DNA from: Clostridia bacterium
GTDB taxonomy: Bacteria > Bacillota > Clostridia > Oscillospirales > Acutalibacteraceae
Assembly (NCBI GenBank): GCA_017613735.1
Contig: JAGADF010000009.1
Span: forward strand, 346,060 to 410,059
DNA length: 64,000 bases
Direction: 5' to 3'
Below the pieces are notes generated by a model. The model was given only the letters and a program-made list of their open reading frames with translations, was not told where the DNA came from and ran no database searches. Positions 1 through 64,000 of this stretch are shown here, piece by piece. A program made the position numbers and the translations under genes. Numbering within the stretch: the stretch's first letter is position 1; the number at the start of each line of letters is the position of its first letter.

Positions 1-1697
1 ACCGTTTTATTGGTTCGGTTGCGAAAAAAAGAGGGCTTCGTTTTTCAAGACCCGGCAACGGCATCTGCCATCAGGTTCATCTTGAACGCTTCGGAAAGCC
101 CGGCAAAACCCTTATCGGCTCCGACTCGCACACCCCTACCGGAGGCGGTATCGGAATGATTGCCATCGGCGCGGGCGGACTTGACGTTGCGGTCGCTATG
201 GGCGGCGGAACGTATTATATTACAATGCCGAAAATTGTAAACGTAAAACTTACGGGCTCTTTAAAGCCATTTGTTTCCGCTAAGGACATTATTCTTAAGG
301 TATTACAGATAATGTCCGTCAAGGGCGGCGTAGGAAAGATTATTGAATACACCGGCGAAGGCGTCAAAACACTTTCCGTTCCCGAAAGAGCAACGATTAC
401 AAATATGGGAGCTGAGCTCGGCGCTACGACATCGGTTTTCCCGTCGGATGAAATTACAAAGAAGTTTCTCAAAGCTCAGGGAAGAGTCGAGGATTACGTT
501 GAAATCAAAGCCGATAAAGACGCCGAATATGACGAAACAATCGAGATTAATCTTGATGAGCTTGAGCCTCTTGCGGCAATGCCTCATATGCCCGACAGAG
601 TTAAAACCGTTAAACAAATCGGTAAAATCAGAATTGACCAGGTTTGCATTGGCTCGTGCACAAATTCATCCCTGATGGATATGCTGAAGGTTGCGGAAAT
701 CCTTAAGGGAAAGACTGTCGCTGCGAATGTAAGCCTTTCAATCGCTCCCGGCTCGAAACAGGTTTTGAATATGCTTTCGCTTAACGGCGCTTTATCTTCA
801 ATGATTGACGCGGGCGCGCGTATTCTTGAAAGCGCGTGCGGTCCGTGTATCGGTATGGGTCAGTCGCCTAATTCAAAGGGTATCTCGCTTCGCACATTCA
901 ACCGTAATTTTGAAGGCAGAAGCGGAACGGCAGACGCGGGAATCTTTCTTGTAAGCCCCGAAACAGCCGCGGTATCGGCTATTACGGGTTATCTTACTGA
1001 CCCGAGAGAATTCGGCGACAGCCTTAAAATCACAATGCCCCACAGGTTTATAATCAACGACAATATGATTGAGCTTCCCGCTTCGCCTAAAGAAGCAGAA
1101 AAGCTTGAAATCATCTACGGTCCGAATATTAAGCCGTTCCCGACAAACGAAAAGCTGCCCGAAACCGTCAGCGCAAAGGTTGCTTTAAAAGTTGGAAATA
1201 ATATTACAACCGATCATATAATGCCTGCGGGAGCGAAAATTCTACCTTACCGTTCTAATATTCCGTTCCTTTCTCAGTTCTGTTTCAGACAGTGCGACGA
1301 GCATTTTGCAGAACGCTGCAAGAAATTGGGAAAAGGTATTATTATAGGCGGCTCAAACTACGGTCAGGGCTCGTCAAGAGAACACGCCGCGCTTGTTCCG
1401 CTTTATCTCGGAATAAAAGCGATTATCACAAAATCCTTTGCGAGAATCCATAAAGCCAATCTCATTAATGCGGGCATACTCCCCTTCACATTTAAAAATG
1501 AAAACGATTATGACAGAATTGACGAGGGCGATGAGCTTTCTCTGGATAACGTAAGAGAAAAAATTGAAAAAGGCGAAACCGTTACGGTTAAGAACCTTAC
1601 AAAGAACGAAGAATACGTTCTCGAATACGACTATTCCGAAAGACAGATGAAAATACTGCTTGCGGGCGGTCTTCTCAATTATACAAAAGGAGAATAA
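1..1697 (+). CDS. acn: Aconitate hydratase, 5'-truncated by the window edge
   Basis: This is the C-terminal part of aconitase, which interconverts citrate and isocitrate through a [4Fe-4S] cluster in the cytoplasm. The reading frame is open from base 3, so the gene starts outside the window; the first internal ATG at 156 is not the real start because family sequence (IGSDSHTPTGGG) is encoded before it. Cluster ligands are the Cys in GSCTNSS (near 657) and both Cys in ACGPCIG (near 836-849). The swivel-domain motif GSSREHAAL lies near 1370-1390. The isocitrate dehydrogenase gene follows after 2 bp, so the pair supplies 2-oxoglutarate for glutamate synthesis, as in clostridia with a partial TCA cycle. 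Family identity is secure; the exact aconitase subclass cannot be judged without the N-terminus. Confidence 0.95.
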   Translation, partial: RFIGSVAKKRGLRFSRPGNGICHQVHLERFGKPGKTLIGSDSHTPTGGGIGMIAIGAGGLDVAVAMGGGTYYITMPKIVNVKLTGSLKPFVSAKDIILKVLQIMSVKGGVGKIIEYTGEGVKTLSVPERATITNMGAELGATTSVFPSDEITKKFLKAQGRVEDYVEIKADKDAEYDETIEINLDELEPLAAMPHMPDRVKTVKQIGKIRIDQVCIGSCTNSSLMDMLKVAEILKGKTVAANVSLSIAPGSKQVLNMLSLNGALSSMIDAGARILESACGPCIGMGQSPNSKGISLRTFNRNFEGRSGTADAGIFLVSPETAAVSAITGYLTDPREFGDSLKITMPHRFIINDNMIELPASPKEAEKLEIIYGPNIKPFPTNEKLPETVSAKVALKVGNNITTDHIMPAGAKILPYRSNIPFLSQFCFRQCDEHFAERCKKLGKGIIIGGSNYGQGSSREHAALVPLYLGIKAIITKSFARIHKANLINAGILPFTFKNENDYDRIDEGDELSLDNVREKIEKGETVTVKNLTKNEEYVLEYDYSERQMKILLAGGLLNYTKGE

Positions 1698-1699
1698 TT

Positions 1700-2869
1700 A
1701 TGACTGAACAGAACATAAAAACCGCTGTTGAAAAATTTGAAGCTCTTATTCGAGAGCAATCCGAAAGGAACGAAAGAATCAAGGCTGAAGGCGATTTTAT
1801 TGACTTTGATAAGCTCGATAAGCTTACAATAGGCGTATGCGGCGGAGACGGCATTGGCCCGATTATCACAAAAGAAGCCGCAAGAGTACTCGAATATATG
1901 CTTGACGACGACGTTAAGGCGGGTAAAATTGATTTTAAAACAATCGACGGTTTAACCATTGAAAACAGAATCGCGCATAATAAGGCTATTCCCGACGACG
2001 TACTCGAAGAGCTTAAAAAATGTCCCGTAATCCTCAAAGGTCCGACCACCACGCCTCAGGCGGGCGATGGCAGACCTAATATAGAAAGCGCAAACGTAGC
2101 CATGCGTAAAGCTCTTGACCTTTTTGCAAATGTCAGGCCCGTTAAAATCCCCTCCCAGGGTATCGACTGGACATTTTTCCGTGAGAACACCGAAGGCGCT
2201 TATGCTGTTGGCTCAAAAGGCGTTAACGTTGACGACGAGCTCGCGTTTGACTTCGTAGTAACAACTACCGAAGGAACGCAGAGAATCGCGCGTATGGCTT
2301 ATGAATACGCAAGAAAAAATCATAAGGACAGAGTTTCAATTATCAATAAGGCAAACGTAATCAAAACAACGGACGGCAAATTCCTTAATCTCTGTAAGGA
2401 AATCGGCAAAGAATACCCCGAAATCACGACTGACGAATGGTATATCGATATAACCACCGCAAAACTTATTGACGAAAAGCGCAGAAAAGATTTCAAAGTA
2501 TTTGTTCTTCCCAATCTTTACGGCGATATCATTACTGACGAGGCTGCCGAATTTCAGGGCGGCGTAGGTACCGCAGGCAGCGCAAACCTCGGTAAGAAAT
2601 ACGCTATGTTCGAAGCAATTCACGGCTCGGCTCCGAGAATGATTGACGAAGGAAGAGGCAAATACGCAGACCCGTGCTCTATGCTTCGCGCCGCGGTAAT
2701 GCTTCTTTCTCATATCGGAAAGCAGGAAAAGGCGGACAAGCTTGAGAGAGCGCTTGATATCTGTATGCTTGAAGAAAAGAAACTTGTAATCACCGGCCGC
2801 GATACGGGTTGCACCTGCAGTGAATTCGGCGATTACGTAATGGAAACCGTTAAAAAAATCAGTGAATAA
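1700..2869 (+). CDS. icd: Isocitrate dehydrogenase, isocitrate/isopropylmalate dehydrogenase family
   Basis: The 389-residue protein oxidatively decarboxylates isocitrate to 2-oxoglutarate. The fold is marked by GGDGIGPI near residue 50, the substrate-phosphate region ENTEGAY, the NLYGDIITDEAA metal/substrate motif and the FEAIHGSAPR cofactor-region motif. About 45 charged residues precede the catalytic fold, which is longer than in isopropylmalate dehydrogenase. Gene order directly after aconitase favours isocitrate over isopropylmalate as substrate. Coenzyme preference (probably NAD) is inferred from similarity to the short clostridial enzymes and is not proven by a residue I can point to. 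It is very probably co-transcribed with aconitase and rex. Confidence 0.88.
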   Translation: MTEQNIKTAVEKFEALIREQSERNERIKAEGDFIDFDKLDKLTIGVCGGDGIGPIITKEAARVLEYMLDDDVKAGKIDFKTIDGLTIENRIAHNKAIPDDVLEELKKCPVILKGPTTTPQAGDGRPNIESANVAMRKALDLFANVRPVKIPSQGIDWTFFRENTEGAYAVGSKGVNVDDELAFDFVVTTTEGTQRIARMAYEYARKNHKDRVSIINKANVIKTTDGKFLNLCKEIGKEYPEITTDEWYIDITTAKLIDEKRRKDFKVFVLPNLYGDIITDEAAEFQGGVGTAGSANLGKKYAMFEAIHGSAPRMIDEGRGKYADPCSMLRAAVMLLSHIGKQEKADKLERALDICMLEEKKLVITGRDTGCTCSEFGDYVMETVKKISE

Positions 2870-2882
2870 AGAAGGCTGAAAA

Positions 2883-3518
2883 ATGAAAAAGGCAAATTAT
2901 ATATCACTGCCCGTTATCAAGAGATTACCGAGATATTACAGATTTCTTGAAGGATTGAGAAAAAACGGGATTGAAAAAATATCTTCAAACGAGCTTTCAA
3001 GACGTATGGGTCTGACCGCCTCACAGATAAGGCAGGATTTAAACTGCTTCGGCGGATTCGGTCAGCAGGGTTACGGCTATAATATCGAACAGCTTTATAC
3101 CGAAATAGGAAAGATTCTCGGCGTTGATAAAAATGTTCCGACTATTCTTATCGGTGCGGGCAATCTCGGAAGAGCTATTGCAACTCATATGGAATTCAGC
3201 GAAAGAGGTTTCGACCTTATAGGCGTGTTCGATAAAAACGAAGCTCTTGCAGGTCAGATGATTAAAGGCTTACCTATCAGGCATATAAGCGGGCTTTATA
3301 ATTTCTGCAGAGACAACTCCCCCGCCGTTGCGGTTCTTTGTATTCCGGAAGAAAACGCAAAGGAAATTGTTGAGCAGCTTGTAAAGCTCAACGTCAAGGG
3401 AATATGGAATTTCACTCACTACAATATTCTCGGTGATTTTCCGTCCCTTTCGGTTGAAAACGTACACTTAAGCGATTCACTTATGACGCTTTCGTATCAG
3501 TTGAATAACAGTAAATAA
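2883..3518 (+). CDS. rex: Redox-sensing transcriptional repressor Rex
   Basis: Rex binds NADH or NAD+ and represses fermentation and respiration genes when the NADH/NAD+ ratio is low. The 211 residues show the standard plan: an N-terminal winged helix (residues 1-75, with ELSRRMGLTASQIRQDL as recognition region and the FGGFGQQGYGY segment), then a Rossmann domain opening with GAGNLG at 91-96, and a C-terminal swapped helix. The length is normal for the family. Lying directly behind aconitase and isocitrate dehydrogenase, it may couple 2-oxoglutarate supply to redox state; I did not find a convincing Rex box in front of this operon because its promoter is outside the window. Confidence 0.95.
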   Translation: MKKANYISLPVIKRLPRYYRFLEGLRKNGIEKISSNELSRRMGLTASQIRQDLNCFGGFGQQGYGYNIEQLYTEIGKILGVDKNVPTILIGAGNLGRAIATHMEFSERGFDLIGVFDKNEALAGQMIKGLPIRHISGLYNFCRDNSPAVAVLCIPEENAKEIVEQLVKLNVKGIWNFTHYNILGDFPSLSVENVHLSDSLMTLSYQLNNSK

Positions 3519-3519
3519 T

Positions 3520-4017
3520 ATGACGCTTAATATTGTTCTGGTAGAGCCTGAAATCCCGCAGAATACGGGTAATATCGCAAGAACCTGCGCGGCTACGGGT
3601 TCAAGACTTCACATAATCGAGCCTATGGGCTTTAAAATTGACGATAAAAAGTTAAAAAGAGCGGGGCTCGATTACTGGCATCTTCTCGATATTACTTATT
3701 ATAAAAACCTTGAGGATTTCTTTTCAAGAAACGAGGGCAATTTCTATTTCTTCTCAACAAAGGCTAAAAACACCTATGATAAAATAGAATACCCCGATAA
3801 TTCATATCTGTTCTTCGGAAAAGAGACAAAGGGACTTCCCGAAGAGCTTTTAAAAGCCAATTCCGACAGATGCGTAAGAATCCCCATGCTTAACGATTCG
3901 TCGGCGAGAAGTCTTAACCTTTCAAATTCTGTCGCAATCGGCGTGTACGAGGTATTAAGACAATGGGATTTCGGCGACCTTTTAAAGGAAGGAAAGCTAA
4001 CTAAATACGAGTGGTAA
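3520..4017 (+). CDS. trmL: tRNA (cytidine/uridine-34-2'-O)-methyltransferase TrmL
   Basis: This SPOUT-class enzyme methylates the wobble ribose of certain leucine tRNAs. The 165-residue length matches TrmL. Characteristic segments are VEPEIPQNTGNIAR at the N-terminus, FFGKETKGLP in the middle and the knot segment with MLNDSSARSLNLSNSVAI near the C-terminus. The start codon lies 1 bp after the rex stop, implying the same transcript. Nothing is unusual about length or motifs. Confidence 0.93.
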   Translation: MTLNIVLVEPEIPQNTGNIARTCAATGSRLHIIEPMGFKIDDKKLKRAGLDYWHLLDITYYKNLEDFFSRNEGNFYFFSTKAKNTYDKIEYPDNSYLFFGKETKGLPEELLKANSDRCVRIPMLNDSSARSLNLSNSVAIGVYEVLRQWDFGDLLKEGKLTKYEW

Positions 4018-4019
4018 AA

Positions 4020-4454
4020 ATGAAAGAAAGCAAATTCACTAAAAGAGAAAAAATAATTGCAATTGTATCCGGCGTGCTGATTATCGGACTTGCCTGCGTA
4101 GTTGTTTTTCAGTATTTTACAATAATCAATACTCAAAGGAAGCTAAGTAAATATTCCGATTCCGTTTCATCCGTCTCCGACGAAGGAAAAATCGTATGGG
4201 TAAATCCCGATACAACCGTCGTAGTGCCTGAAAACAATCTTGCCGACGCTTCGGAAGAAACAAGTTCACAAATAAGCGAAATCAGGGAATACGTGATTAA
4301 TAAAAACAGTAAAAAAATTCATTCGCCCGAATGCGAATCGGCTAAACAAACGCTTGATAAGAACAAGGAAACGGTCACCTGGACCGATGAAGAATATCTT
4401 AATGCTCTTGACGAAGGATACTCGCCCTGTTCCATTTGCAAAGCCGGAAGATAA
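4020..4454 (+). CDS. Small membrane-anchored protein with C-terminal Cys-rich (Ada-like) motif
   Basis: The product is unrecognised as a named family. Residues 1-12 are basic, followed by one hydrophobic segment of about 25 residues and a polar stretch rich in Ser, Val and Asp. The C-terminal 50 residues carry the pattern NKNSKKIH-x3-CESAK ... YSPCSICKAGR. That arrangement (His-x3-Cys, then Cys-x2-Cys) resembles the small zinc-binding module found at the end of some secreted nucleases and in Ada, so a metal-binding extracytoplasmic domain is plausible. A GTG at 4011 overlaps the end of trmL; I prefer the ATG at 4020. Last gene of the rightward operon, followed directly by a terminator. Confidence 0.7.
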   Translation: MKESKFTKREKIIAIVSGVLIIGLACVVVFQYFTIINTQRKLSKYSDSVSSVSDEGKIVWVNPDTTVVVPENNLADASEETSSQISEIREYVINKNSKKIHSPECESAKQTLDKNKETVTWTDEEYLNALDEGYSPCSICKAGR

Positions 4455-4460
4455 ATGAAA

Positions 4461-4490
4461 AAAGACCGTCGGCAGACGGTCTTTTTATTT
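4461..4490. terminator. Bidirectional intrinsic terminator
   Basis: A perfect stem of gaccgtc and gacggtc with a ggca loop is flanked by an A-run on the left and a T-run on the right. It sits between convergent genes ending at 4454 (+) and 4489 (-) and can serve both. Confidence 0.88.
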
Positions 4491-4941
4491 AGTTATACAT
4501 TGAGTTTACGGCCATATAGTCATAAATCATTTTACCGTGATTCTGTTCTTCCTTCTGAATATGGTTAAGAACGTCTCTTACGCCCGTATTCGTAAATTCA
4601 AATACGCTTGTATCATAAAGCGATGAAGCGTGCTTCTCGGTTGAAAGGACGTCGGTGCATAAATAACAGTCGTTCTTTTTATCCTCTGTTTCAATATTGT
4701 TATAGGTTTCGCTGAATGTCGGCAACGGCTCGCTCTGATTGTTTATCGCGGGTACTTCGCCGTTTTCAATTTTTGTAAGGGTATCAAGATGTTTTTGCTC
4801 GTGACCTGCTATCATTGAAAAAAGACCTTTCAGCTGAGGGTCAACCGCACATTGCGAATGACGATTATATTTGTCAATGCAAAGCTGTTCCTGACCTTTT
4901 AAATCCTTAATCAAAGACATTTCTTTTTGTGTTAAACTCAT
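4489..4941 (-). CDS. Ferritin-like / coat-F-like protein
   Basis: This 150-residue, largely helical protein looks like the coat-protein-F/ferritin-like group common in clostridia. Two helix pairs each carry a carboxylate-histidine pattern (GHEQKHLDTL near the middle, QKEEQNHGKMI near the end). The start was set at 4941 because a good ribosome binding site, gaggtgat, stands just before it at 4945-4953; the longer frame from 4989 would overlap the upstream gene and adds 16 poorly conserved-looking residues. It may be a spore component, in line with the cotJ operon elsewhere in the window, but a vegetative ferritin-like role is not excluded. Confidence 0.72.
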   Translation of the reverse strand: MSLTQKEMSLIKDLKGQEQLCIDKYNRHSQCAVDPQLKGLFSMIAGHEQKHLDTLTKIENGEVPAINNQSEPLPTFSETYNNIETEDKKNDCYLCTDVLSTEKHASSLYDTSVFEFTNTGVRDVLNHIQKEEQNHGKMIYDYMAVNSMYN

Positions 4942-4981
4942 TATTATCACCTCTGTGCTATTATTTTCCGTTAATTGTAAA

Positions 4982-6454
4982 TTATTCATAAGAGGTAATT
5001 AATTCTGCAATGCTTTTAAAAATCGGCGCGCAATCGGAAGAACCGCTGACGCCGTCTTCTTTTATTATGACGACTACATACTTCGGCGTATCGGCGGGAA
5101 ACATACCTATAAACCAGGAATGAGTAATCTCTTTCCCGTTTCTGTACCATCCGCTCTGGGCAGTCGCCGTTTTCCCTACTGCGGTTGTATTACGCGGCAT
5201 GGCGTTCTTTCCGCTACCGTCTGAAACTGCCTTTTCAAGCGCTCTGAGAACGGTTTTTGCGGTTTTTTCCGAAACTACTCTTCTTGAGGGCAAAGGCGAA
5301 ACTCTTTTAAATTCGGTTTTGTTTTCGTCAACCATTGATTTAATAACAAGCGGCTGATTGTAAACACCGTAATTACCTATCGCGGCGTAAGCGGCAGCCA
5401 TCTGCAAAGGCGAAGCCATAAGAGTTCCCTGACCGAAGGAAAAGTTAGCCTTTTCCCCTTTCGTCATTTCTTCTTTCAAAGGCAGTTTCCCCGAATCCGA
5501 ATAAATGCCGTCGGCAATTTCAGTCCTTGAGCCGAAGCCGAATTTTTCGGCGATATTCAAAAGAAATCCGCCGTCAATATCTTCAGTAAGATTAATATAA
5601 AAAGTGTTGCACGAATCCGCCGTAGCCGAAAACAAATCGACATTCCCGTGACCGTCTTTTTTATGACATTCAAATTCAGTATCGGATATTTTTATTTTAC
5701 CCGTACAGTTGTATTTATCTTCAGGATTAACTCCGTATTCAAGCGCCGCGCAGGCAATTACGGGTTTAAAAACCGAACCGACCGAGTACTCGGTCAGAGC
5801 TCTGTTTATAAGCGGTGAATTATCGTCTTTAATCGCCTTATCAATCTCGTTGCAATTATAATCGGGTCTTGATACCATAGCAAGAATATTCGCCGTTTTA
5901 ACGTCCATAACTACCGCGGCTCCGACTTTAAGGTTGCCGTCGTCAAGGCATTTTTCGGTGATATACTGAATATTTTTGTCAACAGTCAGTACAATACCGC
6001 CCGCCGAAAGATAATTCGTGTTTTTAACCTTGCCGAGTTGACCAATAATTCTGTCGTTTGCAGAAATATTATAGCTTACGCTTAGGTTACCGCTGTAATA
6101 TAAAAGAATATCGTCATAACTCTTTTCGATTCCGCATACCGCGTTCTGCCCGCTGTCAAGATAACCTATTAAATGACCGCAAAGCCGTTTATCGCCGTAG
6201 CGTTCAACAGTAATTTCCCTTGAGGTTGTTTTGTCATTTATTAAATATTCCATGTTGTAGATTTTTTCATTTACAAGCGGATTCAGATTACGGTCGTATA
6301 TATAACCTCTTGAAACACAAAGGATTTTTGTTCTTGAGCTTTTAACGGATGAAACGGATTTTGAAAAAGCGTTTTCAATACCGTAAAGTCCGCTTATCAG
6401 AAGTCCGATTATTAAAGCGAAAACACCGAATAAAAATGCCCCTCTCTTATACAT
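4982..6454 (-). CDS. Class B penicillin-binding protein (peptidoglycan transpeptidase)
   Basis: A 490-residue cell-wall transpeptidase anchored by one N-terminal membrane segment (residues 5-26). The penicillin-binding domain has SVFK (Ser227-Lys230, catalytic), SCN (281-283) and KTA (428-430). The last motif is normally KTG; here Gly is replaced by Ala within GKTATAQ. The protein is shorter than vegetative PBP2 or FtsI and resembles the compact PbpA/SpoVD-like class B enzymes of clostridia; it has no obvious PASTA repeats. Its Shine-Dalgarno sequence lies in the 3' arm of the preceding hairpin (see 6453-6495). Confidence 0.9.
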   Translation of the reverse strand: MYKRGAFLFGVFALIIGLLISGLYGIENAFSKSVSSVKSSRTKILCVSRGYIYDRNLNPLVNEKIYNMEYLINDKTTSREITVERYGDKRLCGHLIGYLDSGQNAVCGIEKSYDDILLYYSGNLSVSYNISANDRIIGQLGKVKNTNYLSAGGIVLTVDKNIQYITEKCLDDGNLKVGAAVVMDVKTANILAMVSRPDYNCNEIDKAIKDDNSPLINRALTEYSVGSVFKPVIACAALEYGVNPEDKYNCTGKIKISDTEFECHKKDGHGNVDLFSATADSCNTFYINLTEDIDGGFLLNIAEKFGFGSRTEIADGIYSDSGKLPLKEEMTKGEKANFSFGQGTLMASPLQMAAAYAAIGNYGVYNQPLVIKSMVDENKTEFKRVSPLPSRRVVSEKTAKTVLRALEKAVSDGSGKNAMPRNTTAVGKTATAQSGWYRNGKEITHSWFIGMFPADTPKYVVVIIKEDGVSGSSDCAPIFKSIAELITSYE

Positions 6455-6495
6455 AAAAACACCTCGGTTTATTATTTACCGAGGCGTTGTTTTTA
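6453..6495 (-). terminator. Intrinsic terminator whose 3' arm contains the next gene's ribosome binding site
   Basis: On the minus strand the stem gcctcggt / accgaggt (with one G-U pair further out) is followed by gtttttat. It follows the U32 gene and ends at the PBP start codon. The gaggtg sequence of the 3' arm is the only good Shine-Dalgarno for the PBP, 5-6 nt before its ATG, so the hairpin can both end transcription and mask initiation. Confidence 0.75.
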
Positions 6496-7734
6496 TTTCT
6501 TTTCTTTTCGCAGAAGCGAGCCTTTTATAAATGATTTATCACATTTTATTTTAATAATCTCCATAGGGTGCGGAGCTTCGGTTATTTTTTCGCCGTTCTG
6601 ATTAATCATTTCCGAAACAGTAATTTTAACGGGTTCTTTTCCCGGCTCAATTACTTCAAGTTCATCCCCGAGAACGAATTTATTTCTCTGTCCGACGGTA
6701 ATATATTCGCCGTCGCTTTCTAAAAGAACGGCCGCGACATCCCATTCGCGTTTATAACCGCCGTCATAGAAAATCTGAGCGTCTTCGGAGGGAGAACCGA
6801 AATAGAAACCGGTACAGTATTCTCTGTAACTGACTTTTTTTGTTTCATCCTTAATCCAGTCGGAAACGGCATAGTTTTCATTTTCCGAAGAGAAATACTC
6901 GTCAATGGCGGCTCTGTAAGCGTTGGTTATAACCGCCGCGTAATAAGAAGACTTTGCCCTGCCCTCAATCTTAAAGCTGTCAATACCCGCGTTAACAAGC
7001 TCGGGAATATGTTCAATCATACACATATCGCGGGAATTTAAAATATAAGTGCCGTCCTTGCCGTCTTCAATAGGAAAATACATACCCTCGCGCGTCTTTT
7101 CCATAAGCGCGTATTCCCAGCGACAGGGCTGAGCGCATTCTCCCCTGTTAGCGTCGCGTCCGGTGAGATAATTTGAAAGCAGGCACCTGCCTGAAAACGA
7201 AACACACATTGCGCCGTGAACAAAAGCTTCAATTTCAAGCTCTTTAGGCTTTTTAGCCGAGATTTCGGCTATTTCGTCAATAGAAAGCTCCCTTGCAAGA
7301 ACTACTCTTGACGCGCCGAGATTATAAAAGCTCTCGGCTGTATGATAATTAACAATGCCCGCCTGAGTTGAAATATGAACGGGAATTGACGGAGCGTATT
7401 TTTTACATAAATCAAGCACGCCTATATCAGCTACTATCAACGCGTCAACGCCTATTGAAGTCCATTTTTCAAGATAATCACGAAGTGAAGAAATCTCGTT
7501 GTTTCTCGGAAGAGTATTGCAGGTCAGATAAACCCTGACGCCCTTTTCATGACATTTTTTAACGGCTTGTTCAAGGCTTTTGCCGCTGAAATTAGGAGCG
7601 GCGGCGCGCATTGTAAACATATCCGAACCGAGATAAACCGCGTCCGCGCCATACATAAGACAGGCGTCAAGTCTCTCCGCGTCTCCCGCGGGACAAAGCA
7701 ATTCAGGCTTAATTAAATCAGTCTTTCTTTGCAC
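6493..7734 (-). CDS. Peptidase U32 family protein (RlhA/TrhP-like RNA hydroxylation)
   Basis: U32 proteins of this type are named peptidases, but the characterised members (RlhA, TrhP) take part in hydroxylation of rRNA or tRNA. The 413 residues start with PELLCPAGDAERLDACLMYGAD, typical of the TIM-barrel N-terminus. The conserved Cys region HGAMCVSFSGRC...GECAQPCRWEY is present around residues 175-205, consistent with an Fe-S cluster site. A beta-rich C-terminal domain of about 80 residues follows. The GTG start lies 17 nt inside the mltG gene, indicating translational coupling. Assignment to tRNA (TrhP) versus rRNA (RlhA) modification cannot be made here. Confidence 0.88.
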   Translation of the reverse strand: MQRKTDLIKPELLCPAGDAERLDACLMYGADAVYLGSDMFTMRAAAPNFSGKSLEQAVKKCHEKGVRVYLTCNTLPRNNEISSLRDYLEKWTSIGVDALIVADIGVLDLCKKYAPSIPVHISTQAGIVNYHTAESFYNLGASRVVLARELSIDEIAEISAKKPKELEIEAFVHGAMCVSFSGRCLLSNYLTGRDANRGECAQPCRWEYALMEKTREGMYFPIEDGKDGTYILNSRDMCMIEHIPELVNAGIDSFKIEGRAKSSYYAAVITNAYRAAIDEYFSSENENYAVSDWIKDETKKVSYREYCTGFYFGSPSEDAQIFYDGGYKREWDVAAVLLESDGEYITVGQRNKFVLGDELEVIEPGKEPVKITVSEMINQNGEKITEAPHPMEIIKIKCDKSFIKGSLLRKEKK

Positions 7735-9388
7735 TCTTGTTTACCTCGTTGATTTCAATAAGATTCTTATTGTGGTCGGATTCGTTTGACGCAAGATAAA
7801 TCTTGTTATTATTGTCATGAGCGAAGAAATAATACTTCGTTTCATTCGGATTGAGAGCCGCGTTAATTGCGTCATCGCCCGGATTACAGATAGCGCCGAT
7901 GGGAAGTCCAATGCAGTCATTCGTGTTGTATCTGTTGTTTAGAGCCATGGCGAGCGACCTGTCAGCAGTATTTTTTTCAATAAAGTTTTTGACGTAATAC
8001 TGAGTGCAGTCGCATTTAAGAGTCGGGAAAAGTGCGCTGTAATTAAGTCTGTTATGGATTACCGAAGATACGTCGGGCATCTGCTCCGCGCCGTAAGCCT
8101 CCTTCTGAATAATCGAAGCGAGAGTGATAACCTCATCCATCGACATATTTATCTTTTTGGCTTTCTCCTGATATTCTTCAGTCCATTTTTCCTTAAAGTT
8201 GTCAAGAAATTTACGGATTACCGCTGCCGGGTTTTCACCGACATAGAAATCATAGGTATCGGGATAGAGATAACCCTCGACATAAATGTATCTCTGGTCT
8301 TTATCTTTTATAGAAGCGAGGAAATCGTATTCCTTTGAAAAATCGACGTCTCTTAATGTCTGCTTGAACAATGCAGTAGAACAAACCTCGTATTTTTCAA
8401 GTTTTGCCATAATCTGGTCAACGTTATAGCCTTCGGGGAAGGTAAGTCTTACCTCCTCGCCGGTTACCTGAGCGGATTTAAACTGAAGAAGCATTCCCTC
8501 AAGTCCCATAGATTCGGTAACATAGTAGATACCGGGAATATAGTTGTCGCTCCTGAAATGCTGAACCTTAGCGATTATATTGCAGAAAATACTGTTTTTA
8601 ATAAGTCCCTGCTTATCGAGAATACGGATTACGCTGCTTGTAGAAGCGTCCGCGGGAATTGTAACGGTATAAATCTTTTCTGAATCCCTGCCGATAGCTA
8701 AAATATCATTGATACAGCTTATAGCGACAAACGAAATGATTACGGCGAGAACTACGCAAATGCCTACTGCCATAACGCCTCTCTTACGGTATTTCTTCTT
8801 AAGAGCTTTAACGCCCGACGAAGCCATTGACTTGATATTTGACTTACGGTTTTTACCGGATTTCGAAAAAGCGATTTCTTTTGTTGCTTCTTCATCATCG
8901 GCTCCGTTATTAACGGGCTGAACTCTGTCAGACGCCTTTTGAGGAAGACTGACGGCAGCGCCCTTATTAAACTTGCGTTTAAGTCTTATTCCCGCGGCTT
9001 TAACTACCATAGCGGGAGTAATCTTTCCGTTTTCGGCGACTGCAGCCGCGCCCGCAGCAGTACCTTCGGCAACATTAATCGGAATCTGTTTCGTGTGCTT
9101 TTTAGCCTTTTTCTTTTCAGCGGGCTTCTTATCTTCGGCGGGCTCTTCCTTGGGACGAAGCGGCGTATGGTTTGCAAAATAAATCTCGCCGTTATACGCC
9201 GGGATATAACCCTCCTCATCGTCAACAAAATCCTTGCTGCGATCTATATGTACGCTGAAGCTGTCCTTATAGGAATTGCTCTGCACATTATTCTTTTTGT
9301 TCTGATTGCCTGCATTCTTTAATTCGTTATCGAGATTTCTGTCAAAATTCTTGAGGAAATCATCAATATTATAATCGTTATTACTCAC
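7718..9388 (-). CDS. mltG: Endolytic murein transglycosylase MltG (YceG-like)
   Basis: MltG cleaves nascent glycan strands at the membrane and is thought to release or terminate them. The 556-residue protein has an unusually long cytoplasmic N-terminus (about 200 residues, rich in Lys, Asn and Ala), one transmembrane segment around 203-225, and the YceG domain after it. The catalytic Glu is in SIIQKEAYG, and GLPIGAICNPG and YYFFAHD are family signatures. The GTG start is supported by ggggaggg 7 nt upstream. Closeness to a PBP two genes downstream fits a cell-wall role. Confidence 0.93.
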   Translation of the reverse strand: MSNNDYNIDDFLKNFDRNLDNELKNAGNQNKKNNVQSNSYKDSFSVHIDRSKDFVDDEEGYIPAYNGEIYFANHTPLRPKEEPAEDKKPAEKKKAKKHTKQIPINVAEGTAAGAAAVAENGKITPAMVVKAAGIRLKRKFNKGAAVSLPQKASDRVQPVNNGADDEEATKEIAFSKSGKNRKSNIKSMASSGVKALKKKYRKRGVMAVGICVVLAVIISFVAISCINDILAIGRDSEKIYTVTIPADASTSSVIRILDKQGLIKNSIFCNIIAKVQHFRSDNYIPGIYYVTESMGLEGMLLQFKSAQVTGEEVRLTFPEGYNVDQIMAKLEKYEVCSTALFKQTLRDVDFSKEYDFLASIKDKDQRYIYVEGYLYPDTYDFYVGENPAAVIRKFLDNFKEKWTEEYQEKAKKINMSMDEVITLASIIQKEAYGAEQMPDVSSVIHNRLNYSALFPTLKCDCTQYYVKNFIEKNTADRSLAMALNNRYNTNDCIGLPIGAICNPGDDAINAALNPNETKYYFFAHDNNNKIYLASNESDHNKNLIEINEVNKSAKKD

Positions 9389-9413
9389 GGCAATCCCTCC
9401 CCTTAATGGAATA

Positions 9414-9953
9414 CTAATCGGTCAATACTTTATCAACCGCTATATCAAAGCCCTCAACGGGTAAATCGTCAACTAAAAAATCCTTATAACAAAGTCCGAC
9501 TGTTTTAACGCTGTTTTCGGAAAGGAATCTGTCAAAATAACCCCTTCCGTAACCCAGACGGTGACCTTTTTTATCAAAGGCAAGACCGGGCACGATACAC
9601 AAACCGTTCTGAATATCAACAACTTCGCTGCAAAAAACCGTAGGCTCAAGTATATTGAAATTGCCTTTTTCAAGGTCGTTAAGCGAGCTGATACGATAAT
9701 ACTTCATATAATTTGAATTCTTATCGCACCGCGGAACGGCAACGGTTTTGCCCTTCATCAGAGCATATTCAATGACGCTTTTTGTGTCGACCTCGATTCT
9801 CGTTGAAACATAGGTGAGAATGCAGTCGCTGTTTTTAAACAAATCAAGATTAACAAGCTTATTGAATATTATCTCGTCAGCTTTGAATTTTTGTTCCTCG
9901 GAAAGCTCTATTTTTTTGTGAATATAAAACTCTCTTAATTCCTGTTTTGTCAT
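9414..9953 (-). CDS. 5-formyltetrahydrofolate cyclo-ligase
   Basis: This enzyme converts 5-formyl-THF to 5,10-methenyl-THF with ATP, returning a storage folate to the one-carbon pool. The 179-residue length is normal. The signature GHRLGYGRGYFDRFL near residues 130-145 forms the nucleotide/phosphate site, and IVPGLAFDKKG precedes it. The start codon is 1 bp beyond the stop of the DJ-1 gene, so both are on one transcript. Confidence 0.92.
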   Translation of the reverse strand: MTKQELREFYIHKKIELSEEQKFKADEIIFNKLVNLDLFKNSDCILTYVSTRIEVDTKSVIEYALMKGKTVAVPRCDKNSNYMKYYRISSLNDLEKGNFNILEPTVFCSEVVDIQNGLCIVPGLAFDKKGHRLGYGRGYFDRFLSENSVKTVGLCYKDFLVDDLPVEGFDIAVDKVLTD

Positions 9954-9954
9954 A

Positions 9955-10497
9955 TCACTTTGACTGAATGGACTTTCTTATTGATTCCGAAAGCTGTTTA
10001 TCTCTCAAATATGAGACAATTTCAAGACCGAAATCAACAGCAACGCCCATACCCTTTGCAGTTATTATATTTGAATCTTTTTCCACAAATCCGCCCGTAT
10101 AATCCGCGCCGTAAAGATACTCTTCAAATCCGGGGAAACAAGTGGCTTTTTTATCTTTAAGAAAACCTTTTTTGCCAAGCACGGAAGGCGCCGCGCATAT
10201 AGCGGCGATGAGGAGCTTCTTTTCGTCCGCAAATTCAAGAAATGAATGAACCGTCGCGCTGTTATCAAGGTTTATCGTTCCGGGCATACCGCCGGGAAGA
10301 ACAATAGCCTCAATATCATCCATAAGACCGATTTCATTTTCTTCCTTATCGCAGGTAACGGTAATACCGTTTGAGCTTTTAACTGCTTTGCCGCCGATAC
10401 CTACGGTTGCGGTTTCAATCTTCGCGCGCCTTAAAACGTCAACCACAGCAAGAGCTTCGACAATTTCAAAGCCTTCGGCAAGAAAAACATATACCAT
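9955..10497 (-). CDS. DJ-1/PfpI family protein (YajL-like)
   Basis: A 180-residue class I glutamine-amidotransferase-like protein. The nucleophile elbow AAICAAPSVLG holds the reactive Cys, and the early Glu in LAEGFEIVEA is the usual partner of that Cys. Members act in protein or nucleotide glycation repair or as redox-sensitive chaperones; the precise activity is not readable from sequence. I prefer ATG at 10497 to GTG at 10506 because ggag stands 8 nt before it. It sits tightly between a GNAT gene and the folate ligase. Confidence 0.88.
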   Translation of the reverse strand: MVYVFLAEGFEIVEALAVVDVLRRAKIETATVGIGGKAVKSSNGITVTCDKEENEIGLMDDIEAIVLPGGMPGTINLDNSATVHSFLEFADEKKLLIAAICAAPSVLGKKGFLKDKKATCFPGFEEYLYGADYTGGFVEKDSNIITAKGMGVAVDFGLEIVSYLRDKQLSESIRKSIQSK

Positions 10498-10502
10498 TTT
10501 TA

Positions 10503-11321
10503 TCACTCCATTTTAAAACCGAGATATATTCGTGTATTGTCAAAACCGGTATTATCAAGGCATCTGATAACACCTGTAAGTTTATCGTTATTATCTGAGC
10601 AGTAATCAATTCTGAACTGATTTACGTCAGTTTCATTTTTCAGAAAGTAAAACAAATCGTTTTTGCCTTTTTCATCCGAAAAGAAACAGTCGCAGACGTG
10701 AAATGTTTCATCTTCCTGACAGCACATACAGTAAAAATTATCGTTATAAGCCGTAGAATACTCTTTCCCGTCGGCAAGAGAAACAAACCTGTCCGTAAAA
10801 CCGACAAAGCATTTATCGAAAAGAAGTCTGTTTCTGTTTTCGTTAAACAGTTTGGTATCGGAATTAAGATAATATTCACAAGGTTTCGTATCTTTTTCAA
10901 ACTCTTCGCGTTTAATATCAAACGAAGAACAGTAAACTCCGTCGGTAAAACCGCATCTACGGTAAAAATCGAAAAGCTTTTCATCGGACGGAACACAGAG
11001 AATAAGCTTCGTACCGACCGCTTTTTCCCTTTCGCATGCCTCGTTAATAAGCGCAGTCATAATTCCCCTGTGCCGGTATTCGGGCTCGGTACATACGGCG
11101 TACATATACTTAGCTTTATATTCTTTCCCCGAATTATAAACAATGCAGGGCATCATCTGCAGGCACGCCCGAACTCTATCGCCGTCTTTTGAAATATAGC
11201 AGTCGTCTGTCGAAAAGCATTTTTCAAAGTATGAATTGATACTTTCGTCAGTATCTGAAAAGGAAACTTTCCAAATCTTTTTAATTTGGGGAATATCGGT
11301 TTTTTCGGGATGAATAATCAC
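10503..11321 (-). CDS. GNAT family N-acetyltransferase
   Basis: The N-terminal 140 residues have the acetyl-CoA-binding pattern of GNAT enzymes: YAVCTEPEYRHRGIMTALI corresponds to motif A (R/Q-x2-G-x-G/A), followed by the helix-strand that ends in FYRRCGF. The remaining 130 residues are less conserved and could be a second acyltransferase-like half. The substrate is unknown. The GTG start overlaps the stop of the DUF2156 gene by 4 nt, and the gene ends just before the DJ-1 start. Confidence 0.8.
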   Translation of the reverse strand: MIIHPEKTDIPQIKKIWKVSFSDTDESINSYFEKCFSTDDCYISKDGDRVRACLQMMPCIVYNSGKEYKAKYMYAVCTEPEYRHRGIMTALINEACEREKAVGTKLILCVPSDEKLFDFYRRCGFTDGVYCSSFDIKREEFEKDTKPCEYYLNSDTKLFNENRNRLLFDKCFVGFTDRFVSLADGKEYSTAYNDNFYCMCCQEDETFHVCDCFFSDEKGKNDLFYFLKNETDVNQFRIDYCSDNNDKLTGVIRCLDNTGFDNTRIYLGFKME

Positions 11322-12202
11322 TTTAAAGCCCTCGCAAAATAGCTTTCCATAAGAAATGCGGGATGATAACTCATTTTAGCTTGTCTCAGTCCCTCGCTTC
11401 CGGTATCTTCTTCACGGTTTACGTACTTATAAGACGAAAGCTCATTTTCGGCAAACTGCTGATTGATAAGCGGGTAAGCGCCGCGTAAATCCGCATTCGC
11501 TTTTTCAATATGAGTACAGAACATTTCGTCGTTCATTCTTTCACCGAGAGTGTAGGCTTCGATTTTACCGTTTACTCTTAAAATCCCGCCCTTAAATCCA
11601 AGCTCGGAAAAATTGTCAAGAGCAAGCTGTATAGCCTTGTTTTCATCCGAAAGCTCTTCGGGATTTTTCTCGCCGTTATGTCTTTCCCACTGGGAATTGA
11701 ACAGACGGCATTCCTCGATATTGGAATCGTTTATGCTTTCATATTCCCAGGAATTATTGCTTTTAAGATACGAAATATGATTGCGTTTCTGATGATACTT
11801 TCTGCCCGAAAGGTTAATTAAATCCTCGGTCTTATATACATAATCAAAGAAATCGCGCATTTCGGAAAACTCGAATGTATCGGGGAACAGTTTTTCAAGA
11901 AGCTCCTTTTCATTCTTCGAAAGAGCGTAAATCCTTAAAGCCTGAGAGTGTTTTTTTGAGTTTTCAAAAAGCAGTTCAATAAGGGCGAAAAGATTTTCCG
12001 AATCGGAAAACGAATAGGAATATTCGCCGTCAACCTTATAACGAAGAACAAGAGTATTATTGAACGAAGCTATTTCGGTATTATAAATATCGGACCAGAT
12101 AAATATATTCCCGAAACAGAATTCACAGCCCTTTGAAGAATTCCGGAGCAAAGCGTCAACCCATTTTTTATCGGCTAACACGGGTTTCTTAAATTCCAAC
12201 AA
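11318..12202 (-). CDS. DUF2156 domain protein (aminoacyl/acyl-transfer fold)
   Basis: The 294-residue sequence matches the DUF2156 pattern of duplicated GNAT-like folds related to the C-terminal domain of lysyl-phosphatidylglycerol synthase. Visible landmarks are GCEFCFGNIFIWSD at the start, the segment GRKYHQKRNHISYL near the middle, and the end YVNREEDTGSEGLRQAKMSYHP. Members of this stand-alone type have no settled function. A TTG start at 12202 lies inside the end of tmk, so translation is probably coupled; ggag stands about 10 nt upstream. Confidence 0.85.
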   Translation of the reverse strand: MLEFKKPVLADKKWVDALLRNSSKGCEFCFGNIFIWSDIYNTEIASFNNTLVLRYKVDGEYSYSFSDSENLFALIELLFENSKKHSQALRIYALSKNEKELLEKLFPDTFEFSEMRDFFDYVYKTEDLINLSGRKYHQKRNHISYLKSNNSWEYESINDSNIEECRLFNSQWERHNGEKNPEELSDENKAIQLALDNFSELGFKGGILRVNGKIEAYTLGERMNDEMFCTHIEKANADLRGAYPLINQQFAENELSSYKYVNREEDTGSEGLRQAKMSYHPAFLMESYFARALK

Positions 12203-12860
12203 TTCCTTTTATCTCCTTAAAAATATCAGAATTAATATCTTCAATGGCTCTCGGATTGTTGCCGTCTGAACACTTAACAACATACCAGCCGAGCCTGTCC
12301 GCGGCGTAAAGCGCGGATTCGTGGCAGGCGTTAAGGTAAGCCACATTTGCTTCGTGAACGTCCTTTTTGTTTTCGTCGCCGGAATATCTTTCGGTCATAA
12401 GGCGCTGAGAAACGTCAACGGGCATATCAAGAAAAACTACAATATCGGGCTTCGGAATACCGACCTTATTGTATTCAATATCTTCAAGCCAGTTAAGATA
12501 TTCGTCCCATTTGTCTTTGGGAAGCTTTACCATCTGATGAACCGCGTTTGAGGTAGTATATCTGTCGGCAAGAATAATAGAACCGTTGAGATAATCCTCT
12601 TTCCAGACCTTTGTAAAATTGGCGTAGCGGTCTACCGTATAGAAAAGCGAGGTCGCATAAGTGTTAACGTCATTCGGGTCAGTGCCGAATTCGCCCGCAA
12701 GATACATTCTTACAAGCGCGCTTGAATCGCTTTCATAATCGGGCAGTTTTATCTGCTTTAGGGTTTTACCCGACTGTTCAATTTTCTCTTTAATCAGAGC
12801 TGTCTGGGTTGATTTTCCGCTCCCGTCGAGCCCCTCAATAACGATTAATTTGCCGTTCAT
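12189..12860 (-). CDS. tmk: Thymidylate kinase
   Basis: dTMP kinase makes dTDP for DNA synthesis. The P-loop is GLDGSGKST at residues 10-18. The DRY motif (DRYTTSNAVHQ) for thymidine recognition and the lid segment with TERYSGDENKKD are present. The 223 residues fit the family. It begins the cluster that continues through DUF2156, GNAT, DJ-1 and the folate ligase, downstream of tRNA-Gly. Confidence 0.92.
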   Translation of the reverse strand: MNGKLIVIEGLDGSGKSTQTALIKEKIEQSGKTLKQIKLPDYESDSSALVRMYLAGEFGTDPNDVNTYATSLFYTVDRYANFTKVWKEDYLNGSIILADRYTTSNAVHQMVKLPKDKWDEYLNWLEDIEYNKVGIPKPDIVVFLDMPVDVSQRLMTERYSGDENKKDVHEANVAYLNACHESALYAADRLGWYVVKCSDGNNPRAIEDINSDIFKEIKGIVGI

Positions 12861-12928
12861 ACATACTCACCCATTCTTTATCACTTTATTATATCAAATA
12901 ATACTCTATATTTCAATATATAAAAAAT

Positions 12929-12956
12929 AAAAAGCAGTCCGTAAGACTGCTTTTTT
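12929..12956 (-). terminator. Intrinsic terminator, copy 1 of a duplicated terminator/tRNA-end unit
   Basis: On the minus strand a stem aagcagtc / gactgctt with a short loop is followed by a T-rich run. It is nearly identical to the hairpin at 13102-13128 and is likewise flanked by a copy of the tRNA-Gly 3' end. Confidence 0.75.
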
Positions 12957-12957
12957 A

Positions 12958-13087
12958 TGGAGCGGGTGATGGGAAACCGAAGCTTCGCTTCGTTTATTTG
13001 CTTCGCAAATCTTCGTATTTTTTGTCCGTCTCGCTCTGACTGACGTCAAACCGCTCGACATGGACTGTTATGGGTTCGATTCCCATA
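12958..13087 (-). other. tRNA-Gly 3'-end remnant with inserted hairpin-rich DNA
   Basis: Bases 12958-12974 repeat exactly the last 17 bases of the tRNA-Gly gene with its CCA end (13129-13145). After that the match breaks off into DNA with two small hairpins (cgaagc-ttc-gcttcg and atttgc-ttc-gcaaat). A T-arm-like palindrome at 13069-13087 (tatggg...cccata around ttcgatt) is in the opposite orientation to the real tRNA. No complete tRNA can be folded. It reads as a scarred tandem copy of the tRNA/terminator unit, perhaps from an old insertion and inversion. It lies in the otherwise gene-free stretch 12861-13281. Confidence 0.55.
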
Positions 13088-13101
13088 AAAGATTCAAAAT
13101 A

Positions 13102-13128
13102 AAAAAGCAGCCGTATGACTGCTTTTTA
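13102..13128 (-). terminator. Intrinsic terminator of tRNA-Gly
   Basis: Immediately after the tRNA 3' end on the minus strand, the stem agcagtc / ggctgct with a 4-nt loop is followed by a T-run. It is copy 2 of the duplicated hairpin at 12929-12956. Confidence 0.78.
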
Positions 13129-13203
13129 TGGAGCGGGTGATGGGAATCGAACCCACACGACCAGCTTGGAAGGCTGGGATTCTAGCCATTGAACTACACC
13201 CGC
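13129..13203 (-). tRNA. tRNA-Gly, anticodon TCC
   Basis: The minus strand reads GCGGGTG (acceptor 5'), a D-arm with AGTTCAATGGCT, the anticodon loop CTTCCAA (anticodon TCC, reads GGA), a T-arm with GTTCGAT and the matching acceptor CACCCGC followed by TCCA. CCA is encoded. All four stems pair. The 17-base 3' end is repeated 171 bp away at 12958-12974. Confidence 0.96.
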
Positions 13204-13281
13204 ATATTAACTTGCAACGGTGGATATTTTAGCATACCCACCGCTGAAAGTCAATAGAATTTAATTACTATTTATATAAAA

Positions 13282-15576
13282 TCATTTGGTCTTGAGAACT
13301 ATCTCGTCGCCCTCAACCGAAAGCGAAACACTTTTGAGAAGTTTGTCGCAGTTTTCAACAAGATATGTCGAAACCTTATCTTCGACATTTCTTCTTATTA
13401 CGTTTCTCAAATCCCTTGCGCCGCGGACGTTGCCGTCCATTTTGGAAACAAGAGTCTTCGCTACGTTTTCGCCGATTGTAAGAGTGATTCCCTTATCCTT
13501 AAGCGCGTCGCCGAGCTCGTTAAGCATAAGCATGGCAATCTGTTCATAGTTTTCTTCGGTCAGCTCGTTGAAAACTACTATTTCGTCTACCCTGCCGACA
13601 AATTCGGGCCTTAAGAACTCGTTAAGAGCCTTGATTGATTTTTCAACATTAACTTCCGCTTTGTCCTTTGCAAAGCCAAGAGCGTTTTCTTTTCTTTCAC
13701 TGCCCGCATTGGAGGTCATAATGATAACAGTGTTTGAAAAATCAACTACCCTGCCGTGAGCGTCGCTTGTTTTACCCTCGTCAAGAATCTGTAAAAGAAT
13801 ATTCATAACGTCGGGATGCGCTTTTTCAATTTCGTCAAAAAGAATTATTGAATACGGCTTTCTTCTTACCTTTTCGGTAAGCTGTCCCGCCTCGTCATAG
13901 CCTACATAACCGGGCGGAGAACCGATAATTCTTGAAACGCTGTGTTTTTCCATAAACTCGGACATATCAAGCCTTATAAGTGTTTCGGGAGTGTCAAAAA
14001 GCTCCATTGAAAGCCGTTTTACGAGCTCAGTTTTACCTACGCCCGTAGGACCTACAAAAATGAATGACGCGGGCTTTCTCTGCGCCGAAATCTGAACGCG
14101 GCTTCTCTTTATAGCCGCCGCGACAAGTTCGACAGCTCTGTCCTGACCTATAACCTTTGCCTTAAGTCTGTCTTCAAGACCTATAAGGCTCTTAAGGTCG
14201 CCGTCAAGCACCTTTGACATGGGAATACCCGTGAAAAGATTGATAACGGTAGCAAGGTCGTTTTCGGTTACGGCATTATCAGCCGCCTTAACCTTAAGCT
14301 TTTCGATTTCCTCTTCAAGAGAAATAATCTCGGTTTTGAGGTTTGAAATCTCTTTAAAATCAAGCTTTTCAATATCTTCCTCGTGCTCAAGCTCGTCAAG
14401 AGAATCCTCTAACTGCTTTTTCTTTTCAAGCTCAATTTCGTAGTCGCTTATTGCCTTATTGCGAAGATTTGCGCAGGTGCAGGCTTCGTCGAGAAGGTCA
14501 ATAGCCTTATCGGGAAGATATCTGTCGGTAATATACCTTTCGGACATTGTAACGGCTTTGTATACAAGATTATCGCTGATGGAAACCTTATGGAAATCCT
14601 CATAATAATTCTTGATGCCGAGAAGCATTTTGTAAGTGTCCTCAATTGAAGGTTCCTCAACCTTTACGGGCTGAAAACGCCTTTCAAGAGCGGCGTCCTT
14701 TTCAATATGCTTGCGATATTCGTTAAAGGTAGTCGCACCGATAACCTGAATTTCACCGCGTGAAAGAGCGGGTTTAAGAATATTTGCGGCATTCATGCTG
14801 CCTTCGGCGTCGCCCGTGCCGACGAGATTATGAACCTCGTCGATAAACAGAATGATATTACCCGCTTCCTTAACCTCGTCTACAAGGGATTTGATACGGC
14901 TTTCAAACTGACCTCTGAACTGGGTGCCGGCAACAAGTGCGGTCAAATCAAGAAGCTGAATTTCCTTATTGGAAAGCTTTGCAGGTACGTCGCCCGCGGC
15001 AATTTTAAGCGCAAGACCTTCTGCGATAGCGGTCTTGCCTACGCCCGGCTCACCGATAAGGCAGGGATTGTTCTTGGTCCTTCTACAGAGAATCTGAATC
15101 GTCCTTTTAATCTCCTCATCCCTGCCGATAATTCGGTCAAGTTTACCCTCGCGAGCGTTTGCGGTAAGGTCGGTGCAGAAAAGATTAATCGACTTTCTCT
15201 TTTTATCGGTTTTAACCTTTCCTTTTTTGTCCTTTTCCTTAACGTCTTTTTGATTTGCCGCCTCGCCGCCCGAAGAATCAGCCGAGCCGAACATACCCTG
15301 CATATTCTGCATAAACGGGAACGTTCCTGCTCCGCCGGGCTGAAACAGCTCTTCCATATCGCCGTTTTCATACATTTCTTCAAGCTGTTCGGAAACGCCC
15401 TCCATCTCCTCCTCGGAGATGCCCATGCTTTCCATAATCTGCTTGACCGGACCGATATTCAATTCCATAGCGCACTTAACACAAAGCCCTTCATTGGCCG
15501 TCTTATCACCGTCGACCTTTGTAATAAAAAATACCGCGGGGTATTTTTTACACCTTGTGCAAATCATTTGTTTCAT
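13282..15576 (-). CDS. clpE: ClpE-type Clp ATPase with N-terminal zinc finger
   Basis: A 764-residue AAA+ unfoldase that would feed ClpP or disaggregate proteins. Instead of the usual Clp N-domain it begins with a zinc finger (Cys6-x2-Cys9, Cys32-x2-Cys35), the feature that separates ClpE from ClpC. A 60-residue low-complexity linker leads to the first ATPase (Walker A GEPGVGKT near 170, Walker B LFIDEVH), a coiled middle domain with a long Glu/Lys-rich stretch around 400-440, and the second ATPase (GPTGVGKT). The ClpC-like middle domain is present. No CtsR box is evident upstream because pgsA ends nowhere near; the gene lies 3 bp behind pgsA on the same strand, so it may be read from the pgsA-cvpA transcript. 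Confidence 0.88.
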
Positions 15577-15579
15577 AAG

Positions 15580-16236
15580 TTATTTTTCCTCTGAAATTTC
15601 GTTTTTATCTTTTTTGCCGAAACGCTCCTGAACCTGTCTGTGAGTTTCGGGCATATAACTGCAGAATGCGACAATAGTCATAATCGCGCAAATAACAACC
15701 AGCGCGACAGTCAGCCAGTCGGGCATTACTATACTTAATCCGAGACGGCTCATAAGTCCGATTTCGGGGCCGAATGCGATTATCAGTATCATAGCCGCAT
15801 AGAAAACGAATGTAGCAACCTTGCCGTATATTTCGGCGGCGCCGGGTCTGATACCGAAGATAAGCATAAGAAGTCCGCCGATAACCATTATTCCCTCTTT
15901 TACAAGGAATACAAGGAACACCCAGCCGAATGCCTGCATAATCGGATTCTGAGCGTGTCTGAAGCCGATAAAGAGAATAATCGCAATTGTAATCTGCGTA
16001 AGCTTATCGGCAACCGGGTCAAGAATTTTACCAAGGTTACTGACCTGATTGAATTTTCTTGCGATTTTACCGTCTGCAAAATCTGAAAGTCCCGAAAGCG
16101 CGAGAATAATAAGCGCAATAATTATATCGTTTGTTTCGCCCTTTAAATAAAAATAAGCAAAGAACGGAATAAGCACAATTCTTATTAATGTTATAAGGTT
16201 GGGAACTGTAAGACAACCTTTAAATAAATCCTTCAT
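15580..16236 (-). CDS. pgsA: CDP-diacylglycerol-glycerol-3-phosphate 3-phosphatidyltransferase
   Basis: PgsA makes phosphatidylglycerol phosphate, the precursor of phosphatidylglycerol. The CDP-alcohol phosphotransferase signature D-x2-D-G-x2-A-R-x8-G-x3-D-x3-D is complete in SDFADGKIAR...GKILDPVADK (residues about 50-80). Several membrane helices follow. Length (218) is slightly above the usual 180-200 owing to an extra hydrophobic helix pair and a charged tail. Its neighbour upstream is cvpA and downstream clpE. Confidence 0.9.
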   Translation of the reverse strand: MKDLFKGCLTVPNLITLIRIVLIPFFAYFYLKGETNDIIIALIILALSGLSDFADGKIARKFNQVSNLGKILDPVADKLTQITIAIILFIGFRHAQNPIMQAFGWVFLVFLVKEGIMVIGGLLMLIFGIRPGAAEIYGKVATFVFYAAMILIIAFGPEIGLMSRLGLSIVMPDWLTVALVVICAIMTIVAFCSYMPETHRQVQERFGKKDKNEISEEK

Positions 16237-16248
16237 CTTTATGTACCC

Positions 16249-16971
16249 TTAAAACATTTCCTTTAACCCTTCGATTACGGGGTTGTTATTTATCATAAAG
16301 TTAAATACCTGCGATTTTGAAAGAATCTCGCCTAAACCCTCATTCGGATTGTCGCCGATAAGATTAATGAAGTGAAGCAAAGCGCAGACAACGTATACTA
16401 CAACAATTCCTTTGGCTATTCCGAACAGACCGCCGAAGAATTTATTGGCGTTAAATCCGTCCTCTTCATTGTCTTTCGAAAGCATCCTCGCAAACAGCCT
16501 CAGCAGGAATATCAGCGCCGCCGACAGAATGATAAACGCAATTGTTTCGGTAGCGGGAAGAACAATCGGGTCAACGACCTTTGTAAGAGTCATATCTATC
16601 ATCGCAACTGAATTAAACTTTGTAGTCTTAACCTTTGAGACGATATTGCCCTCGTCAATGCCGTTGGATTTTGCAATTTTAACGGCAAAATCGGGCATAT
16701 TATCATAGATGATTTGTGCGCCTTCTTCAACGGAAACAACCTTATCATCAAAATTGATTTCCTGAATTGCGTTTTTAACGTGATTTTCAATGCTGCTTCT
16801 GATAAAAGAATTGTACATAATTTTGCCGACAGGCTTAGCGGCATAAACGGCAATCGCAACCGCAAGTACAAAAGCAACAATTTCAAGTATAGTTGACATA
16901 ATACCGCGTTTGTAGGAGAACACGGCAAAAACAACTATGATTGCCAAAAAGAGAATATCTATTACTGACAT
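16249..16971 (-). CDS. CvpA family membrane protein
   Basis: The 240-residue protein begins with the CvpA-like pattern DILFLAIIVVFAVFSYKRGI and has four probable membrane segments: two near the N-terminus, then a roughly 70-residue hydrophilic stretch, and two more at about 135-160 and 190-210. The hydrophilic insert between helix pairs is typical of Gram-positive CvpA proteins. The role is uncertain: colicin V production in E. coli, envelope homeostasis more generally. Confidence 0.82.
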   Translation of the reverse strand: MSVIDILFLAIIVVFAVFSYKRGIMSTILEIVAFVLAVAIAVYAAKPVGKIMYNSFIRSSIENHVKNAIQEINFDDKVVSVEEGAQIIYDNMPDFAVKIAKSNGIDEGNIVSKVKTTKFNSVAMIDMTLTKVVDPIVLPATETIAFIILSAALIFLLRLFARMLSKDNEEDGFNANKFFGGLFGIAKGIVVVYVVCALLHFINLIGDNPNEGLGEILSKSQVFNFMINNNPVIEGLKEMF

Positions 16972-17019
16972 CTTTTAAAACCTCCGGTTTTAGTAATAAT
17001 TGATTGATTGAACTGTTAT

Positions 17020-18273
17020 TTAGTTTCCTACCACCTCTTCATCTATTTTTTCAACAGCACCGCGGGTGACTCTTTCATCGGAGTTTCCTCTGACGGAATA
17101 CTGTTTTATGGCGTTGGAGAACAGAACATATACGTTTGAACCGTTCAGACAACATTTAACGGAGTCATTGTCAATGGATTTTTCGCCTGACACTCTTCCG
17201 TATAAATCGTAACAGACTATCTTGCTGTCGGACAGAAGCGCAATATGTTTTCCGTCGGAATACATATCCTTTATCTGAAAATCAATATCTGCGCTTGATA
17301 TTTCCTTGCCCGATGCGCTGTAAACCTTAAGAATGTTTGAATACGCGCTTGAATACTTTGAAAGGACAACAGAAGTAATATTGTTATCGCTTATGAAAAA
17401 CCTTGAAACGGTGTTAAGAGAAACGTCAATATCGTTTCTTTCGCCCTTTTCATTAACAAAGGCAACGAGATTATCACCTATAATAACAAGTTTTTTGCCC
17501 GAAAGAATATTGACTGCCGCAACTGCAGTTCCGGGTAATTCAAAATGCCTTACAGCGTCGCTGTAATTCTTGTCGAAAAGATAAACCTCGGAAACTATGT
17601 CGCCGCTGTCGGCCCCGATAACGCCGACCGCAATATATCTTCCGTTATCGGAAATATCGACGCTTACTATCATATGCTTGGCGCATACCCAGGAAAAAAT
17701 CTCGTTCTTTTTTGAGTCGAATACGCTAAGCATCGACGCTCCCTGATCGCTTTTGGCAGCAATTGCAACACAGCCGTTCTTCGAAATATCGCCCGTCAGA
17801 AGTTCAAACTGTGATTCCTGTTCATAAATGATTTTGCCGGATGTCTGAACACGAAACAGATTTTTACCCGCGTCAAGAACAAGCGAATGAGAACCGTAAG
17901 TATAGATAAGCGGCGAAGAATAGTTATGCTGGAAATCGCTTACCTGCCTGCCTGATGAGTCAATAATTTTAACTCCCGTATCATTTAAGACAACAAGGTC
18001 AGAACCGCTCATCCCGAGATGTTTTACGTCATTTGATGATATGCTGTACGGAAATCCGTTATTACCGAGCATTGAGTCGCCGAGATTGCTTATTCCCTTG
18101 CCGACGCCGAGCGGAGAATAATTGCTCAGCTTATACGCGGCGACGGAAAAGACTATAAGCACCGCAAGTACAATAGCGGCAACCCTTATGACTTTTTTAT
18201 TCGCAAGCCGTTTAAGATTTATTCTTTTTTTCGATTTTCTTTTAGCCAAATAATCACCAGCTTTAATATTCAA
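17020..18273 (-). CDS. Membrane-anchored beta-propeller-like protein, DUF5711-like
   Basis: A basic cytoplasmic N-terminus (RKSKKRINLKRL) precedes one transmembrane segment around residues 31-48; about 370 residues would be outside. The outer part is built of repeating beta-strand pairs ending in hydrophobic-Asp or Gly patterns (for example VLNDTGVKIIDSSGRQV and VYLFDKN), suggesting a beta-propeller. I think it corresponds to the DUF5711 family often found beside truA in Ruminococcaceae, but the family number is from memory. No catalytic motif is visible. The start overlaps the end of truA by 11 nt. Confidence 0.7.
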   Translation of the reverse strand: MNIKAGDYLAKRKSKKRINLKRLANKKVIRVAAIVLAVLIVFSVAAYKLSNYSPLGVGKGISNLGDSMLGNNGFPYSISSNDVKHLGMSGSDLVVLNDTGVKIIDSSGRQVSDFQHNYSSPLIYTYGSHSLVLDAGKNLFRVQTSGKIIYEQESQFELLTGDISKNGCVAIAAKSDQGASMLSVFDSKKNEIFSWVCAKHMIVSVDISDNGRYIAVGVIGADSGDIVSEVYLFDKNYSDAVRHFELPGTAVAAVNILSGKKLVIIGDNLVAFVNEKGERNDIDVSLNTVSRFFISDNNITSVVLSKYSSAYSNILKVYSASGKEISSADIDFQIKDMYSDGKHIALLSDSKIVCYDLYGRVSGEKSIDNDSVKCCLNGSNVYVLFSNAIKQYSVRGNSDERVTRGAVEKIDEEVVGN

Positions 18274-18997
18274 CCTTGTTAAGATAAAGTCCGCACGCGG
18301 GAGCGGTACAGCCCGCCATATCCCTGTTCTTTGAAAGAATAATGTCTTTTATAGTGTTTTCGGGTATTTTGCCGGATGATATATCAAGCAAAGTCCCGAC
18401 CATTATACGAACCATATTATAGAGAAATCCGTCAGCCGAAACGGTAAACGTAACGGTATCTCCCTCTCTTCCGACATCTGCAGAAAAGACATTTCTTACC
18501 GTATCTTCAACGCTGCTTCCCGAATTGCAGAAAGCGCTGTAATCATATCTGCCGATAAACTGCTTTGCCTGTTCATCGAGAAAGCTTTCGTCAAGCGGGT
18601 AAGGATAAAGCAAAGCCCTGTCGGTAAGAAACGGATTGTTAATCTTTGAATTTAAAATGAGATATTTATATTCTTTTCTCTTACAGTCATAACGCGCGTG
18701 AAAGCTTTCTTCCTTTTCAACGCAGTCGAGTACGGAAATATCGTCGGGAAGCATAGCGTTAATTGCGGTAACAAGCTTTTCGCATGGAATCAGGCTTTCT
18801 GTTTTCATATTGAAACAGTACATATTCGCGTGTACGCCCGCGTCTGTTCGACTGCAACCGACAATATTTTCCCTTTTCCGAATGATTTTTTCAATGGCGT
18901 CCTGAACTGTCTGCTGCACGGTAACGGCGTTATTCTGTACCTGCCAGCCGTGATATGCGGTTCCGCAGAATGAAATTGTGAATAAAAGATTTCTCAT
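18263..18997 (-). CDS. truA: tRNA pseudouridine(38-40) synthase TruA
   Basis: TruA isomerises uridines 38-40 of tRNA. The catalytic Asp is in GCSRTDAGVHA near residue 55, and YHGWQVQ at the N-terminus and FLYNMVRIMVGTL near residue 195 are hallmarks. Length 244 is normal. It follows ecfT directly (the stop of ecfT and start of truA share one base), the usual Firmicutes arrangement ecfA1-ecfA2-ecfT-truA. Confidence 0.95.
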   Translation of the reverse strand: MRNLLFTISFCGTAYHGWQVQNNAVTVQQTVQDAIEKIIRKRENIVGCSRTDAGVHANMYCFNMKTESLIPCEKLVTAINAMLPDDISVLDCVEKEESFHARYDCKRKEYKYLILNSKINNPFLTDRALLYPYPLDESFLDEQAKQFIGRYDYSAFCNSGSSVEDTVRNVFSADVGREGDTVTFTVSADGFLYNMVRIMVGTLLDISSGKIPENTIKDIILSKNRDMAGCTAPACGLYLNKVEY

Positions 18998-19812
18998 TAA
19001 ATCACCGAAACAAAATATATGTTTAAAAGAATTATCGAAGAAATAAGAGCAGCCATAAAAATAATTGCAAAAACGTCAAGAATGCCTATCTTCATTTCAC
19101 GAAGTCGCGTTCTGCCCTCGCCGCCTCTGTAGCAACGGCATTCCATTGAAAATGAAAGCTCATATGCTCGTCTGAAGGAATTTACGAAAAGAGGTACTAC
19201 AACAGTCATAAGAGCCTTTGAGCGCTTAATTAGACCTCCCTCGTCAAAAACTGCGCCTCTTGCCTTCTGCGCCGACATAATCTTATCAATTTCTTCAATT
19301 AATATGGGAATAAATCTGAGCGCAATCGTCATCATCATAGCAAGAACGTGAACGTCAACCTTGATTTTATTCAGCGGTGAAAAAAGTCTTTCTATGGCGT
19401 CGGTAAGAATAGTCGGCGAGGTCGTGTAAGTGAGCATTGAGCCCGTAATAACAAGAATAATAATTCTCAGCGACGTAAAGCCCGCGAGCATAAGACCTTT
19501 TGACGTTATGTGAATAAAACGCCATTCAAAGAGCATATCGCCCTGTTTGTTATAGAAAACCTGTAACAACGAGGTAACAATAATTATAAGAATTATTGCC
19601 TTTAAGCCTTTGAGAATAGTTGTGATTGAAATGCGGGAAACAAGAATTCCGAAAAGAAGAACTAATGCAACAAGACCGAGGGACAAAAAGTTTTTACAGA
19701 TAAAAATAGCAACTATAAAGACAAATGTTAAAATAAGCTTTATTCTCGCGTCGAGCCTGTGGACAAGCGAATTTCCGGGGAAATACTGCCCTATCGTGAT
19801 TTCCTTAATCAA
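18997..19812 (-). CDS. ecfT: Energy-coupling factor transporter transmembrane protein EcfT
   Basis: EcfT is the membrane scaffold that joins the two ATPases to exchangeable vitamin- or metal-binding S proteins. The 271-residue sequence has about six hydrophobic segments. The two coupling-helix motifs with Ala-Arg-Gly type signature are visible: SAQKARGAVFD and SMECRCYRGGEGRT. It overlaps ecfA2 by 8 nt. No S component is encoded in this window, as expected for a group II ECF system with scattered S proteins. Confidence 0.93.
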   Translation of the reverse strand: MIKEITIGQYFPGNSLVHRLDARIKLILTFVFIVAIFICKNFLSLGLVALVLLFGILVSRISITTILKGLKAIILIIIVTSLLQVFYNKQGDMLFEWRFIHITSKGLMLAGFTSLRIIILVITGSMLTYTTSPTILTDAIERLFSPLNKIKVDVHVLAMMMTIALRFIPILIEEIDKIMSAQKARGAVFDEGGLIKRSKALMTVVVPLFVNSFRRAYELSFSMECRCYRGGEGRTRLREMKIGILDVFAIIFMAALISSIILLNIYFVSVI

Positions 19813-20674
19813 GCTGCATCCCCCTTCCCTTAAGAAGACGGACCAATTCGTTTTTGGCTTCTTCGACAGTAAAAATATCGGTTCTAACGTTCATACCGCG
19901 TTCCTTCAGCTTAAGAAGAACCTGGGTAACCTGCGGAACGCCGAGTCCCATTGAATCAAGTTTTTTTGAATCCGCAAAAACATTCTTTACGGTATCAAAG
20001 CATTCAACCCTGCCCTCATTCATAACGAGAACTCTGTCGCAGAATCTCGCAACATCGTCCATACTGTGAGAAATCATAATGACTGTTCTGCCCGTATCTT
20101 TGCGGTAGTTTTCAATCATATCAATAATCGTCTGCCTGCCCGCAGGGTCAAGACCTGCGGTTGGCTCGTCGAGAATAAGAACCTCGGGTTCAAGGGCGAT
20201 TACGCCGGCAATAGCGGCTCTTCTTTTCATACCGCCCGACAAATCGAAGGGACTTCTTTCAAGTCTTTTTTCGCCGAGTCCGACAATTTCAGCCGCTCTT
20301 CTTACTCTTTTATCGACTTCGTCGTCATCAAGCCCCATATTCTTAGGACCGAAGGCTATATCGCGGTATACGGTGCTTTCAAACAACTGATACTCAGGAT
20401 ACTGAAAGCATAAACCGACCTTATAACGAGCTTCGCGGACGGATTTTTTATTCTCCCAGATATCTTTGCCGTCAACGTAAACCTTGCCGCCTGTTGGTTT
20501 GAACAAGCCGTTAAGATGCTGAACAAGCGTACTTTTACCGCTGCCGGTATGGCCGATGATACCAATCATCTCGCCTTTTTCGACAGATATTGACACGTTG
20601 TCAAGCGCCTTTTTCTCAAACGGGGTGCCAATGCCGTAAATATATGTTAAGTTTTCGGTTTTAATTATCGGCAT
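19805..20674 (-). CDS. ecfA2: ECF transporter ATP-binding protein EcfA2
   Basis: One of the two ATPases powering the ECF importer. Walker A is GHTGSGKST (about residue 40), the Q-loop lies in LCFQYPEYQLF, the ABC signature is DLSGGMKRR and Walker B is VLILDEPTAGLD. The 289 residues include the C-terminal extension typical of EcfA proteins. It follows ecfA1 by 15 bp. Confidence 0.93.
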   Translation of the reverse strand: MPIIKTENLTYIYGIGTPFEKKALDNVSISVEKGEMIGIIGHTGSGKSTLVQHLNGLFKPTGGKVYVDGKDIWENKKSVREARYKVGLCFQYPEYQLFESTVYRDIAFGPKNMGLDDDEVDKRVRRAAEIVGLGEKRLERSPFDLSGGMKRRAAIAGVIALEPEVLILDEPTAGLDPAGRQTIIDMIENYRKDTGRTVIMISHSMDDVARFCDRVLVMNEGRVECFDTVKNVFADSKKLDSMGLGVPQVTQVLLKLKERGMNVRTDIFTVEEAKNELVRLLKGRGMQLD

Positions 20675-20689
20675 CGGTTATTTCCTACC

Positions 20690-21544
20690 TCAATTAACTA
20701 ATTTTTCTATTCCGCTGACAAACTCGTCAACATTAAGCGAATCCGAAGGAATGTCAAATCCCTCTTTTTCAATTTCAAGCGCAAGTGAAACTGTGGCGGG
20801 AACATCAAGACCTATTTCCCTTATTTTTTTACTGTTTGAAAAAACCTCTTTAGGCGTACCGTCAAATAAAATCTCAGCTTTATCCATAACGATTATACGG
20901 TCCGCTTCAACGGCTTCCTCCATAAAATGAGTGATATAAACAATTGTAATTCCGAGTTCCTTATTGAACTTTTTAACGGTATTAAGAACCTCACGCCTGC
21001 CGACGGGGTCAAGCATAGCCGTAGGCTCGTCAAGGACAATACAGTCCGGACGCATGGCAAGAATACCGGCAATAGCGACTCTCTGTTTCTGTCCGCCCGA
21101 AAGCTTATGTGTTTCGTGCTTGCGGTAGGAAAGCATATCGACAGCCTCAAGCGACTCTTCAACGCGCTTTATCATTTCGTCACGCGGTATGCCGAGATTT
21201 TCGGGACCGAACGCAACGTCCTCTTCAACAATCGAAGCGACAATCTGGTTGTCGGGATTCTGAAAAACAACGCCTACCTTCTGACGAATATCATAGGTTT
21301 TTTCTTCGTCGCAGGTATCCATACCGTTAACGTAAACCTTACCTTCAGTCGGGATTAATATGGCGTTAGTGAGCTTTGCAAGCGTGCTTTTGCCGCAGCC
21401 GTTATGACCGAGTACGGCAATCATTTCGCCGCTTTTAATCTCAAAGCTGACATTCTTTACCGCGTAGTCGTTGACCTTATTTTCGTCGTCGGACTCATAT
21501 CGGTAAAATACATTATCAAATTTTAATGAAAATGACCTGTTCAT
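20690..21544 (-). CDS. ecfA1: ECF transporter ATP-binding protein EcfA1
   Basis: The partner ATPase of EcfA2. Walker [11 protein letters not shown]-loop [12 protein letters not shown] signature KLSGGQKQR and Walker [14 protein letters not shown] are intact; the Q-helix sequence NPDNQ marks EcfA1 rather than EcfA2 in many Firmicutes. Length 284 is normal. The upstream methyltransferase gene ends 15 bp away, so these genes may share a transcript with glmM. Confidence 0.93.
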
Positions 21545-21558
21545 TAAAAACTCCGTTA

Positions 21559-22422
21559 TTATTTTTCCCAGATTGCAGACGAGCCGCAGGGAAGCACAAG
21601 TCCGCTGTCACTGCAGCGAAGCCCTATTTCATCGCTTGAAACGTTGCCGCCGAACTTTTTCTTAATCACCGAACCGAGTATGTATTCCATTACGGCGGGC
21701 GAAAGACCGGTCGTGTATGAATTAATCAGGAACACAAGCGGGTCTTCACTTAAGACCTGAGAACAAAGCTCAACGAGAGGATAGACCTCGTTTTCGACCT
21801 TCCAGACCTCGCCGTTGGGTCCCCTGCCGTATGAAGGCGGGTCCATTATGATAATGTCATATTTATTTCCGCGCCTTATTTCACGCTGAACGAACTTAAC
21901 GCAATCGTCGACAATCCAGCGCACGGGTTTATCGGCAACCGAAGAAGAAACCGAATTCTCTTTAGCCCACTGAACCATTCCCTTTGACGCGTCGACGTGA
22001 ACGACGGTCGCGCCCGCTTTCAATGCGGAAACTGTAGCAGCACCCGTATAGGCGAAAAGATTTAGAACCTTTACCTGACGGTTACTGGTTTCGATTACAT
22101 TTCGAACGTAATCCCAGTTTACGGCCTGCTCGGGGAAAATGCCCATATGCTTAAAGCCCATATTTTTAACGTTAAAGGTAAGGTCTTTATATTTAATCTG
22201 CCAGCTGTCGGGAAGTTTATTATTGAATTCCCAATGACCGCCGCCGGTTTTCGAGCGAAGATAAACAGCGTCGGCGCGTCGCCAGAGTCCGTTTTTCTTC
22301 GGAGTATTCCAGATAACCTGAGGGTCGGGGCGCACCATAGTATAACCGCCCCAGCTTTCAAGTCTGTCACCGTCGGAGCAATCAAGCAGAATATAATCTT
22401 TCCAACCGTCTGAAACGCGCAT
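21559..22422 (-). CDS. Class I SAM-dependent methyltransferase, RlmI-like
   Basis: The 287-residue enzyme has the SAM-binding motif [17 protein letters not shown] (about 135-150), the acidic [10 protein letters not shown] that follows, and the catalytic-site motif MDPPSYGRG (about 195-203), a DPPSY-type motif of base methyltransferases that modify rRNA. It lacks the PUA domain of RlmI at its N-terminus; instead it has a compact beta-rich N-domain starting [15 protein letters not shown]. The likely role is methylation of rRNA or another nucleic acid, target unknown. It abuts glmM (1-bp overlap). Confidence 0.85.
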
Positions 22423-23771
22423 TAAACTAACCTTTCCTCAACAACTTTTGCAATACATTCGGAGAGATACTTGATTTTATCGTAATCCTTGCCCTCAAGC
22501 ATAACGCGTACAAGAGGCTCGGTTCCCGAGACGCGGACAAGAACGCGGCCGTCGTCGCCGAGTTCGTCGGAAGCCTCTTTAATAGCGAGCTGAACTTCCC
22601 TGTCCTTATCAAGCCTTGTTTTACCGAAGTTTGAAACACGGACATTGATAAGCACTTGAGGAAATACGGTCATTTCGTCGGCAAGCTCGGAAATCTTTTT
22701 ACCGGTTCTTTTAAGAACGTTAAGCACCTGAATTGCAGACATCTGACCGTCGCCCGTCGTGGCAAAATCAAGGAAAATAATATGTCCCGACTGCTCGCCG
22801 CCTATTGAATAGCCGTTTTCGACCATATTTTCAAGAACATACCTGTCGCCGACCTTTGTTGTTTCGCAGTTAATGCCGTTATCTTTGCAGAATTCAAAGA
22901 AGCCCATATTACTCATTACGGTAACAACTGCGGTGTCTTTATTGAGCTTGCCCTGCTGCTTCATATATTTAGCGCAAAGGGCAATAATCTTATCGCCGTC
23001 GACTATATTGCCTTTTTCATCAACGATAAGCATTCTGTCGGCGTCACCGTCAAACGCGAAGCCGATATCGCATTTATTCTCAACGACATATTTCTGAAGC
23101 TGCTCCATATGGGTTGAGCCGCATTTGTCGTTAATATTGATGCCGTTAGGCTCGTCGTTTATTATAAAGCATTCCGCGCCGAGCCTTGTAAACAGAGCGC
23201 GCGCCGTAACCGAAGCAGAGCCGTTTGCGCAGTCAATGGCTATTCTCATACCCTTGAAATCCCCGTCGGAGGTCATTGCAAGGTGGAAAATATAGTCGTC
23301 AACCGCCTTTTTTGAAAACGAAATTCTTCCGACATCGCCGCCGAGCATTACGGGCGGAACCTTGGTTTCGTCAATAATAATCTCTTCAATTTCATTTTCA
23401 AGCTCGTCCGGAAGCTTATAACCGTTATACTGGAAAATCTTAATACCGTTGTATTCGCAGGGATTATGCGAAGCGGAAATCATTACGCCCGCGTCATACT
23501 CGTATTCCTTAACGAGAAACGCGACGCCGGGAGTAGGAATATCGCCGAGGACAAGAACATCCGCGCCGACAGAACAAAGTCCTGCAGAAATTGCCGCCGC
23601 GAGCATATGAGAAGAAGCTCTAGTATCCATTCCGATAAGGACTCTCGGTTTATGTGAAAGATTTTCGGTGAGCACCATAGCCGCCGCTCTTCCGATTTTC
23701 ATTGATAATTCGCAGGTGAGCTCGCTGTTGGCAACTCCCCTTGCGCCGTCTGTTCCGAATAATCTACCCAT
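22422..23771 (-). CDS. glmM: Phosphoglucosamine mutase
   Basis: GlmM converts glucosamine-6-phosphate to glucosamine-1-phosphate for UDP-GlcNAc and cell-wall synthesis. Visible features: GTDGARGVAN at the N-terminus, the phosphoserine loop ISASHNP (Ser about 102), the metal-binding DGDADR loop, GEQSGH sugar-binding loop and the C-terminal RVSGTEPLVRVM phosphate loop. Length 449 is standard. The start is 12 bp after ruvB on the same strand. Confidence 0.96.
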   Translation of the reverse strand: MGRLFGTDGARGVANSELTCELSMKIGRAAAMVLTENLSHKPRVLIGMDTRASSHMLAAAISAGLCSVGADVLVLGDIPTPGVAFLVKEYEYDAGVMISASHNPCEYNGIKIFQYNGYKLPDELENEIEEIIIDETKVPPVMLGGDVGRISFSKKAVDDYIFHLAMTSDGDFKGMRIAIDCANGSASVTARALFTRLGAECFIINDEPNGININDKCGSTHMEQLQKYVVENKCDIGFAFDGDADRMLIVDEKGNIVDGDKIIALCAKYMKQQGKLNKDTAVVTVMSNMGFFEFCKDNGINCETTKVGDRYVLENMVENGYSIGGEQSGHIIFLDFATTGDGQMSAIQVLNVLKRTGKKISELADEMTVFPQVLINVRVSNFGKTRLDKDREVQLAIKEASDELGDDGRVLVRVSGTEPLVRVMLEGKDYDKIKYLSECIAKVVEERLV

Positions 23772-23782
23772 TTTTTTATCTC

Positions 23783-24811
23783 CTAAATATCAAGTGTCTG
23801 CTGACCGGGCATTTCCATATTCATATGCTTATACCCGAGGGGCGTTACGACTCTTCCTCTTGGCGTTTTCGCTATAAAGCCAATCTGAAGAAGATAAGGT
23901 TCGTAAACATCCTCTATTGTAACGGATTCCTCGCCGATAGTTGCGGCTATTGTTTCAAGCCCGACGGGTCCGCCGTTATAATTCTTAATCATTGTCGAGA
24001 GCAAAAGGCGGTCAATGTTATCAAGACCCAATTTATCGATTTCCATTCTTGACAAAGCGATTTTTGCATTCTCCTCGGTTACAACTCCGTTGTCCATAAC
24101 CTCAGCGAAGTCTCTTGCCCTTTTGAGAAGCCTGTTGGCAATTCTCGGCGTGCCTCTCGAACGCGAGGCGATTTCCTCGGCGCCGTTTTTATCGATGGAT
24201 ATTTCAAGTATTCCCGCGCTTCGCTGAACAATCTGACTTAACTGTTCGGTAGTATAAAGCTCAAGGCGAAGAATAACGCCGAATCTGTCGCGCAGCGGTG
24301 CCGAAAGTTGACCTGCTCTCGTGGTGGCGCCGACAAGAGTGAAATGAGGCAAATCAAGTCTTATCGAACGAGCCGAAGGACCTTTGCCGATAATGATATC
24401 GAGCGCATAATCCTCCATAGCGGGGTAAAGCACCTCTTCAACCGCTCTTGAAAGACGGTGAATTTCGTCAATGAAAAGCACGTCGCCGTCATTAAGGTTG
24501 GTAAGAAGAGCCGCAAGGTCACCCGGCTTTTCAATAGCGGGGCCCGAGGTAACTCTTATCTGAACGCCCATTTCATTCGCAATAATTCCCGCAAGCGTCG
24601 TTTTACCGAGTCCGGGAGGGCCGTAAAGCAGGACGTGGTCAAGAGTCTCGCCCCTGTTTTTAGCCGCTTCAATATAGATTTTCAGGTTTTCCTTAGCCTT
24701 ATCCTGACCGATATATTCGGTTAATACCTTAGGTCTTAACGATATTTCGGTTTCGGAATCCGCGCTTGTAAAACCCGGTGTTACAATTCTTTCGTTATTA
24801 TCAAATTCCAT
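23783..24811 (-). CDS. ruvB: Holliday junction branch-migration ATPase RuvB
   Basis: RuvB is the hexameric motor that drives branch migration with RuvA. Walker A is GPPGLGKTT, Walker B is LFIDEIHRL, and the arginine finger region ATTRAG is present. The C-terminal winged helix ends in [13 protein letters not shown]. The 342 residues are normal. It is the third gene of the ruvC-ruvA-ruvB operon. Confidence 0.97.
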
Positions 24812-24814
24812 TGG

Positions 24815-25423
24815 TTACACCTGCTTAGAAAGTTGTTTTAAAGCCTGCTTGATTATTTCTTCAACCGAAAGCGATTTATCGGTCTTGCTGACGGCGGTTG
24901 CAGCTTCACTCTGTGAATAGCCGAGCATGGTAAGAGCGGAAATCGCTTCCGCAGTATTGCCGCCCGACGAAACAGAGGCGACCTGAGCACTCGAGGCGTC
25001 AAAGATTTCAGCCATATTTCCGGAAGCGACCTTGTCCTTAAGCTCCATAACAATTCTCTGGGCTTTTTTGGCGCCGATTCCCTGAGCGGTAGCAATAACC
25101 TTATAGTCGCCCGAAGCGATTGCAAGCGAAAGCTCGTCGGGATTAAGCACAGATAAAATCGCAAGAGCCATTTTCGGACCGATACCGGAGATGCTTATAA
25201 GAAGCTTAAAGCATTCTAGCTCTCTTTCGGTAGAAAAACCGAAAAGGTCAAGCGCGTCCTCCCTGACGTTGAGATAGGTATAAACAGTTACCTCCTCGCC
25301 CGTTTTGGAAACCTGTTTTAAAGTATTCATACTTGTCTGACAGTTAAACGCAACGCCGCCGCAGGAAACAGCCACCGAAGAAGCGTCAAAGCGTACAACC
25401 GTACCCGTAAGTGAATAAAACAT
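24815..25423 (-). CDS. ruvA: Holliday junction DNA-binding protein RuvA
   Basis: RuvA binds the four-way junction and recruits RuvB. An N-terminal OB-fold (residues 1-65) is followed by two helix-hairpin-helix motifs (ISGIGPKMALAIL and AQGIGAKKAQRIV) and, after a flexible Ser/Ala-rich linker, a C-terminal RuvB-binding domain with SALTMLGYSQSEA. Length 202 is normal. Confidence 0.96.
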   Translation of the reverse strand: MFYSLTGTVVRFDASSVAVSCGGVAFNCQTSMNTLKQVSKTGEEVTVYTYLNVREDALDLFGFSTERELECFKLLISISGIGPKMALAILSVLNPDELSLAIASGDYKVIATAQGIGAKKAQRIVMELKDKVASGNMAEIFDASSAQVASVSSGGNTAEAISALTMLGYSQSEAATAVSKTDKSLSVEEIIKQALKQLSKQV

Positions 25424-25432
25424 ATTTTCTCC

Positions 25433-25957
25433 TTATTTTTTAAGTAAAGACATTAAAGAACCGCTTGAATGAGCGTGACAGATAGCCATCGCGAGAGCGT
25501 CGGCGGTATCGTCGGGTTTAGGAATTTTTTCGAGGTTAAGAATAACCCTTGTCATTTCCTGAACCTGTTTTTTCTCCGCCCTGCCGTAGCCTACGACGCT
25601 CTGTTTAACCTGAAGCGGAGTATACTCGAATGCCTGAATGCCGTTATTCTCGGCGGCGAGCATTATAACTCCCCTTGCCTGAGCGACGTCAATAACGGTT
25701 TTGGCATTCGTGTTATAAAACAGTTTTTCTATCGCCATCGCTTCGGGCTTATATTTGATAATCAGCTCATTAAGCGAATTATAAATAATTGCGAGTCTCT
25801 TATTAAAGGGTGTTTTGGCTTCGGTTGTAACTGCGCCGTAATCAATAACGGAAAAGCGGTTTTTTTCGTAATTGATAATGCCGTAACCGACTATTGCGTA
25901 GCCTGGGTCAATACCGAGAATTACCGTAAAAATCACCTCTTTAACATAGTACTCCAT
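25433..25957 (-). CDS. ruvC: Crossover junction endodeoxyribonuclease RuvC
   Basis: RuvC resolves Holliday junctions. The catalytic acidic residues are in [13 protein letters not shown] (first Asp), MAIEKLFY (Glu) and the C-terminal [13 protein letters not shown]. The start is unclear. The ATG at 25957 has no ribosome binding site; a GTG at 25934-25936 is the next usual start. An excellent gaggtgat lies at 25933-25940, but no ATG, GTG or TTG stands at a proper distance downstream of it, so an unusual start (for example ATT before CTCGGT) cannot be excluded. The core domain is unaffected by this choice. Confidence 0.9.
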
Positions 25958-26012
25958 AATAATTCAATATATAATACCATAAATAGAGAAAATTATCAAC
26001 AAAAAAACACAA

Positions 26013-26050
26013 AAAAATCAGGTTTAAAGCAGATACTTTAAACCTGAAAA
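26013..26050 (-). terminator. Intrinsic terminator after der
   Basis: A perfect 12-bp stem (tcaggtttaaag / ctttaaacctga, loop cagata) at 26018-26047 is followed on the minus strand by a run of T. It separates the der cluster from the ruv operon. Confidence 0.9.
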
Positions 26051-26051
26051 A

Positions 26052-27383
26052 TTATACGTCGTTATGCTTGCTTTCCCTTTCGCGGATTATATACCGCGTC
26101 GGAGTGCCCTCGAGACCGAAAACCTCGCGTATTCTGTTGTCAAGATACCGCTGATAGCTGTAATGGAAAAGGTCCTTGCGGTTTACGAAGCAGACAAATG
26201 TCGGCGGTCTCGTGGAAGCCTGAGTCATATAGTAAATCTTAAGCCTCCTGCCCTTATCCGTAGGCGGCTGAACGCGCAGAGTGGCTTCCGCAAGAATATC
26301 GTTTAGCATACCGGTAGAAATGCGCATGGAATTCTGGGTATCGACAAAGTTTATAAGCTCAAAAAGGCGGTCAAGCCTCTGGCCCGTTTTAGCTGAAATA
26401 AAGATAATCGGCGCATAGGACATAAAGGAAAAATCGTTCATAAGTTTCTTTCTTTCGGCGTCCATTGTTTTACCGTCTTTTTCAACGGCATCCCATTTAT
26501 TAACGGCTATTATGCACGCCTTGCCCATTTCGTGAGCTATGCCCGCAACCTTTGAATCCTGTTCGGTAAAGCCTTCGGTCGCGTCAATCATAATGATACA
26601 AACCTCGGCTCTTTCGACAGCCATTTTAGCGCGGATTACAGAGTATTTTTCAATGTCGTCATAGACCTTGCTTTTTCTCCTGAGTCCTGCAGTATCAATG
26701 AAAACATATTTGCCGAATTCGTTTTCCACCTTACTGTCGACGCTGTCGCGCGTGGTTCCCGCAATATCGGAAACAATCGTCCTCTCCTCGCCTGCAATAC
26801 GGTTGACAAGCGAGCTTTTACCGACATTCGGTTTGCCGATAACTGCGACGTTGATATAGTCTTTTTCTTCCTCTTTTTCGGCTTTGGGAAGATATTTGCA
26901 AACCTCGTCAAGCAGATCGCCCGTGCCGTGACCGTGAACGGCGGAAACGCCGACAGGGTCGCCGAGTCCGAGGTTGTAAAACTCATAGAATTCAGGCGGC
27001 GGTTCGCCTATTGAATCCATTTTATTAACGCATAGAACTATTGGTTTTCCGCTCTTAAGAAGCATTGTCGCAACGTCGGAATCCGTAGCGACAACGCCCG
27101 AACGGATATCGGTTACAAGAATTATGGCATCGGCACTGTCAATGGCAAGCTGAGCCTGACGGCGCATCTGGGAAAGAATAACATCGTCCGAATAAGGCTC
27201 TATGCCGCCGGTATCGACAAGCAAAAAGTCGTAATCGCGCCATTCGCAGTCGCCGTAAATACGGTCTCTCGTAACGCCGGGAGTATCGTCGACAATTGAA
27301 AGACGTTTGCCGACAAGTTTATTGAAAAGCGTCGATTTGCCGACATTCGGTCTGCCGACAATTGCGACTACGGGACGAGCCAT
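26052..27383 (-). CDS. der: Ribosome biogenesis GTPase Der (EngA)
   Basis: Der has two GTPase domains in tandem and works in 50S subunit assembly. G1 motifs are GRPNVGKST near residue 9 and GKPNVGKSS near 185; the G3 motifs DTGG and DTAG, and the G4 motifs NKMD and NKWD follow. A C-terminal KH-like domain ends the 443-residue protein. The start codon overlaps the stop of the radical-SAM gene by one base (TAATG), implying coupling. Confidence 0.97.
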   Translation of the reverse strand: MARPVVAIVGRPNVGKSTLFNKLVGKRLSIVDDTPGVTRDRIYGDCEWRDYDFLLVDTGGIEPYSDDVILSQMRRQAQLAIDSADAIILVTDIRSGVVATDSDVATMLLKSGKPIVLCVNKMDSIGEPPPEFYEFYNLGLGDPVGVSAVHGHGTGDLLDEVCKYLPKAEKEEEKDYINVAVIGKPNVGKSSLVNRIAGEERTIVSDIAGTTRDSVDSKVENEFGKYVFIDTAGLRRKSKVYDDIEKYSVIRAKMAVERAEVCIIMIDATEGFTEQDSKVAGIAHEMGKACIIAVNKWDAVEKDGKTMDAERKKLMNDFSFMSYAPIIFISAKTGQRLDRLFELINFVDTQNSMRISTGMLNDILAEATLRVQPPTDKGRRLKIYYMTQASTRPPTFVCFVNRKDLFHYSYQRYLDNRIREVFGLEGTPTRYIIRERESKHNDV

Positions 27384-28720
27384 TATTCCACCTCCAAAAC
27401 CAAATCTACAAGCTGAGCTCCGTCGCAGGAGTTGGGAATGATTTTAACATTCAGTTCTTTTTCAGCCTGTTCAAGAGTTATATCGTCAAGAAAAATCCCT
27501 TCGCTATGTACGGGGTAGTCGGCTTTGACCATGGCAGCCGAAATAAACAGAGCAGAGCCAAGGGGTTTTCCCTTTAACTGCGATATCAGATCCTGACCTG
27601 TAATCAAACCCGAAACGGTAATGTTTTTACCGAAGAATTTGTTTTCAATTTCGTAAACGTGTATATTAAGACCCTCAATTTTATTTTCAAGCGCGGTCAT
27701 AACCTCGCTGAACAGAGGGTAAGCCGCCTTGCCGACCGCAAAAGAGATTTCGCAGTCCTTTCTTTTGACGTCGACTTTATCAAGGGCTTCATAAAACATA
27801 AGCTTAGTAAGAGTCCACATTCCCACGCCGTTTTCAAACTGGGGATAGTCCTCATAAAATTCGTTATCGGGCAATTCCCTGCCCGACTTAAGATAGAATT
27901 CATCGGCAGGAAAAGCAAGTCTCGTGCCGTTTTTCTTTTTGAACTCGTCTCCGAACCGTTCAATGATATCAACGATATCCGCCGCTTTTTCGGCTGTGTA
28001 AGGTTCAATTTTTTCTAAGCCTTCCCTGTGGTCGGTAAGTCCTACGGGAACTGCCGCGATACTCTGAACCGAGGGGTATAAAGCCGCCAGCTTTTCAAGA
28101 GAATACTTAAGCTCGTCGCCGTCGTTTATATCGGGGCAAAGCACAAGCTGAGTGTTCATTTTTATACCCGCTTCGGCGAATCTGTCAAGAATTTTAAGAC
28201 ATTCGCCCGCGTGTGGATTTCTCATCATTCTGACGCGAAGCTCGGGATTCATAGTATGAACAGAAACGTTTACGGGACTGATATGCATTGAAATAACGCG
28301 TTCAATTTCATGCTCGGTCAGATTTGTAAGCGTAATGTAATTTCCGAACAAAAATGAAAGACGGCTGTCGTCATCCTTGAAATAAAGGCTTTCGCGCATA
28401 CCCTTCGGAAGCTGGTCAATAAAGCAGAAAATACAGTTATTTTTACAGTGATGCTGCTTTTCCATAAGGTATGTGTCAAAGCTTATTCCCAGCGCGTCGT
28501 TAACGTCGTCATAACGCAGAGGATTAATTTTAACACTTTTCGTTTTGCCGTTTGAAAGAAGAAACTCAAACTCGAGCTTTTCTTCATCCTGACAGTAAAA
28601 ATCAAAGTCAAGCCTGTCAACAATCTCATGAGAGTTGACGCTTAACAGTTTATCGCCGTTTCTTATTCCCTTTTTATAGCATTTTGAGCCCTTTTTTACT
28701 TCGGAAATCTCAACAGCCAT
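27383..28720 (-). CDS. Radical SAM protein with N-terminal PDZ and C-terminal DUF512 domains
   Basis: The 445-residue protein starts with a PDZ-like segment (residues 1-60, KGIRNGDKLLSVNSHEI), then a radical-SAM domain with the cluster motif CKNNCIFCFIDQLPKGMR (Cys-x3-Cys-x2-Cys near residue 91), and a DUF512 C-terminal half. The reaction is unknown. It is commonly found next to der in Clostridia, and here the two overlap by one base, hinting at a shared role in ribosome or tRNA maturation; that is inference from context only. Confidence 0.88.
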   Translation of the reverse strand: MAVEISEVKKGSKCYKKGIRNGDKLLSVNSHEIVDRLDFDFYCQDEEKLEFEFLLSNGKTKSVKINPLRYDDVNDALGISFDTYLMEKQHHCKNNCIFCFIDQLPKGMRESLYFKDDDSRLSFLFGNYITLTNLTEHEIERVISMHISPVNVSVHTMNPELRVRMMRNPHAGECLKILDRFAEAGIKMNTQLVLCPDINDGDELKYSLEKLAALYPSVQSIAAVPVGLTDHREGLEKIEPYTAEKAADIVDIIERFGDEFKKKNGTRLAFPADEFYLKSGRELPDNEFYEDYPQFENGVGMWTLTKLMFYEALDKVDVKRKDCEISFAVGKAAYPLFSEVMTALENKIEGLNIHVYEIENKFFGKNITVSGLITGQDLISQLKGKPLGSALFISAAMVKADYPVHSEGIFLDDITLEQAEKELNVKIIPNSCDGAQLVDLVLEVE

Positions 28721-28743
28721 TCTTTACACCGCCAATCAAAAAC

Positions 28744-28776
28744 GACAAAAAGCGGGGAAGGAAAACCTTCTCCGCC
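28744..28776 (-). terminator. Intrinsic terminator after rpmF
   Basis: The stem gcggagaagg / ccttccccgc (one G-U) with a 4-nt loop is at 28752-28775 and is followed by cttttt on the minus strand. It ends the yceD-rpmF unit. Confidence 0.82.
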
Positions 28777-28809
28777 CATTAAGAGTCAACAAAACAATCC
28801 GTACAAAGC

Positions 28810-28998
28810 TTATGCTTCTTCTTCTACCTTAAGAACCTGTCTGCCGTTGTACTGACCGCAGTTCTTACAAGTAACGTGAGCCTGCATCAATTCGCCGCAG
28901 TTAGGGCACTTAACAAGTGTAGGTGCATCCATCTTCCATACGTTTGAACGTCTCTTATCTCTTCTGGCGTGAGAAACTCTTCTCTTCGGTACTGCCAT
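28810..28998 (-). CDS. rpmF: 50S ribosomal protein L32
   Basis: The 62-residue protein starts AVPKRRVSHARRDKRRSN, the family signature, and carries a four-Cys zinc ribbon (CPNCGE ... CKNCGQ). So this is the zinc-dependent (C+) form of L32. It follows the yceD gene by 15 bp, the usual pairing. Confidence 0.97.
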   Translation of the reverse strand: MAVPKRRVSHARRDKRRSNVWKMDAPTLVKCPNCGELMQAHVTCKNCGQYNGRQVLKVEEEA

Positions 28999-29013
28999 AT
29001 GAGCGCCTCCTTA

Positions 29014-29499
29014 TCAATAATCATCTTCAAGCAACTGCATTAAAACCGCAAGTCGCGAATCAACGGGCTTTTTACACCCGCATTGTTTGTAATTAAGATT
29101 TGCCCCGCAGAGCTGACAGAGACCTTTACAGTCCTGTTTGCATAAAAGCTGAGTCGGGAGTGAAAGAATTATATCTTCTCTGACAAGCGACTCGGCGTCG
29201 AGCTTCATACCCTCAACAAGTATGAAATCGTCATTGTCTTCACTCTGAAGCTCGCTGACGAGAACGTGCTCGAATTCGACCGTCTCGGGACGCGTAAAAT
29301 TTTCAGCGCATCTGTCGCAAACGGCGGAAAGGACAAAATCCGCTTTACCGGAATAAGTGACAATCCCCGCCCGGTTTTCGACAGCCGACCTGACGTCAAC
29401 TGAGCCGGAAACAAGCTGTTCGTCTTCGGGAGTGAATGAAAAATCAACTCTTTTAGAAGAACCGACATTATTGAAAATAGCTTCCAATTCAATAAACAT
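29014..29499 (-). CDS. YceD/DUF177 family protein
   Basis: This 161-residue protein belongs to the DUF177 group found immediately upstream of rpmF in many bacteria and linked to 23S rRNA accumulation. The Cys pattern CDRCAENF, then CKQDCKGLCQLCGANLN and CGCKKP near the C-terminus is typical. The first strand region is unremarkable. It forms a two-gene unit with L32. Confidence 0.9.
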   Translation of the reverse strand: MFIELEAIFNNVGSSKRVDFSFTPEDEQLVSGSVDVRSAVENRAGIVTYSGKADFVLSAVCDRCAENFTRPETVEFEHVLVSELQSEDNDDFILVEGMKLDAESLVREDIILSLPTQLLCKQDCKGLCQLCGANLNYKQCGCKKPVDSRLAVLMQLLEDDY

Positions 29500-29569
29500 A
29501 AGAAATCACCTATTCAATAAGCAAATGGTATTATACATTTCCGAAGCGGATTTGTCAATATATATTTTA

Positions 29570-29608
29570 CTAAAAAACAAAAATGAGGCCGTCGTAAAGA
29601 CGACCTCA
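29570..29608 (-). terminator. Intrinsic terminator after the P-loop gene
   Basis: The stem tgaggtcgtc / (g)acggcctca with a short loop at 29584-29608 is followed on the minus strand by a T-rich stretch. It sits between the 29621-30037 gene and yceD. Confidence 0.85.
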
Positions 29609-29620
29609 AATATTAAAGCC

Positions 29621-30037
29621 TTAAAGCACTTCGCAATAATTAAAAATACGCTCGGGAAGATTTTCCTTATCGGTTGAAATCGTAAATGTGAATTTGATAT
29701 CGGTAAGCTTGCTTAAATCGTCAACCTGCTTGAGGAAATCGGCAAGTTTATCGTAATCTCTTCCGCAGATTCTGAACGTAGCGTCAACAAAGAAATCCGT
29801 AATATCGTGGTCGCCCGCGCATACGCCGCAGAGGAAACCGTAAAAAGCTTCAAAACCCGAAACGGAAAAATGGTCTGTATCAATAAGACGGACAACTGAC
29901 TTGATGTCGTATGTAAGCGCAGGGAATTTTTCAACGCATACTACGTGACCGTCGGAAACTTCAGCCGCATGGTTAACAAGCTCAACAAGATGCTTGGTTT
30001 TTCCCGAACCCTTGTTGCCGATAATAATAGATATCAT
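29621..30037 (-). CDS. Small P-loop ATP-binding protein of unknown role
   Basis: At 138 residues this is a minimal P-loop protein. Walker A is GNKGSGKTK at residues 7-15 and a hydrophobic strand ending FFVDATF may be Walker B. It has no recognisable additional domain. I do not recognise a characterised family. It is separated from pgi by 46 bp and has its own terminator; a typical ribosome binding site (aaggagtag) precedes the ATG. Confidence 0.72.
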   Translation of the reverse strand: MISIIIGNKGSGKTKHLVELVNHAAEVSDGHVVCVEKFPALTYDIKSVVRLIDTDHFSVSGFEAFYGFLCGVCAGDHDITDFFVDATFRICGRDYDKLADFLKQVDDLSKLTDIKFTFTISTDKENLPERIFNYCEVL

Positions 30038-30083
30038 AATAATCTACTCCTTTATTTTATGTAATCACTATTGTGTAATAGCC

Positions 30084-31421
30084 TTATTTAAGCCTTTCAA
30101 GAAGCTCTGCCTGACGCTGTTCATAACCGGGTTTGCCCAGAAGCGCAAACATATTCTTTTTATAGCTTTCAACGCCCGGCTGGTCAAAGGGATTAACGCC
30201 GAGAATATAGCCCGAAACGGCGCAGGCCTTTTCAAGGAAATAAATAAGATAACCGAGTTCAAACTCATTCATTTCGGGAGCTTCAAGAATGATATTGGGA
30301 ACGCCGCCGTCGGTATGGGCGAGAACAGTACCCTCAAAGGCTTTTTTATTGACAAAATCCATTGACTTACCCGCAACGAAATTAAGCCCGTCAAGGTTTT
30401 CAGGCTCTTCCTCGATTAAGATTTCACGCTTGGGTTTGTCAAAGGAAACGACGGTTTCAAAAAGTCTTCTCTCGCCCTGCTGAATATACTGACCCATAGA
30501 ATGAAGGTCGGTAGAGAATATAGCGGACGCAGGGAAAATACCCTTATTCTTTTTGCCCTCGCTCTCGCCGAAAAGCTGCTTGAACCATTCGTTCATCATG
30601 GTATAGTCAGGCTCATAGCAGACCATCATTTCGATTTTCTTGCCTTTTCTATAAAGAATATTGCGGATTGCTGCATATTTATAGCAATCGTTTTCGTCAA
30701 GCTTTTCGCTCGTCAGTTCGCTTCTCGCCTGCGCGGCGCCTTTCATAAGCGAGTCAATATCCGCGCCCGAAACGGCAATCGGAAGAAGACCGACGGCGGT
30801 AAGCACAGAATATCTTCCGCCGACGTCGTCGGGAACGACAAAGGTTTCGTAGCCTTCTCTGTCGGCAAGCTGTTTAAGAGTGCCCTTTGATTTATCGGTT
30901 GTAACAAAAATCCTTTCAGCAGCGCCCTCTTCGCCGTATTTTTCAATAAGCATTCTTCTGAAAATACGGAAAGCTATGGCAGGCTCTGTCGTAGTACCCG
31001 ATTTTGAAATAACATTAACCGAAAAATCCTTGCCCTCGCAGAGCGAAACAAGCTCGCTCAAAGCGGAAGAAGAAATACTGTTACCCGTAAAATAAATATT
31101 AGGGGTATCTTTTTCGATAAGGTTATAATTCTGTGAATGAATGAATTCAATAGCCGCTCTTGCGCCGAGATAGCTTCCGCCGATACCTATAACGATAAGT
31201 ACCTGTGAATTATTCTTGATTTTTTCGGCGGCTTTTTTAATTCTTGAAAACTCATCTCTGTCATAGTTTACGGGAAGGTCAACCCAGCCGAGAAAATCGT
31301 GGCCGTCGCCGAGCTTGTGCGTAAGAAGAGAATGAGCGTAATAGACGTCCGAGGCGATAGACTTAAGGTCATAATCGCTGATATAATCCGAAAGATATTT
31401 TGTATTTAATTTAACACCCAT
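30084..31421 (-). CDS. pgi: Glucose-6-phosphate isomerase
   Basis: Pgi interconverts glucose-6-phosphate and fructose-6-phosphate. Signatures are [13 protein letters not shown] near residue 75, [13 protein letters not shown] for phosphate binding, the [14 protein letters not shown] signature and the C-terminal [10 protein letters not shown] with the catalytic Lys. The 445 residues match the short Firmicutes form. Confidence 0.97.
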
Positions 31422-31494
31422 TTAATTTTCCATATCCTTATTTTTTTATCTTTTTTCTATTCTAACCCAAAACCGAATTTATTTCAATATCAAA

Positions 31495-32667
31495 TTACGA
31501 TTTTTTATTATTAAATGCACCGAGCAATCTTATAAGCGCTGTAAAAAACGATATTCTTTCAATTCTTTCCTTTGCTGTAAGGTTGTATTCGCCCACCGTT
31601 TTGCCGTCGATTGTAAAAATGATTTTACCGAGAATCTGTCCCTTTTCAACGGGCGCTTCAACGTCGACGGGCATTTCTGCCGTCTGCTCAATTTTGTCCT
31701 TTGTCCCCTTTTCAATGAGAATAGGCTCAAATTCGGGCGCGGACGGCTTAACGGAATCAACCTCGCCGAATCTTACGCCGATGTCGGCGATAAGGTTTTC
31801 GTCAAGCTCCGGTATTACTGTCGAAAGAGATGAAAAACCCCAGTTAAGCATCGCTTTTGCGCCCTCAAACCGCTCCTCGCTGTTTTTACATCCGAGAACA
31901 ACCGCTATTAATGACGTTCCGTTTCTTGTAGCGGTCGCGCTTAAACAGCATCCCGCCTTTGAAGTAGTTCCCGTCTTTAATCCCGTACAGCCGTCATAGT
32001 AACGGACAAGCTTATTTGTGTTCGTAAGTAAAGTTTTGCCGTCACGAAGCGAATCTGTCCAGATAGTTGTGTATTCGGTGACTTCTTTATGCTTCATTAA
32101 TTCTCTTGACATTAGCGCAATATCATACGCGGTTGTAAGGTGGTCGTCGGTTGTGTCGTCAAGTCCCGTACAGTTTACAAAGGTCGTATTGGTCATACCG
32201 AGCTGCGTGGCTCTTTTATTCATCAGTTCCACAAACGCGTCGTTACTGCCCGCTATGAACTCGCCCATGGCGACGCACGCGTCATTTGCGCTCGCAACGC
32301 ATATAGCCTTGAGCATCTGCTCGACAGTCATCTGCTCGCCCTCTTCAAGCCAGATTTCGCTGCCGCCCATTGAGGAGGCGTATTTACTGACGGTAACCGT
32401 ATCGTCAAGCTTTATTTTACCGCTGTCAAGTGCTTCAAAAATAAGCAAAAGCGACATTATCTTCGTAACAGACGCAGGGAAAAGCCTTTCGTTTTCGTTT
32501 TTCGCCATAATGACCTTTCCGGTTGACATATCCATAAGTATAGCCGACTTTGCCCTTACCTCGACCTTCATTTCGGTACTTTCTTCTGCAAACGAAGGCA
32601 AAACGAGAACAGAACTCAGGATTAATACAGTCAGAATCAGCGCAGTCAGTTTCTTTATTTTTTTCAT
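31495..32667 (-). CDS. dacF: D-alanyl-D-alanine carboxypeptidase, DacF/PBP5-like
   Basis: A secreted class C penicillin-binding protein that trims the terminal D-Ala of peptidoglycan stems. A signal peptide ends near residue 27 (VLVLPSFAEE). Catalytic motifs: SVTK (SxxK, near 66), SAN (SxN, near 127) and KTGTTSKAG. The PBP5 C-terminal beta domain follows and a short amphipathic C-terminal helix (FFTALIRLLGAF) would anchor it to the membrane. Length 390 is typical. It diverges from mtaB. Confidence 0.93.
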   Translation of the reverse strand: MKKIKKLTALILTVLILSSVLVLPSFAEESTEMKVEVRAKSAILMDMSTGKVIMAKNENERLFPASVTKIMSLLLIFEALDSGKIKLDDTVTVSKYASSMGGSEIWLEEGEQMTVEQMLKAICVASANDACVAMGEFIAGSNDAFVELMNKRATQLGMTNTTFVNCTGLDDTTDDHLTTAYDIALMSRELMKHKEVTEYTTIWTDSLRDGKTLLTNTNKLVRYYDGCTGLKTGTTSKAGCCLSATATRNGTSLIAVVLGCKNSEERFEGAKAMLNWGFSSLSTVIPELDENLIADIGVRFGEVDSVKPSAPEFEPILIEKGTKDKIEQTAEMPVDVEAPVEKGQILGKIIFTIDGKTVGEYNLTAKERIERISFFTALIRLLGAFNNKKS

Positions 32668-32691
32668 ATTATCACTCCCCTACATTTTTAT

Positions 32692-32719
32692 TTGAAAAAA
32701 GCCTCAGATATGCTATAAT
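32692..32719 (+). promoter_or_regulatory. Sigma-A-type promoter of mtaB
   Basis: TTGAAA (32692-32697) and TATAAT (32714-32719) are separated by 16 bp, 28 bp before the mtaB start codon, with aggga as ribosome binding site. Confidence 0.78.
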
Positions 32720-32747
32720 GCTTATATAAACAATCAGGGAGAAAAAT

Positions 32748-34025
32748 ATGAAGGTATTTTTTCACACGCTCGGCTGCAAGGTAAACCATTACGAAACTCA
32801 GGAAATGCTTGAAAACCTTGAAAGCAAGGGCTATATTACCGTAAAAGAGCCTGCCGAGGCTGACATAATAATAATCAATTCCTGTACCGTTACTGCAGAA
32901 AGCGACAGAAAATCGCGTCAGGCGTTAAGGCATTATAAAAAGCTTAATCCTTCCGCAGTAACAGTCCTTACGGGCTGTATGACTCAGGCTGACAGAGACG
33001 GAGATTTCTCCTCGCTCGGAGCCGATATTACACTCGGAAACAAGACGAACAGCCTTCTCGACGCGGAAATAAAGAATTTTATTACAGAGAGATTGCCTAT
33101 AGTCAATATTCAGGAGCACAAAAGCGGAGATTCGCTTATAAGCTCAGGCATTAACTCTTTTGAAGAAAGGACAAGAGCCTATCTTAAAATTGAGGACGGG
33201 TGCAACAGATTCTGTTCCTACTGCGCTATTCCGTATGCGCGCGGCCGCGTCCGTTCAAAGCCTTTGGAAGATATCGTAAAAGAAGCTTCCGCGCTCGCCG
33301 AAAACGGTTTTGTAGAAATAGTTCTTGTGGGAATAAATCTTTCGGCTTACGGAACCGACCTTGAAAACGCGGATTTCCCCATGGCGGTAAAGGCGGTCGC
33401 AGACATTGAAAAGGTTAAAAGAGTACGTCTCGGCTCGCTTGAACCCGACCACATGACGGATGCCGTTATCGAAAAACTGTCGAAAATCGATAAGCTTTGT
33501 CCGCAGTTTCACATTTCTCTTCAAAGCGGATGCGACAGCACGCTCAAGAGAATGAACAGGCACTACACCGCCGATGAATACTACGCTCTGTGCATAAAGC
33601 TCAGAAATGCGTTTGAAAACTGTACGCTTACTACCGATATAATGGTCGGTTTTTTGGGCGAAACGGACGAGGACTTCAACGAGACGGTTGAATTTGTTAA
33701 AAAAGTCGGTTTTGAAAAAGTACATATCTTTCCCTACTCGGTAAGAGAAGGCACAAGAGCCGCTTCATTCGAAGGGAAAATACCGAACAAAGTTAAAAAT
33801 GAACGCGCGAAAGCATTAAACGAAGTGTGCAAAAAAATAAGAGCCGATTTCCTTTTCGGTCAAATCGGCAGAGAATATGATATTCTAATTGAACAGACTC
33901 TTGAGGACGGGATGCTATTCGGCTATACGGACAATTACATACCCGTAAAAATCAGTCCAGACTCAATAAGCAAAAACGGTAAATACTTAATAAAAAACAG
34001 CGACGGCGAATACTGTTACGCATAA
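32748..34025 (+). CDS. mtaB: tRNA t6A37 methylthiotransferase MtaB
   Basis: MtaB adds a methylthio group to t6A37 in tRNAs reading ANN codons. The N-terminal domain supplies Cys ligands in HTLGCKVNHYE, INSCTV and LTGCMTQ; the radical-SAM motif is GCNRFCSYCAIP; a C-terminal TRAM domain closes the 425-residue protein (ILIEQTLEDGMLFGYTDNY). The HTLGCKVN start distinguishes MtaB from MiaB and RimO. It is a single-gene unit with its own promoter and terminator. Confidence 0.95.
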   Translation: MKVFFHTLGCKVNHYETQEMLENLESKGYITVKEPAEADIIIINSCTVTAESDRKSRQALRHYKKLNPSAVTVLTGCMTQADRDGDFSSLGADITLGNKTNSLLDAEIKNFITERLPIVNIQEHKSGDSLISSGINSFEERTRAYLKIEDGCNRFCSYCAIPYARGRVRSKPLEDIVKEASALAENGFVEIVLVGINLSAYGTDLENADFPMAVKAVADIEKVKRVRLGSLEPDHMTDAVIEKLSKIDKLCPQFHISLQSGCDSTLKRMNRHYTADEYYALCIKLRNAFENCTLTTDIMVGFLGETDEDFNETVEFVKKVGFEKVHIFPYSVREGTRAASFEGKIPNKVKNERAKALNEVCKKIRADFLFGQIGREYDILIEQTLEDGMLFGYTDNYIPVKISPDSISKNGKYLIKNSDGEYCYA

Positions 34026-34026
34026 G

Positions 34027-34056
34027 AAAAGCTCATTCAATGAATGAGCTTTTTTA
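34027..34056. terminator. Bidirectional intrinsic terminator
   Basis: A 12-bp perfect stem (aaaagctcattc / gaatgagctttt) with a 3-nt loop lies between the convergent mtaB and queH genes. Confidence 0.9.
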
Positions 34057-34059
34057 TTA

Positions 34060-34641
34060 TCACTTTTTCCTGAATTCAAATCCTTCGGGAAGGAACGGTT
34101 TTGTCTTAATCTTTTTAACGTATCTGTCCTCTTCGCTGAAAACGCATCCGCAGTATTTCTGCATATAAAGTCCGGCTTTAATCGCTTCGTCATGACCTTC
34201 CCAGAAACCAAAACGGAAATCGCGGTAAAGAAAATCAACTCCGTACTCCTCACTGAGCTTTTCGCAATACGATTTTATAAAGTCATGATTCTGATAAATA
34301 CTGTATAAAAGCGTTGTAGAAACCGCGTCAAAGCCGTTTTCCTTTGCGTATTCAAAGGTTTTTCTCAGGCGAACGGGATAGCAATATGAAGTACAGCGGT
34401 TTTCAAGATTATTCGCGGTATTTTTACAAAACTCGTCAAGTCCGTATGTGTCGTCAATAATCGCTTCAACGCCTATTGAAGAAGCGTATTCCAAAAGCGT
34501 GTCGCGGCGTTTTTCATACTCTTTAAACGGATGTATGTTAGGATTATACCAATAAAGCACGGGCTCAATATTCTCTTTTCTTAACTGCTTTATGCAATAG
34601 ACCGAACACGGCGCGCAGCAGGCGTGAAGAAGTAATTTCAT
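34060..34641 (-). CDS. queH: Epoxyqueuosine reductase QueH
   Basis: QueH performs the last step of queuosine synthesis and is unrelated to QueG. The 193-residue protein begins LLHACCAPCSVYCI, which contains the vicinal and CxxC cysteines, and has KYCGCVFSEEDRY near the C-terminus with the second Cys pair; these bind an Fe-S cluster and another metal. The middle segment WYNPNIHPFKEYEKR is conserved. Monocistronic between two hairpins. Confidence 0.93.
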   Translation of the reverse strand: MKLLLHACCAPCSVYCIKQLRKENIEPVLYWYNPNIHPFKEYEKRRDTLLEYASSIGVEAIIDDTYGLDEFCKNTANNLENRCTSYCYPVRLRKTFEYAKENGFDAVSTTLLYSIYQNHDFIKSYCEKLSEEYGVDFLYRDFRFGFWEGHDEAIKAGLYMQKYCGCVFSEEDRYVKKIKTKPFLPEGFEFRKK

Positions 34642-34698
34642 AGTTATTTTCCTTTTAATAAAGATGATAAAAGTATATCACAATTAACAAGACAAAGC

Positions 34699-34727
34699 AA
34701 CAGCAGGGAAAACGCTTCCCTGCTGTT
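34699..34727. terminator. Intrinsic terminator
   Basis: An 11-bp perfect stem (aacagcaggga / tccctgctgtt) with a 7-nt loop lies just after the AIM24-family gene (-). The T-run is stronger on the + side, so it may act in either direction. Confidence 0.75.
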
Positions 34728-34741
34728 TTTTAATAAAAAGA

Positions 34742-35425
34742 TTATTTGCCCTGAGTAATGATATAGGGCTGAATTGCGCCTGCAAGCTTCGGAACAGGCA
34801 TAGTCTGCATAATTACCTCGCCGGGGCCTGTAACAACGGTGTTGAAAAGTCCCTCGCCGCCGAAAAGAACGTTCTTGACGCCTTTGACCATCTGAACATC
34901 CATCTGGCAGGTTGAGCTCATAAGTACAACGTGACCGGTGTCAACAATAAGCTGCTGGCCGGGCTGAAGATTATAGCGAATAGCCGAACCGTCGATTTCA
35001 ACGAAAGCAACGCCGTTACCGCTTAACTTCTGCATAATGAAACCTTCGCCGCCGAAGAATCCCGCGCCAAGCTTCTTCTGGAAGAACGTTGAAAGCTCAA
35101 CGCCCGATGTGGAAGCAAGGAACGAAGATTTCTGACAAACATAGTCTTTGCCGGGGCCGATTTCAAGAGCCATAATTTCGCCGGGAAGACTGCTTGCGAA
35201 TGCAATCATTCCGGGACCGCCCTGTGCAGTGTAGTTATTCTGGAAAAGGCTTTCCTTGGTAACCATTCTGCCGAGCATTTTACCGAGTCCGCCGTTTGAA
35301 GAAGTTGCCATAACCATATTAGGAGTCATCCAACTCATTCCGCCGCCTTCGGTAATCATTGTTTCATTCGCGTCAACCGTGCAAACTACAACGGGAAAAC
35401 TGCCGCCCTGAATCTCATAATTCAT
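34742..35425 (-). CDS. AIM24/TIGR00266 family protein
   Basis: The 227-residue protein is almost all beta-strand and glycine-rich (for example SSNGGLGKMLGRM, GEIMALEIGPGK and GGEGLFNTVVTGPGEV), the pattern of the AIM24/TIGR00266 group with a double-stranded beta-helix-like fold. The biochemical function is unknown; some members have been called tryptophan RNA-binding attenuator-like. Monocistronic, with ggagg before the start codon. Confidence 0.88.
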   Translation of the reverse strand: MNYEIQGGSFPVVVCTVDANETMITEGGGMSWMTPNMVMATSSNGGLGKMLGRMVTKESLFQNNYTAQGGPGMIAFASSLPGEIMALEIGPGKDYVCQKSSFLASTSGVELSTFFQKKLGAGFFGGEGFIMQKLSGNGVAFVEIDGSAIRYNLQPGQQLIVDTGHVVLMSSTCQMDVQMVKGVKNVLFGGEGLFNTVVTGPGEVIMQTMPVPKLAGAIQPYIITQGK

Positions 35426-35489
35426 AAATACACCCTCCTTAAATAGTTGGTATTTTTATTATAATACAGAATAATTTATTTGTCATCAT

Positions 35490-35522
35490 TTTTTTAAAAA
35501 AGCGCGGTTAAATAACCGCGCT
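35490..35522 (-). terminator. Intrinsic terminator of the (split) cotJ operon
   Basis: The perfect stem agcgcggtt / aaccgcgct with a 4-nt loop is followed on the minus strand by tttttt. It ends the 3' fragment of cotJC, so the original operon terminator has stayed with the left part after the insertion. Confidence 0.88.
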
Positions 35523-35534
35523 CGATTAAAGATA

Positions 35535-35945
35535 TTATTTTTTCGGAATGAAAGATGGGTTGAATGCATAGAAATTCTTGCTGTTCAATCTGTCTGTCGT
35601 AAGTCTTAATCCCTCGCCGAACCGCTGGTAATGGACTACCTCGCGTTCACGAAGAAACTTTATAGGCTCTCTGACGTCCGGGTCGTCAACAAGATTGAGA
35701 ATATTATCATAGGTTACTCTCGCCTTCTGCTCCGCCGCAAGGTCTTCGTGAAGGTCTGCTATAACGTCGCCCTTTGACTGCATGCCCGCCGCATTCCACG
35801 GTACTCCGCTTGCCGCCTGAGGATACACGCCCGTCGTATGGTCAACAAAGTAAGCGTCAAAGCCTGCTTTCTTTATATCTTCCATTGACAGATTCCTTGT
35901 AAGCTGATATACAATAGCGCCTATCATCTCAAGATGCCCGAGTTC
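35535..35945 (-). pseudogene. cotJC: cotJC 3' fragment (codons 66-200), separated from its 5' part
   Basis: This encodes the C-terminal two thirds of CotJC, a manganese-catalase-like spore-coat protein. From GHLEMIGAIVYQL onward it matches the family and contains the second ligand pair, a Glu in AAEQKARVTYDN and the ExxH of REVVHYQRF. No proper start precedes it; a GTG at 35978 inside the element gives a 147-codon frame but lacks a good ribosome binding site and the first Mn-ligand half. Joining base 35940 to base 47611 through the shared AGTTC core restores 603 bp (200 codons plus stop) in frame. Whether this fragment is dead or conditionally repaired depends on excision of the element. Confidence 0.92.
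35941..35945. other. Left attachment core (attL)
   Basis: AGTTC on the + strand, encoding (minus strand) Glu-Leu of cotJC. Outside, the sequence is cotJC; inside, it runs into ttccacgcc, which partly mimics the displaced cotJC sequence gtctgtgcc (matching at tc and gcc). The core is at most 5 bp because the flanking bases differ. Confidence 0.85.
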
Positions 35946-36102
35946 TTCCACGCCTACAGAGGACACTTTGTTGGACACATTGATGATTCAGCACAGATAC
36001 TTCACAAGGTGCGGACACACTACAAACAAGATATTAAAAGAAACGGCTGAGCCGGACAAGCAGTATGCTATAAACTACGATGTAAGAGTATATGCGGCGT
36101 AA
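35946..36102 (+). other. Alternative 3' end of the recombinase reading frame in the circular element
   Basis: When the right end of the element (47,610) is joined to its left end through AGTTC, the recombinase frame continues here without a stop for 53 codons from 35941 and ends at TAA 36100-36102. The predicted tail contains SSSTPTEDTLLDT, then RYFTRCGHTT and ends NYDVRVYAA. A terminator follows at 36178. In the integrated form the recombinase instead ends 15 codons inside cotJC. The end RVYAA also resembles the start of resolvases (RVAAYCRVS), so a remnant of another recombinase is an alternative. Confidence 0.6.
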
Positions 36103-36177
36103 ACTTCACTGCCTACCCCCTGCTAAGTAATCTGACACTAACATTAAAAAATAATTAGTTTTTTTATAAAGACCGAA

Positions 36178-36206
36178 AAAGGGCTGTTTTTACAGCCCTT
36201 TTATTG
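36178..36206 (+). terminator. Intrinsic terminator at the left end of the element
   Basis: A perfect 9-bp stem aaagggctg / cagcccttt with a 6-nt loop and flanking A/T runs. No + strand gene precedes it in the integrated state, but in the circle it lies 76 bp beyond the end of the extended recombinase frame. Confidence 0.8.
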
Positions 36207-36218
36207 TATAACGAAAAC

Positions 36219-36243
36219 AGAGCGGGGAAAACTCCACGCTCTG
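36219..36243 (-). terminator. Probable terminator of the lipoprotein gene
   Basis: The stem agagcg / cgctct encloses a partly paired loop and is followed on the minus strand by gttttcgtt. It lies just after the lipoprotein stop. Confidence 0.55.
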
Positions 36244-36265
36244 TCTCTCTGTTTATTAATAAATA

Positions 36266-36889
36266 TTACTCAACATTGGTTGCATCACCGATACCGTTTA
36301 ATGTAACTGACTTAATAACAAGAGGCTTTATAGCTTCCTCCTCGTTAAAATCGTCACTGTTTTCAAGCTTGCCGTCAAAGACTACCGTATATTCAAATGC
36401 TCCCTTGTTAAGCCAAAACTCCATTGTATCAAGATTATAGCCCATTCCTGAACTCCAACCGTCATTAAGAAGATCCTCGCCCGTCTTGCCGACAAGCTTA
36501 TCCAGCTCCTCCTGAGGAATAACAGTGTCGTTTAAGTTTTCAAGCTTATCAATCGTCAAAGGCGAAATAATATCGTTGAGCTTTTTGTCATAATTTTCAT
36601 AATCAAAATCAAGGTCAAACAAAGACTGAGAAAGCTCGGGAGTTAAATTTGCGATTGCACGGTAATACACCTGATCAATCTGAAAAACATAGATGTAGTA
36701 TTTGTCCGTGTTTGCAGACTGAATTGACTCAATACCGCTGTTTATAATGTCGCCTATGGTCTTGAATGATGTTACGTCTGCAGAAGAATTTCCCGAAGGA
36801 TTCGTTCCGTTATCAGTTTTTTTCGAGCAGCCTGCAAATACCGCAAGAACAAGTGCAAGCGCAAGAATTAAAGAAATTGTTTTTTTCAT
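36266..36889 (-). CDS. Predicted lipoprotein, cargo of the element
   Basis: A signal peptide with lipobox (VFAGC, Cys21) is followed by a Lys/Asn/Ser-rich linker and a domain of about 165 residues with mixed helix and strand. It contains VYYRAIANLTPELSQSLFDLDFDYENYDKK, here not assigned to any family I recognise. It is read towards the left end of the element, behind the giant surface protein gene with a gap of 184 bp. A cell-surface role is inferred only from the lipobox. The ribosome binding site aaggag before the ATG is good. Confidence 0.78.
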   Translation of the reverse strand: MKKTISLILALALVLAVFAGCSKKTDNGTNPSGNSSADVTSFKTIGDIINSGIESIQSANTDKYYIYVFQIDQVYYRAIANLTPELSQSLFDLDFDYENYDKKLNDIISPLTIDKLENLNDTVIPQEELDKLVGKTGEDLLNDGWSSGMGYNLDTMEFWLNKGAFEYTVVFDGKLENSDDFNEEEAIKPLVIKSVTLNGIGDATNVE

Positions 36890-37073
36890 AACATAGTCTC
36901 CTTTTAAAAATAGCTTAATTAGTTTTAATTTACCTCTTTATTTATACGAGTTAAAGTAAAGCATTGTCATATAGTCAAGCCGGCTGTTACCTTTAATGAA
37001 TTTTTAATCGAACAACTCACCAAAAAGATTATGGTTTATAACCTCAGCCTCGGTTACGACTGTGATATTGTCT

Positions 37074-40000
37074 TTACTTGACAAACATAATCCTGTCAAG
37101 AACTGCGGCATCAAAGGCATCTACAGCTCCGTCATCGTTGAGGTCGGCTTTGGCTGACTGTAAAGCAGTCATTTCAACCTCGCCGACAGAAGCGGAAATG
37201 ATAAATCCAATATCGTTTACATCCTCAACGCCGTCCTCGTTGATATCGTATATTCCCTGCTCTCTGAATACTGCCGTAACGGTTACATCGGAAGCGGGCA
37301 TTGTGAAGGTATCGCTGTTTACCGTAACCTTGTCGCCGTTTTTGTCGGTAACAGTATAGTAAGCCAAAGTCATACCGGTATCGGGAGAGGCGGTAAGTGC
37401 TACGGTTTCGCCCTTAGCAGCAGTAGTTTTGTCTGCCTGTACCGTACCGTCTGTGCTGTCTGCAACAGTGACATTGTAGGTCTTTGCCGTAAAGTAACCG
37501 TCCTGAACCTTAGCCATTGAGATATCTGTATTTGAGGAATTATATGCTGTGCCGGTGCCGCCTACAAGCTGAGTACAGCCGCTGAACATAAGGAACCATT
37601 TATACTCTTCGGGTTCTTTTGCTGTCCATTGTGTATCAATTCCGTCAACATAAATTGTTTTCAACCATGAATCATCTTGAAACATACGGCCTGATTCAAC
37701 AAGGCTCGTCACATCAAAGCTGCTTAAATCTATGCTCGTGATGTGTTTACAGGAGGCAAACATACTGTTCATATCAGTTACTTTAGAGGTGTCAAAGCTG
37801 CTTACATCAATATCCCAAAGAGAAGCGCAATTGTAAAACATATTTCTCATATCAGTTACCTTTGAGGTATTAAAATGACTAAGGTCAACTGACTGCAGAT
37901 GTGAACAGGAGGCAAACATACTGTTCATATTTGTAACCTCTGATGTGTTTAAGTACTCCAAGCCTGTAATTGATGTTACATTTGACGCACCGTGGAACCA
38001 GTATGCCGTTGTTGTCGGTCTGTAATCTGCAAATGACGGGTCAATTACAATTGACTCAACAGCATGGCTTATGGAATTCCACGGAATACTATTACTGTTC
38101 GGGATTTCCCATTTCTGATAAGGGCATGAGGACATATTTATGTCATATTTGAATACAAGTGTGGAATTCTGTATATAAACATAGGCGTGCAGCTGCTCAA
38201 ATTCTGCCGTAATATTTACATCACTTGCAGGCATTATAAACGAATTGTCTGGTTCAAGTGCAATTTCGTTGTTTTCGGAATCAGTTACCGACAGAGTTGT
38301 TAATACACAGCCTGTATCCGGTGTAACATCAAGATGAATAATATCGCCTTCATCAGCGCTTGACGCTCCGCTGACAGTACCGTTAGTCATATCCAAATAA
38401 GTAATTCTGTAATAAGCCCTTACGAACTCTGCACTGACGGTAACATCCGAAGCAGGCATATTGAACTTATAATCTTCGGTAACACTCACTTCGTTTCCTT
38501 CGCTGTCCGTAACAGTCAGCGATTTAAGCTTATAAGCCTCATCAGGCGTAACGGTAAGCTCAATCAAATCGCCGAGGTGAGCTGTTGCAACACCTGTTAC
38601 AGAGCCGTTCTGAGCGTCGGCATAGCTAATGCTGTAATCTATAAGTCCGAATTCAGCCGTAACGGTAATATCGGAAGCAGGCATTACAAACTGATTACCT
38701 GTAATTTCGGTAACCTCGCCGTTAGCAGCTGTATAATACATTCTTTTCAGTTCGTTATTAGTATACGGATTAACCGTAACACTGACGGTTGCTCCTGCGG
38801 GTGCATCGGCAGGCAGTTCAATAGTACCCTCGCCCGAAGCCACCTCATAAGCGATTGAATAAATCCTGCTGAATTCAGCGGTTACTATAACATCTCTGTC
38901 GGGCATAACGAAGGTACCGTCGGTAACTGTAATGTTATTCTTCTTTGTATCTCTTACAACATAGTTTTTAAGTCCGTAGCCTGAATCAGCAGTATTTGTA
39001 AGCTTAACTACTGCGCCCGTATGAACTGTTTCATAATTAGCGGTAACAGTGCCGTGAGCTGACTGAATAACTGTAATATCGTGTATTTTCGAGTCAAGGT
39101 CGCCTACAAAGGTTGCATTGACAGAGCTGCCGAATTTTTCCTGATAGCGTGAAAGGTAATGACTGTAAACATGTACGACAGTCTGCTTTGAGGGAAGAAG
39201 CTCATCGGCAGTATTGCTCCATGTCAGGCTGTCGGGGTCGGCAAAGCTATATATCTCAGTCGGCTGAGTGCCATAGAAAGCACCGCCTGAAATGCTTGTA
39301 ACCGACGCAGGAATATCAATGTAATCTATTGTGCCGATATAAGCAAAAGCGTTATTTCCGATTTCATTAAGGGATTCGGACATTCTGATATTTTCAACAG
39401 AAATATCATTAAGGAAAGCACATCTGCCGACGGATGTTACGCTGTCGGACATTTGAACGTCCGTAACCTTGCTGAGTCCCATAAATGCAAAATCGCCTAT
39501 ATATGTAATACCTTCATCAATTACTATATACTCGCATTCATCCTTATAAGCATAATACTGCAAGCCGTTGTTCAGTCTTTCATCAGCTTCCTCTGCAGAA
39601 AAATCAAACATAGGTCCGCTGCCGAAAACCGTAAGAGTTTTAGTCGGCTCATCATATCTCCAGTAAGCGCCGGCACCGCACTGATTGGGTGCAATGGTGC
39701 CGAATACCGCATTAATTGTTACATTGCCCTGCGGCATAACAAAGGAATTTCCGTTTAATGCTATATCTGCGTCACCCTGCTTTACGGTCAACTTATTAAG
39801 ATAGCAGCCGTCATCAACCGTGTATTCAATATTAACCGTTTCACCCGGCAATGCTACGGTATGATCAGCGGTCAGAGTACCGCCCTCGTTACAGGAAGCA
39901 GTAACGGTGAAAATATCCTTACCTATTTCAAAGAATTTTGATACAGGCAGGTCATCAAGTACGGCGCTCGCAAGGAAACCGCCATCCTCCTCGGTAACAG

Positions 40001-41984
40001 TAGCCTCGGAAATACAGATGTGGTCCGAATCGTTTTTGCACACTACATAAACATAGCCCTCAGGCGTTCCGCTTTCGGTAGTTAAATCCCATGTAATATT
40101 CTTGAAATTATAATTGTGTCCGAGAGCAGGAATCACGGCTCCTCTCTCAAGAACCTCGCCGCAGGCGTTACAAACAGTAGCATCCTCAACGCCGTCCGAT
40201 TCGCAGGTTGCAGGTATGCTGTCAACATGAACTACATCCTGGTGGAATGCGGTAACGGTTTCATTTTTCTCATAACCGCACTCGGTACAGAGCTGAGTCC
40301 GGATACCGTCCGTTGTACAGGTAGGTGCGACAGTATAAAACGCTTCGCCGTAGGTGTGAGCCGTTTTTTCGTATGTAAGGTTAATTACGCCGGCATCCTG
40401 AATATTGTCAAGACTTCTGTCCGCACTGACAAAATGATAATGTCCGTCGGCGTCGCCTGTGTTAATATCACTCTCGACAGGAATACTTCCGCCACGATTT
40501 ACGAGAATATTCTTGTCGGCAATACCCATTTCCTGCGGATATTTCAGCGTAATATCAACAGTAGCACTGCCCCACTGAGCGTAGAGCGTAACCGTGCCGT
40601 CCTTCTCACTCGTAAGATTCTTTGCATAACCCATATCGGTAATAGCAGTGCCGCTGCCGTCAGCCTTGGTATTCCAGCCAACAAAGCCCCAGCCGTTTCT
40701 CGTAAAGCCGCAGCTTCTGAGCTGAACATCCTTATCATAGGTTGCAGCTGTACTTTCCATCTCTCCCGTTGCATCCGATGCATTTGCATTATACTCAATT
40801 GTATAGTTATTAGGCGCAGTTGTTGCGGTTATTACCGCATTTCCGTCACCTAAAGTATAAAAATACTGACCGTAATAGCCGTAGTGCTCCAACTCACCTG
40901 CGCCGCTGGAGGTAACGCTGTTCAGGTAGTACCCTTCGGGTATATCGTCCTCTTTAAAGAAAACTGCAATAGAATCACCGACATTGCCTCTGAAGGATTT
41001 ATATAAGTCTGCATTGAGATAAACATTAAGACCTCTTCTGAACTTTAATTCAACATTTCCCGGATTAAACTGCTGAGTTCCGGAAAATATCCGCGTTCCG
41101 TAGGTATTTATAAATTCATTAAAAGGATCTCCGTCCTTCACCCATTTGCTATAATTACCGCAATATAAGTTAAGACCGATATTATGATCGACACCTGCAG
41201 TACTTGTCAGTTTGAAAACTCCGTATTTTCCTGCCTGATGCGAAAACTCAATCTTATCCATACCCGAATAGTCAGGTGATATTGCGCTAAGCCAGACATC
41301 CCTGCCCGAAGCAATAGCGCCTGAATGATTGACAGACTTTATCCAATTGTCGAAAGGCACATTGTACTGGTTAACGGCAAGAGCATAGATATTGCCTGAC
41401 AAAGTATTGCCGGTTTCATTTCCCTGCATTAAACGCAAATCAGAAGTGAGCGACACGGGATATGTATTGTTGTAAGGATCCTTTGTATATAGCTTTAATT
41501 TTTCTATTATGGGAGGTTCGGCATAAATATAAATATCCTTATTATAATCACTGGTACGAACAGTAAAAGCTCTGCTGATAACTGTATAGCCGTTAATTCT
41601 GATACGAACATTTCCTGTCCATTCACGAGGCATGACCAAGCCGAAATCTGTTTCGAGCTTCATAACAGGAAACAATGTATCGGAAGTATATGTTTTTGAA
41701 AAAGTATCTCCATAGTCGTCAATGTCTGACATTATATCCCATTTAACGGCATCATTGCTTCCGTCGCCAATAGAGAAGTACGCCGAATTCCATAAGTCAG
41801 CGTCATCAACCGTTTGAATATAGATATCATAAGTATATGTTTCGTTAAAGCTTATATCCGACGGAACAGACGGCACACCTTCGTCCGTTTCAGCCGCCGT
41901 AACGGGCAGTACAGAAACCGGCACAATACCGATAATCATAATTACAGACAGTAAAACCGCCAAAGCCTTTTTCAATGTTTTCAT
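37074..41984 (-). CDS. Giant secreted protein with BspA-type and InlB-type repeats and C-terminal dockerin
   Basis: The 1,636-residue protein is the main cargo. It has a signal peptide (residues 1-31, ending VTAAE), an uncharacterised beta-rich N-third, an InlB/Listeria-Bacteroides repeat (GWGFVGWNTKADGSGTAIT to VTLYAQW), a Cys-containing segment with two CxxCG pairs, BspA-like leucine-rich repeats (SVTSVGRCAFLN), five copies of a roughly 70-residue module ending in DVTVTAEF-like strands, DUF285-type repeats (FDTSKVTDMNSMFASC) and a type I dockerin at 1575-1636 (DINEDGVEDVND and DLNDDGAVDAFD). The dockerin predicts docking to a cohesin on a scaffold. Substrate or host ligand is unknown. Domain types, not order, are secure. 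Confidence 0.88.
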   Translation of the reverse strand: MKTLKKALAVLLSVIMIIGIVPVSVLPVTAAETDEGVPSVPSDISFNETYTYDIYIQTVDDADLWNSAYFSIGDGSNDAVKWDIMSDIDDYGDTFSKTYTSDTLFPVMKLETDFGLVMPREWTGNVRIRINGYTVISRAFTVRTSDYNKDIYIYAEPPIIEKLKLYTKDPYNNTYPVSLTSDLRLMQGNETGNTLSGNIYALAVNQYNVPFDNWIKSVNHSGAIASGRDVWLSAISPDYSGMDKIEFSHQAGKYGVFKLTSTAGVDHNIGLNLYCGNYSKWVKDGDPFNEFINTYGTRIFSGTQQFNPGNVELKFRRGLNVYLNADLYKSFRGNVGDSIAVFFKEDDIPEGYYLNSVTSSGAGELEHYGYYGQYFYTLGDGNAVITATTAPNNYTIEYNANASDATGEMESTAATYDKDVQLRSCGFTRNGWGFVGWNTKADGSGTAITDMGYAKNLTSEKDGTVTLYAQWGSATVDITLKYPQEMGIADKNILVNRGGSIPVESDINTGDADGHYHFVSADRSLDNIQDAGVINLTYEKTAHTYGEAFYTVAPTCTTDGIRTQLCTECGYEKNETVTAFHQDVVHVDSIPATCESDGVEDATVCNACGEVLERGAVIPALGHNYNFKNITWDLTTESGTPEGYVYVVCKNDSDHICISEATVTEEDGGFLASAVLDDLPVSKFFEIGKDIFTVTASCNEGGTLTADHTVALPGETVNIEYTVDDGCYLNKLTVKQGDADIALNGNSFVMPQGNVTINAVFGTIAPNQCGAGAYWRYDEPTKTLTVFGSGPMFDFSAEEADERLNNGLQYYAYKDECEYIVIDEGITYIGDFAFMGLSKVTDVQMSDSVTSVGRCAFLNDISVENIRMSESLNEIGNNAFAYIGTIDYIDIPASVTSISGGAFYGTQPTEIYSFADPDSLTWSNTADELLPSKQTVVHVYSHYLSRYQEKFGSSVNATFVGDLDSKIHDITVIQSAHGTVTANYETVHTGAVVKLTNTADSGYGLKNYVVRDTKKNNITVTDGTFVMPDRDVIVTAEFSRIYSIAYEVASGEGTIELPADAPAGATVSVTVNPYTNNELKRMYYTAANGEVTEITGNQFVMPASDITVTAEFGLIDYSISYADAQNGSVTGVATAHLGDLIELTVTPDEAYKLKSLTVTDSEGNEVSVTEDYKFNMPASDVTVSAEFVRAYYRITYLDMTNGTVSGASSADEGDIIHLDVTPDTGCVLTTLSVTDSENNEIALEPDNSFIMPASDVNITAEFEQLHAYVYIQNSTLVFKYDINMSSCPYQKWEIPNSNSIPWNSISHAVESIVIDPSFADYRPTTTAYWFHGASNVTSITGLEYLNTSEVTNMNSMFASCSHLQSVDLSHFNTSKVTDMRNMFYNCASLWDIDVSSFDTSKVTDMNSMFASCKHITSIDLSSFDVTSLVESGRMFQDDSWLKTIYVDGIDTQWTAKEPEEYKWFLMFSGCTQLVGGTGTAYNSSNTDISMAKVQDGYFTAKTYNVTVADSTDGTVQADKTTAAKGETVALTASPDTGMTLAYYTVTDKNGDKVTVNSDTFTMPASDVTVTAVFREQGIYDINEDGVEDVNDIGFIISASVGEVEMTALQSAKADLNDDGAVDAFDAAVLDRIMFVK

Positions 41985-42037
41985 AAAATACCTCCTGTGA
42001 CAAAAACTGAAAACAAAAATTCTAATAAATCCATAAA

Positions 42038-42103
42038 TTAATTGCTATTAGGCATCACCGCAACAAGCAGCAGAGAAATCAAACGTGTAACAGTTCTTGT
42101 CAT
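42038..42103 (-). CDS. Possible 21-residue hydrophobic leader peptide
   Basis: An ATG at 42101-42103 with agaggt 7-8 nt upstream opens a 21-codon frame: MTRTVTRLISLLLVAV then MPNSN. The basic N-terminus and hydrophobic core look like a truncated signal peptide or a small secreted peptide. It lies 53 bp upstream of the giant surface-protein start on the same strand. It could equally be an accidental frame; there is no comparative support here. Confidence 0.35.
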   Translation of the reverse strand: MTRTVTRLISLLLVAVMPNSN

Positions 42104-42309
42104 ATATTTACCTCTCTTTTTATGACAGTACATAACTTTAATATTATACTATAGATGTCCAACAAATGTCCATCAGGAACTAAACATTTTGATAATAAAA
42201 AGACAGTTATGCTGAACACTATTTTCGTTTTGTTGTTAAGTATATCATCCGATGTGTAACAAATAGGTGACAAAACTAAAAACAAAAACTACATAATGCA
42301 ACAGAGTCA

Positions 42310-42345
42310 CCCTCCAAGTGTAAAAACATTTGGAGGGATTTTTTT
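42310..42345 (+). terminator. Intrinsic terminator with no upstream gene on its strand
   Basis: The stem ccctccaa(g)tg / catttggaggg with a 6-nt loop is followed by a long T-run on the + strand. It shields the repeat array from the divergent giant gene's region, or is left from a lost gene. The 42,104-42,310 stretch otherwise holds nothing I can support beyond a probable promoter area for the giant gene. Confidence 0.75.
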
Positions 42346-42349
42346 ATTT

Positions 42350-43135
42350 AAAAACTGCATATTTTGCCATATTTTTGTACTTATTATGGAAGGGCATTTT
42401 TAGTTTCAAGAAAAGATTTACAAAAAATTCATATCTAAAAAGCTAATAAAACGCTCAAAAAAAGGCATTAGGGTGAGAGGGCTTTTTAAAAAGATCCCCC
42501 CCGTTTTTGCCCTGAATACTCCTATACAAGTGAGAAGAATAATCGCACTTCAAAAATAATTTGCAAATTTTTTTATTCAAAAACCTAATAATTTTCCAGA
42601 TTTTTGTCCGTTAGGTGAAAGGTATTTTTTTCAAAAAGCCGATATTTTTCGCTTCCCGTTGTTATTAAGTGAGAGATATTTTTTCAAAAAGGGTTATAAA
42701 ATGTTCATTTTCTGTCCGTTATATGAAAGGTGTAAATAAAAAAACAAAAAATTTTCAAAACAAAAACTGCATAATTTGCCTGATTTTTGTCCGTTATATG
42801 GAAAGGTTAAATAAAAAATATAAAAATTATTTTAAACAAAAACCGCATAATTTGCTATTTTTCTGTCCTTTATATGGGAGGGCTTTTTAAAAATATTTTT
42901 CAAAAAAGGGTTGTAAAACAGCACTTTTTTGTCCGTTAAGTGAGGGACGTTTAAAAAAGTTTTGGTTAAAACTATAAAAAATTCGCTAATAGCTTATTGA
43001 GAGATATTTTTCAAAAAAACCTTGTAAAATGACAATTTTTTGTCCGTTAAGTGAAAGGAGTTTTTAAAAAGATAAAAAATATTATCAAAAAAGGTTGTAA
43101 AATCCCAATCCCGTTGTTATTAGATGAAGGGATTG
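42350..43135 (+). repeat. Array of composite AT-rich direct repeats (iteron-like)
   Basis: The gene-free stretch holds at least nine degenerate copies of a composite unit of about 55-75 bp. The best motif is tttttGTCCGTTAnnTGAAAGG, with GTCCGTTA at 42606, 42714, 42789, 42931 and 43042 and a variant at 42865; related copies with CCGTTGTTATTA-type centres are at 42656 and 43111. Between them recur aaaaagggttgtaaaa (42687, 42904, 43087) and aaaaactgcataatttgc (42350, 42762, 42838). Spacing is uneven, so it is not a CRISPR array. Its place just before a Rep-like gene makes a replication origin with iterons the leading idea; a regulatory leader is possible. Confidence 0.7.
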
Positions 43136-43139
43136 TTTA

Positions 43140-43364
43140 CATAGATATTTTCACTTGCAAGGAGTGATGTTAAGAAAGCTTTAACCGACAATTGAATAGC
43201 CGTTGCAGACTAAAAAGTCAAGCGAGCGACACGGACGAAAGCGCCATAACGGAGAACATCCGGAGCGATAAATTTCGGTCCGGTTACCGAAAGGAATTGC
43301 CATGACCTTGATGAGTATTACTGTCAGCGGAGCGCAAGTCTTTATTCTTTAGAAAGGAGAAACT
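43140..43364 (+). promoter_or_regulatory. Leader region before the Rep-like gene
   Basis: No gene is seen in these 225 bp. A hairpin of tttcggt / accgaaa with a 6-nt loop is at 43273-43292. The ribosome binding site aaaggag for the next gene is at 43353-43359. The start of the region has ggagtgatg, a possible initiation site for a 5-codon frame only. Confidence 0.4.
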
Positions 43365-43661
43365 ATGTACAAAAATGTTGATTTCAACGGCAACTATTTC
43401 CTCCTGCCGAACAACATATTCAAGGAGAAAATGAAGCCAAGAGAGTTCATTGTTTACAGTTATCTTAAACGCTGTGCCGATCAGAAATATCAATGCTTTC
43501 CCTCAAGAAAAAACATATCCGAGAACTGCTGTATATCATTACCGACAGTAGATATAGCTCTGAAGAATCTTGAGAACAGCGGATACATTATGATCACTCA
43601 CCGCCGTGACTGTAATAACGGTAATATGCTCTCGCACCTGTACACTGTACAGAAAATCTGA
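43365..43661 (+). CDS. Rep-like winged-helix protein
   Basis: A 98-residue protein with a helix-turn-helix of the type found at the N-terminus of plasmid RepA_N-like initiators: FFLLPNNIFKEKMKPREFIVYSYL, then CFPSRKNISENCCISLPTVDIALKNLENSGYI. Full-length initiators are usually 250 or more residues, so this is either a stand-alone regulator or a truncated initiator. It follows the iteron-like array by 230 bp and precedes the mobilization genes. A ribosome binding site (aaaggag) is well placed. Confidence 0.7.
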   Translation: MYKNVDFNGNYFLLPNNIFKEKMKPREFIVYSYLKRCADQKYQCFPSRKNISENCCISLPTVDIALKNLENSGYIMITHRRDCNNGNMLSHLYTVQKI

Positions 43662-43850
43662 CAACCTCCCGTAAAGAAATCTGGCACAAACAATCATAAA
43701 AGCCTTCCGCAGTTTTACGACGTTTCATAACAGGACAGCAAACTAACCGCCAAGAACCTGAAAACGCCTTTTAACCGCCTTAAAACCGCCTGTGCAGCAA
43801 AGCACGAAGCCTCCGAAGATTTACATTCATTTCACCTCTTTCGGTAATAA

Positions 43851-43925
43851 CTCTCTTTAAGAGAGTCCAAGCATCGCCTGTAGGCGTCTTGTTTCGGACA
43901 AGCCGAAAGAACGGGCAGAAGCCCG
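43851..43925 (+). other. Inverted-repeat cluster, candidate oriT
   Basis: Four short inverted repeats follow one another: ctctctt-t-aagagag (43851-43865), cgcc-tgta-ggcg (43875-43886), tttcgg-acaag-ccgaaa (43892-43908) and cgggc-agaa-gcccg (43912-43925). They lie directly upstream of the mobC-like gene and relaxase, the usual place of an origin of transfer. The 43,662-43,850 stretch before it has no convincing gene. A nick site cannot be assigned by eye. Confidence 0.6.
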
Positions 43926-43960
43926 AACCCACTTCAATAACGGATAAGGATGTGATAACT

Positions 43961-44299
43961 ATGCCAAAGGAAACAAAAAGCGAAAGATTTACCATTCACT
44001 TTACTCCCTCGGATAAACAGACAATCACCTCAAAGGCACGGCAGTACGGTATGAGCATGTCATCCTACCTGACCGCTGCTGCAATAGATAAGGACATAAC
44101 TGTTATCGGTGACAAGGATTCGTTTGACGAATTAGTCAGACAGGTAAAAATCATCGGCAACAACATAAACCAGCTTCGTATGTTAGCGCAGTTCGGAAAG
44201 ATAAGCGTAATAGGTCTTGATGAATTTACTGATGAGCTGTTTGAAATTAATTCTCAGCTCGCAAAAATTATTAAGATGTCAGGCAAATGGCAACGATAA
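43961..44299 (+). CDS. MobC-like relaxosome accessory protein
   Basis: The 112-residue protein has an N-terminal ribbon-helix-helix-like segment (ERFTIHFTPSDKQTITSKARQYGMSMSSYLTAAAID) and the C-terminal signature GNNINQLRMLAQFG, close to the N-N-x-N-Q-x-A motif of MobC proteins. It would bind oriT and assist nicking. I set the start at 43961; an upstream frame from 43889 crosses the inverted repeats. It overlaps the relaxase start by 13 nt, so they are translated together. Confidence 0.85.
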   Translation: MPKETKSERFTIHFTPSDKQTITSKARQYGMSMSSYLTAAAIDKDITVIGDKDSFDELVRQVKIIGNNINQLRMLAQFGKISVIGLDEFTDELFEINSQLAKIIKMSGKWQR

Positions 44300-45615
44300 G
44301 TTTTATCAGACGAAAGGACAGCGGGAATATCGGTTCGCTCGGCAGCGTAATTCAATATTCGTTTCAGGAAGAAAAAACCGAATATGACAACGGCAGATTG
44401 ATATCGGGTATTAACTGCTTACCCGAAACGGCGTTAAAGGATTTCATTTCAACTAAGGAACGCTTTAACAAAACAGAAGGTCGGCAGTATTATTATGCGA
44501 TACAATCATTCAAGGACGCGGACATTGATCCTCTTCTCGCTCACACTCTTGCAAGAGAGTGGGCAGAAAAGTGTTATCCCGATCACGAAATTGTTATCGC
44601 CACTCATCTTGATACGGACAACATACATTCGCATATCATCATAAACTCCGTCAACTGTGTAAACGGTAAAAAGATTCATCAGAACGGCGATGATATTAAA
44701 CGAATGCGTTCGGTAAATGATGAGCTGTGTATGAAATACGGTTTGCCTGTCTGTCCTGCAAAGCCGAAGGAAAAAATTAAACCGACAAAAGCCGGTGAAT
44801 ATTATTCTGCGAGAAACGGTTCAAGCTGGAAACGGAATATGATTATTGCCATTGTCTCTGCGATGAAAACTGCAGGAACGAGAGAAGAATTTATCAAAGA
44901 GATGAAACGGAAAGGTTACGAAGTCAAATGGTCGGATTCAAGAAAGAATATTACTTTCATTGAATCGGACAATCCAAAACACAGATGCAGAGATGATAAT
45001 CTGCATTACGAAAAATATTTAAAGGAGAATATTGAGCATGAGTTACAATTACGACGATCTTATATGGAACACGGAGAACAGATGCAACCCGGTGCCAGGT
45101 TACATCTCGAACATGGAAAACGCACTGTCGGTGACGATAGTGGACAAAGACAAATGGGAAGAGCTGATCAAAGTTCTGAAGTTCCAGAGCCGGGCGACGG
45201 ACGCTCTGGCGAAGGATGTGGAAGCTACACCGGACGAGGAAAGAGTGAACCAGATAGCAGACTCGATAAAATATCAGCAGACTCTGCTGTGGGAGGAGTA
45301 CGCAACATTCCTCGGGAAGATTCTTACCTCGGCGGCAGAGGAAACGAACAAGAAGCTGCTGGAGCGAGAGAAGGAACTGTCCGAACTGGCTGGGAAGCAG
45401 AGAGAACAGTTTACTTCGTTCATGTCGGACTTAGACAACAAGACAAAAAAGTTCAAAAGAAGACTCATCGCTCTTCTGTTCGCCGTGCCGACAATAATCA
45501 ATTTACTATTCCTGCTGTTGTACATCTGGCTGGAACATTCGCCGAAATGATTGATTACGCCCAGCGTAAGAAAAAAGAAGAAGATGAGGAAAGCTCTTAT
45601 GTTCAGAGCATGTAA
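44287..45615 (+). CDS. MobP-type relaxase (mobilization nuclease)
   Basis: The relaxase domain (residues 1-230) nicks oriT through a Tyr and carries the metal-binding three-His motif in ATHLDTDNIHSHIIINSVN near residue 115. Family hallmarks also include YYYAIQSFKDAD and LAREWAEKCYPDHEIV. The C-terminal part from about residue 250 is low-complexity (rich in Gly, Arg, Glu, Asp), because it shares its DNA with another gene in the +2 frame (45038-45550). The total of 442 residues is normal for small mobilizable elements. Confidence 0.88.
   Translation: MATISFIRRKDSGNIGSLGSVIQYSFQEEKTEYDNGRLISGINCLPETALKDFISTKERFNKTEGRQYYYAIQSFKDADIDPLLAHTLAREWAEKCYPDHEIVIATHLDTDNIHSHIIINSVNCVNGKKIHQNGDDIKRMRSVNDELCMKYGLPVCPAKPKEKIKPTKAGEYYSARNGSSWKRNMIIAIVSAMKTAGTREEFIKEMKRKGYEVKWSDSRKNITFIESDNPKHRCRDDNLHYEKYLKENIEHELQLRRSYMEHGEQMQPGARLHLEHGKRTVGDDSGQRQMGRADQSSEVPEPGDGRSGEGCGSYTGRGKSEPDSRLDKISADSAVGGVRNIPREDSYLGGRGNEQEAAGAREGTVRTGWEAERTVYFVHVGLRQQDKKVQKKTHRSSVRRADNNQFTIPAVVHLAGTFAEMIDYAQRKKKEEDEESSYVQSM
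45038..45550 (+). CDS. Nested gene within the relaxase: coiled-coil membrane-anchored protein
   Basis: Entirely inside the relaxase gene in another frame. The ATG at 45038 has a strong ribosome binding site (aaaggag, 45021-45027); a TTG at 45032 is the alternative start. The 170-residue product has a long charged coiled-coil-like helix (about 60-140) and a C-terminal hydrophobic anchor (LLFAVPTIINLLFLLLYIWL). The layout resembles ColE1-type mbeA/mbeB, where a small membrane-associated mobilization protein overlaps the relaxase. The composition (real-protein-like here, low-complexity in the relaxase frame) suggests this is the conserved frame of the region. Function in mobilization is inferred from position only. 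Confidence 0.75.
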   Translation: MSYNYDDLIWNTENRCNPVPGYISNMENALSVTIVDKDKWEELIKVLKFQSRATDALAKDVEATPDEERVNQIADSIKYQQTLLWEEYATFLGKILTSAAEETNKKLLEREKELSELAGKQREQFTSFMSDLDNKTKKFKRRLIALLFAVPTIINLLFLLLYIWLEHSPK

Positions 45616-45725
45616 GGAGGAAATATGAAAACCATATTTTTTAGCAAATCAAGTTTCATTATGAAAGGAGCGTTGATAGCATAAGTACAAGTTGACAAAG
45701 CATAGTTTTCGTTGAGGCGATTGGA

Positions 45726-45887
45726 GTGAAAACCAAAATCATCTTTGAAAATGAAAACGAAAATTATACTGCGAATGTTGACAATGACTTATTGGAACAA
45801 ACGATTGAAAATGCGTTGCTCATTTCACTTTTGAAAAACGGTTTTATAAATCAGAATCAATACGAGCGATACATTGAAAAGCAATAA
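45726..45887 (+). CDS. Small acidic protein before the recombinase
   Basis: A GTG at 45726 opens a 53-codon frame with an N-terminal strand-rich part (KTKIIFENENENYTANVD) and a C-terminal helix pair (LEQTIENALLISLLKNGFI, QYERYIEKQ). Small helical proteins of this kind often accompany serine recombinases in clostridial elements. The ribosome binding site is weak (ggag overlaps the start), so the start is uncertain. Before it, a 17-codon frame starting at 45625 behind a good aaggagg seems to be a remnant. Confidence 0.5.
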   Translation: MKTKIIFENENENYTANVDNDLLEQTIENALLISLLKNGFINQNQYERYIEKQ

Positions 45888-45894
45888 TTAAAAA

Positions 45895-45920
45895 GGTGCG
45901 GCGACTCCCCTCGCCGCGCC
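45895..45920 (+). terminator. Hairpin between small gene and recombinase
   Basis: The stem ggtgcggcga / tcgccgcgcc (one G-U) with loop ctcccc has no T-run after it on the + strand, so it may be a weak terminator or an mRNA boundary. Confidence 0.5.
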
Positions 45921-45954
45921 GAAAAATAATGCTGGACTTATTAAAAGTTCTGAA

Positions 45955-45985
45955 TATAATGTGTGTTTAAGAACACAACAAGGAG
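45955..45985 (+). promoter_or_regulatory. Recombinase promoter -10 with overlapping inverted repeat
   Basis: TATAAT at 45955-45960 lies 34 bp before the recombinase ATG. The -35 is poor. Just after it, TGTGTT-TAAG-AACACA (45962-45977) is a perfect 6-4-6 inverted repeat at the expected transcription start, a candidate operator. The ribosome binding site aaggag is at 45980-45985. The -10 looks like sigma-A, not a sporulation sigma factor. Confidence 0.5.
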
Positions 45986-45993
45986 ATGAAAAA

Positions 45994-47658
45994 ATGTATA
46001 AATTTGATAACGATATTAAACGGGTAGCCGCTTACTGCCGTGTATCAACGGACAGTCTCGATCAGGCGAATTCGCTTGAAAGTCAGCAGAGATACTTCAA
46101 TGACTATATTAAGCGTAATCCCCTGTGGGAGCTTTCTAAAATCTATGTTGATGAAGGCATCAGCGGAACAAGCACAAAAAAGCGAAACGCCTTCAATCAA
46201 ATGATTGAGGATGCCAAACGGGGTAACTTCGATATCATAATCACAAAGGAGATAAGCCGATTCGCAAGAAACACGCTTGACAGTATCGGTTATACCAGAG
46301 AGCTGAAGCGATTGGGCATAGGCGTAATATTTATGAACGATAACATAAATACGCTTGATCCCGATGCAGAATTACGCTTAACAATAATGTCCTCAATAGC
46401 ACAGGAAGAAAGCCGAAAGACAAGTGAGCGTGTAAAATGGGGACAACGAAGAATGATGGAGCAAGGCAAGGTGTTCGGCAGAGATATGCTCGGCTATGAT
46501 GTTCGTGACGGAAAACTTATTATTAACGAAGAAGGCGCAAAAACAGTCAGGCTTATCTTCCACAAATTCCTTGTAGAAGGAAAAGGCACTCACCTGATTG
46601 CAAAGGAGCTTCAGGAAGAAGGCATAAGAACCTCAACCTATATGAAGAAATGGTCATATACGGTAATTCTGCGTGTGCTGAAAAACGAAAAATACTGCGG
46701 AGATCTCATACAGCAAAAGACCTACACACCCGACTATCTCTCCCACTCCAAAAAGAAAAACGAAGGGCAACTTGAATTCGTTGTAATAAGAGATCACCAC
46801 GAGCCGATTATTTCAAGAGAAATGTTTGAAGCAACTCAGCTTGAAATAGAACGGCGCAGAAAGAAAAGCACACCCAATCAGGCAGGATTTGCAAACAGAT
46901 ATATGCTCTCAGGCAAAATCAAATGTGCCGAATGCGGTTCAACCTTCACAAGGACAACGAAGTATATGAAAAACGGAAAGAAAACTAACAAATGGGTATG
47001 TATTGAATCGCAGAAGAACGGTTCAAAACGCAAGGATAAAAACGGCGAAACAATAGGATGCACAACCAACTCAATAAGCGAAAAGGACATCACGGATATA
47101 CTTAACAGAATAATGACCGATGTACTTAAAAGCAGAGAGAAAGTCATTAAAAAGGTGCTTAAAACGGTTAAAGCAGTTCTTGACAGTGAGCCGAGCAACG
47201 ATAACATAGCCTACTATGAAAAGGAACTTGCTAAAACAGAAAAGAAGAAGCAGAAGCTGCTTGATATGTGTCTGTCGGGTGATATCGAAACCGAAGAATA
47301 CAAAAAGGGCTGTGAACGCCTGAACGCAGAATATGAAGCACTGACAGAACGGCTCAAAAAAGAAAAAATCCACAATCAGAACATTGCGGATAAAGGAAGA
47401 ATACTCAAAGATATTGAAAAGCGCCTCAGACAAATTATGGACGGCTCGGTTTCGGACGAAGCCTTCATGCGGGAAATGATTGACAAAATAGTGGTTTACA
47501 AGGGCAGAAAGATGGATATTCACTTAAAGTCAATTCCGAGCGTCTGGACGGCACGAATACTTGCAGGAAACAGTGAAATTGAGGCTTATAATCAAAAAAA
47601 TCCCAACGAAAGTTCGTCTGTGCCAATGTCCGTCAGTAACCCTTTAAGCTCGGGATAA
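45994..47658 (+). CDS. Large serine recombinase of the element
   Basis: Catalyses site-specific integration/excision. The resolvase domain starts with RVAAYCRVSTDSLDQ (catalytic Ser in CRVS) and includes the Arg-rich segments SRFARNT and EESRKTSERVKWG. The recombinase domain (about 160-290) and a four-Cys zinc ribbon (CAEC ... CIES...IGC) are followed by a coiled coil (380-450). Start at 45994 is supported by aaggag 8 nt upstream. The frame crosses the attachment core at 47611 so the last 15 codons are antisense to cotJC; in the circle a 53-codon tail replaces them (see 35946-36102). At 554 residues it is a normal large serine recombinase. Confidence 0.93.
   Translation: MYKFDNDIKRVAAYCRVSTDSLDQANSLESQQRYFNDYIKRNPLWELSKIYVDEGISGTSTKKRNAFNQMIEDAKRGNFDIIITKEISRFARNTLDSIGYTRELKRLGIGVIFMNDNINTLDPDAELRLTIMSSIAQEESRKTSERVKWGQRRMMEQGKVFGRDMLGYDVRDGKLIINEEGAKTVRLIFHKFLVEGKGTHLIAKELQEEGIRTSTYMKKWSYTVILRVLKNEKYCGDLIQQKTYTPDYLSHSKKKNEGQLEFVVIRDHHEPIISREMFEATQLEIERRRKKSTPNQAGFANRYMLSGKIKCAECGSTFTRTTKYMKNGKKTNKWVCIESQKNGSKRKDKNGETIGCTTNSISEKDITDILNRIMTDVLKSREKVIKKVLKTVKAVLDSEPSNDNIAYYEKELAKTEKKKQKLLDMCLSGDIETEEYKKGCERLNAEYEALTERLKKEKIHNQNIADKGRILKDIEKRLRQIMDGSVSDEAFMREMIDKIVVYKGRKMDIHLKSIPSVWTARILAGNSEIEAYNQKNPNESSSVPMSVSNPLSSG
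47611..47615. other. Right attachment core (attR)
   Basis: AGTTC on +, identical with 35941-35945. Right of it is cotJC sequence (antisense); left of it is the recombinase gene. Base differences on both sides limit the shared core to 5 bp. Confidence 0.85.
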
Positions 47659-47807
47659 GGCATCGAAAATCTCTGGGAAAGATAGCGAAGGGACGCGCCG
47701 AGTTCGCCGTCGGGTCCGCCGTACTGTGAAATAATTATACTTGCATATTTGGGATTGGGATTTTTAATGTTTACGGGGAATTGAAGCTTCTTTTCATATT
47801 GAAACAT
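47611..47807 (-). pseudogene. cotJC: cotJC 5' fragment (codons 1-66)
   Basis: The N-terminal third of the CotJC Mn-catalase-like coat protein, starting MFQYEKKLQFPV and ending DIGTDEL at the attachment core. It contains the first metal ligand Glu (GPDGELGASLRYL) and the Glu of the first ExxH, whose His is left on the other side of the element. In the integrated form translation continues for 5 foreign codons (SLGFF) to a TGA. The start overlaps the cotJB stop (ATGA) and has ggaggg 8 nt upstream, so the translation signal is intact. Confidence 0.93.
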
Positions 47808-48049
47808 CAGTTTGCCCTCCTTTCCCACGGCCACGGGTCATTAAGCCAGATTTCGCCGCTGCCTTCCTTTACGGTAAGAGGGCCGTATTTCTTTTCGTAT
47901 TCGGCCTTGAATTCCTCAGCCTTTTTACAGTAATTCTTAAGTCTCATAATTGCCGCCACGTCGCTCGGATGGGTATCAAGATAAATATGAAGCTCCCACG
48001 AAGCAAACGAATACTCCGAAATCTTTTTTAAAAGTTCGTCTCTGTTCAT
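47807..48049 (-). CDS. cotJB: Spore coat protein CotJB
   Basis: CotJB is an 80-residue component of the inner spore coat that assembles with CotJA and CotJC. The sequence with SFASWELHIYLDTHPSD and the C-terminal WLNDPWPWE is characteristic. Start and stop overlap its neighbours by 4 and 3 bases, giving a tightly coupled cotJA-cotJB-cotJC operon. Confidence 0.93.
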   Translation of the reverse strand: MNRDELLKKISEYSFASWELHIYLDTHPSDVAAIMRLKNYCKKAEEFKAEYEKKYGPLTVKEGSGEIWLNDPWPWERRAN

Positions 48050-48231
48050 TTCGTATTCACCCCTGTAAAGGGCTTATCGAGAACAACAAAAAGAGTTCCC
48101 TTTTTAAGAGCGGATGCAACGTCATACTCGGTTGCGTCCGTCTGAAACGGAATATATGCCATTGTAACGGCGGTATCTTTCGGCAAAGCCGAAATACCGT
48201 TATAGAAATAACCGTCTGTATTTTTATCCAT
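48046..48231 (-). CDS. cotJA: Spore coat associated protein CotJA
   Basis: A 61-residue first gene of the cotJ operon. The central motif LAMAYIPFQ-like (here VTMAYIPFQTDAT) and the end LFVVLDKPFTG are the family signature. The ribosome binding site aaggag is well placed. CotJ proteins are made in the mother cell under sigma-E in Bacillus; see the candidate promoter upstream. Confidence 0.92.
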   Translation of the reverse strand: MDKNTDGYFYNGISALPKDTAVTMAYIPFQTDATEYDVASALKKGTLFVVLDKPFTGVNTK

Positions 48232-48275
48232 AAAAAAACTCCTTACATATATTGCCTGAATGTACAGGCTATTAC

Positions 48276-48304
48276 AGTATATGTAAAGAGTTAATATTTA
48301 GTTA
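48276..48304 (-). promoter_or_regulatory. Candidate sigma-E-type promoter of cotJABC
   Basis: Minus strand: TAACTAA (48304-48298), 14 nt, CATATACT (48283-48276), similar to sigma-E consensus (5 of 7 and 6 of 8 positions). Expected start is near 48268, 37 nt before the cotJA ATG. A small hairpin gcctg / caggc (48254-48269) follows. Confidence 0.45.
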
Positions 48305-48314
48305 ATCAAGAGTA

Positions 48315-49769
48315 TCAGTAGAAATTGTAACTGCCGTTCTGATACCTGTCAAGAAGCGCAAGGTCAAAGCCGTCGACTACTCCGTCGCCGTTACAGTCGC
48401 CCGCGTAGGTTTCGGGAGCGGTTGAAGAATAGCTCTTCTTGCCGACTGAAATATCGGTTACATAAGAAATATCGGTATTATTGAACTGCGCGTCCTTATT
48501 GACATCGCCGCGCATAATAACGGTATATGTCAGCTGCGAACCGCCGGTCGGAGTAAACCTCAAGGTTGAACCCGTCTTATTGCCGCCCGAATACGAAACA
48601 GTTCCGTAAGAGCTGAAATCAAAGGAACCCGTAATGGTATATCCGGGAACAATAAAGATAAGATTACTGCCTTTCAGAACAGAACCGCCCGGATGATCAT
48701 TTCCCTGAGTGTTGTTTGTTCTCCACGTTCCGCTTGGAGCAAACGGAGCATAAGACGAAGTGCTCAAAGGAGGATTCTGAATACTGGTTCCGTCTGAAGC
48801 GGTGAATATCGGCTCCTCGGGATGTTCGTCTGAAAACGTGTTTGAATTATTACCGCCCGGTTTTGTTTGAGAGCCGACAAGATAATAATCATATCCAAGA
48901 TAGTGGGAAGATGTACTTCCTGTCATCGGATCATCCCATGTAACATCTATTGCATACCATTTCCCGTCTTCCATGAGGACCTCATTCCAGACGTGTCCAG
49001 GGCAATAAACAAGCATGCACGGTATTCCTTCTCTGTCAGCAAAAATCTTGAAAGTTTCGGCATAACCCTCGCAAACGCAAAGGTTAGGTGAAAGAAGGCA
49101 GCCTGTGGGCTGATGTCCGTAAGGTGCTGCATTTGAATTATTATAATTCGGGTCATAAGTCGCAGTATTGATAAGATGATCATGAATAGACCTGAGTTTT
49201 TCATACCTTGTGATACCGGCAGGGGTAAATGAATTAACTGCAGCCATCATCTGGTTATAAAACGATGTAACCGTACTGAATGAATAACTTGAATGGCATC
49301 CGATTGATAAAGAAATCGAAGTAACTCTGCGGTTTGAACCTGAAGTATAATATGAAGAGGACCATCCTAATGAGTCATACCAGAAACGTTCGGGATGATC
49401 GTTTGTATACGCCTGAAATGCACCCCAGCATATATCTTTAAGTAAGTTGCTGTAGTTGGAAGAAGGGATGAGTAATTCATTTCCTGTATAATTTACAACT
49501 GCCGAACTCTCTGAAAACCCTACGGTATCAAAAGCATTATATACTTTTTTCTGAGCATTGGTAAGAAGGTCATAATAAAGGCCTGTTGTAGGATAATCAC
49601 CGTAATAAACACTTTTAGAAGCATAATTATCGGAAGAAAGGTCAACAACATACTCTTTTTTCACATATTCATAGTCAGTTGTTTTAAGACCGCCTTCGGC
49701 AAATACGCTCATAGGCAGTAATGTCAGTAAATATACAAAAACAAACAACGAATATACGTACTTTTTCAT
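48315..49769 (-). CDS. Secreted transglutaminase-like protein with C-terminal dockerin
   Basis: After a signal peptide (MKKYVYSLFVFVYLL ... VFAEG) the 484-residue protein has a transglutaminase/protease-like core with the Cys-His-Asp triad in VCEGYAETF, GHVWNEV and DVTWDDPM (about residues 240-290). A beta-rich linker follows and a dockerin closes the protein (DVNKDAQFNNTDI and DCNGDGVVDGFDLALLDR). It could cleave or crosslink proteins at the cell surface while docked to a scaffold. The start at 49769 was chosen over 49790 for its signal peptide and the preceding ggaagtg. It is separated from cotJA by 83 bp. Confidence 0.86.
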   Translation of the reverse strand: MKKYVYSLFVFVYLLTLLPMSVFAEGGLKTTDYEYVKKEYVVDLSSDNYASKSVYYGDYPTTGLYYDLLTNAQKKVYNAFDTVGFSESSAVVNYTGNELLIPSSNYSNLLKDICWGAFQAYTNDHPERFWYDSLGWSSSYYTSGSNRRVTSISLSIGCHSSYSFSTVTSFYNQMMAAVNSFTPAGITRYEKLRSIHDHLINTATYDPNYNNSNAAPYGHQPTGCLLSPNLCVCEGYAETFKIFADREGIPCMLVYCPGHVWNEVLMEDGKWYAIDVTWDDPMTGSTSSHYLGYDYYLVGSQTKPGGNNSNTFSDEHPEEPIFTASDGTSIQNPPLSTSSYAPFAPSGTWRTNNTQGNDHPGGSVLKGSNLIFIVPGYTITGSFDFSSYGTVSYSGGNKTGSTLRFTPTGGSQLTYTVIMRGDVNKDAQFNNTDISYVTDISVGKKSYSSTAPETYAGDCNGDGVVDGFDLALLDRYQNGSYNFY

Positions 49770-49843
49770 AAAAACACTTCCATCGGACAAAGATATTGTT
49801 CAAAATATATTATACATTTGCTATAAAAATCTGTCAATAAACA

Positions 49844-49871
49844 TTGAAATAATATTTTTCTTATGTATAAT
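49844..49871 (+). promoter_or_regulatory. Sigma-A-type promoter of the oxidoreductase gene
   Basis: TTGAAA (49844-49849) and TATAAT (49866-49871), spacing 16 bp, 31 bp before the start codon. Confidence 0.75.
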
Positions 49872-49902
49872 TATTATATAAACAAATTGCGAGGTATTTT
49901 TT

Positions 49903-51198
49903 ATGTCAAATCCCGTTACGGCAATTATAGTCGGCGCAGGTCACAGAGCGTTCATTTATGCCGATTTAGCTCTCAGAAGACCTGATTTGTTAAAAATCGT
50001 CGGCGTCGCCGACCCCGATAAAATAAGACAGAAAAAGGCTGCCGAAAGGTACGGCTTTTCTCAGGATTTTTGCTTTGACAGTGCCGAAGAGCTTGCTAAA
50101 AAGCCTAAATTTGCCGACGCGGTAATTAACGGCACCATGGACGAACAGCATGTAAAAACAGCCGTTCCCCTGCTTGAAGCGGGTTACGATATGCTTCTTG
50201 AAAAACCGTTTGCGGTTAATCTTGAAGAAATGAACGAACTTGTAAACTGCGTTAAAAAGAACAACCGTAAGGTTATGATTTGCCACGTGCTTCGCTATAC
50301 GCCTTTTTACTACGCAATTAAGGAACGCGTCGCAAACGGCGAAATCGGCGATATTATCAATATTCAGACAACCGAGAACGTCAGCTATCACCACCTTTCA
50401 ACCTCTTATGTCAGGGGCAAATGGGCAAACAGCGACCGCTGTCATACGTCGATGCTTCTCGCCAAATGCTGTCACGATATCGATATAATGATGTGGCTTA
50501 TGAGCGATACAAAGCCCGTTCTTATTTCGTCTTTCGGAAGCAAATATCAGTTCAGAAGAGAAAACGCCCCCGAAAACGCGGGCGAAAAATGCCTTGTCGA
50601 CTGTCCGCTTGTCGATACATGCAATTTCTCGGCAAAGCGTCTTTATATCGACCAGCCCGAACGCTGGGCGTTTTATATCTGGGACAGGCTTGAGGGAATC
50701 GAAAACCCGACAGACGAGGACAGAATTAATCTCTTAAAGGGTGATTCGCCTTACGGCAAATGTATTTATAAATGCGATAACAATGTAGTCGACCACCAGA
50801 GCGTTATGATTGAATTTGAAAACGGCGCAACGGGCACTCACAATATGGTCGGCGGCTCGGCTTCCTCGCTTCGCCATATACATATAGTCGGCACTTTAGG
50901 CGAAATATACGGCGACTTTGAGGAAAGCGTATTCTACGTTAAAAAAATTCATCCGACGCCTACGGATGAATGCACGGTTGAAAAAGTGGATTTGAACGTT
51001 AAGGGCGACATGGTCGGCGCATACGGCTCGCACGGAGGCGGAGACGAAAAGCTAAGCGAGGATTTTGTTTCATTCATAAGAAACGAAAAGCCGTCGCTTG
51101 CCTGCACGTCGATATTCGACTCGGTCGCAGGGCATAAAACTGTTTATCTTGCGGACAAATCAAGAGAAGAAGGCGGCGCGCCGCAGAAATACGAATAA
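49903..51198 (+). CDS. Gfo/Idh/MocA family oxidoreductase
   Basis: An NAD(P)-dependent dehydrogenase, typically on sugars or sugar alcohols. The N-terminal Rossmann motif is GAGHRAFIY (residues 8-16), and LLEKPFAVN (EKP motif near 105) is the catalytic-domain signature. A 431-residue length is longer than the usual 330-370, with a Cys-containing insert (KCLVDCPLVDTC near 230) that might hold metal. Substrate is not predictable. It is a single-gene unit with promoter and terminator. Several His and Asp residues of the C-terminal domain (GAYGSHGGGDE) resemble the family of polyol or deacetylase-like members. Confidence 0.88.
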   Translation: MSNPVTAIIVGAGHRAFIYADLALRRPDLLKIVGVADPDKIRQKKAAERYGFSQDFCFDSAEELAKKPKFADAVINGTMDEQHVKTAVPLLEAGYDMLLEKPFAVNLEEMNELVNCVKKNNRKVMICHVLRYTPFYYAIKERVANGEIGDIINIQTTENVSYHHLSTSYVRGKWANSDRCHTSMLLAKCCHDIDIMMWLMSDTKPVLISSFGSKYQFRRENAPENAGEKCLVDCPLVDTCNFSAKRLYIDQPERWAFYIWDRLEGIENPTDEDRINLLKGDSPYGKCIYKCDNNVVDHQSVMIEFENGATGTHNMVGGSASSLRHIHIVGTLGEIYGDFEESVFYVKKIHPTPTDECTVEKVDLNVKGDMVGAYGSHGGGDEKLSEDFVSFIRNEKPSLACTSIFDSVAGHKTVYLADKSREEGGAPQKYE

Positions 51199-51205
51199 AA
51201 AAGAA

Positions 51206-51239
51206 AGCAGGAACTTCAGCCAAGTTCCTGCTTTTTTTT
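51206..51239. terminator. Bidirectional intrinsic terminator
   Basis: An 11-bp perfect stem agcaggaactt / aagttcctgct with loop cagcc and A/T runs on both sides, between the convergent oxidoreductase and MIF genes. Confidence 0.9.
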
Positions 51240-51583
51240 CAGAACATAAATCCGTTGTAGCCCCATTTATCGGAATACTCGAATTTAACGTAGCTTCTGT
51301 CGGGCGGAACGTCCGCAAGCTCCGAAAGGATTTCGCATATTTCTTCGGTTACCCTTTCACAGTCGGTTTTATTGGCGGAGCCTAAAATCGCAACCTCGGT
51401 AAAAGAGGTCGGCGCGGAGTTATTGCCCTTGAAAAAGAGATTGCAATTATCCTCAATGTTTACCATAAGATAGGCTTCGCTTTTACCGGGAAAAAGCGAA
51501 ATCGCTTTGCCCAGACGCGTTTTAATCTGTTCAATCTTTTCGTCATTGAGCGAACTGCTGACCTTTACGTTAATATACGGCAT
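51239..51583 (-). CDS. Macrophage migration inhibitory factor (MIF)-like tautomerase
   Basis: A 114-residue homologue of the trimeric MIF/phenylpyruvate tautomerase family. Pro2 (MPYINV) would be the catalytic base after Met removal. SEAYLMVNIEDN and KWGYNGFMF match the family. Many gut Clostridia carry such a gene; whether it acts in metabolism or on a host is open. Confidence 0.86.
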   Translation of the reverse strand: MPYINVKVSSSLNDEKIEQIKTRLGKAISLFPGKSEAYLMVNIEDNCNLFFKGNNSAPTSFTEVAILGSANKTDCERVTEEICEILSELADVPPDRSYVKFEYSDKWGYNGFMF

Positions 51584-51612
51584 AAAAAACCTTCTTTCAT
51601 TATTTTAATAAC

Positions 51613-52218
51613 TTATGCGTTCTGAATATCTTTTGCAAAAAATCTGAAAACAACCTGTTCGGTGAAAAAGCGGCAGAGCTTTGTATCTTTTTCGTTATAT
51701 TCATTTCCTTCCGCAGCAGTACCCGACGCTTTTTTAGCAAGAAGCTCGGGCGGCGCGGAAACGGTATAAATATTTTTAAGAGTATCAAGAGTTCTGACCG
51801 GTCTTCCGTCGGAGCCCACAGTACCGTCAAATTCATAAACAAGATTGGCTCCCGAAGTTCCGCTTGAAACATAGTAGGCTACAAGATTTGAAGCATTGAC
51901 GCCGTACCTTGAAACAACCGCATTAATAAATGGATTATCAGGGTCGGAACTGAAAACCATTTTATTGTCAGACTGATTTTGTGAAGTCGTAAAAGGCTCT
52001 GTTGAAACATTGTCAGGCAAAGCTGTAGTCTGCACAACTGATTCGCCGTTGTCCTGAGTAACCTGTTCAGAAGTATTTTCCGCGCCCTGAGTAGTATCGG
52101 GAACTGAAGAAGGCACGGTTACGGAAATAGTCGGTCCGCCGTGATTTCTGTTAAGACACGAAGAAAACAGAAAAGCGCTTAATATAACAATTAAAAATAA
52201 AGTAAAAAATCTTTTCAT
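51613..52218 (-). CDS. Predicted lipoprotein
   Basis: The first residues (MKRFFTLFLIVILSAFLFSSC) form a signal peptide with a lipobox Cys at 21. A Thr/Ser-rich linker of 60 residues is followed by a compact domain starting SDPDNPFINAVVSRYGVNASNLVAYYV. No family is recognised. The start at 52218 was chosen over 52257 because the longer frame adds residues before the signal peptide. A terminator lies upstream on the same strand. Confidence 0.75.
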   Translation of the reverse strand: MKRFFTLFLIVILSAFLFSSCLNRNHGGPTISVTVPSSVPDTTQGAENTSEQVTQDNGESVVQTTALPDNVSTEPFTTSQNQSDNKMVFSSDPDNPFINAVVSRYGVNASNLVAYYVSSGTSGANLVYEFDGTVGSDGRPVRTLDTLKNIYTVSAPPELLAKKASGTAAEGNEYNEKDTKLCRFFTEQVVFRFFAKDIQNA

Positions 52219-52233
52219 AAAGTTAGTCCCGTA

Positions 52234-52262
52234 AAACAAAAAGGCGGTGAAAAACACCGCCC
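52234..52262 (-). terminator. Intrinsic terminator after the small peptide gene
   Basis: The stem ggcggtg / caccgcc with a 5-nt loop (52243-52261) is followed on the minus strand by ttttt. It separates the 44-codon frame from the lipoprotein gene. Confidence 0.85.
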
Positions 52263-52280
52263 TTTTGCATTTTGCTTTAA

Positions 52281-52415
52281 TTACTGAGCGTCGCCTTCGT
52301 CAGCAGATTCGTCACCGCCGCCGATCATGCCCATAATCATCTTAATAATATCGCCGATTACAGGGATATTACCGAGAAGATCAGTAATTGTAGAAATGAT
52401 TGAAGACATATCCAT
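52281..52415 (-). CDS. Small 44-residue amphipathic/hydrophobic peptide
   Basis: The frame starts ATG at 52415 with gaggtg 8 nt upstream and ends TAA at 52281. Sequence runs MDMSSIISTITDLLGNIPVI, then a Gly/Met-rich hydrophobic stretch (IIKMIMGMIGGG), then an acidic tail DESADEGDAQ. It has its own terminator, so it is probably a real gene. I do not recognise a family. Peptides of this size with a hydrophobic helix can be membrane-associated regulators or small bacteriocin-like peptides; neither is supported further. Confidence 0.7.
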   Translation of the reverse strand: MDMSSIISTITDLLGNIPVIGDIIKMIMGMIGGGDESADEGDAQ

Positions 52416-52527
52416 TGATTGTGCACCTCTTTTTTTGGAATATTTGAATTCAAATACAGGCTCAAACCGATTTCATCAGTTTTCACCATAACCATATTAG
52501 CACATATTCCGTGAAAAGTAAATTAAA

Positions 52528-52559
52528 ACACCGCATTTTTTTGCACAAAAATGCGGTGT
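52528..52559. terminator. Intrinsic terminator downstream of the M28 gene
   Basis: The stem acaccgcattttt / aaaaatgcggtgt with a short loop lies 23 bp after the stop of the M28 peptidase gene. Confidence 0.8.
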
Positions 52560-52581
52560 AGTTTTTGTATATTATTACCAA

Positions 52582-53928
52582 TTACTTTTTCTGCGGTCCG
52601 TTAAAGCCGTATTCTTCCTGGAAAGCCGCAATTTTATCGATAACGCCGAGAACGACGTCAAAGCCGTTACCGACAGTCTCCTCGTCAAAGCGGTCGGGCA
52701 AATCGCGGAAGGTATGATAGTAATATGTAAGCATCGGATTCTGCGCCGCAAAGGTTACGGACTTGACGCCAGCTCTTGTCATAGGCGTTGAATCGCATCC
52801 GCCTACAGGATTGTGGATGCAGTGATTCTTGCTCTTTGAAGGAATTTCAAGTTCATTGAAGGTTTCCTTGAACATTCTTTCAAGGTCGGCGTCGAAACGG
52901 CAACCCTGCCAGTCGTCCTTGATAACAACCTCGAAATAATCCTTATCGGCGACAGAGTCGATATTGATATTCCACGCGTTTTCGGTAAGGTCATCGTATT
53001 TATGCTCCATAGCAAAAGCCATTGAGCCGCGCAGTCCCGCTTCCTCGGAGCCGACGTTGAGGTCGATTATACGGCATCTCTTAGGCATTTTATCGGGGTT
53101 TTCCTTGAAATACTTGATTGTCTCATACGAAAGAGCGATACCCGTTGCGTTATCCATAGCGCCGCGTGATGCGTTTTCGGGATTTTTGTCGCCCCACATA
53201 GCTACAAACGAACTGCCTATTGCGGTGATAATGGGAAGGAAACGAAGCGCAAACGTAAAGATAGTAAATGACTTAACATACCCGTTAACTGCGCCGATTG
53301 ACCATTCGTGGCCGAAGAAAGTAAGAGTATAAATTACTGCGTAAGCAATAGCTACGGCGACTGTAAAGAATACGCAGCCTGCGCCGAAGCCAACCTTACC
53401 GTATGTGCTTATAACTGCTTTAAGGGGTTTATCTTTAGTCCAGTAGCCCTTTTCAGAGTGTTTCCAGTTCCAGGATGTGTCGGTGTGTCCCGAAAGAATA
53501 ATCGTATAGTCATATTCGCCGTCCTCGGGAAGAAGCTCGCCGTATGTATTCTGAGATATTTCCCTGTGGAAGAACATATCGAACCATCTCTTATAAAGGA
53601 AAACGCTGAATACAAGCCAGAGAACGAACATAATTCCCGCCAACGCCATAAGATACCAGACATAAGGATTATAGAGCGCAAAATAGATAAGGACGCTCAT
53701 TATAATTCCGAAATAACCGGCATAGGGAATACCGCCTGTTGAAGCTCTCGGCGAAACCGAGAATTCCTCTCTTTTAGGGGTAATGCCTATTTCGCGAAGC
53801 TTGTCAGCCATATAGTCGTGAAATTCGCGTTCTTTTTTTGTACCGGGAAGACGCGAGCCGATTTTAAGAGCGGCATGCTCGACTATTTCATAGGCTTCTT
53901 TGGCATATTTTCTGTTTTCTTCTTTCAT
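52582..53928 (-). CDS. M28-family metallopeptidase with membrane segments inside the domain
   Basis: A zinc aminopeptidase-like enzyme. The metal ligands are His and Asp in SGHTDTS, Asp in GAMDNATGIALS, the Glu pair in VGSEEAGLRGS, Asp in NINIDSV and His in YYYHTFRDLPD. Two stretches of two to three membrane helices each (residues about 65-115 and 180-235) break up the N-terminal half. Thus it is a membrane-bound peptidase or related hydrolase (448 residues, longer than soluble M28). It is a single-gene unit. Confidence 0.85.
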   Translation of the reverse strand: MKEENRKYAKEAYEIVEHAALKIGSRLPGTKKEREFHDYMADKLREIGITPKREEFSVSPRASTGGIPYAGYFGIIMSVLIYFALYNPYVWYLMALAGIMFVLWLVFSVFLYKRWFDMFFHREISQNTYGELLPEDGEYDYTIILSGHTDTSWNWKHSEKGYWTKDKPLKAVISTYGKVGFGAGCVFFTVAVAIAYAVIYTLTFFGHEWSIGAVNGYVKSFTIFTFALRFLPIITAIGSSFVAMWGDKNPENASRGAMDNATGIALSYETIKYFKENPDKMPKRCRIIDLNVGSEEAGLRGSMAFAMEHKYDDLTENAWNINIDSVADKDYFEVVIKDDWQGCRFDADLERMFKETFNELEIPSKSKNHCIHNPVGGCDSTPMTRAGVKSVTFAAQNPMLTYYYHTFRDLPDRFDEETVGNGFDVVLGVIDKIAAFQEEYGFNGPQKK

Positions 53929-54007
53929 AAAAACCCTCCGTCATTATTAGTTTACTTTTTTATTTTATTGTATTCTTAATAAAAAATCAATAAGAACAGA
54001 GAAATTT

Positions 54008-56497
54008 TTATTTTATATCTACTACTTCATAGCCTTTATCTTCAACTATTGCTTTCAGAATCATGTCCTGAATGTCTTTTGAAAGAGAAACTACCGCAGT
54101 CCCCTTTTCGTGACTGACTTCCGCACTTTCAATTCCGTCGACTCCTTCAAGAGCGCCTCTTACAGCCGCCTCGCAGTGAGGGCACATCATACCGTTAATT
54201 AAAATTGTCTTTGTCATTGTTTTTTCCTCCGTTTTTAATTCGCCGTCAAAATCTATGTCGACGGGCTTTATTATTCTATCCCTTTTGGGATTTTTTATAT
54301 TTACAAGATTAAGCCTTAATGCGTTAGTGACGACAAAAAAGCTTGAAAGGCTCATAGCCGCCGCGCCGAACATGGGATTGAGCTCCCAGCCGAGAAGAGA
54401 AATGAACGCGCCAGCGGCGAGCGGAATGCCTATCGCATTATAGAAAAACGCCCAGAAAAGGTTCTGCTTTATATTTCTTAACGTCGCCCTGCTTAATCTT
54501 ACGGCAGAAACTACGTCTATCAGACTGCTGTTGACAAGAACAACGTCCGCCGCGTCAATGGCGATATCGGCGCCTGCTCCGATTGCAACGCCGATATCGG
54601 CGCCTGTAAGTGCGGGCGCGTCGTTAATTCCGTCGCCGACCATAAGTACCCTGCCCTTTTTCTGCAGAACGGAAACAACCTCCTGCTTACCGTTGGGAAG
54701 AACGCCCGCAATAACCTTATCTACGCCGACTTTTTTGCCGATGGCGTTTGCGGTAAGCTCATTATCTCCCGTAAGCATAATAACCCTTATGCCCATTTTT
54801 TTAAGAAGCCTTACCGCCTCGGGCGAGTCGTCCTTTAAGGCGTCGGCAACGGCTATAATACCAAGCAATTCTTTGTTTTTTAGGAAAAGAAGCGGTGTTT
54901 TTCCCTCAAGCGAAAGAGCTTTGCACTTTTCCCTGATTTCATTTCTTATTTCACAGACGGAGCCTATATATTTCAGACTGCCGCCGATTATTTCATCCTC
55001 GCCGATAATGCATTTTACTCCGCTGCCCGCAGTATTTTCAAAATTCTTCGTTTCAAAAAGAGACGTATTATTCTTTTTCGCATATTCGACAACCGCCTTC
55101 GCAAGCGGATGCTCGCTTTTTTCTTCAAGCGAATAAGCGAGAGTAAGAAGCTCTTTTTCGGTAAAGTCTCCCGCGGCAAGAATATCCGTTACCTCGGGCT
55201 TTCCGAGAGTAACCGTGCCCGTTTTGTCGAGAACCGCTATCTGTGTTTTGCCCGTTTGTTCAAGAGCAGAAGCGGTTTTAAACAGAATTCCGTTTTTCGC
55301 GCCGACACCGTTACCTACCATAATCGCGACGGGAGTCGCAAGCCCCAAAGCGCACGGGCAACTGATAACAAGCACCGAAATCGCCCTTGCAAGAGAAAAC
55401 GAACCCGCTCTTCCGAGTATGAGCCAGATAACAAAGGTTATAAGAGCTATAAGCATTACCACAGGAACAAATACGCCCGAAACCCTGTCGGCAAGCTTCG
55501 CTATAGGCGCTTTTGTCGCCGCGGCGTCCGACACGGTTTTTATAATCTGTGAAAGAGAGGTGTCCTCGCCAACCTTTACCGCGCGGCATTTAAGATAACC
55601 CGAAACATTAATTGTCGCCGCAAATACGCTGTCGCCCTCTTCTTTTTCAACGGGAATACTTTCGCCCGTCAGGTGCATTTCATCAATTGCCGTCGAGCCT
55701 TCAAGAATAACGCCGTCAACGGGTATGCTGTCGCCCGGTCTTACGACAAAAGTATCGCCGACCTTGAGATATTCAACGGGTACGGTCAGTTCCTTGCCGT
55801 CTTCAATAATCACCGCAGTTTTCGGCGCAATTTTCATCAATGATTTGAGCGCAGACGTTGTCTTGCCCTTTGAATAGGATTCAAGAATTTTACCGACTGT
55901 AATAAGCGTTAAAATCATAGCCGCCGATTCGAAATAGAAATAATCGGTTTTTTCATAGCCGGAAACAATGATTTTAAACAGGACGCAGACGCTCCATACA
56001 AACGAAGAAAACGAGCCGAGAGAAACAAGAGTGTCCATATTCGGCGAGCGGTGAATCAAGCCCTTGAATCCGTTTATGAAAAAGCGGTTATTTATTATCA
56101 TTACCGCGCCTGAAAGAAGCATTTCCGTCAGTCCGAGAGCCGCCTTGTTTTCTTCAAAGACCGCAGGTACGGGAAGCATAAGCATATGTCCCATCGAAAA
56201 ATACATAAGCGCGCAAAGGAAGCCGACAGAAAAGACCAGTCTTTTTATAAGACGAGGCGTCTGATTGTCGTCAAGACCGTTATTATCAACTTTTTTGTCC
56301 GATTTAAGCGACGCGCCGTAGCCCGCTTTTTTAACCGCCTGAATTATTTTTTCGGGCGATGCGTTACCCTCAACGCCCATTGAATTTGTAAGCAGACTGA
56401 CGCTGCAGGATGTAACGCCGTCAACAGACTTAACCGCTTTTTCGACTCTTGCGCTGCACGCCGCGCAGGACATACCCGTTACGTTATACTGTTCCAT
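54008..56497 (-). CDS. copA: Copper-exporting P1B-type ATPase
   Basis: CopA pumps Cu+ out of the cytoplasm. An N-terminal heavy-metal domain (GMSCAACSARV, residues 8-18) is followed by the P-type core: SCPCALGLATP (metal site), DKTGTVTLG (phosphorylated Asp), TGES, SEHPLAKAV and GDGINDAPALTGADIG. Unusually, a second metal-binding domain (GMMCPHCEAAVRGALEGVDG) is at the C-terminus, residues 765-829, after the last helix. The csoR gene is 7 bp upstream, so the operon is csoR-copA with derepression by copper. Total length 829. Confidence 0.94.
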   Translation of the reverse strand: MEQYNVTGMSCAACSARVEKAVKSVDGVTSCSVSLLTNSMGVEGNASPEKIIQAVKKAGYGASLKSDKKVDNNGLDDNQTPRLIKRLVFSVGFLCALMYFSMGHMLMLPVPAVFEENKAALGLTEMLLSGAVMIINNRFFINGFKGLIHRSPNMDTLVSLGSFSSFVWSVCVLFKIIVSGYEKTDYFYFESAAMILTLITVGKILESYSKGKTTSALKSLMKIAPKTAVIIEDGKELTVPVEYLKVGDTFVVRPGDSIPVDGVILEGSTAIDEMHLTGESIPVEKEEGDSVFAATINVSGYLKCRAVKVGEDTSLSQIIKTVSDAAATKAPIAKLADRVSGVFVPVVMLIALITFVIWLILGRAGSFSLARAISVLVISCPCALGLATPVAIMVGNGVGAKNGILFKTASALEQTGKTQIAVLDKTGTVTLGKPEVTDILAAGDFTEKELLTLAYSLEEKSEHPLAKAVVEYAKKNNTSLFETKNFENTAGSGVKCIIGEDEIIGGSLKYIGSVCEIRNEIREKCKALSLEGKTPLLFLKNKELLGIIAVADALKDDSPEAVRLLKKMGIRVIMLTGDNELTANAIGKKVGVDKVIAGVLPNGKQEVVSVLQKKGRVLMVGDGINDAPALTGADIGVAIGAGADIAIDAADVVLVNSSLIDVVSAVRLSRATLRNIKQNLFWAFFYNAIGIPLAAGAFISLLGWELNPMFGAAAMSLSSFFVVTNALRLNLVNIKNPKRDRIIKPVDIDFDGELKTEEKTMTKTILINGMMCPHCEAAVRGALEGVDGIESAEVSHEKGTAVVSLSKDIQDMILKAIVEDKGYEVVDIK

Positions 56498-56504
56498 AGT
56501 TCCC

Positions 56505-56798
56505 CTACTTCATTAATTTCTGTACCGTCGAGCAAAGCTCGTCGAGAGTCTCGTCTTTACCGTCAATAATATCGTTTTTTACGCAGGTCTTTATATGGTT
56601 TGACAAAAGAACCTTGCAAAAACTGTTAAGAGCCGCGTTCGCCGCCGCAACCTGATTAAGAATATCGGGGCAGTAAGCGTCCTTTTCGACCATGGATTTA
56701 ATACCCCTCACCTGACCTTCAATTCGGTTAAGGCGGTTGATTAAATCCTTATATTCCTTTTCGTCTCTGTGCTTTTTTCTTTCACAGCATTCAGCCAT
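56505..56798 (-). CDS. csoR: Copper-sensing repressor CsoR
   Basis: CsoR represses copper export genes and releases DNA on Cu+ binding. The 97-residue all-helical protein has the Cys-His-Cys ligand set: Cys in DAYCPDIL, then His and Cys in SNHIKTCV. LNRIEGQVRGIKSMV is the family signature. The operator-like inverted repeat upstream (56834-56854) predicts autoregulation. Confidence 0.93.
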   Translation of the reverse strand: MAECCERKKHRDEKEYKDLINRLNRIEGQVRGIKSMVEKDAYCPDILNQVAAANAALNSFCKVLLSNHIKTCVKNDIIDGKDETLDELCSTVQKLMK

Positions 56799-56833
56799 AA
56801 ATAATTCTCCTTAAATAATTATCTGTATTTATT

Positions 56834-56854
56834 ATATACCCCCTACGGGTATAT
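56834..56854. promoter_or_regulatory. CsoR operator
   Basis: Inverted repeat atataccc - cctac - gggtatat, of the ACCC/GGGT pattern expected for a CsoR box, located 36 bp before the csoR start codon. Confidence 0.75.
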
Positions 56855-56883
56855 TGCAAGAAAAATATTTTTCCGTTAAAAAC

Positions 56884-56920
56884 TTGCAATATATTGTCAA
56901 ATACTATATTATATAGTATT
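56884..56920 (+). promoter_or_regulatory. Promoter with palindromic operator before the SUF-like genes
   Basis: TTGCAA (56884-56889) and TATTAT (56907-56912) with 17-bp spacing form a sigma-A-type promoter. A perfect palindrome (half-sites AATACTATA and TATAGTATT around TTA, 56900-56920) covers the -10. The repressor is unknown. Confidence 0.6.
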
Positions 56921-56946
56921 GAAAAAATAAAACCGAGGAATATAAA

Positions 56947-57669
56947 ATGCTTGAATTAAAGAATCTGTCCTTTGACGTTCCGAATGAGAACGGTCAGAAG
57001 GAAATAATCAAAAACGTTTCGCTTAAAATCGACGACGGCAAGCTGATTGTCATTACCGGTCCAAACGGCGGCGGGAAGAGCACTCTCGCAAGGTTAATTG
57101 CGGGTATTGAAAAGCCTACCGACGGCAGGATTTTTCTTGACGGAAATGACATTACGGAAAAAAGCATTACCGACAGAGCCAATCTCGGAATAAGCTTCGC
57201 TTTTCAGCAGCCCGTCCGTTTCAAGGGCATTGAAGTAGTTGATTTGCTCCGACTTGCGGCTAAAAAGGATTTGTCAATAGCCGACGCGTGCGAATATCTC
57301 TCAAAGGTCGGTCTTTGCGCAAAGGATTATATTAACCGCGAGGTAAACGCGAGCCTTTCGGGCGGCGAATTAAAGAGAATTGAAATCGCGACTGTGCTTG
57401 CGCGCGGAACAAGTCTCTGTGTTTTCGACGAGCCCGAGGCAGGCATAGACCTTTGGAGCTTTAATAACCTTATAAACGTATTTGAAAGAATAAAGGATGA
57501 GAAAAGAACCATTCTTATTATTTCTCATCAGGAGAGAATTCTTAATATTGCCGACGAAATTGTCGTTCTTGAAAGCGGCAGAATATCAAATCACGGCAAA
57601 AAGGACGACATTCTCCCCTCTCTTTTAGGCACGGCTTCGGCAGTAGGCTCGTGTATTAAAATGGAATAA
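56947..57669 (+). CDS. sufC: SufC-like ABC ATPase (minimal SUF system)
   Basis: ATPase partner of the Fe-S scaffold SufB. Walker A is GPNGGGKST, ABC signature SLSGGELKR, Walker B CVFDEPEAGID (with EAGID instead of the usual TSGLD; SufC proteins are known for the SGLD/AGID forms). The 240-residue length is normal. It is followed by only one SufB/D-like gene; sufS, sufU and a second SufB/D paralogue are not here, so it belongs to the reduced two-gene (SMS-like) type. Confidence 0.87.
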   Translation: MLELKNLSFDVPNENGQKEIIKNVSLKIDDGKLIVITGPNGGGKSTLARLIAGIEKPTDGRIFLDGNDITEKSITDRANLGISFAFQQPVRFKGIEVVDLLRLAAKKDLSIADACEYLSKVGLCAKDYINREVNASLSGGELKRIEIATVLARGTSLCVFDEPEAGIDLWSFNNLINVFERIKDEKRTILIISHQERILNIADEIVVLESGRISNHGKKDDILPSLLGTASAVGSCIKME

Positions 57670-57681
57670 GGAGGACGGAAA

Positions 57682-58608
57682 ATGGAATTTGTTAATGAAA
57701 TTCAGTCAAAGCTTTTACAGGAAATTGCCGACCTCTACACCGTTCCGACGGGCGCGTACAACATAAGGGCAAACTCGGCTCTTGCGGCGAGAAACACGAC
57801 CGAAAACATTGATATCAAGTCAAAGACGGACAAGCCCGGAATTGACATTTACATTAAGGACGGAACTGTCGGCGAAAGCGTTCATATACCCGTTGTCGTC
57901 AGCGAAAGCGGAATTAAAGAGACGGTTTACAACGATTTTTATATCGGAGAAAACTGTGACGTAACAATAGTTGCGGGTTGCGGCATTGACAACTGCGGCG
58001 CGCACGACAGTCAGCACGACGGCATTCACCGTTTCTTTGTCGGTAAAAATTCGAAGGTAAAATACGTCGAAAAGCATTACGGCAGCGGTACGGGCACGGG
58101 CAAGAGAATTCTTAATCCGCAGACCGAGGTTTACCAGAAGGAATTCAGCGTTGTCGAAATGGAAATGGTTCAGATTAAGGGTGTTGACAGTACCGTTCGC
58201 ACTACCCTTTCCGAGCTTGACAAGGGCGCTAAACTTGTTGTCCGCGAGCGACTTATGACTCACGGCGACCAGAGAGCCGAAAGCGTTTATACAACGAAGT
58301 TAAACGGCGAAAACTCAAGCGCGGACGTTGTTTCGAGAAGTGTTGCAAAAGATAATTCATATCAGAAATTCGATTCTATTATTGTCGGCAATGCAAAATG
58401 CAACGGACATACGGAATGCGACGCGATTATAATGGACAATGCGAAAATACTCGCGGTTCCCCAGCTTGAGGCTAACGACCTTGACGCAGCTCTCATTCAC
58501 GAAGCGGCAATCGGTAAAATCGCAGGCGAACAGATAATCAAGCTTATGACACTCGGACTTACCGAACAGGAAGCGGAAGAACAGATTATCAACGGATTTT
58601 TGAAATAA
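57682..58608 (+). CDS. SufB/SufD-family Fe-S scaffold protein
   Basis: At 308 residues this is shorter than SufB (about 460) and SufD (about 420). The beta-helix core runs from 60 to 260 (VTIVAGCGIDNCGAHDSQHDG, SDV/VVSRSVAKDNS) with the C-terminal conserved end ALIHEAAIGKIAGEQI, a SufBD signature. Cys residues at the GCGIDNCG region are candidates for cluster binding. Together with the SufC-like protein it would assemble Fe-S clusters; the gap of 12 bp shows one operon. The likely name in the recent scheme is SmsB, but I did not compare sequences. Confidence 0.85.
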   Translation: MEFVNEIQSKLLQEIADLYTVPTGAYNIRANSALAARNTTENIDIKSKTDKPGIDIYIKDGTVGESVHIPVVVSESGIKETVYNDFYIGENCDVTIVAGCGIDNCGAHDSQHDGIHRFFVGKNSKVKYVEKHYGSGTGTGKRILNPQTEVYQKEFSVVEMEMVQIKGVDSTVRTTLSELDKGAKLVVRERLMTHGDQRAESVYTTKLNGENSSADVVSRSVAKDNSYQKFDSIIVGNAKCNGHTECDAIIMDNAKILAVPQLEANDLDAALIHEAAIGKIAGEQIIKLMTLGLTEQEAEEQIINGFLK

Positions 58609-58625
58609 GATAATAATAATAAAAC

Positions 58626-58653
58626 ATCGGCTCCCCTTTTCAGGGGAGCCGAT
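58626..58653. terminator. Bidirectional intrinsic terminator
   Basis: The stem atcggctcccc / (a)ggggagccgat with a short loop is between the convergent SufBD-like and surface-protein genes. Confidence 0.9.
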
Positions 58654-58668
58654 AATTTAATTTTTTAT

Positions 58669-60273
58669 TTATACCTTCTTACAAACTCCGTTGGAATCTG
58701 CTTTCCATTTAACTCCGCTGACGGAGAATGTCTTGCTCTTATACATTACGCAGTCAGAGCCGAAATAATATTTCTTTCCGTCAAGAGAAGCAAACTTTGA
58801 CTTATAAGCAACGCCGTCTTTACCGAGATAATACTTCTTACCGCTTAAGGAAATAAGCTTGCTCTTATACATAACGCCGTCTTTGCCCATATAATACTTT
58901 TTACCGTCAACTGAAATAAGTTTGCTCTTAACCATTACACAGTCGGAACCAAAGTAATACTTCTTGCCGTCAAGTGAAGCAAATTTTGATTTAAAAGCTA
59001 CACAGTCAGAGCCGATATAATACTTCTTGCCGTCAACTGAAATGAGTTTTGACTTGTAAGCAACACCGTCTTTACCCATATAATACTTTTTACCGTTAAC
59101 AGAGATAAGTCTGTTTGTATAAGCAACACCGTCTTTGCCCAGGTAGTATTTCCTACCGTCAACAGAGATAAGTCTGCTTGTATATGCAGCGCCGTCTGAA
59201 CCGAAATAATACTTCTTACCGTCAATAGAAACAAGATTATTTGTATAGGCTACGCCGTCTGAACCGACATAGTATTTTTTACCGTTAACCGAGATAAGTC
59301 TCTTTACGTACATTGCGCCGTCCGAACCGAAATAGTAATAATTCCCGTCAACGGGCATAAGCTTACTTTTGACCGGTTCGCCGTCCTTATAAAAGTACGT
59401 TTTACCACCGATTGTTGCAAAACCGTAATCAAAAAGTATTCCGTCGGAACAGATAATCGGCAGGTCGGTAACATACCAGTTACCGTCGACTTTTATTGTA
59501 ACGTTTGCCCACTGGGCTTTTGTTCCGTTGTAATATACTTCTTTAATATTGGAACAGCAGTTAAACGCATCCGTTTCGATATTCGTCACACCGCTTCCGA
59601 TTGTCAGATAATTAACCGAGGCACAATCAAAGAAAGCACTTGCTCCTATGCTCTTAACGCTGTCGGGAATAACTAAGTTATTAATCTTAACACAATCATC
59701 AAAAGCATGTTCACCTATGCTTTCAACACTGTTGCCAATTGATAAACTAGCGAGAGCCCTGCAAAATCGAAAAGCACTGCTGTTTATACTTTTAACTCCG
59801 TTGCCGATTACTACGGTTTTAAGCGCGGTGCAATTATAGAATGCATAATCGTCTATCGTTGTTACACTATCAGGAATTGAAATACTTGTAAGAGAAGGAC
59901 AATCTGCAAATGCTGCGGTTTTAATTTGAGTGACCGAGCTGCCGATTATTACGCTCTTGAGCGCCGAGCAATAACGGAATGCTGCTTCACCGATACTTTT
60001 AATACCTTCGGAAATAGTTACCTTTGTCAATGCGGTATTATTGCCAAACGCCAAATAGCCGAAATCCGTAACCGTATAGCCGTCAATTTCAGCGGGAATA
60101 ACCAGTTCTGTCTGAGTTCCCGTATAACCTGTAATTCTTATGTTATTATCCGCAATAATCTCATAGTTCCAGTTCCCATCATCGCTTGTCAATGCTGCTG
60201 ATGATACCGAAGTTAAGAGAACTACAGACAATACCATTAAACAAACTAAAACCAATGATAATACTTTTTTCAT
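58669..60273 (-). CDS. Secreted surface protein: BspA-like repeats plus tandem cell-wall-binding repeats
   Basis: A 534-residue protein with a signal peptide (MKKVLSLVLVCLMVLSVVLLTSVSSAA). Residues 40-260 are BspA-type leucine-rich repeats with the core SVTTIDDYAFYNCTALKTV-like units. The C-terminal half is ten tandem 21-residue repeats (ISVDGKKYYFGSDGVAY type) like glucan- or choline-binding modules, which would attach it to wall polymers. The ATG at 60273 has a strong ribosome binding site (aaggaggt); a longer frame to 60390 is rejected for lack of one. It lies against sufB with opposite direction. Confidence 0.88.
   Translation of the reverse strand: MKKVLSLVLVCLMVLSVVLLTSVSSAALTSDDGNWNYEIIADNNIRITGYTGTQTELVIPAEIDGYTVTDFGYLAFGNNTALTKVTISEGIKSIGEAAFRYCSALKSVIIGSSVTQIKTAAFADCPSLTSISIPDSVTTIDDYAFYNCTALKTVVIGNGVKSINSSAFRFCRALASLSIGNSVESIGEHAFDDCVKINNLVIPDSVKSIGASAFFDCASVNYLTIGSGVTNIETDAFNCCSNIKEVYYNGTKAQWANVTIKVDGNWYVTDLPIICSDGILFDYGFATIGGKTYFYKDGEPVKSKLMPVDGNYYYFGSDGAMYVKRLISVNGKKYYVGSDGVAYTNNLVSIDGKKYYFGSDGAAYTSRLISVDGRKYYLGKDGVAYTNRLISVNGKKYYMGKDGVAYKSKLISVDGKKYYIGSDCVAFKSKFASLDGKKYYFGSDCVMVKSKLISVDGKKYYMGKDGVMYKSKLISLSGKKYYLGKDGVAYKSKFASLDGKKYYFGSDCVMYKSKTFSVSGVKWKADSNGVCKKV
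58729..59358 (-). repeat. Ten tandem 63-bp coding repeats
   Basis: The 21-residue motif (G-K-K-Y-Y-x-G-S/K-D-x-V-x-Y/F) is repeated without interruption. Near-identical nucleotide units predict copy-number change by recombination or slippage. Not a CRISPR: the whole block is in frame and has no spacers. Confidence 0.9.
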
Positions 60274-60448
60274 TTTTTTACCTCCTTGGGTTTGTTTTTG
60301 CGATGCCGAAGAGGTTTCGGCGTTGTTTGGTAAATCAAAAAAACGATTTACCAACACATTTATTTTATCATTACTCAAATAATTAGTCAATAAAAAACAG
60401 GCGGCCGACGATCGCCCCTACGGATTGGTATTATATTTGAATATGATA

Positions 60449-60476
60449 TTGTAATATTCAGCACAAGTGGTATAAT
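60449..60476 (+). promoter_or_regulatory. Promoter of the aquaporin gene
   Basis: TATAAT (60471-60476) with a weak -35 TTGTAA (60449-60454), 16-bp spacing, 38 bp before the start codon; aaggag is the ribosome binding site. The other sequence between 60391 and 60448 has no gene. Confidence 0.62.
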
Positions 60477-60514
60477 ATAGATGCAATATTAATTCAATTA
60501 AAAGGAGTGTTATT

Positions 60515-61207
60515 ATGGCTTCAGTTAAAAAGTACATTGCCGAGTTTATCGGCACATGCGTTCTCGTAACTCTCGGTTGCGGAACCGCAATGTTAGTCGG
60601 CTGTGACGCGGCTTCGGGCAGCGGTTATCTTCTTACCGCTCTCGCTTTCGGTCTCGTCATTGTCGGTATGGCTTACTGCGTAGGCAATATTTCGGGCTGT
60701 CATATCAACCCCGCCGTTTCGCTCGGCGTGCTTATTTCAGGCGGTATGAGCGTTAAGGATTTTATCGGTTATGTCATTTCCCAGTGCCTCGGCGCATTCG
60801 CGGGAAGCGGAATCCTTTATGCGATTTTCACTCTTGGCGGCGTTGAAGACAAGACGGGCGGCTTCGGTTCAAACGGTCTTGCAGGTGTGAACGGAAGTGC
60901 CGTTGCAGGTCTTATTGTTGAGATTGTTCTGACATTCATTTTTGTTCTCACAATTCTCGGCGTAACAAGCAAAAAAGGCAATCACGGCTCATTCGGCGGA
61001 CTTGTAATCGGTCTGACTCTTACTCTTGTTCACATTCTCGGCATCGGTCTTACGGGAACATCCGTAAACCCCGCAAGAAGTATTGCTCCCGCCGTTTTCG
61101 CAGGCGGTGACGCGCTTTCTTCGCTCTGGGTATTTATTGTCGGCCCGTTTATTGGCGCGGCAGTAGCTGCTCTTTGCTACAAGTTCCTTGAAAGCAGTAA
61201 AGAGTAA
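60515..61207 (+). CDS. Aquaporin (MIP family)
   Basis: A 230-residue channel with six membrane segments and both half-helices: HINPAVSLG near residue 65 and TSVNPARSIAP near 185 (NPA motifs). The aromatic/Arg selectivity filter fits a water channel rather than a glycerol facilitator, since the loop after the second NPA is short and no Asp-rich insert is seen; this is weak evidence. Single-gene unit with promoter and terminator. Confidence 0.9.
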   Translation: MASVKKYIAEFIGTCVLVTLGCGTAMLVGCDAASGSGYLLTALAFGLVIVGMAYCVGNISGCHINPAVSLGVLISGGMSVKDFIGYVISQCLGAFAGSGILYAIFTLGGVEDKTGGFGSNGLAGVNGSAVAGLIVEIVLTFIFVLTILGVTSKKGNHGSFGGLVIGLTLTLVHILGIGLTGTSVNPARSIAPAVFAGGDALSSLWVFIVGPFIGAAVAALCYKFLESSKE

Positions 61208-61223
61208 TTTAATAAAAAAGAAA

Positions 61224-61256
61224 AGTCCGATGTGGTTTCACATCGGACTTTTTTCT
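61224..61256. terminator. Bidirectional intrinsic terminator
   Basis: The 11-bp stem agtccgatgtg / cacatcggact with loop gttt and strong flanking A/T runs, between convergent genes. Confidence 0.92.
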
Positions 61257-61266
61257 TTAGTTTACT

Positions 61267-61737
61267 TTAAAATACTTCATTTAAAATAGCCGTTCCTGCG
61301 CCTACAGCAACAAAAACAATCCAGAAAACAGCAAAAACAAGACCTAAACATAGTTTAACTATTGCAATAATCATCCCCGCCTTGCCGAGGTTGTACGACG
61401 TTCTCGCCTTATCGCTCGGGAAGATTTTATCGTTCATAAAAGGCTTGATTTTGTTCATACAGATAATGCCTGTTACAATAGCGGCTATGGCAAAGAAACC
61501 TGCGCCTAAAAGCGAACAGACAAGCGAAACGATACCGAGAGTATTGGCGGTATCAATTTCCTTATTCATCTGCGCCTGCGGGTCATAATACGGCTGCTGA
61601 TATACGGGAGGCTGATAGACGGGTTGCTGATACGTTTGCTGCGCCTGATGAACGGGCTCATTTACTGGCGCGCCGCATTCGGAACAGAATTCCGCGCCGC
61701 CTTCAACAATACTTCCGCATTTAGAACAATACTTCAT
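61267..61737 (-). CDS. Zinc-ribbon membrane protein
   Basis: Residues 1-25 form a zinc ribbon (CSKCG ... CSECG). A Gln/Tyr/Pro-rich linker (QQPVYQPPVYQQPYYDP) separates it from two or three hydrophobic segments with a DUF4190-like arrangement (LGIVSLVCSLLGAGFF...IVTGIICMNKIK). Such proteins are common in Firmicutes and have no known function. It ends directly beside the terminator. Confidence 0.78.
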   Translation of the reverse strand: MKYCSKCGSIVEGGAEFCSECGAPVNEPVHQAQQTYQQPVYQPPVYQQPYYDPQAQMNKEIDTANTLGIVSLVCSLLGAGFFAIAAIVTGIICMNKIKPFMNDKIFPSDKARTSYNLGKAGMIIAIVKLCLGLVFAVFWIVFVAVGAGTAILNEVF

Positions 61738-61749
61738 AATTATTACTCC

Positions 61750-62244
61750 TTATTTAACATAATGTATTCTTGATTTATCAAATCTATCCTGCTGTTGTTT
61801 TTCTTCGGCAGGATAGCCAATTCCGACAAGGCTGAAAGCGCGAAGAGTATCGGGTATATCGAGCGCCTTTTCGACCGCCGTCATTCTCTCTTCAATCGGG
61901 CAGGTGCCGATCCAGCACGCGCCAAGACCGAGCGAATCGATTTCAAGCAGCATATTTTCGGTAGCGATACTCAGGTCAATCTGAGCGTATTCGGGAACCG
62001 CGCATTCCTTTCGGTAACAGGCAACTATCATCGCGCCTGCATTCGCCGTGAAAGCGGCGTAGGGACTGCATTTTGAAAGCTCGACTATCTTTTCCCTGTC
62101 GGTTATAATATAGAATTCCCACGGCTGCTGATTTTTAGCCGACGGAGCCGCCATAGCCGCCCTTAAAATAAGCTCGAGCTTTTCATCCTCAACAGGCTTA
62201 TCCTGATACTTTCTTATACTCGTTCTGTGAAATATTTCATTCAT
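61750..62244 (-). CDS. Nitroreductase family protein
   Basis: A short (164 residues) FMN-dependent oxidoreductase: RTSIRKYQDKPV at the N-terminus binds FMN phosphate, AAPSAKNQQPWEFYI is the family motif and GIGYPAEEK is the C-terminal loop. The substrate is not predictable. It lies 10 bp behind the NYN gene on the same strand. Confidence 0.88.
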   Translation of the reverse strand: MNEIFHRTSIRKYQDKPVEDEKLELILRAAMAAPSAKNQQPWEFYIITDREKIVELSKCSPYAAFTANAGAMIVACYRKECAVPEYAQIDLSIATENMLLEIDSLGLGACWIGTCPIEERMTAVEKALDIPDTLRAFSLVGIGYPAEEKQQQDRFDKSRIHYVK

Positions 62245-62253
62245 ATTATCACC

Positions 62254-63165
62254 TTATTTCCTGCTTTTCTTATGAAGAACGGCGTAGTCGCCCTCAATAG
62301 TTATGCCGAGAATGCTCTGCAAGAACTTTTTCATTGAGCTGTAGCCGTAATCCTTTACGTTGAAATGAGGATACTGCTTGACAATATTGCTCTTTAAAAG
62401 ACCGATATTGATTGTCTTGTCTTTAGTCGCAAGGCGTAAGGAATCAATATAATTATATATTTCCGCGCTGTCAACTCTCATGCCCTTGATACGCACTTTC
62501 ATATCCTGCTCATAGGTTTCGATATTGTCAAACCTGTTAAGGAAAATTGAAAATTTTGAATAACCGTAGTTTCTTTCGTCAAAACCGGGATATTTGTTTT
62601 TAAGAAAGTTTTTGACAGTGCTCGTATACACCTCGCCGCTTTCTGAACGGATGTAATCTTCAACCGCTTCGGCAATCTTCTTTTTGCTCGTTACTACGGA
62701 CTCGGTTTCGCTTTCGTCTGCGTCGTCTTCAATAGCGTCAAGCCATTTAAATTCACTGCACGCGCTTACAAATGCAAGCGGAGTTTTCTGCTCGCCCATA
62801 CCGATAACGTACTTTCCCGCCTCACGAAGCTTATTTGTTATAGAGGTAAAATCGCTGTCGCTTGTTGCGATACAGAAAGCGTCAAGATAATCGTTACGGT
62901 AAAGAATGTCCATAGCGTCAATTATCATTGCCGAGTCAGTCGCATTTTTACCCTTTGTAAACGGGAACTGCTGAATAGCGGTCAGGCTATGCTCAACAAG
63001 GACCTTCTGCCACTCGCCCGTTCTCGGAGACGACCAGTCGGCATAGACGCGACGGTACGTTACCGTGCCCTTTTTAGCAAGTTCGTCAAAAATAGTCTTG
63101 ATATATTTTGCGGAAATATTGTCCGCGTCAATGAGTAAGGCAATTTTCATATTTGAAACAGGCAT
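62254..63165 (-). CDS. NYN-domain ribonuclease-like protein with two OST-HTH/LOTUS domains
   Basis: The N-terminal 150 residues form a PIN-like NYN domain with Asp residues in LLIDADNIS, NATDSAMIID and ATSDSDFTSI. Two LOTUS-type winged helices follow (about 160-225, ending RNYGYSKFSIFL; about 235-300, ending KDYGYSSMKKFL). Predicted RNA-binding nuclease; the RNA target is unknown. A strong aaaggagg precedes the ATG at 63165. Confidence 0.88.
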   Translation of the reverse strand: MPVSNMKIALLIDADNISAKYIKTIFDELAKKGTVTYRRVYADWSSPRTGEWQKVLVEHSLTAIQQFPFTKGKNATDSAMIIDAMDILYRNDYLDAFCIATSDSDFTSITNKLREAGKYVIGMGEQKTPLAFVSACSEFKWLDAIEDDADESETESVVTSKKKIAEAVEDYIRSESGEVYTSTVKNFLKNKYPGFDERNYGYSKFSIFLNRFDNIETYEQDMKVRIKGMRVDSAEIYNYIDSLRLATKDKTINIGLLKSNIVKQYPHFNVKDYGYSSMKKFLQSILGITIEGDYAVLHKKSRK

Positions 63166-63177
63166 ATATAACCTCCT

Positions 63178-63597
63178 TTATTTCTTTATATTTGGGAAAA
63201 TGTCTTTTGAGATGCAGTTTGTTGCTTCCCTGCACTTGTGAAATCTGCAAAGACGAATCATTCCGTCATTGAAGAACAGAAAAATCTCGGACGAAAAGCG
63301 AAACATCTTTTTACAGTCATTAACGCTTTTTTCTTTTAAGCCGTTTTTAGTGTGAAACACAAGGTTTTCGCCGTTCTTTTCAACATAATAAGCCGAATTA
63401 TAATAGATTTTACAGGCAATAAATGCGCCGATATCAACCAGAACAAAGCATACGGCGGTTTTTATAACCGAAAACATTCCCGCCTTTAAGCTTATTACAA
63501 GAACAGTAACTGCTACGGACAGAATAATAATCAGAATTAAAAATACTGTATAGCCGATTTTGCCCGTATGAAAAAGCTTTTCGCACTTTTCTTTCAT
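63178..63597 (-). CDS. Small membrane protein of unknown function
   Basis: A 139-residue protein with two adjacent membrane segments (residues 14-60) and a C-terminal cytosolic domain of about 75 residues (ENLVFHTKNGLKEKSV, EIFLFFNDGMIRLCRF). I do not recognise it. Start at 63597 is favoured by aaggtgat; the frame to 63624 lacks a site. It shares the transcript with the NYN gene downstream. Confidence 0.7.
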   Translation of the reverse strand: MKEKCEKLFHTGKIGYTVFLILIIILSVAVTVLVISLKAGMFSVIKTAVCFVLVDIGAFIACKIYYNSAYYVEKNGENLVFHTKNGLKEKSVNDCKKMFRFSSEIFLFFNDGMIRLCRFHKCREATNCISKDIFPNIKK

Positions 63598-63647
63598 ATT
63601 AATCACCTTATATAAATATATCACAAAAAAGAAAAAAATACAAATAA

Positions 63648-63672
63648 AAACCTCCTGAGTATCAGGAGGTTT
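63648..63672 (-). terminator. Intrinsic terminator after the rRNA gene
   Basis: An 11-bp stem aaacctcctga / tcaggaggttt with a 3-nt loop is followed on the minus strand by ttttatttg. It lies about 85 bp after the 23S 3' end and before the small membrane protein gene. Confidence 0.88.
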
Positions 63673-63756
63673 GAATTTTGATGTGTAATCGCACCCAAAA
63701 AACTGAACAAAGGGAGCTTGGGGAAGTGAGATTTGAGAGAAATAAGAACCAAGAAT

Positions 63757-64000
63757 TGGTCAAGCCCTCGACCTATTAGTATCGCTTAGCTGAATACATC
63801 ACTGTACTTACACACGCGACCTATCAACCTCATAGTCCATAAGGGGTCTTACTAGCTTACGCTATGGGATATCTAATCTTGGAGATGGCTTCACGCTTAG
63901 ATGCTTTCAGCGTTTATCCAATCCGCACATAGCTACTCGGCCATGCCACTGGCGTGACAACCGATGCACCAGCGGTGCGTCCATCCCGGTCCTCTCGTAC
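63757..64000 (-). rRNA. 23S rRNA, 3' end, continuing beyond the window
   Basis: The plus strand carries the complement of the 23S 3' region: the terminal helix region (ggtcaagccctcgacc) and, reading left, the conserved segments around the sarcin-ricin side (gtcctctcgtac near 63989). The minus strand is the RNA sense. The exact 3' end is set by the terminal helix at about 63,757. No 5S gene follows. Confidence 0.9.

Follow-up and report, generated by a model that had tools for sequence, protein, structure and literature searches.

Analysis of a 64,000-nt window (the whole stretch of DNA studied, in whose positions all coordinates are given) revealed that cotJC, an established sporulation gene whose product is a Mn-catalase homologue, is split by an intervening element that spans 11,670 bp between its two crossover points (35955..47624), with a site-specific recombinase at one end. 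We consider it probable that this is a skin-like intervening element carried on an integrative mobilizable element, and that it would leave in the mother cell. Exon 1 (47623..47807, minus strand, ATG at 47807) comprises codons 1-61 and the GG of codon 62, and exon 2 (35535..35954, minus strand) runs from codon 62 to the stop. Joining them yields, at the sequence level, 603 bp in frame (200 codons plus stop). An earlier note on this DNA had proposed that a serine-recombinase element splits cotJC at 35941..47615 and that precise excision would restore the gene; both proposals agree with these results, the positions being correct to about 10 bp. A second intact cotJC, which would make this copy redundant, was looked for with PF05067 in the source assembly (1.65 Mb, 90.9% complete), which yielded only the two pieces. 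The upstream neighbours are an ORF that we take, by position, to be cotJB (47807..48049, minus strand) and, presumably, cotJA (48046..48231, minus strand); CotJB is annotated next to the homologous recombinase in the table of Pusillibacter faecalis.

The recombinase is a large serine recombinase (LSR; 45961..47658, plus strand) with Resolvase, Recombinase and Zn ribbon domains. Its final codons lie inside cotJC exon 1; read from the excised circle, the protein would have another C-terminus (603 aa vs 565 aa). Upstream on the same strand are a 53-aa ORF with a GTG start (45726..45887), regarded as a candidate recombination directionality factor, and a sigmaE-like promoter (45679..45708) placed before both genes. 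The plus strand also encodes a MobA/VirD2-like relaxase (44287..45615; PF03432, 3.8e-35), a NikA/MobC-like mobilization protein (43889..44299; PF21983, 2.6e-18) and, according to the Pfam scan, an HTH_36 DNA-binding protein (43365..43661). The cargo, on the minus strand, consists of a surface protein of 1,636 aa with InlB-type repeats, BspA-type LRR, DUF285 and dockerin (37074..41984), and a 207-aa protein with no Pfam match (36266..36889). The Pfam scan of eight element ORFs recognised neither phage nor conjugation-channel families. With an integrase, a relaxase and MobC, and no transfer apparatus among the eight ORFs scanned, the gene content is that predicted of an integrative mobilizable element.

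The crossover is likely the GG of codon 62 (Gly62), within an attL-like junction at 35929..35978 (dinucleotide 35953-35954, CC on the plus strand and GG in cotJC) and an attR-like junction at 47599..47648 (dinucleotide 47623-47624). The earlier note had placed it at an AGTTC core in the Glu65-Leu66 codons. This core is one among three 5-bp identities common to both ends, which also share GA at codon 65, and it was set aside because the inverted symmetry of the rebuilt attP was highest at GG (14/20 arm positions, against at most 9 for each of the other 29 centres scored), because both GG bases were invariant across 86 N-sides from the codon-62 place, and because contigs of two relatives (G113, G050) stop exactly at the first G. 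The codons after GG vary with the element in those 86 N-sides. A further candidate, GA of codon 64, suggested by pairwise comparison, was dropped after the symmetry test. With the GG crossover, the rejoined protein reads GVEELGH (Val63-Glu64), not GTDELGH, and the intact cotJC of the same genus also reads GVEELGH. All 25 automatically paired same-contig junctions, from four places, had the same dinucleotide in the same codon on both sides.

Further analyses revealed that the window element is one of many. Among 150 family genomes, cotJC was split in 53 and full-length in 51, with recurrent insertions at codons 31, 62-65, 136 and 175; three genes were in three pieces each, collinear on a single contig. 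With these four places cotJC is a hotspot, and the window element is not unique. No description of an interrupted cotJC was found in the open literature searched. A recombinase search of named genomes, whose queries were themselves taken from cotJC loci, left 79 loci, and in 71 of them the recombinase had part of cotJC at a distance of no more than 200 bp, an association beyond chance. All 108 LSR ORFs located up to 1.5 kb away on the element side had their 3' end towards the crossover. In the LSR tree, recombinases grouped by insertion place and formed at least five lineages. Codon-62 first exons were free of stops in 62 of 63 cases (60 distinct), the single exception being L048, and the second piece was truncated in Intestinibacillus (L119). 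Many of these genomes are MAGs in many contigs, which could suggest an assembly artefact or chimaera; this is hardly credible, since genomes assembled into no more than two contigs (G007, G054, G103) and a single Pusillibacter faecalis MM59 record show the same arrangement, and identical codons are hit in dozens of assemblies.

The promoters suggest control by sigmaE. Using a presumed sigmaE pattern, matches were found before 48/77 codon-62 recombinases (35 distinct sequences) and before 33/1030 background ORFs. Among LSRs not beside a cotJC crossover, 12/125 had such a promoter, and seven of these 12 were at least 51% identical to the window LSR. The other places had little or no enrichment, with matches in 2/14 (codon 31), 1/4 (codon 136), 0/3 (codon 65) and 0/2 (codon 175). 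The positive control spoIIID gave 10/27 and the region upstream of cotJA 5/85; the spoIVA control (0/20) was set aside as unfair because spoIVA mostly lies directly behind another coding sequence. SigmaK-, sigmaG- and sigmaA-like promoters showed no excess (0, 0 and 3 of 70 loci), and a relaxed sigmaE pattern, which proved too loose, matched 22 of 29 unmatched loci vs 9-16 in simulations. A conserved small ORF often lies between promoter and recombinase, before many related LSRs. A Pfam scan returned nothing for three of four small ORF sequences, the window's included, and weak unrelated matches below cut-offs for the fourth; the ORF is a candidate directionality factor.

These promoters bear on the reading that the element is a switch of the active-lysogeny type working outside sporulation, where excision under stress or in a subpopulation would turn on a vegetative Mn catalase. 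The catalase homology of CotJC would suit such a switch, as would the two contigs that end exactly at the crossover, a pattern expected if some copies of the site were empty and others occupied, which also agrees with the skin-like reading. The source genome gave no SpoIVA match in its 91% complete assembly. However, the promoters are sigmaE-like, with sigmaA-like ones before just 2/77 codon-62 recombinases, SpoIVA is present in 48/53 split genomes, and spoIIID is itself split in some genomes, so that we regard a vegetative switch as very unlikely. A free circle was sought by exact scans of viral contigs with the window attP and a related-subgroup attP (0 matches each), a result that counts against the skin-like reading, as does the missing SpoIVA match. 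Three faecal 'phage' records were entered as linear; L221 and L222 contain a cotJC piece and L224 none.

Comparison between hosts shows that the element moved recently between species. The window element showed 94-96% DNA identity to L074/L075 over most of the shared part, whereas cotJB protein identity between those hosts was only 47%; similarly, in the pair L100-L101, LSR dS was 0.016 vs a host exon dS of 0.875. Both comparisons show movement between hosts. Such near-identical copies in different species, together with the relaxase and MobC, would be expected of a plain site-specific mobilizable element, for which cotJC is a dispensable gene with conserved DNA at its metal-site motif, knocked out by insertion, and excision serves transfer only. 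We hold this to be unlikely, while giving it more weight than the vegetative switch, since roughly one in two family genomes showing a cotJC orthologue would then be null, yet their exons are open, even in genes with two to three elements, and a sigmaE-like promoter is not foreseen. Because some insertions are young, as in L100-L101, open exons there say little. In L097-L103, exon 1 differed by 11 synonymous vs 0 nonsynonymous changes, and the LSR dS (0.57) was not below the host cotJB dS (0.31), which shows purifying selection with an element that is perhaps old and again speaks against a plain mobilizable element. Pooling 41 pairs with dS <1 gave nonsynonymous and synonymous proportions of 0.16 and 0.49, and only a few pairs are informative on selection while split. 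In the same genus, G098, without an LSR, has an intact cotJC and a displaced exon (416/417 nt identical); its copy of the surface protein cargo, at the same locus, shares 93.8% DNA identity, and the 207-aa cargo protein is missing at the corresponding place. The earlier note had proposed a search of related genomes for intact cotJC, and the intact same-genus gene carries the rejoined motif GVEELGH. In G145, with an intact gene, the displaced exon is about 30 codons shorter in frame but apart from this differs little from the intact copy, so that it indicates decay only weakly.

For the preferred reading, a skin-like element leaving in the mother cell, we infer the following sequence of events, which covers whether and when excision takes place, the small ORF acting as directionality factor, and what the rejoined protein does. 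The serine recombinase would insert the circle into cotJC at the GG of codon 62. In the sporulating mother cell, sigmaE RNA polymerase would transcribe the small ORF and the recombinase together, and the pair would recombine attL x attR, release the circle and restore cotJC, whose product would enter the coat. Since the mother cell dies, the element would keep its place in the forespore genome at little cost of sitting in the gene. With at least five recombinase lineages at four nearby places, cotJC is a preferred harbour. That it leaves only in the mother cell, as already supposed, is now made more plausible by the promoters. In keeping with sporulation, the source genome carries Spo0A, SpoIIIAE and SpoIIID. 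On balance we also lean, by a narrow margin, towards a broader picture in which many Clostridia, largely from the gut, splice cotJC (in some genomes spoIIID) at the DNA level, with up to three elements of unrelated lineages per 600-bp gene, spread over tens of kilobases, all leaving in the mother cell at each sporulation. If true, a bacterial lineage would carry out programmed genome rearrangement in the soma only, which recalls the internal eliminated sequences of ciliates.

The literature consulted describes intervening elements in just a few sporulation genes. As had been suspected, the closest resemblance is to skin in sigK of B. subtilis and C. difficile, likewise a serine-recombinase element in a mother-cell gene with exact rejoining, which is matched here at sequence level. 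In C. difficile, the small factor CD1234 is under sigmaE and SpoIIID, whereas the recombinase CD1231 is under sigmaA (PMC5025042). The sigmaE-like promoter ahead of the small ORF in the window is comparable to the former, but here both genes seem to have a common promoter. Unlike prophage-like skin, the element appears mobilizable and targets cotJC, a single gene that is entered at several places by several recombinase lineages. Phage-like content, typical of skin-like elements, was lacking in the eight ORFs scanned; it is not required, as in gin of B. cereus, which interrupts gerE with serine recombinases and without phage genes, but is described as a single gerE insertion, with no mention of mobilization genes (PMC5595907). 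Yin in yabG, vfbin in spoVFB and SPbeta in spsM also lie inside sporulation genes, and yin, reported in one strain, has a SpoIVCA-like recombinase and a candidate small factor, but these are prophage-like, with one element per gene (PMC10747680). The interruption elements of heterocyst-forming cyanobacteria are likewise numerous and restore genes by excision in a specialised cell; they differ in development and host, use serine and tyrosine recombinases and affect 22 target orthologue groups (PMC4874684). Distant site-specific LSRs that converge on one target gene were described by Durrant (2022), although with Mg chelatase/protease and prolyl isomerase as targets and an enrichment for competence; 'catalase' occurs 0 times and 'sporulation' once (a reference title) in that main text, and the supplement might list a cotJC target (PMC10083194).

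In this family, by contrast, roughly every second genome that shows a cotJC orthologue has this single coat gene interrupted, always at fixed places, four in number, close to catalytic motifs. Commensal isolates with a split cotJC, among them Pusillibacter faecalis MM59, Ruminococcaceae bacterium P7, Oscillospiraceae bacterium MH27-2 and Parablautia muri D42-62, would allow tests of why mother-cell genes are chosen, by what means sigmaE governs excision and whether several excisions in one gene are coordinated. The loci also provide a set of recombinases whose att sites are defined. Annotation can miss a split cotJC; in the annotation table of Pusillibacter faecalis, the exon beside cotJB stands without an entry of its own.

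The minus strand of the window holds cotJA, cotJB and codons 1 to 62 of cotJC at 48231-47623 and the remainder of cotJC at 35954-35535, with 11,670 bp between the two crossover points. The rejoined gene has 603 bp and its sole stop at its end, and thus the proposal of the earlier note, that an element splits cotJC and that rejoining gives an in-frame gene of 603 bp, was confirmed. A profile search of the host assembly (G000; 1.65 Mb, 16 contigs, 90.9% complete) revealed no PF05067 match besides the two cotJC pieces, in agreement with the view that no second cotJC makes the split copy redundant. Read from right to left, the element encodes a large serine recombinase (LSR) preceded by a 53-aa ORF, then proteins of the relaxase, NikA/MobC and HTH types, followed by a dockerin-bearing surface protein of 1,636 aa and a protein of 207 aa. 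The 3' end of the LSR gene (45961-47658) extends into cotJC exon 1, its final codons being host cotJC DNA read on the opposite strand; on the predicted excised circle the LSR would have a different and longer C-terminus (603 versus 565 aa). The dockerin surface protein cargo (37074-41984) shows 93.8% DNA identity to a copy in another genome of the same genus, and the flanking host DNA of that genome is about 80% identical to that of the window.

Sporulation genes named as interrupted in passages of published papers are sigK, spsM, spoVFB, gerE, and yabG. Titles and abstract openings retrieved from the open full-text literature describe no interruption of cotJC, so that the claim of novelty held within this scope; cotJC could possibly be listed as a target in preprints, in subscription journals or in the supplement of the large LSR survey PMC10083194, which lie outside it. 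In an excerpt of PMC11222575, prophage phi027 of Clostridioides difficile has a CotJC homologue as its neighbor.

The position of the crossover had been assigned to an AGTTC core. This is one of three 5-bp matches common to the element ends, which also share GA at codon 65, and the analyses favored instead the GG of codon 62. When attP, the site on the excised circle, was rebuilt from the two element ends and scored for inverted symmetry, this GG gave 14 of 20 arm matches, compared to at most 9 for 29 other centers. Both GG bases were invariant in the 86 N-sides (the cotJC halves before the crossover) at the codon-62 place, the codons behind them varying with the element, and in the 30 C-sides the two crossover bases were conserved at 0.90 and 1.00. 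At locus L149, a related element has an uninterrupted attP beside a recombinase, and GG is at the center of this site too (read by eye). In two genomes picked for inspection because cotJC match coordinates touched a contig end (G113 and G050), the exon-2 contigs begin exactly at the codon-62 GG, and the other G113 contig, bearing exon 1, ends a few bases before it. Recombination at GG results in GVEELGH, which is identical in the intact cotJC of the same-genus genome G098.

The joined CotJC protein was searched against 150 genomes of the family, G000 included, and classes were assigned by match coordinates. A full-length orthologue was found in 51 genomes, a gene split at one of four places in 53 (counting G059, whose match stops at a contig edge) and an unclear case in one, while 45 had no orthologue among the matches listed. 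The splits were at codons 62-65 (27 genomes), 136 (13), 31 (12), and 175 (11), nine genomes being interrupted at more than one place. The arrangement is proven where both pieces lie on the same contig, as for codon 31 in G054, G103, G119, and G028, for codon 175 in G040, G025, G051, G115, and G017, for codon 136 in G106, and in others. All 25 automatically paired same-contig junctions, which leave out those of G149 and one of G125, showed an identical dinucleotide at an identical codon on both sides, GG at codons 31 and 62 and GA at 136 and 175. The rejoined exons were open at these junctions; a single stop, in G021 at the codon-62 junction, is upstream of its exon. At the middle place, a second group crosses over at codon 65 (GA) and has a separate recombinase lineage. 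The split is real and extends beyond what the earlier note saw.

Some genes are in three or more pieces, all collinear and on one strand: codons 28-62, 62-177, and 175-196 at 62.0, 41.2, and 13.9 kb of a single 71-kb contig in G021, codons 62-136, 136-177, and 174-196 over 32 kb in G149, and codons 1-31, 31-175, and 174-196 over 37 kb in G125. The first cotJC codons of G021 and G149 were not found within the stretch read, and in both a recombinase adjoins the point where the first visible piece begins, thus implying that each gene has one more element, its third, and one more piece, its fourth. The crossovers are at or near the codons for E35, E65, H68, E136, and H169, which the alignment matches to the metal-site ligands of solved relatives.

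Named genomes were searched with an alignment of nine recombinases, every one from a cotJC locus, and the best 79 of at least 550 confirmed stretches were kept. In 71 of these 79 loci the matched recombinase had a cotJC piece no more than 200 bp away; Ruminococcaceae, Oscillospiraceae, Lachnospiraceae, and Pelotomaculum are among the names in the record titles. The remaining eight were L108 (contig ends within the gene), L116, L118, L119 (just a short cotJC remnant), L128, L130, L149 (a different recombinase copy in the locus is near cotJC), and L152. Pusillibacter faecalis MM59 has two cotJC pieces 30 kb apart on NZ_AP023421.1, the sole record searched, where no further match was found. The 504-kb "plasmid" pMM59_01 of this species (L223) carries ruvABC, radA, and cotJB, and may therefore belong to a chromosome or be a chromid. 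Of the 248 recombinase-like ORFs counted over all loci, 108 lie on the element side no more than 1.5 kb from a crossover, and in all 108 the 3' end points to it. In a tree of 59 recombinases (with about one in four of the codon-62 type kept, plus 12 others), the types of codons 31 (n = 15), 136 (n = 5), and 175 (n = 2) each formed one group with support 100, and the codon-65 type (n = 3) its own group (support 99) apart from the lineage of the window; long branches leave the deeper joins unsure. L149 contains three related recombinases in tandem, with the uninterrupted attP beside the first, and is apparently an array of elements within one cotJC.

A search for spoIIID revealed this gene to be incomplete or split in 4 of 33 genomes. 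It is in two pieces on one contig in G007 (L309, C1:2366500-2373000), G114 (L310, C23:93500-104000), and G125 (L311, C21:517500-531000), and in each case a serine recombinase lies between the two pieces and adjoins the second; for G124 (L312) just a first piece was found. The split position is the end of the SKSTVH motif.

The element DNA of the window showed 94-96% identity to that of loci L074 and L075 over most of the common length, compared to 47% identity of the cotJB proteins. Between loci L100 and L101, dS was 0.016 for the recombinase versus 0.875 for the host exon. For L097-L103 the recombinase dS (0.57) was not below that of host cotJB (0.31), and therefore this element may date back to the host divergence, or was acquired twice. 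The first exon of L097-L103 has 11 synonymous and no nonsynonymous differences, and L092-L047 has 15 to 2. In G145 a displaced exon (L054, 17470-17889) has an in-frame loss of about 30 codons but apart from this closely resembles the intact copy, an intact gene being present at the locus as well. In G098 (L053, 4275-10835) an intact cotJC is followed by the same surface protein and, behind it, a second exon-2 copy identical at 416 of 417 nt to the exon in the intact gene; recombinase and mobilization genes were not found in G098. These observations are read as signs, from few informative pairs, that cotJC function is kept. The best reading, which we consider probable, is that the elements are skin-like, resembling the sigK element, and would leave in the mother cell; the main rival explanation, a plain knock-out of cotJC by mobile elements, is rather unlikely in our judgment.

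Regarding sporulation, the host G000 has Spo0A, SpoIIIAE, and SpoIIID, and no SpoIVA match was found in its 90.9% complete assembly; SpoIVA was found in 125 of the 150 family genomes, among which are the same-genus genome and 48 of the 53 with a split cotJC. A sigmaE-like pattern, based on the sigmaE consensus, occurs in the 450 bp before 48 of 77 codon-62 recombinases (35 distinct sequences; the 77 are related, not independent), compared to 1.9 on average and at most 5 in first-order Markov copies. It was found in 33 of 1030 other ORFs of the same loci and in 12 of 125 recombinases not adjoining a cotJC crossover, seven of which share 51% identity or more with the LSR of the window; sigmaA-like matches preceded 2 of the 77. 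Many codon-62 recombinases are preceded by a small ORF of one type (likeness judged by eye), which begins 11-48 bp behind the motif in 27 of the 48. ACAA lies between the two hexamers in 25 of the 35 distinct sequences (by eye) and, as a lead only, is reminiscent of a SpoIIID box. The other recombinase lineages showed little or no enrichment, and therefore their control must be elsewhere or of a different kind. The pattern was also present within 250 bp of spoIIID in 10 of 27 genomes, and spoIIID is given as a sigmaE target in C. difficile in an excerpt of PMC5025042. A second sigmaE-like match is located inside the relaxase gene of the window, at 44610-44639.
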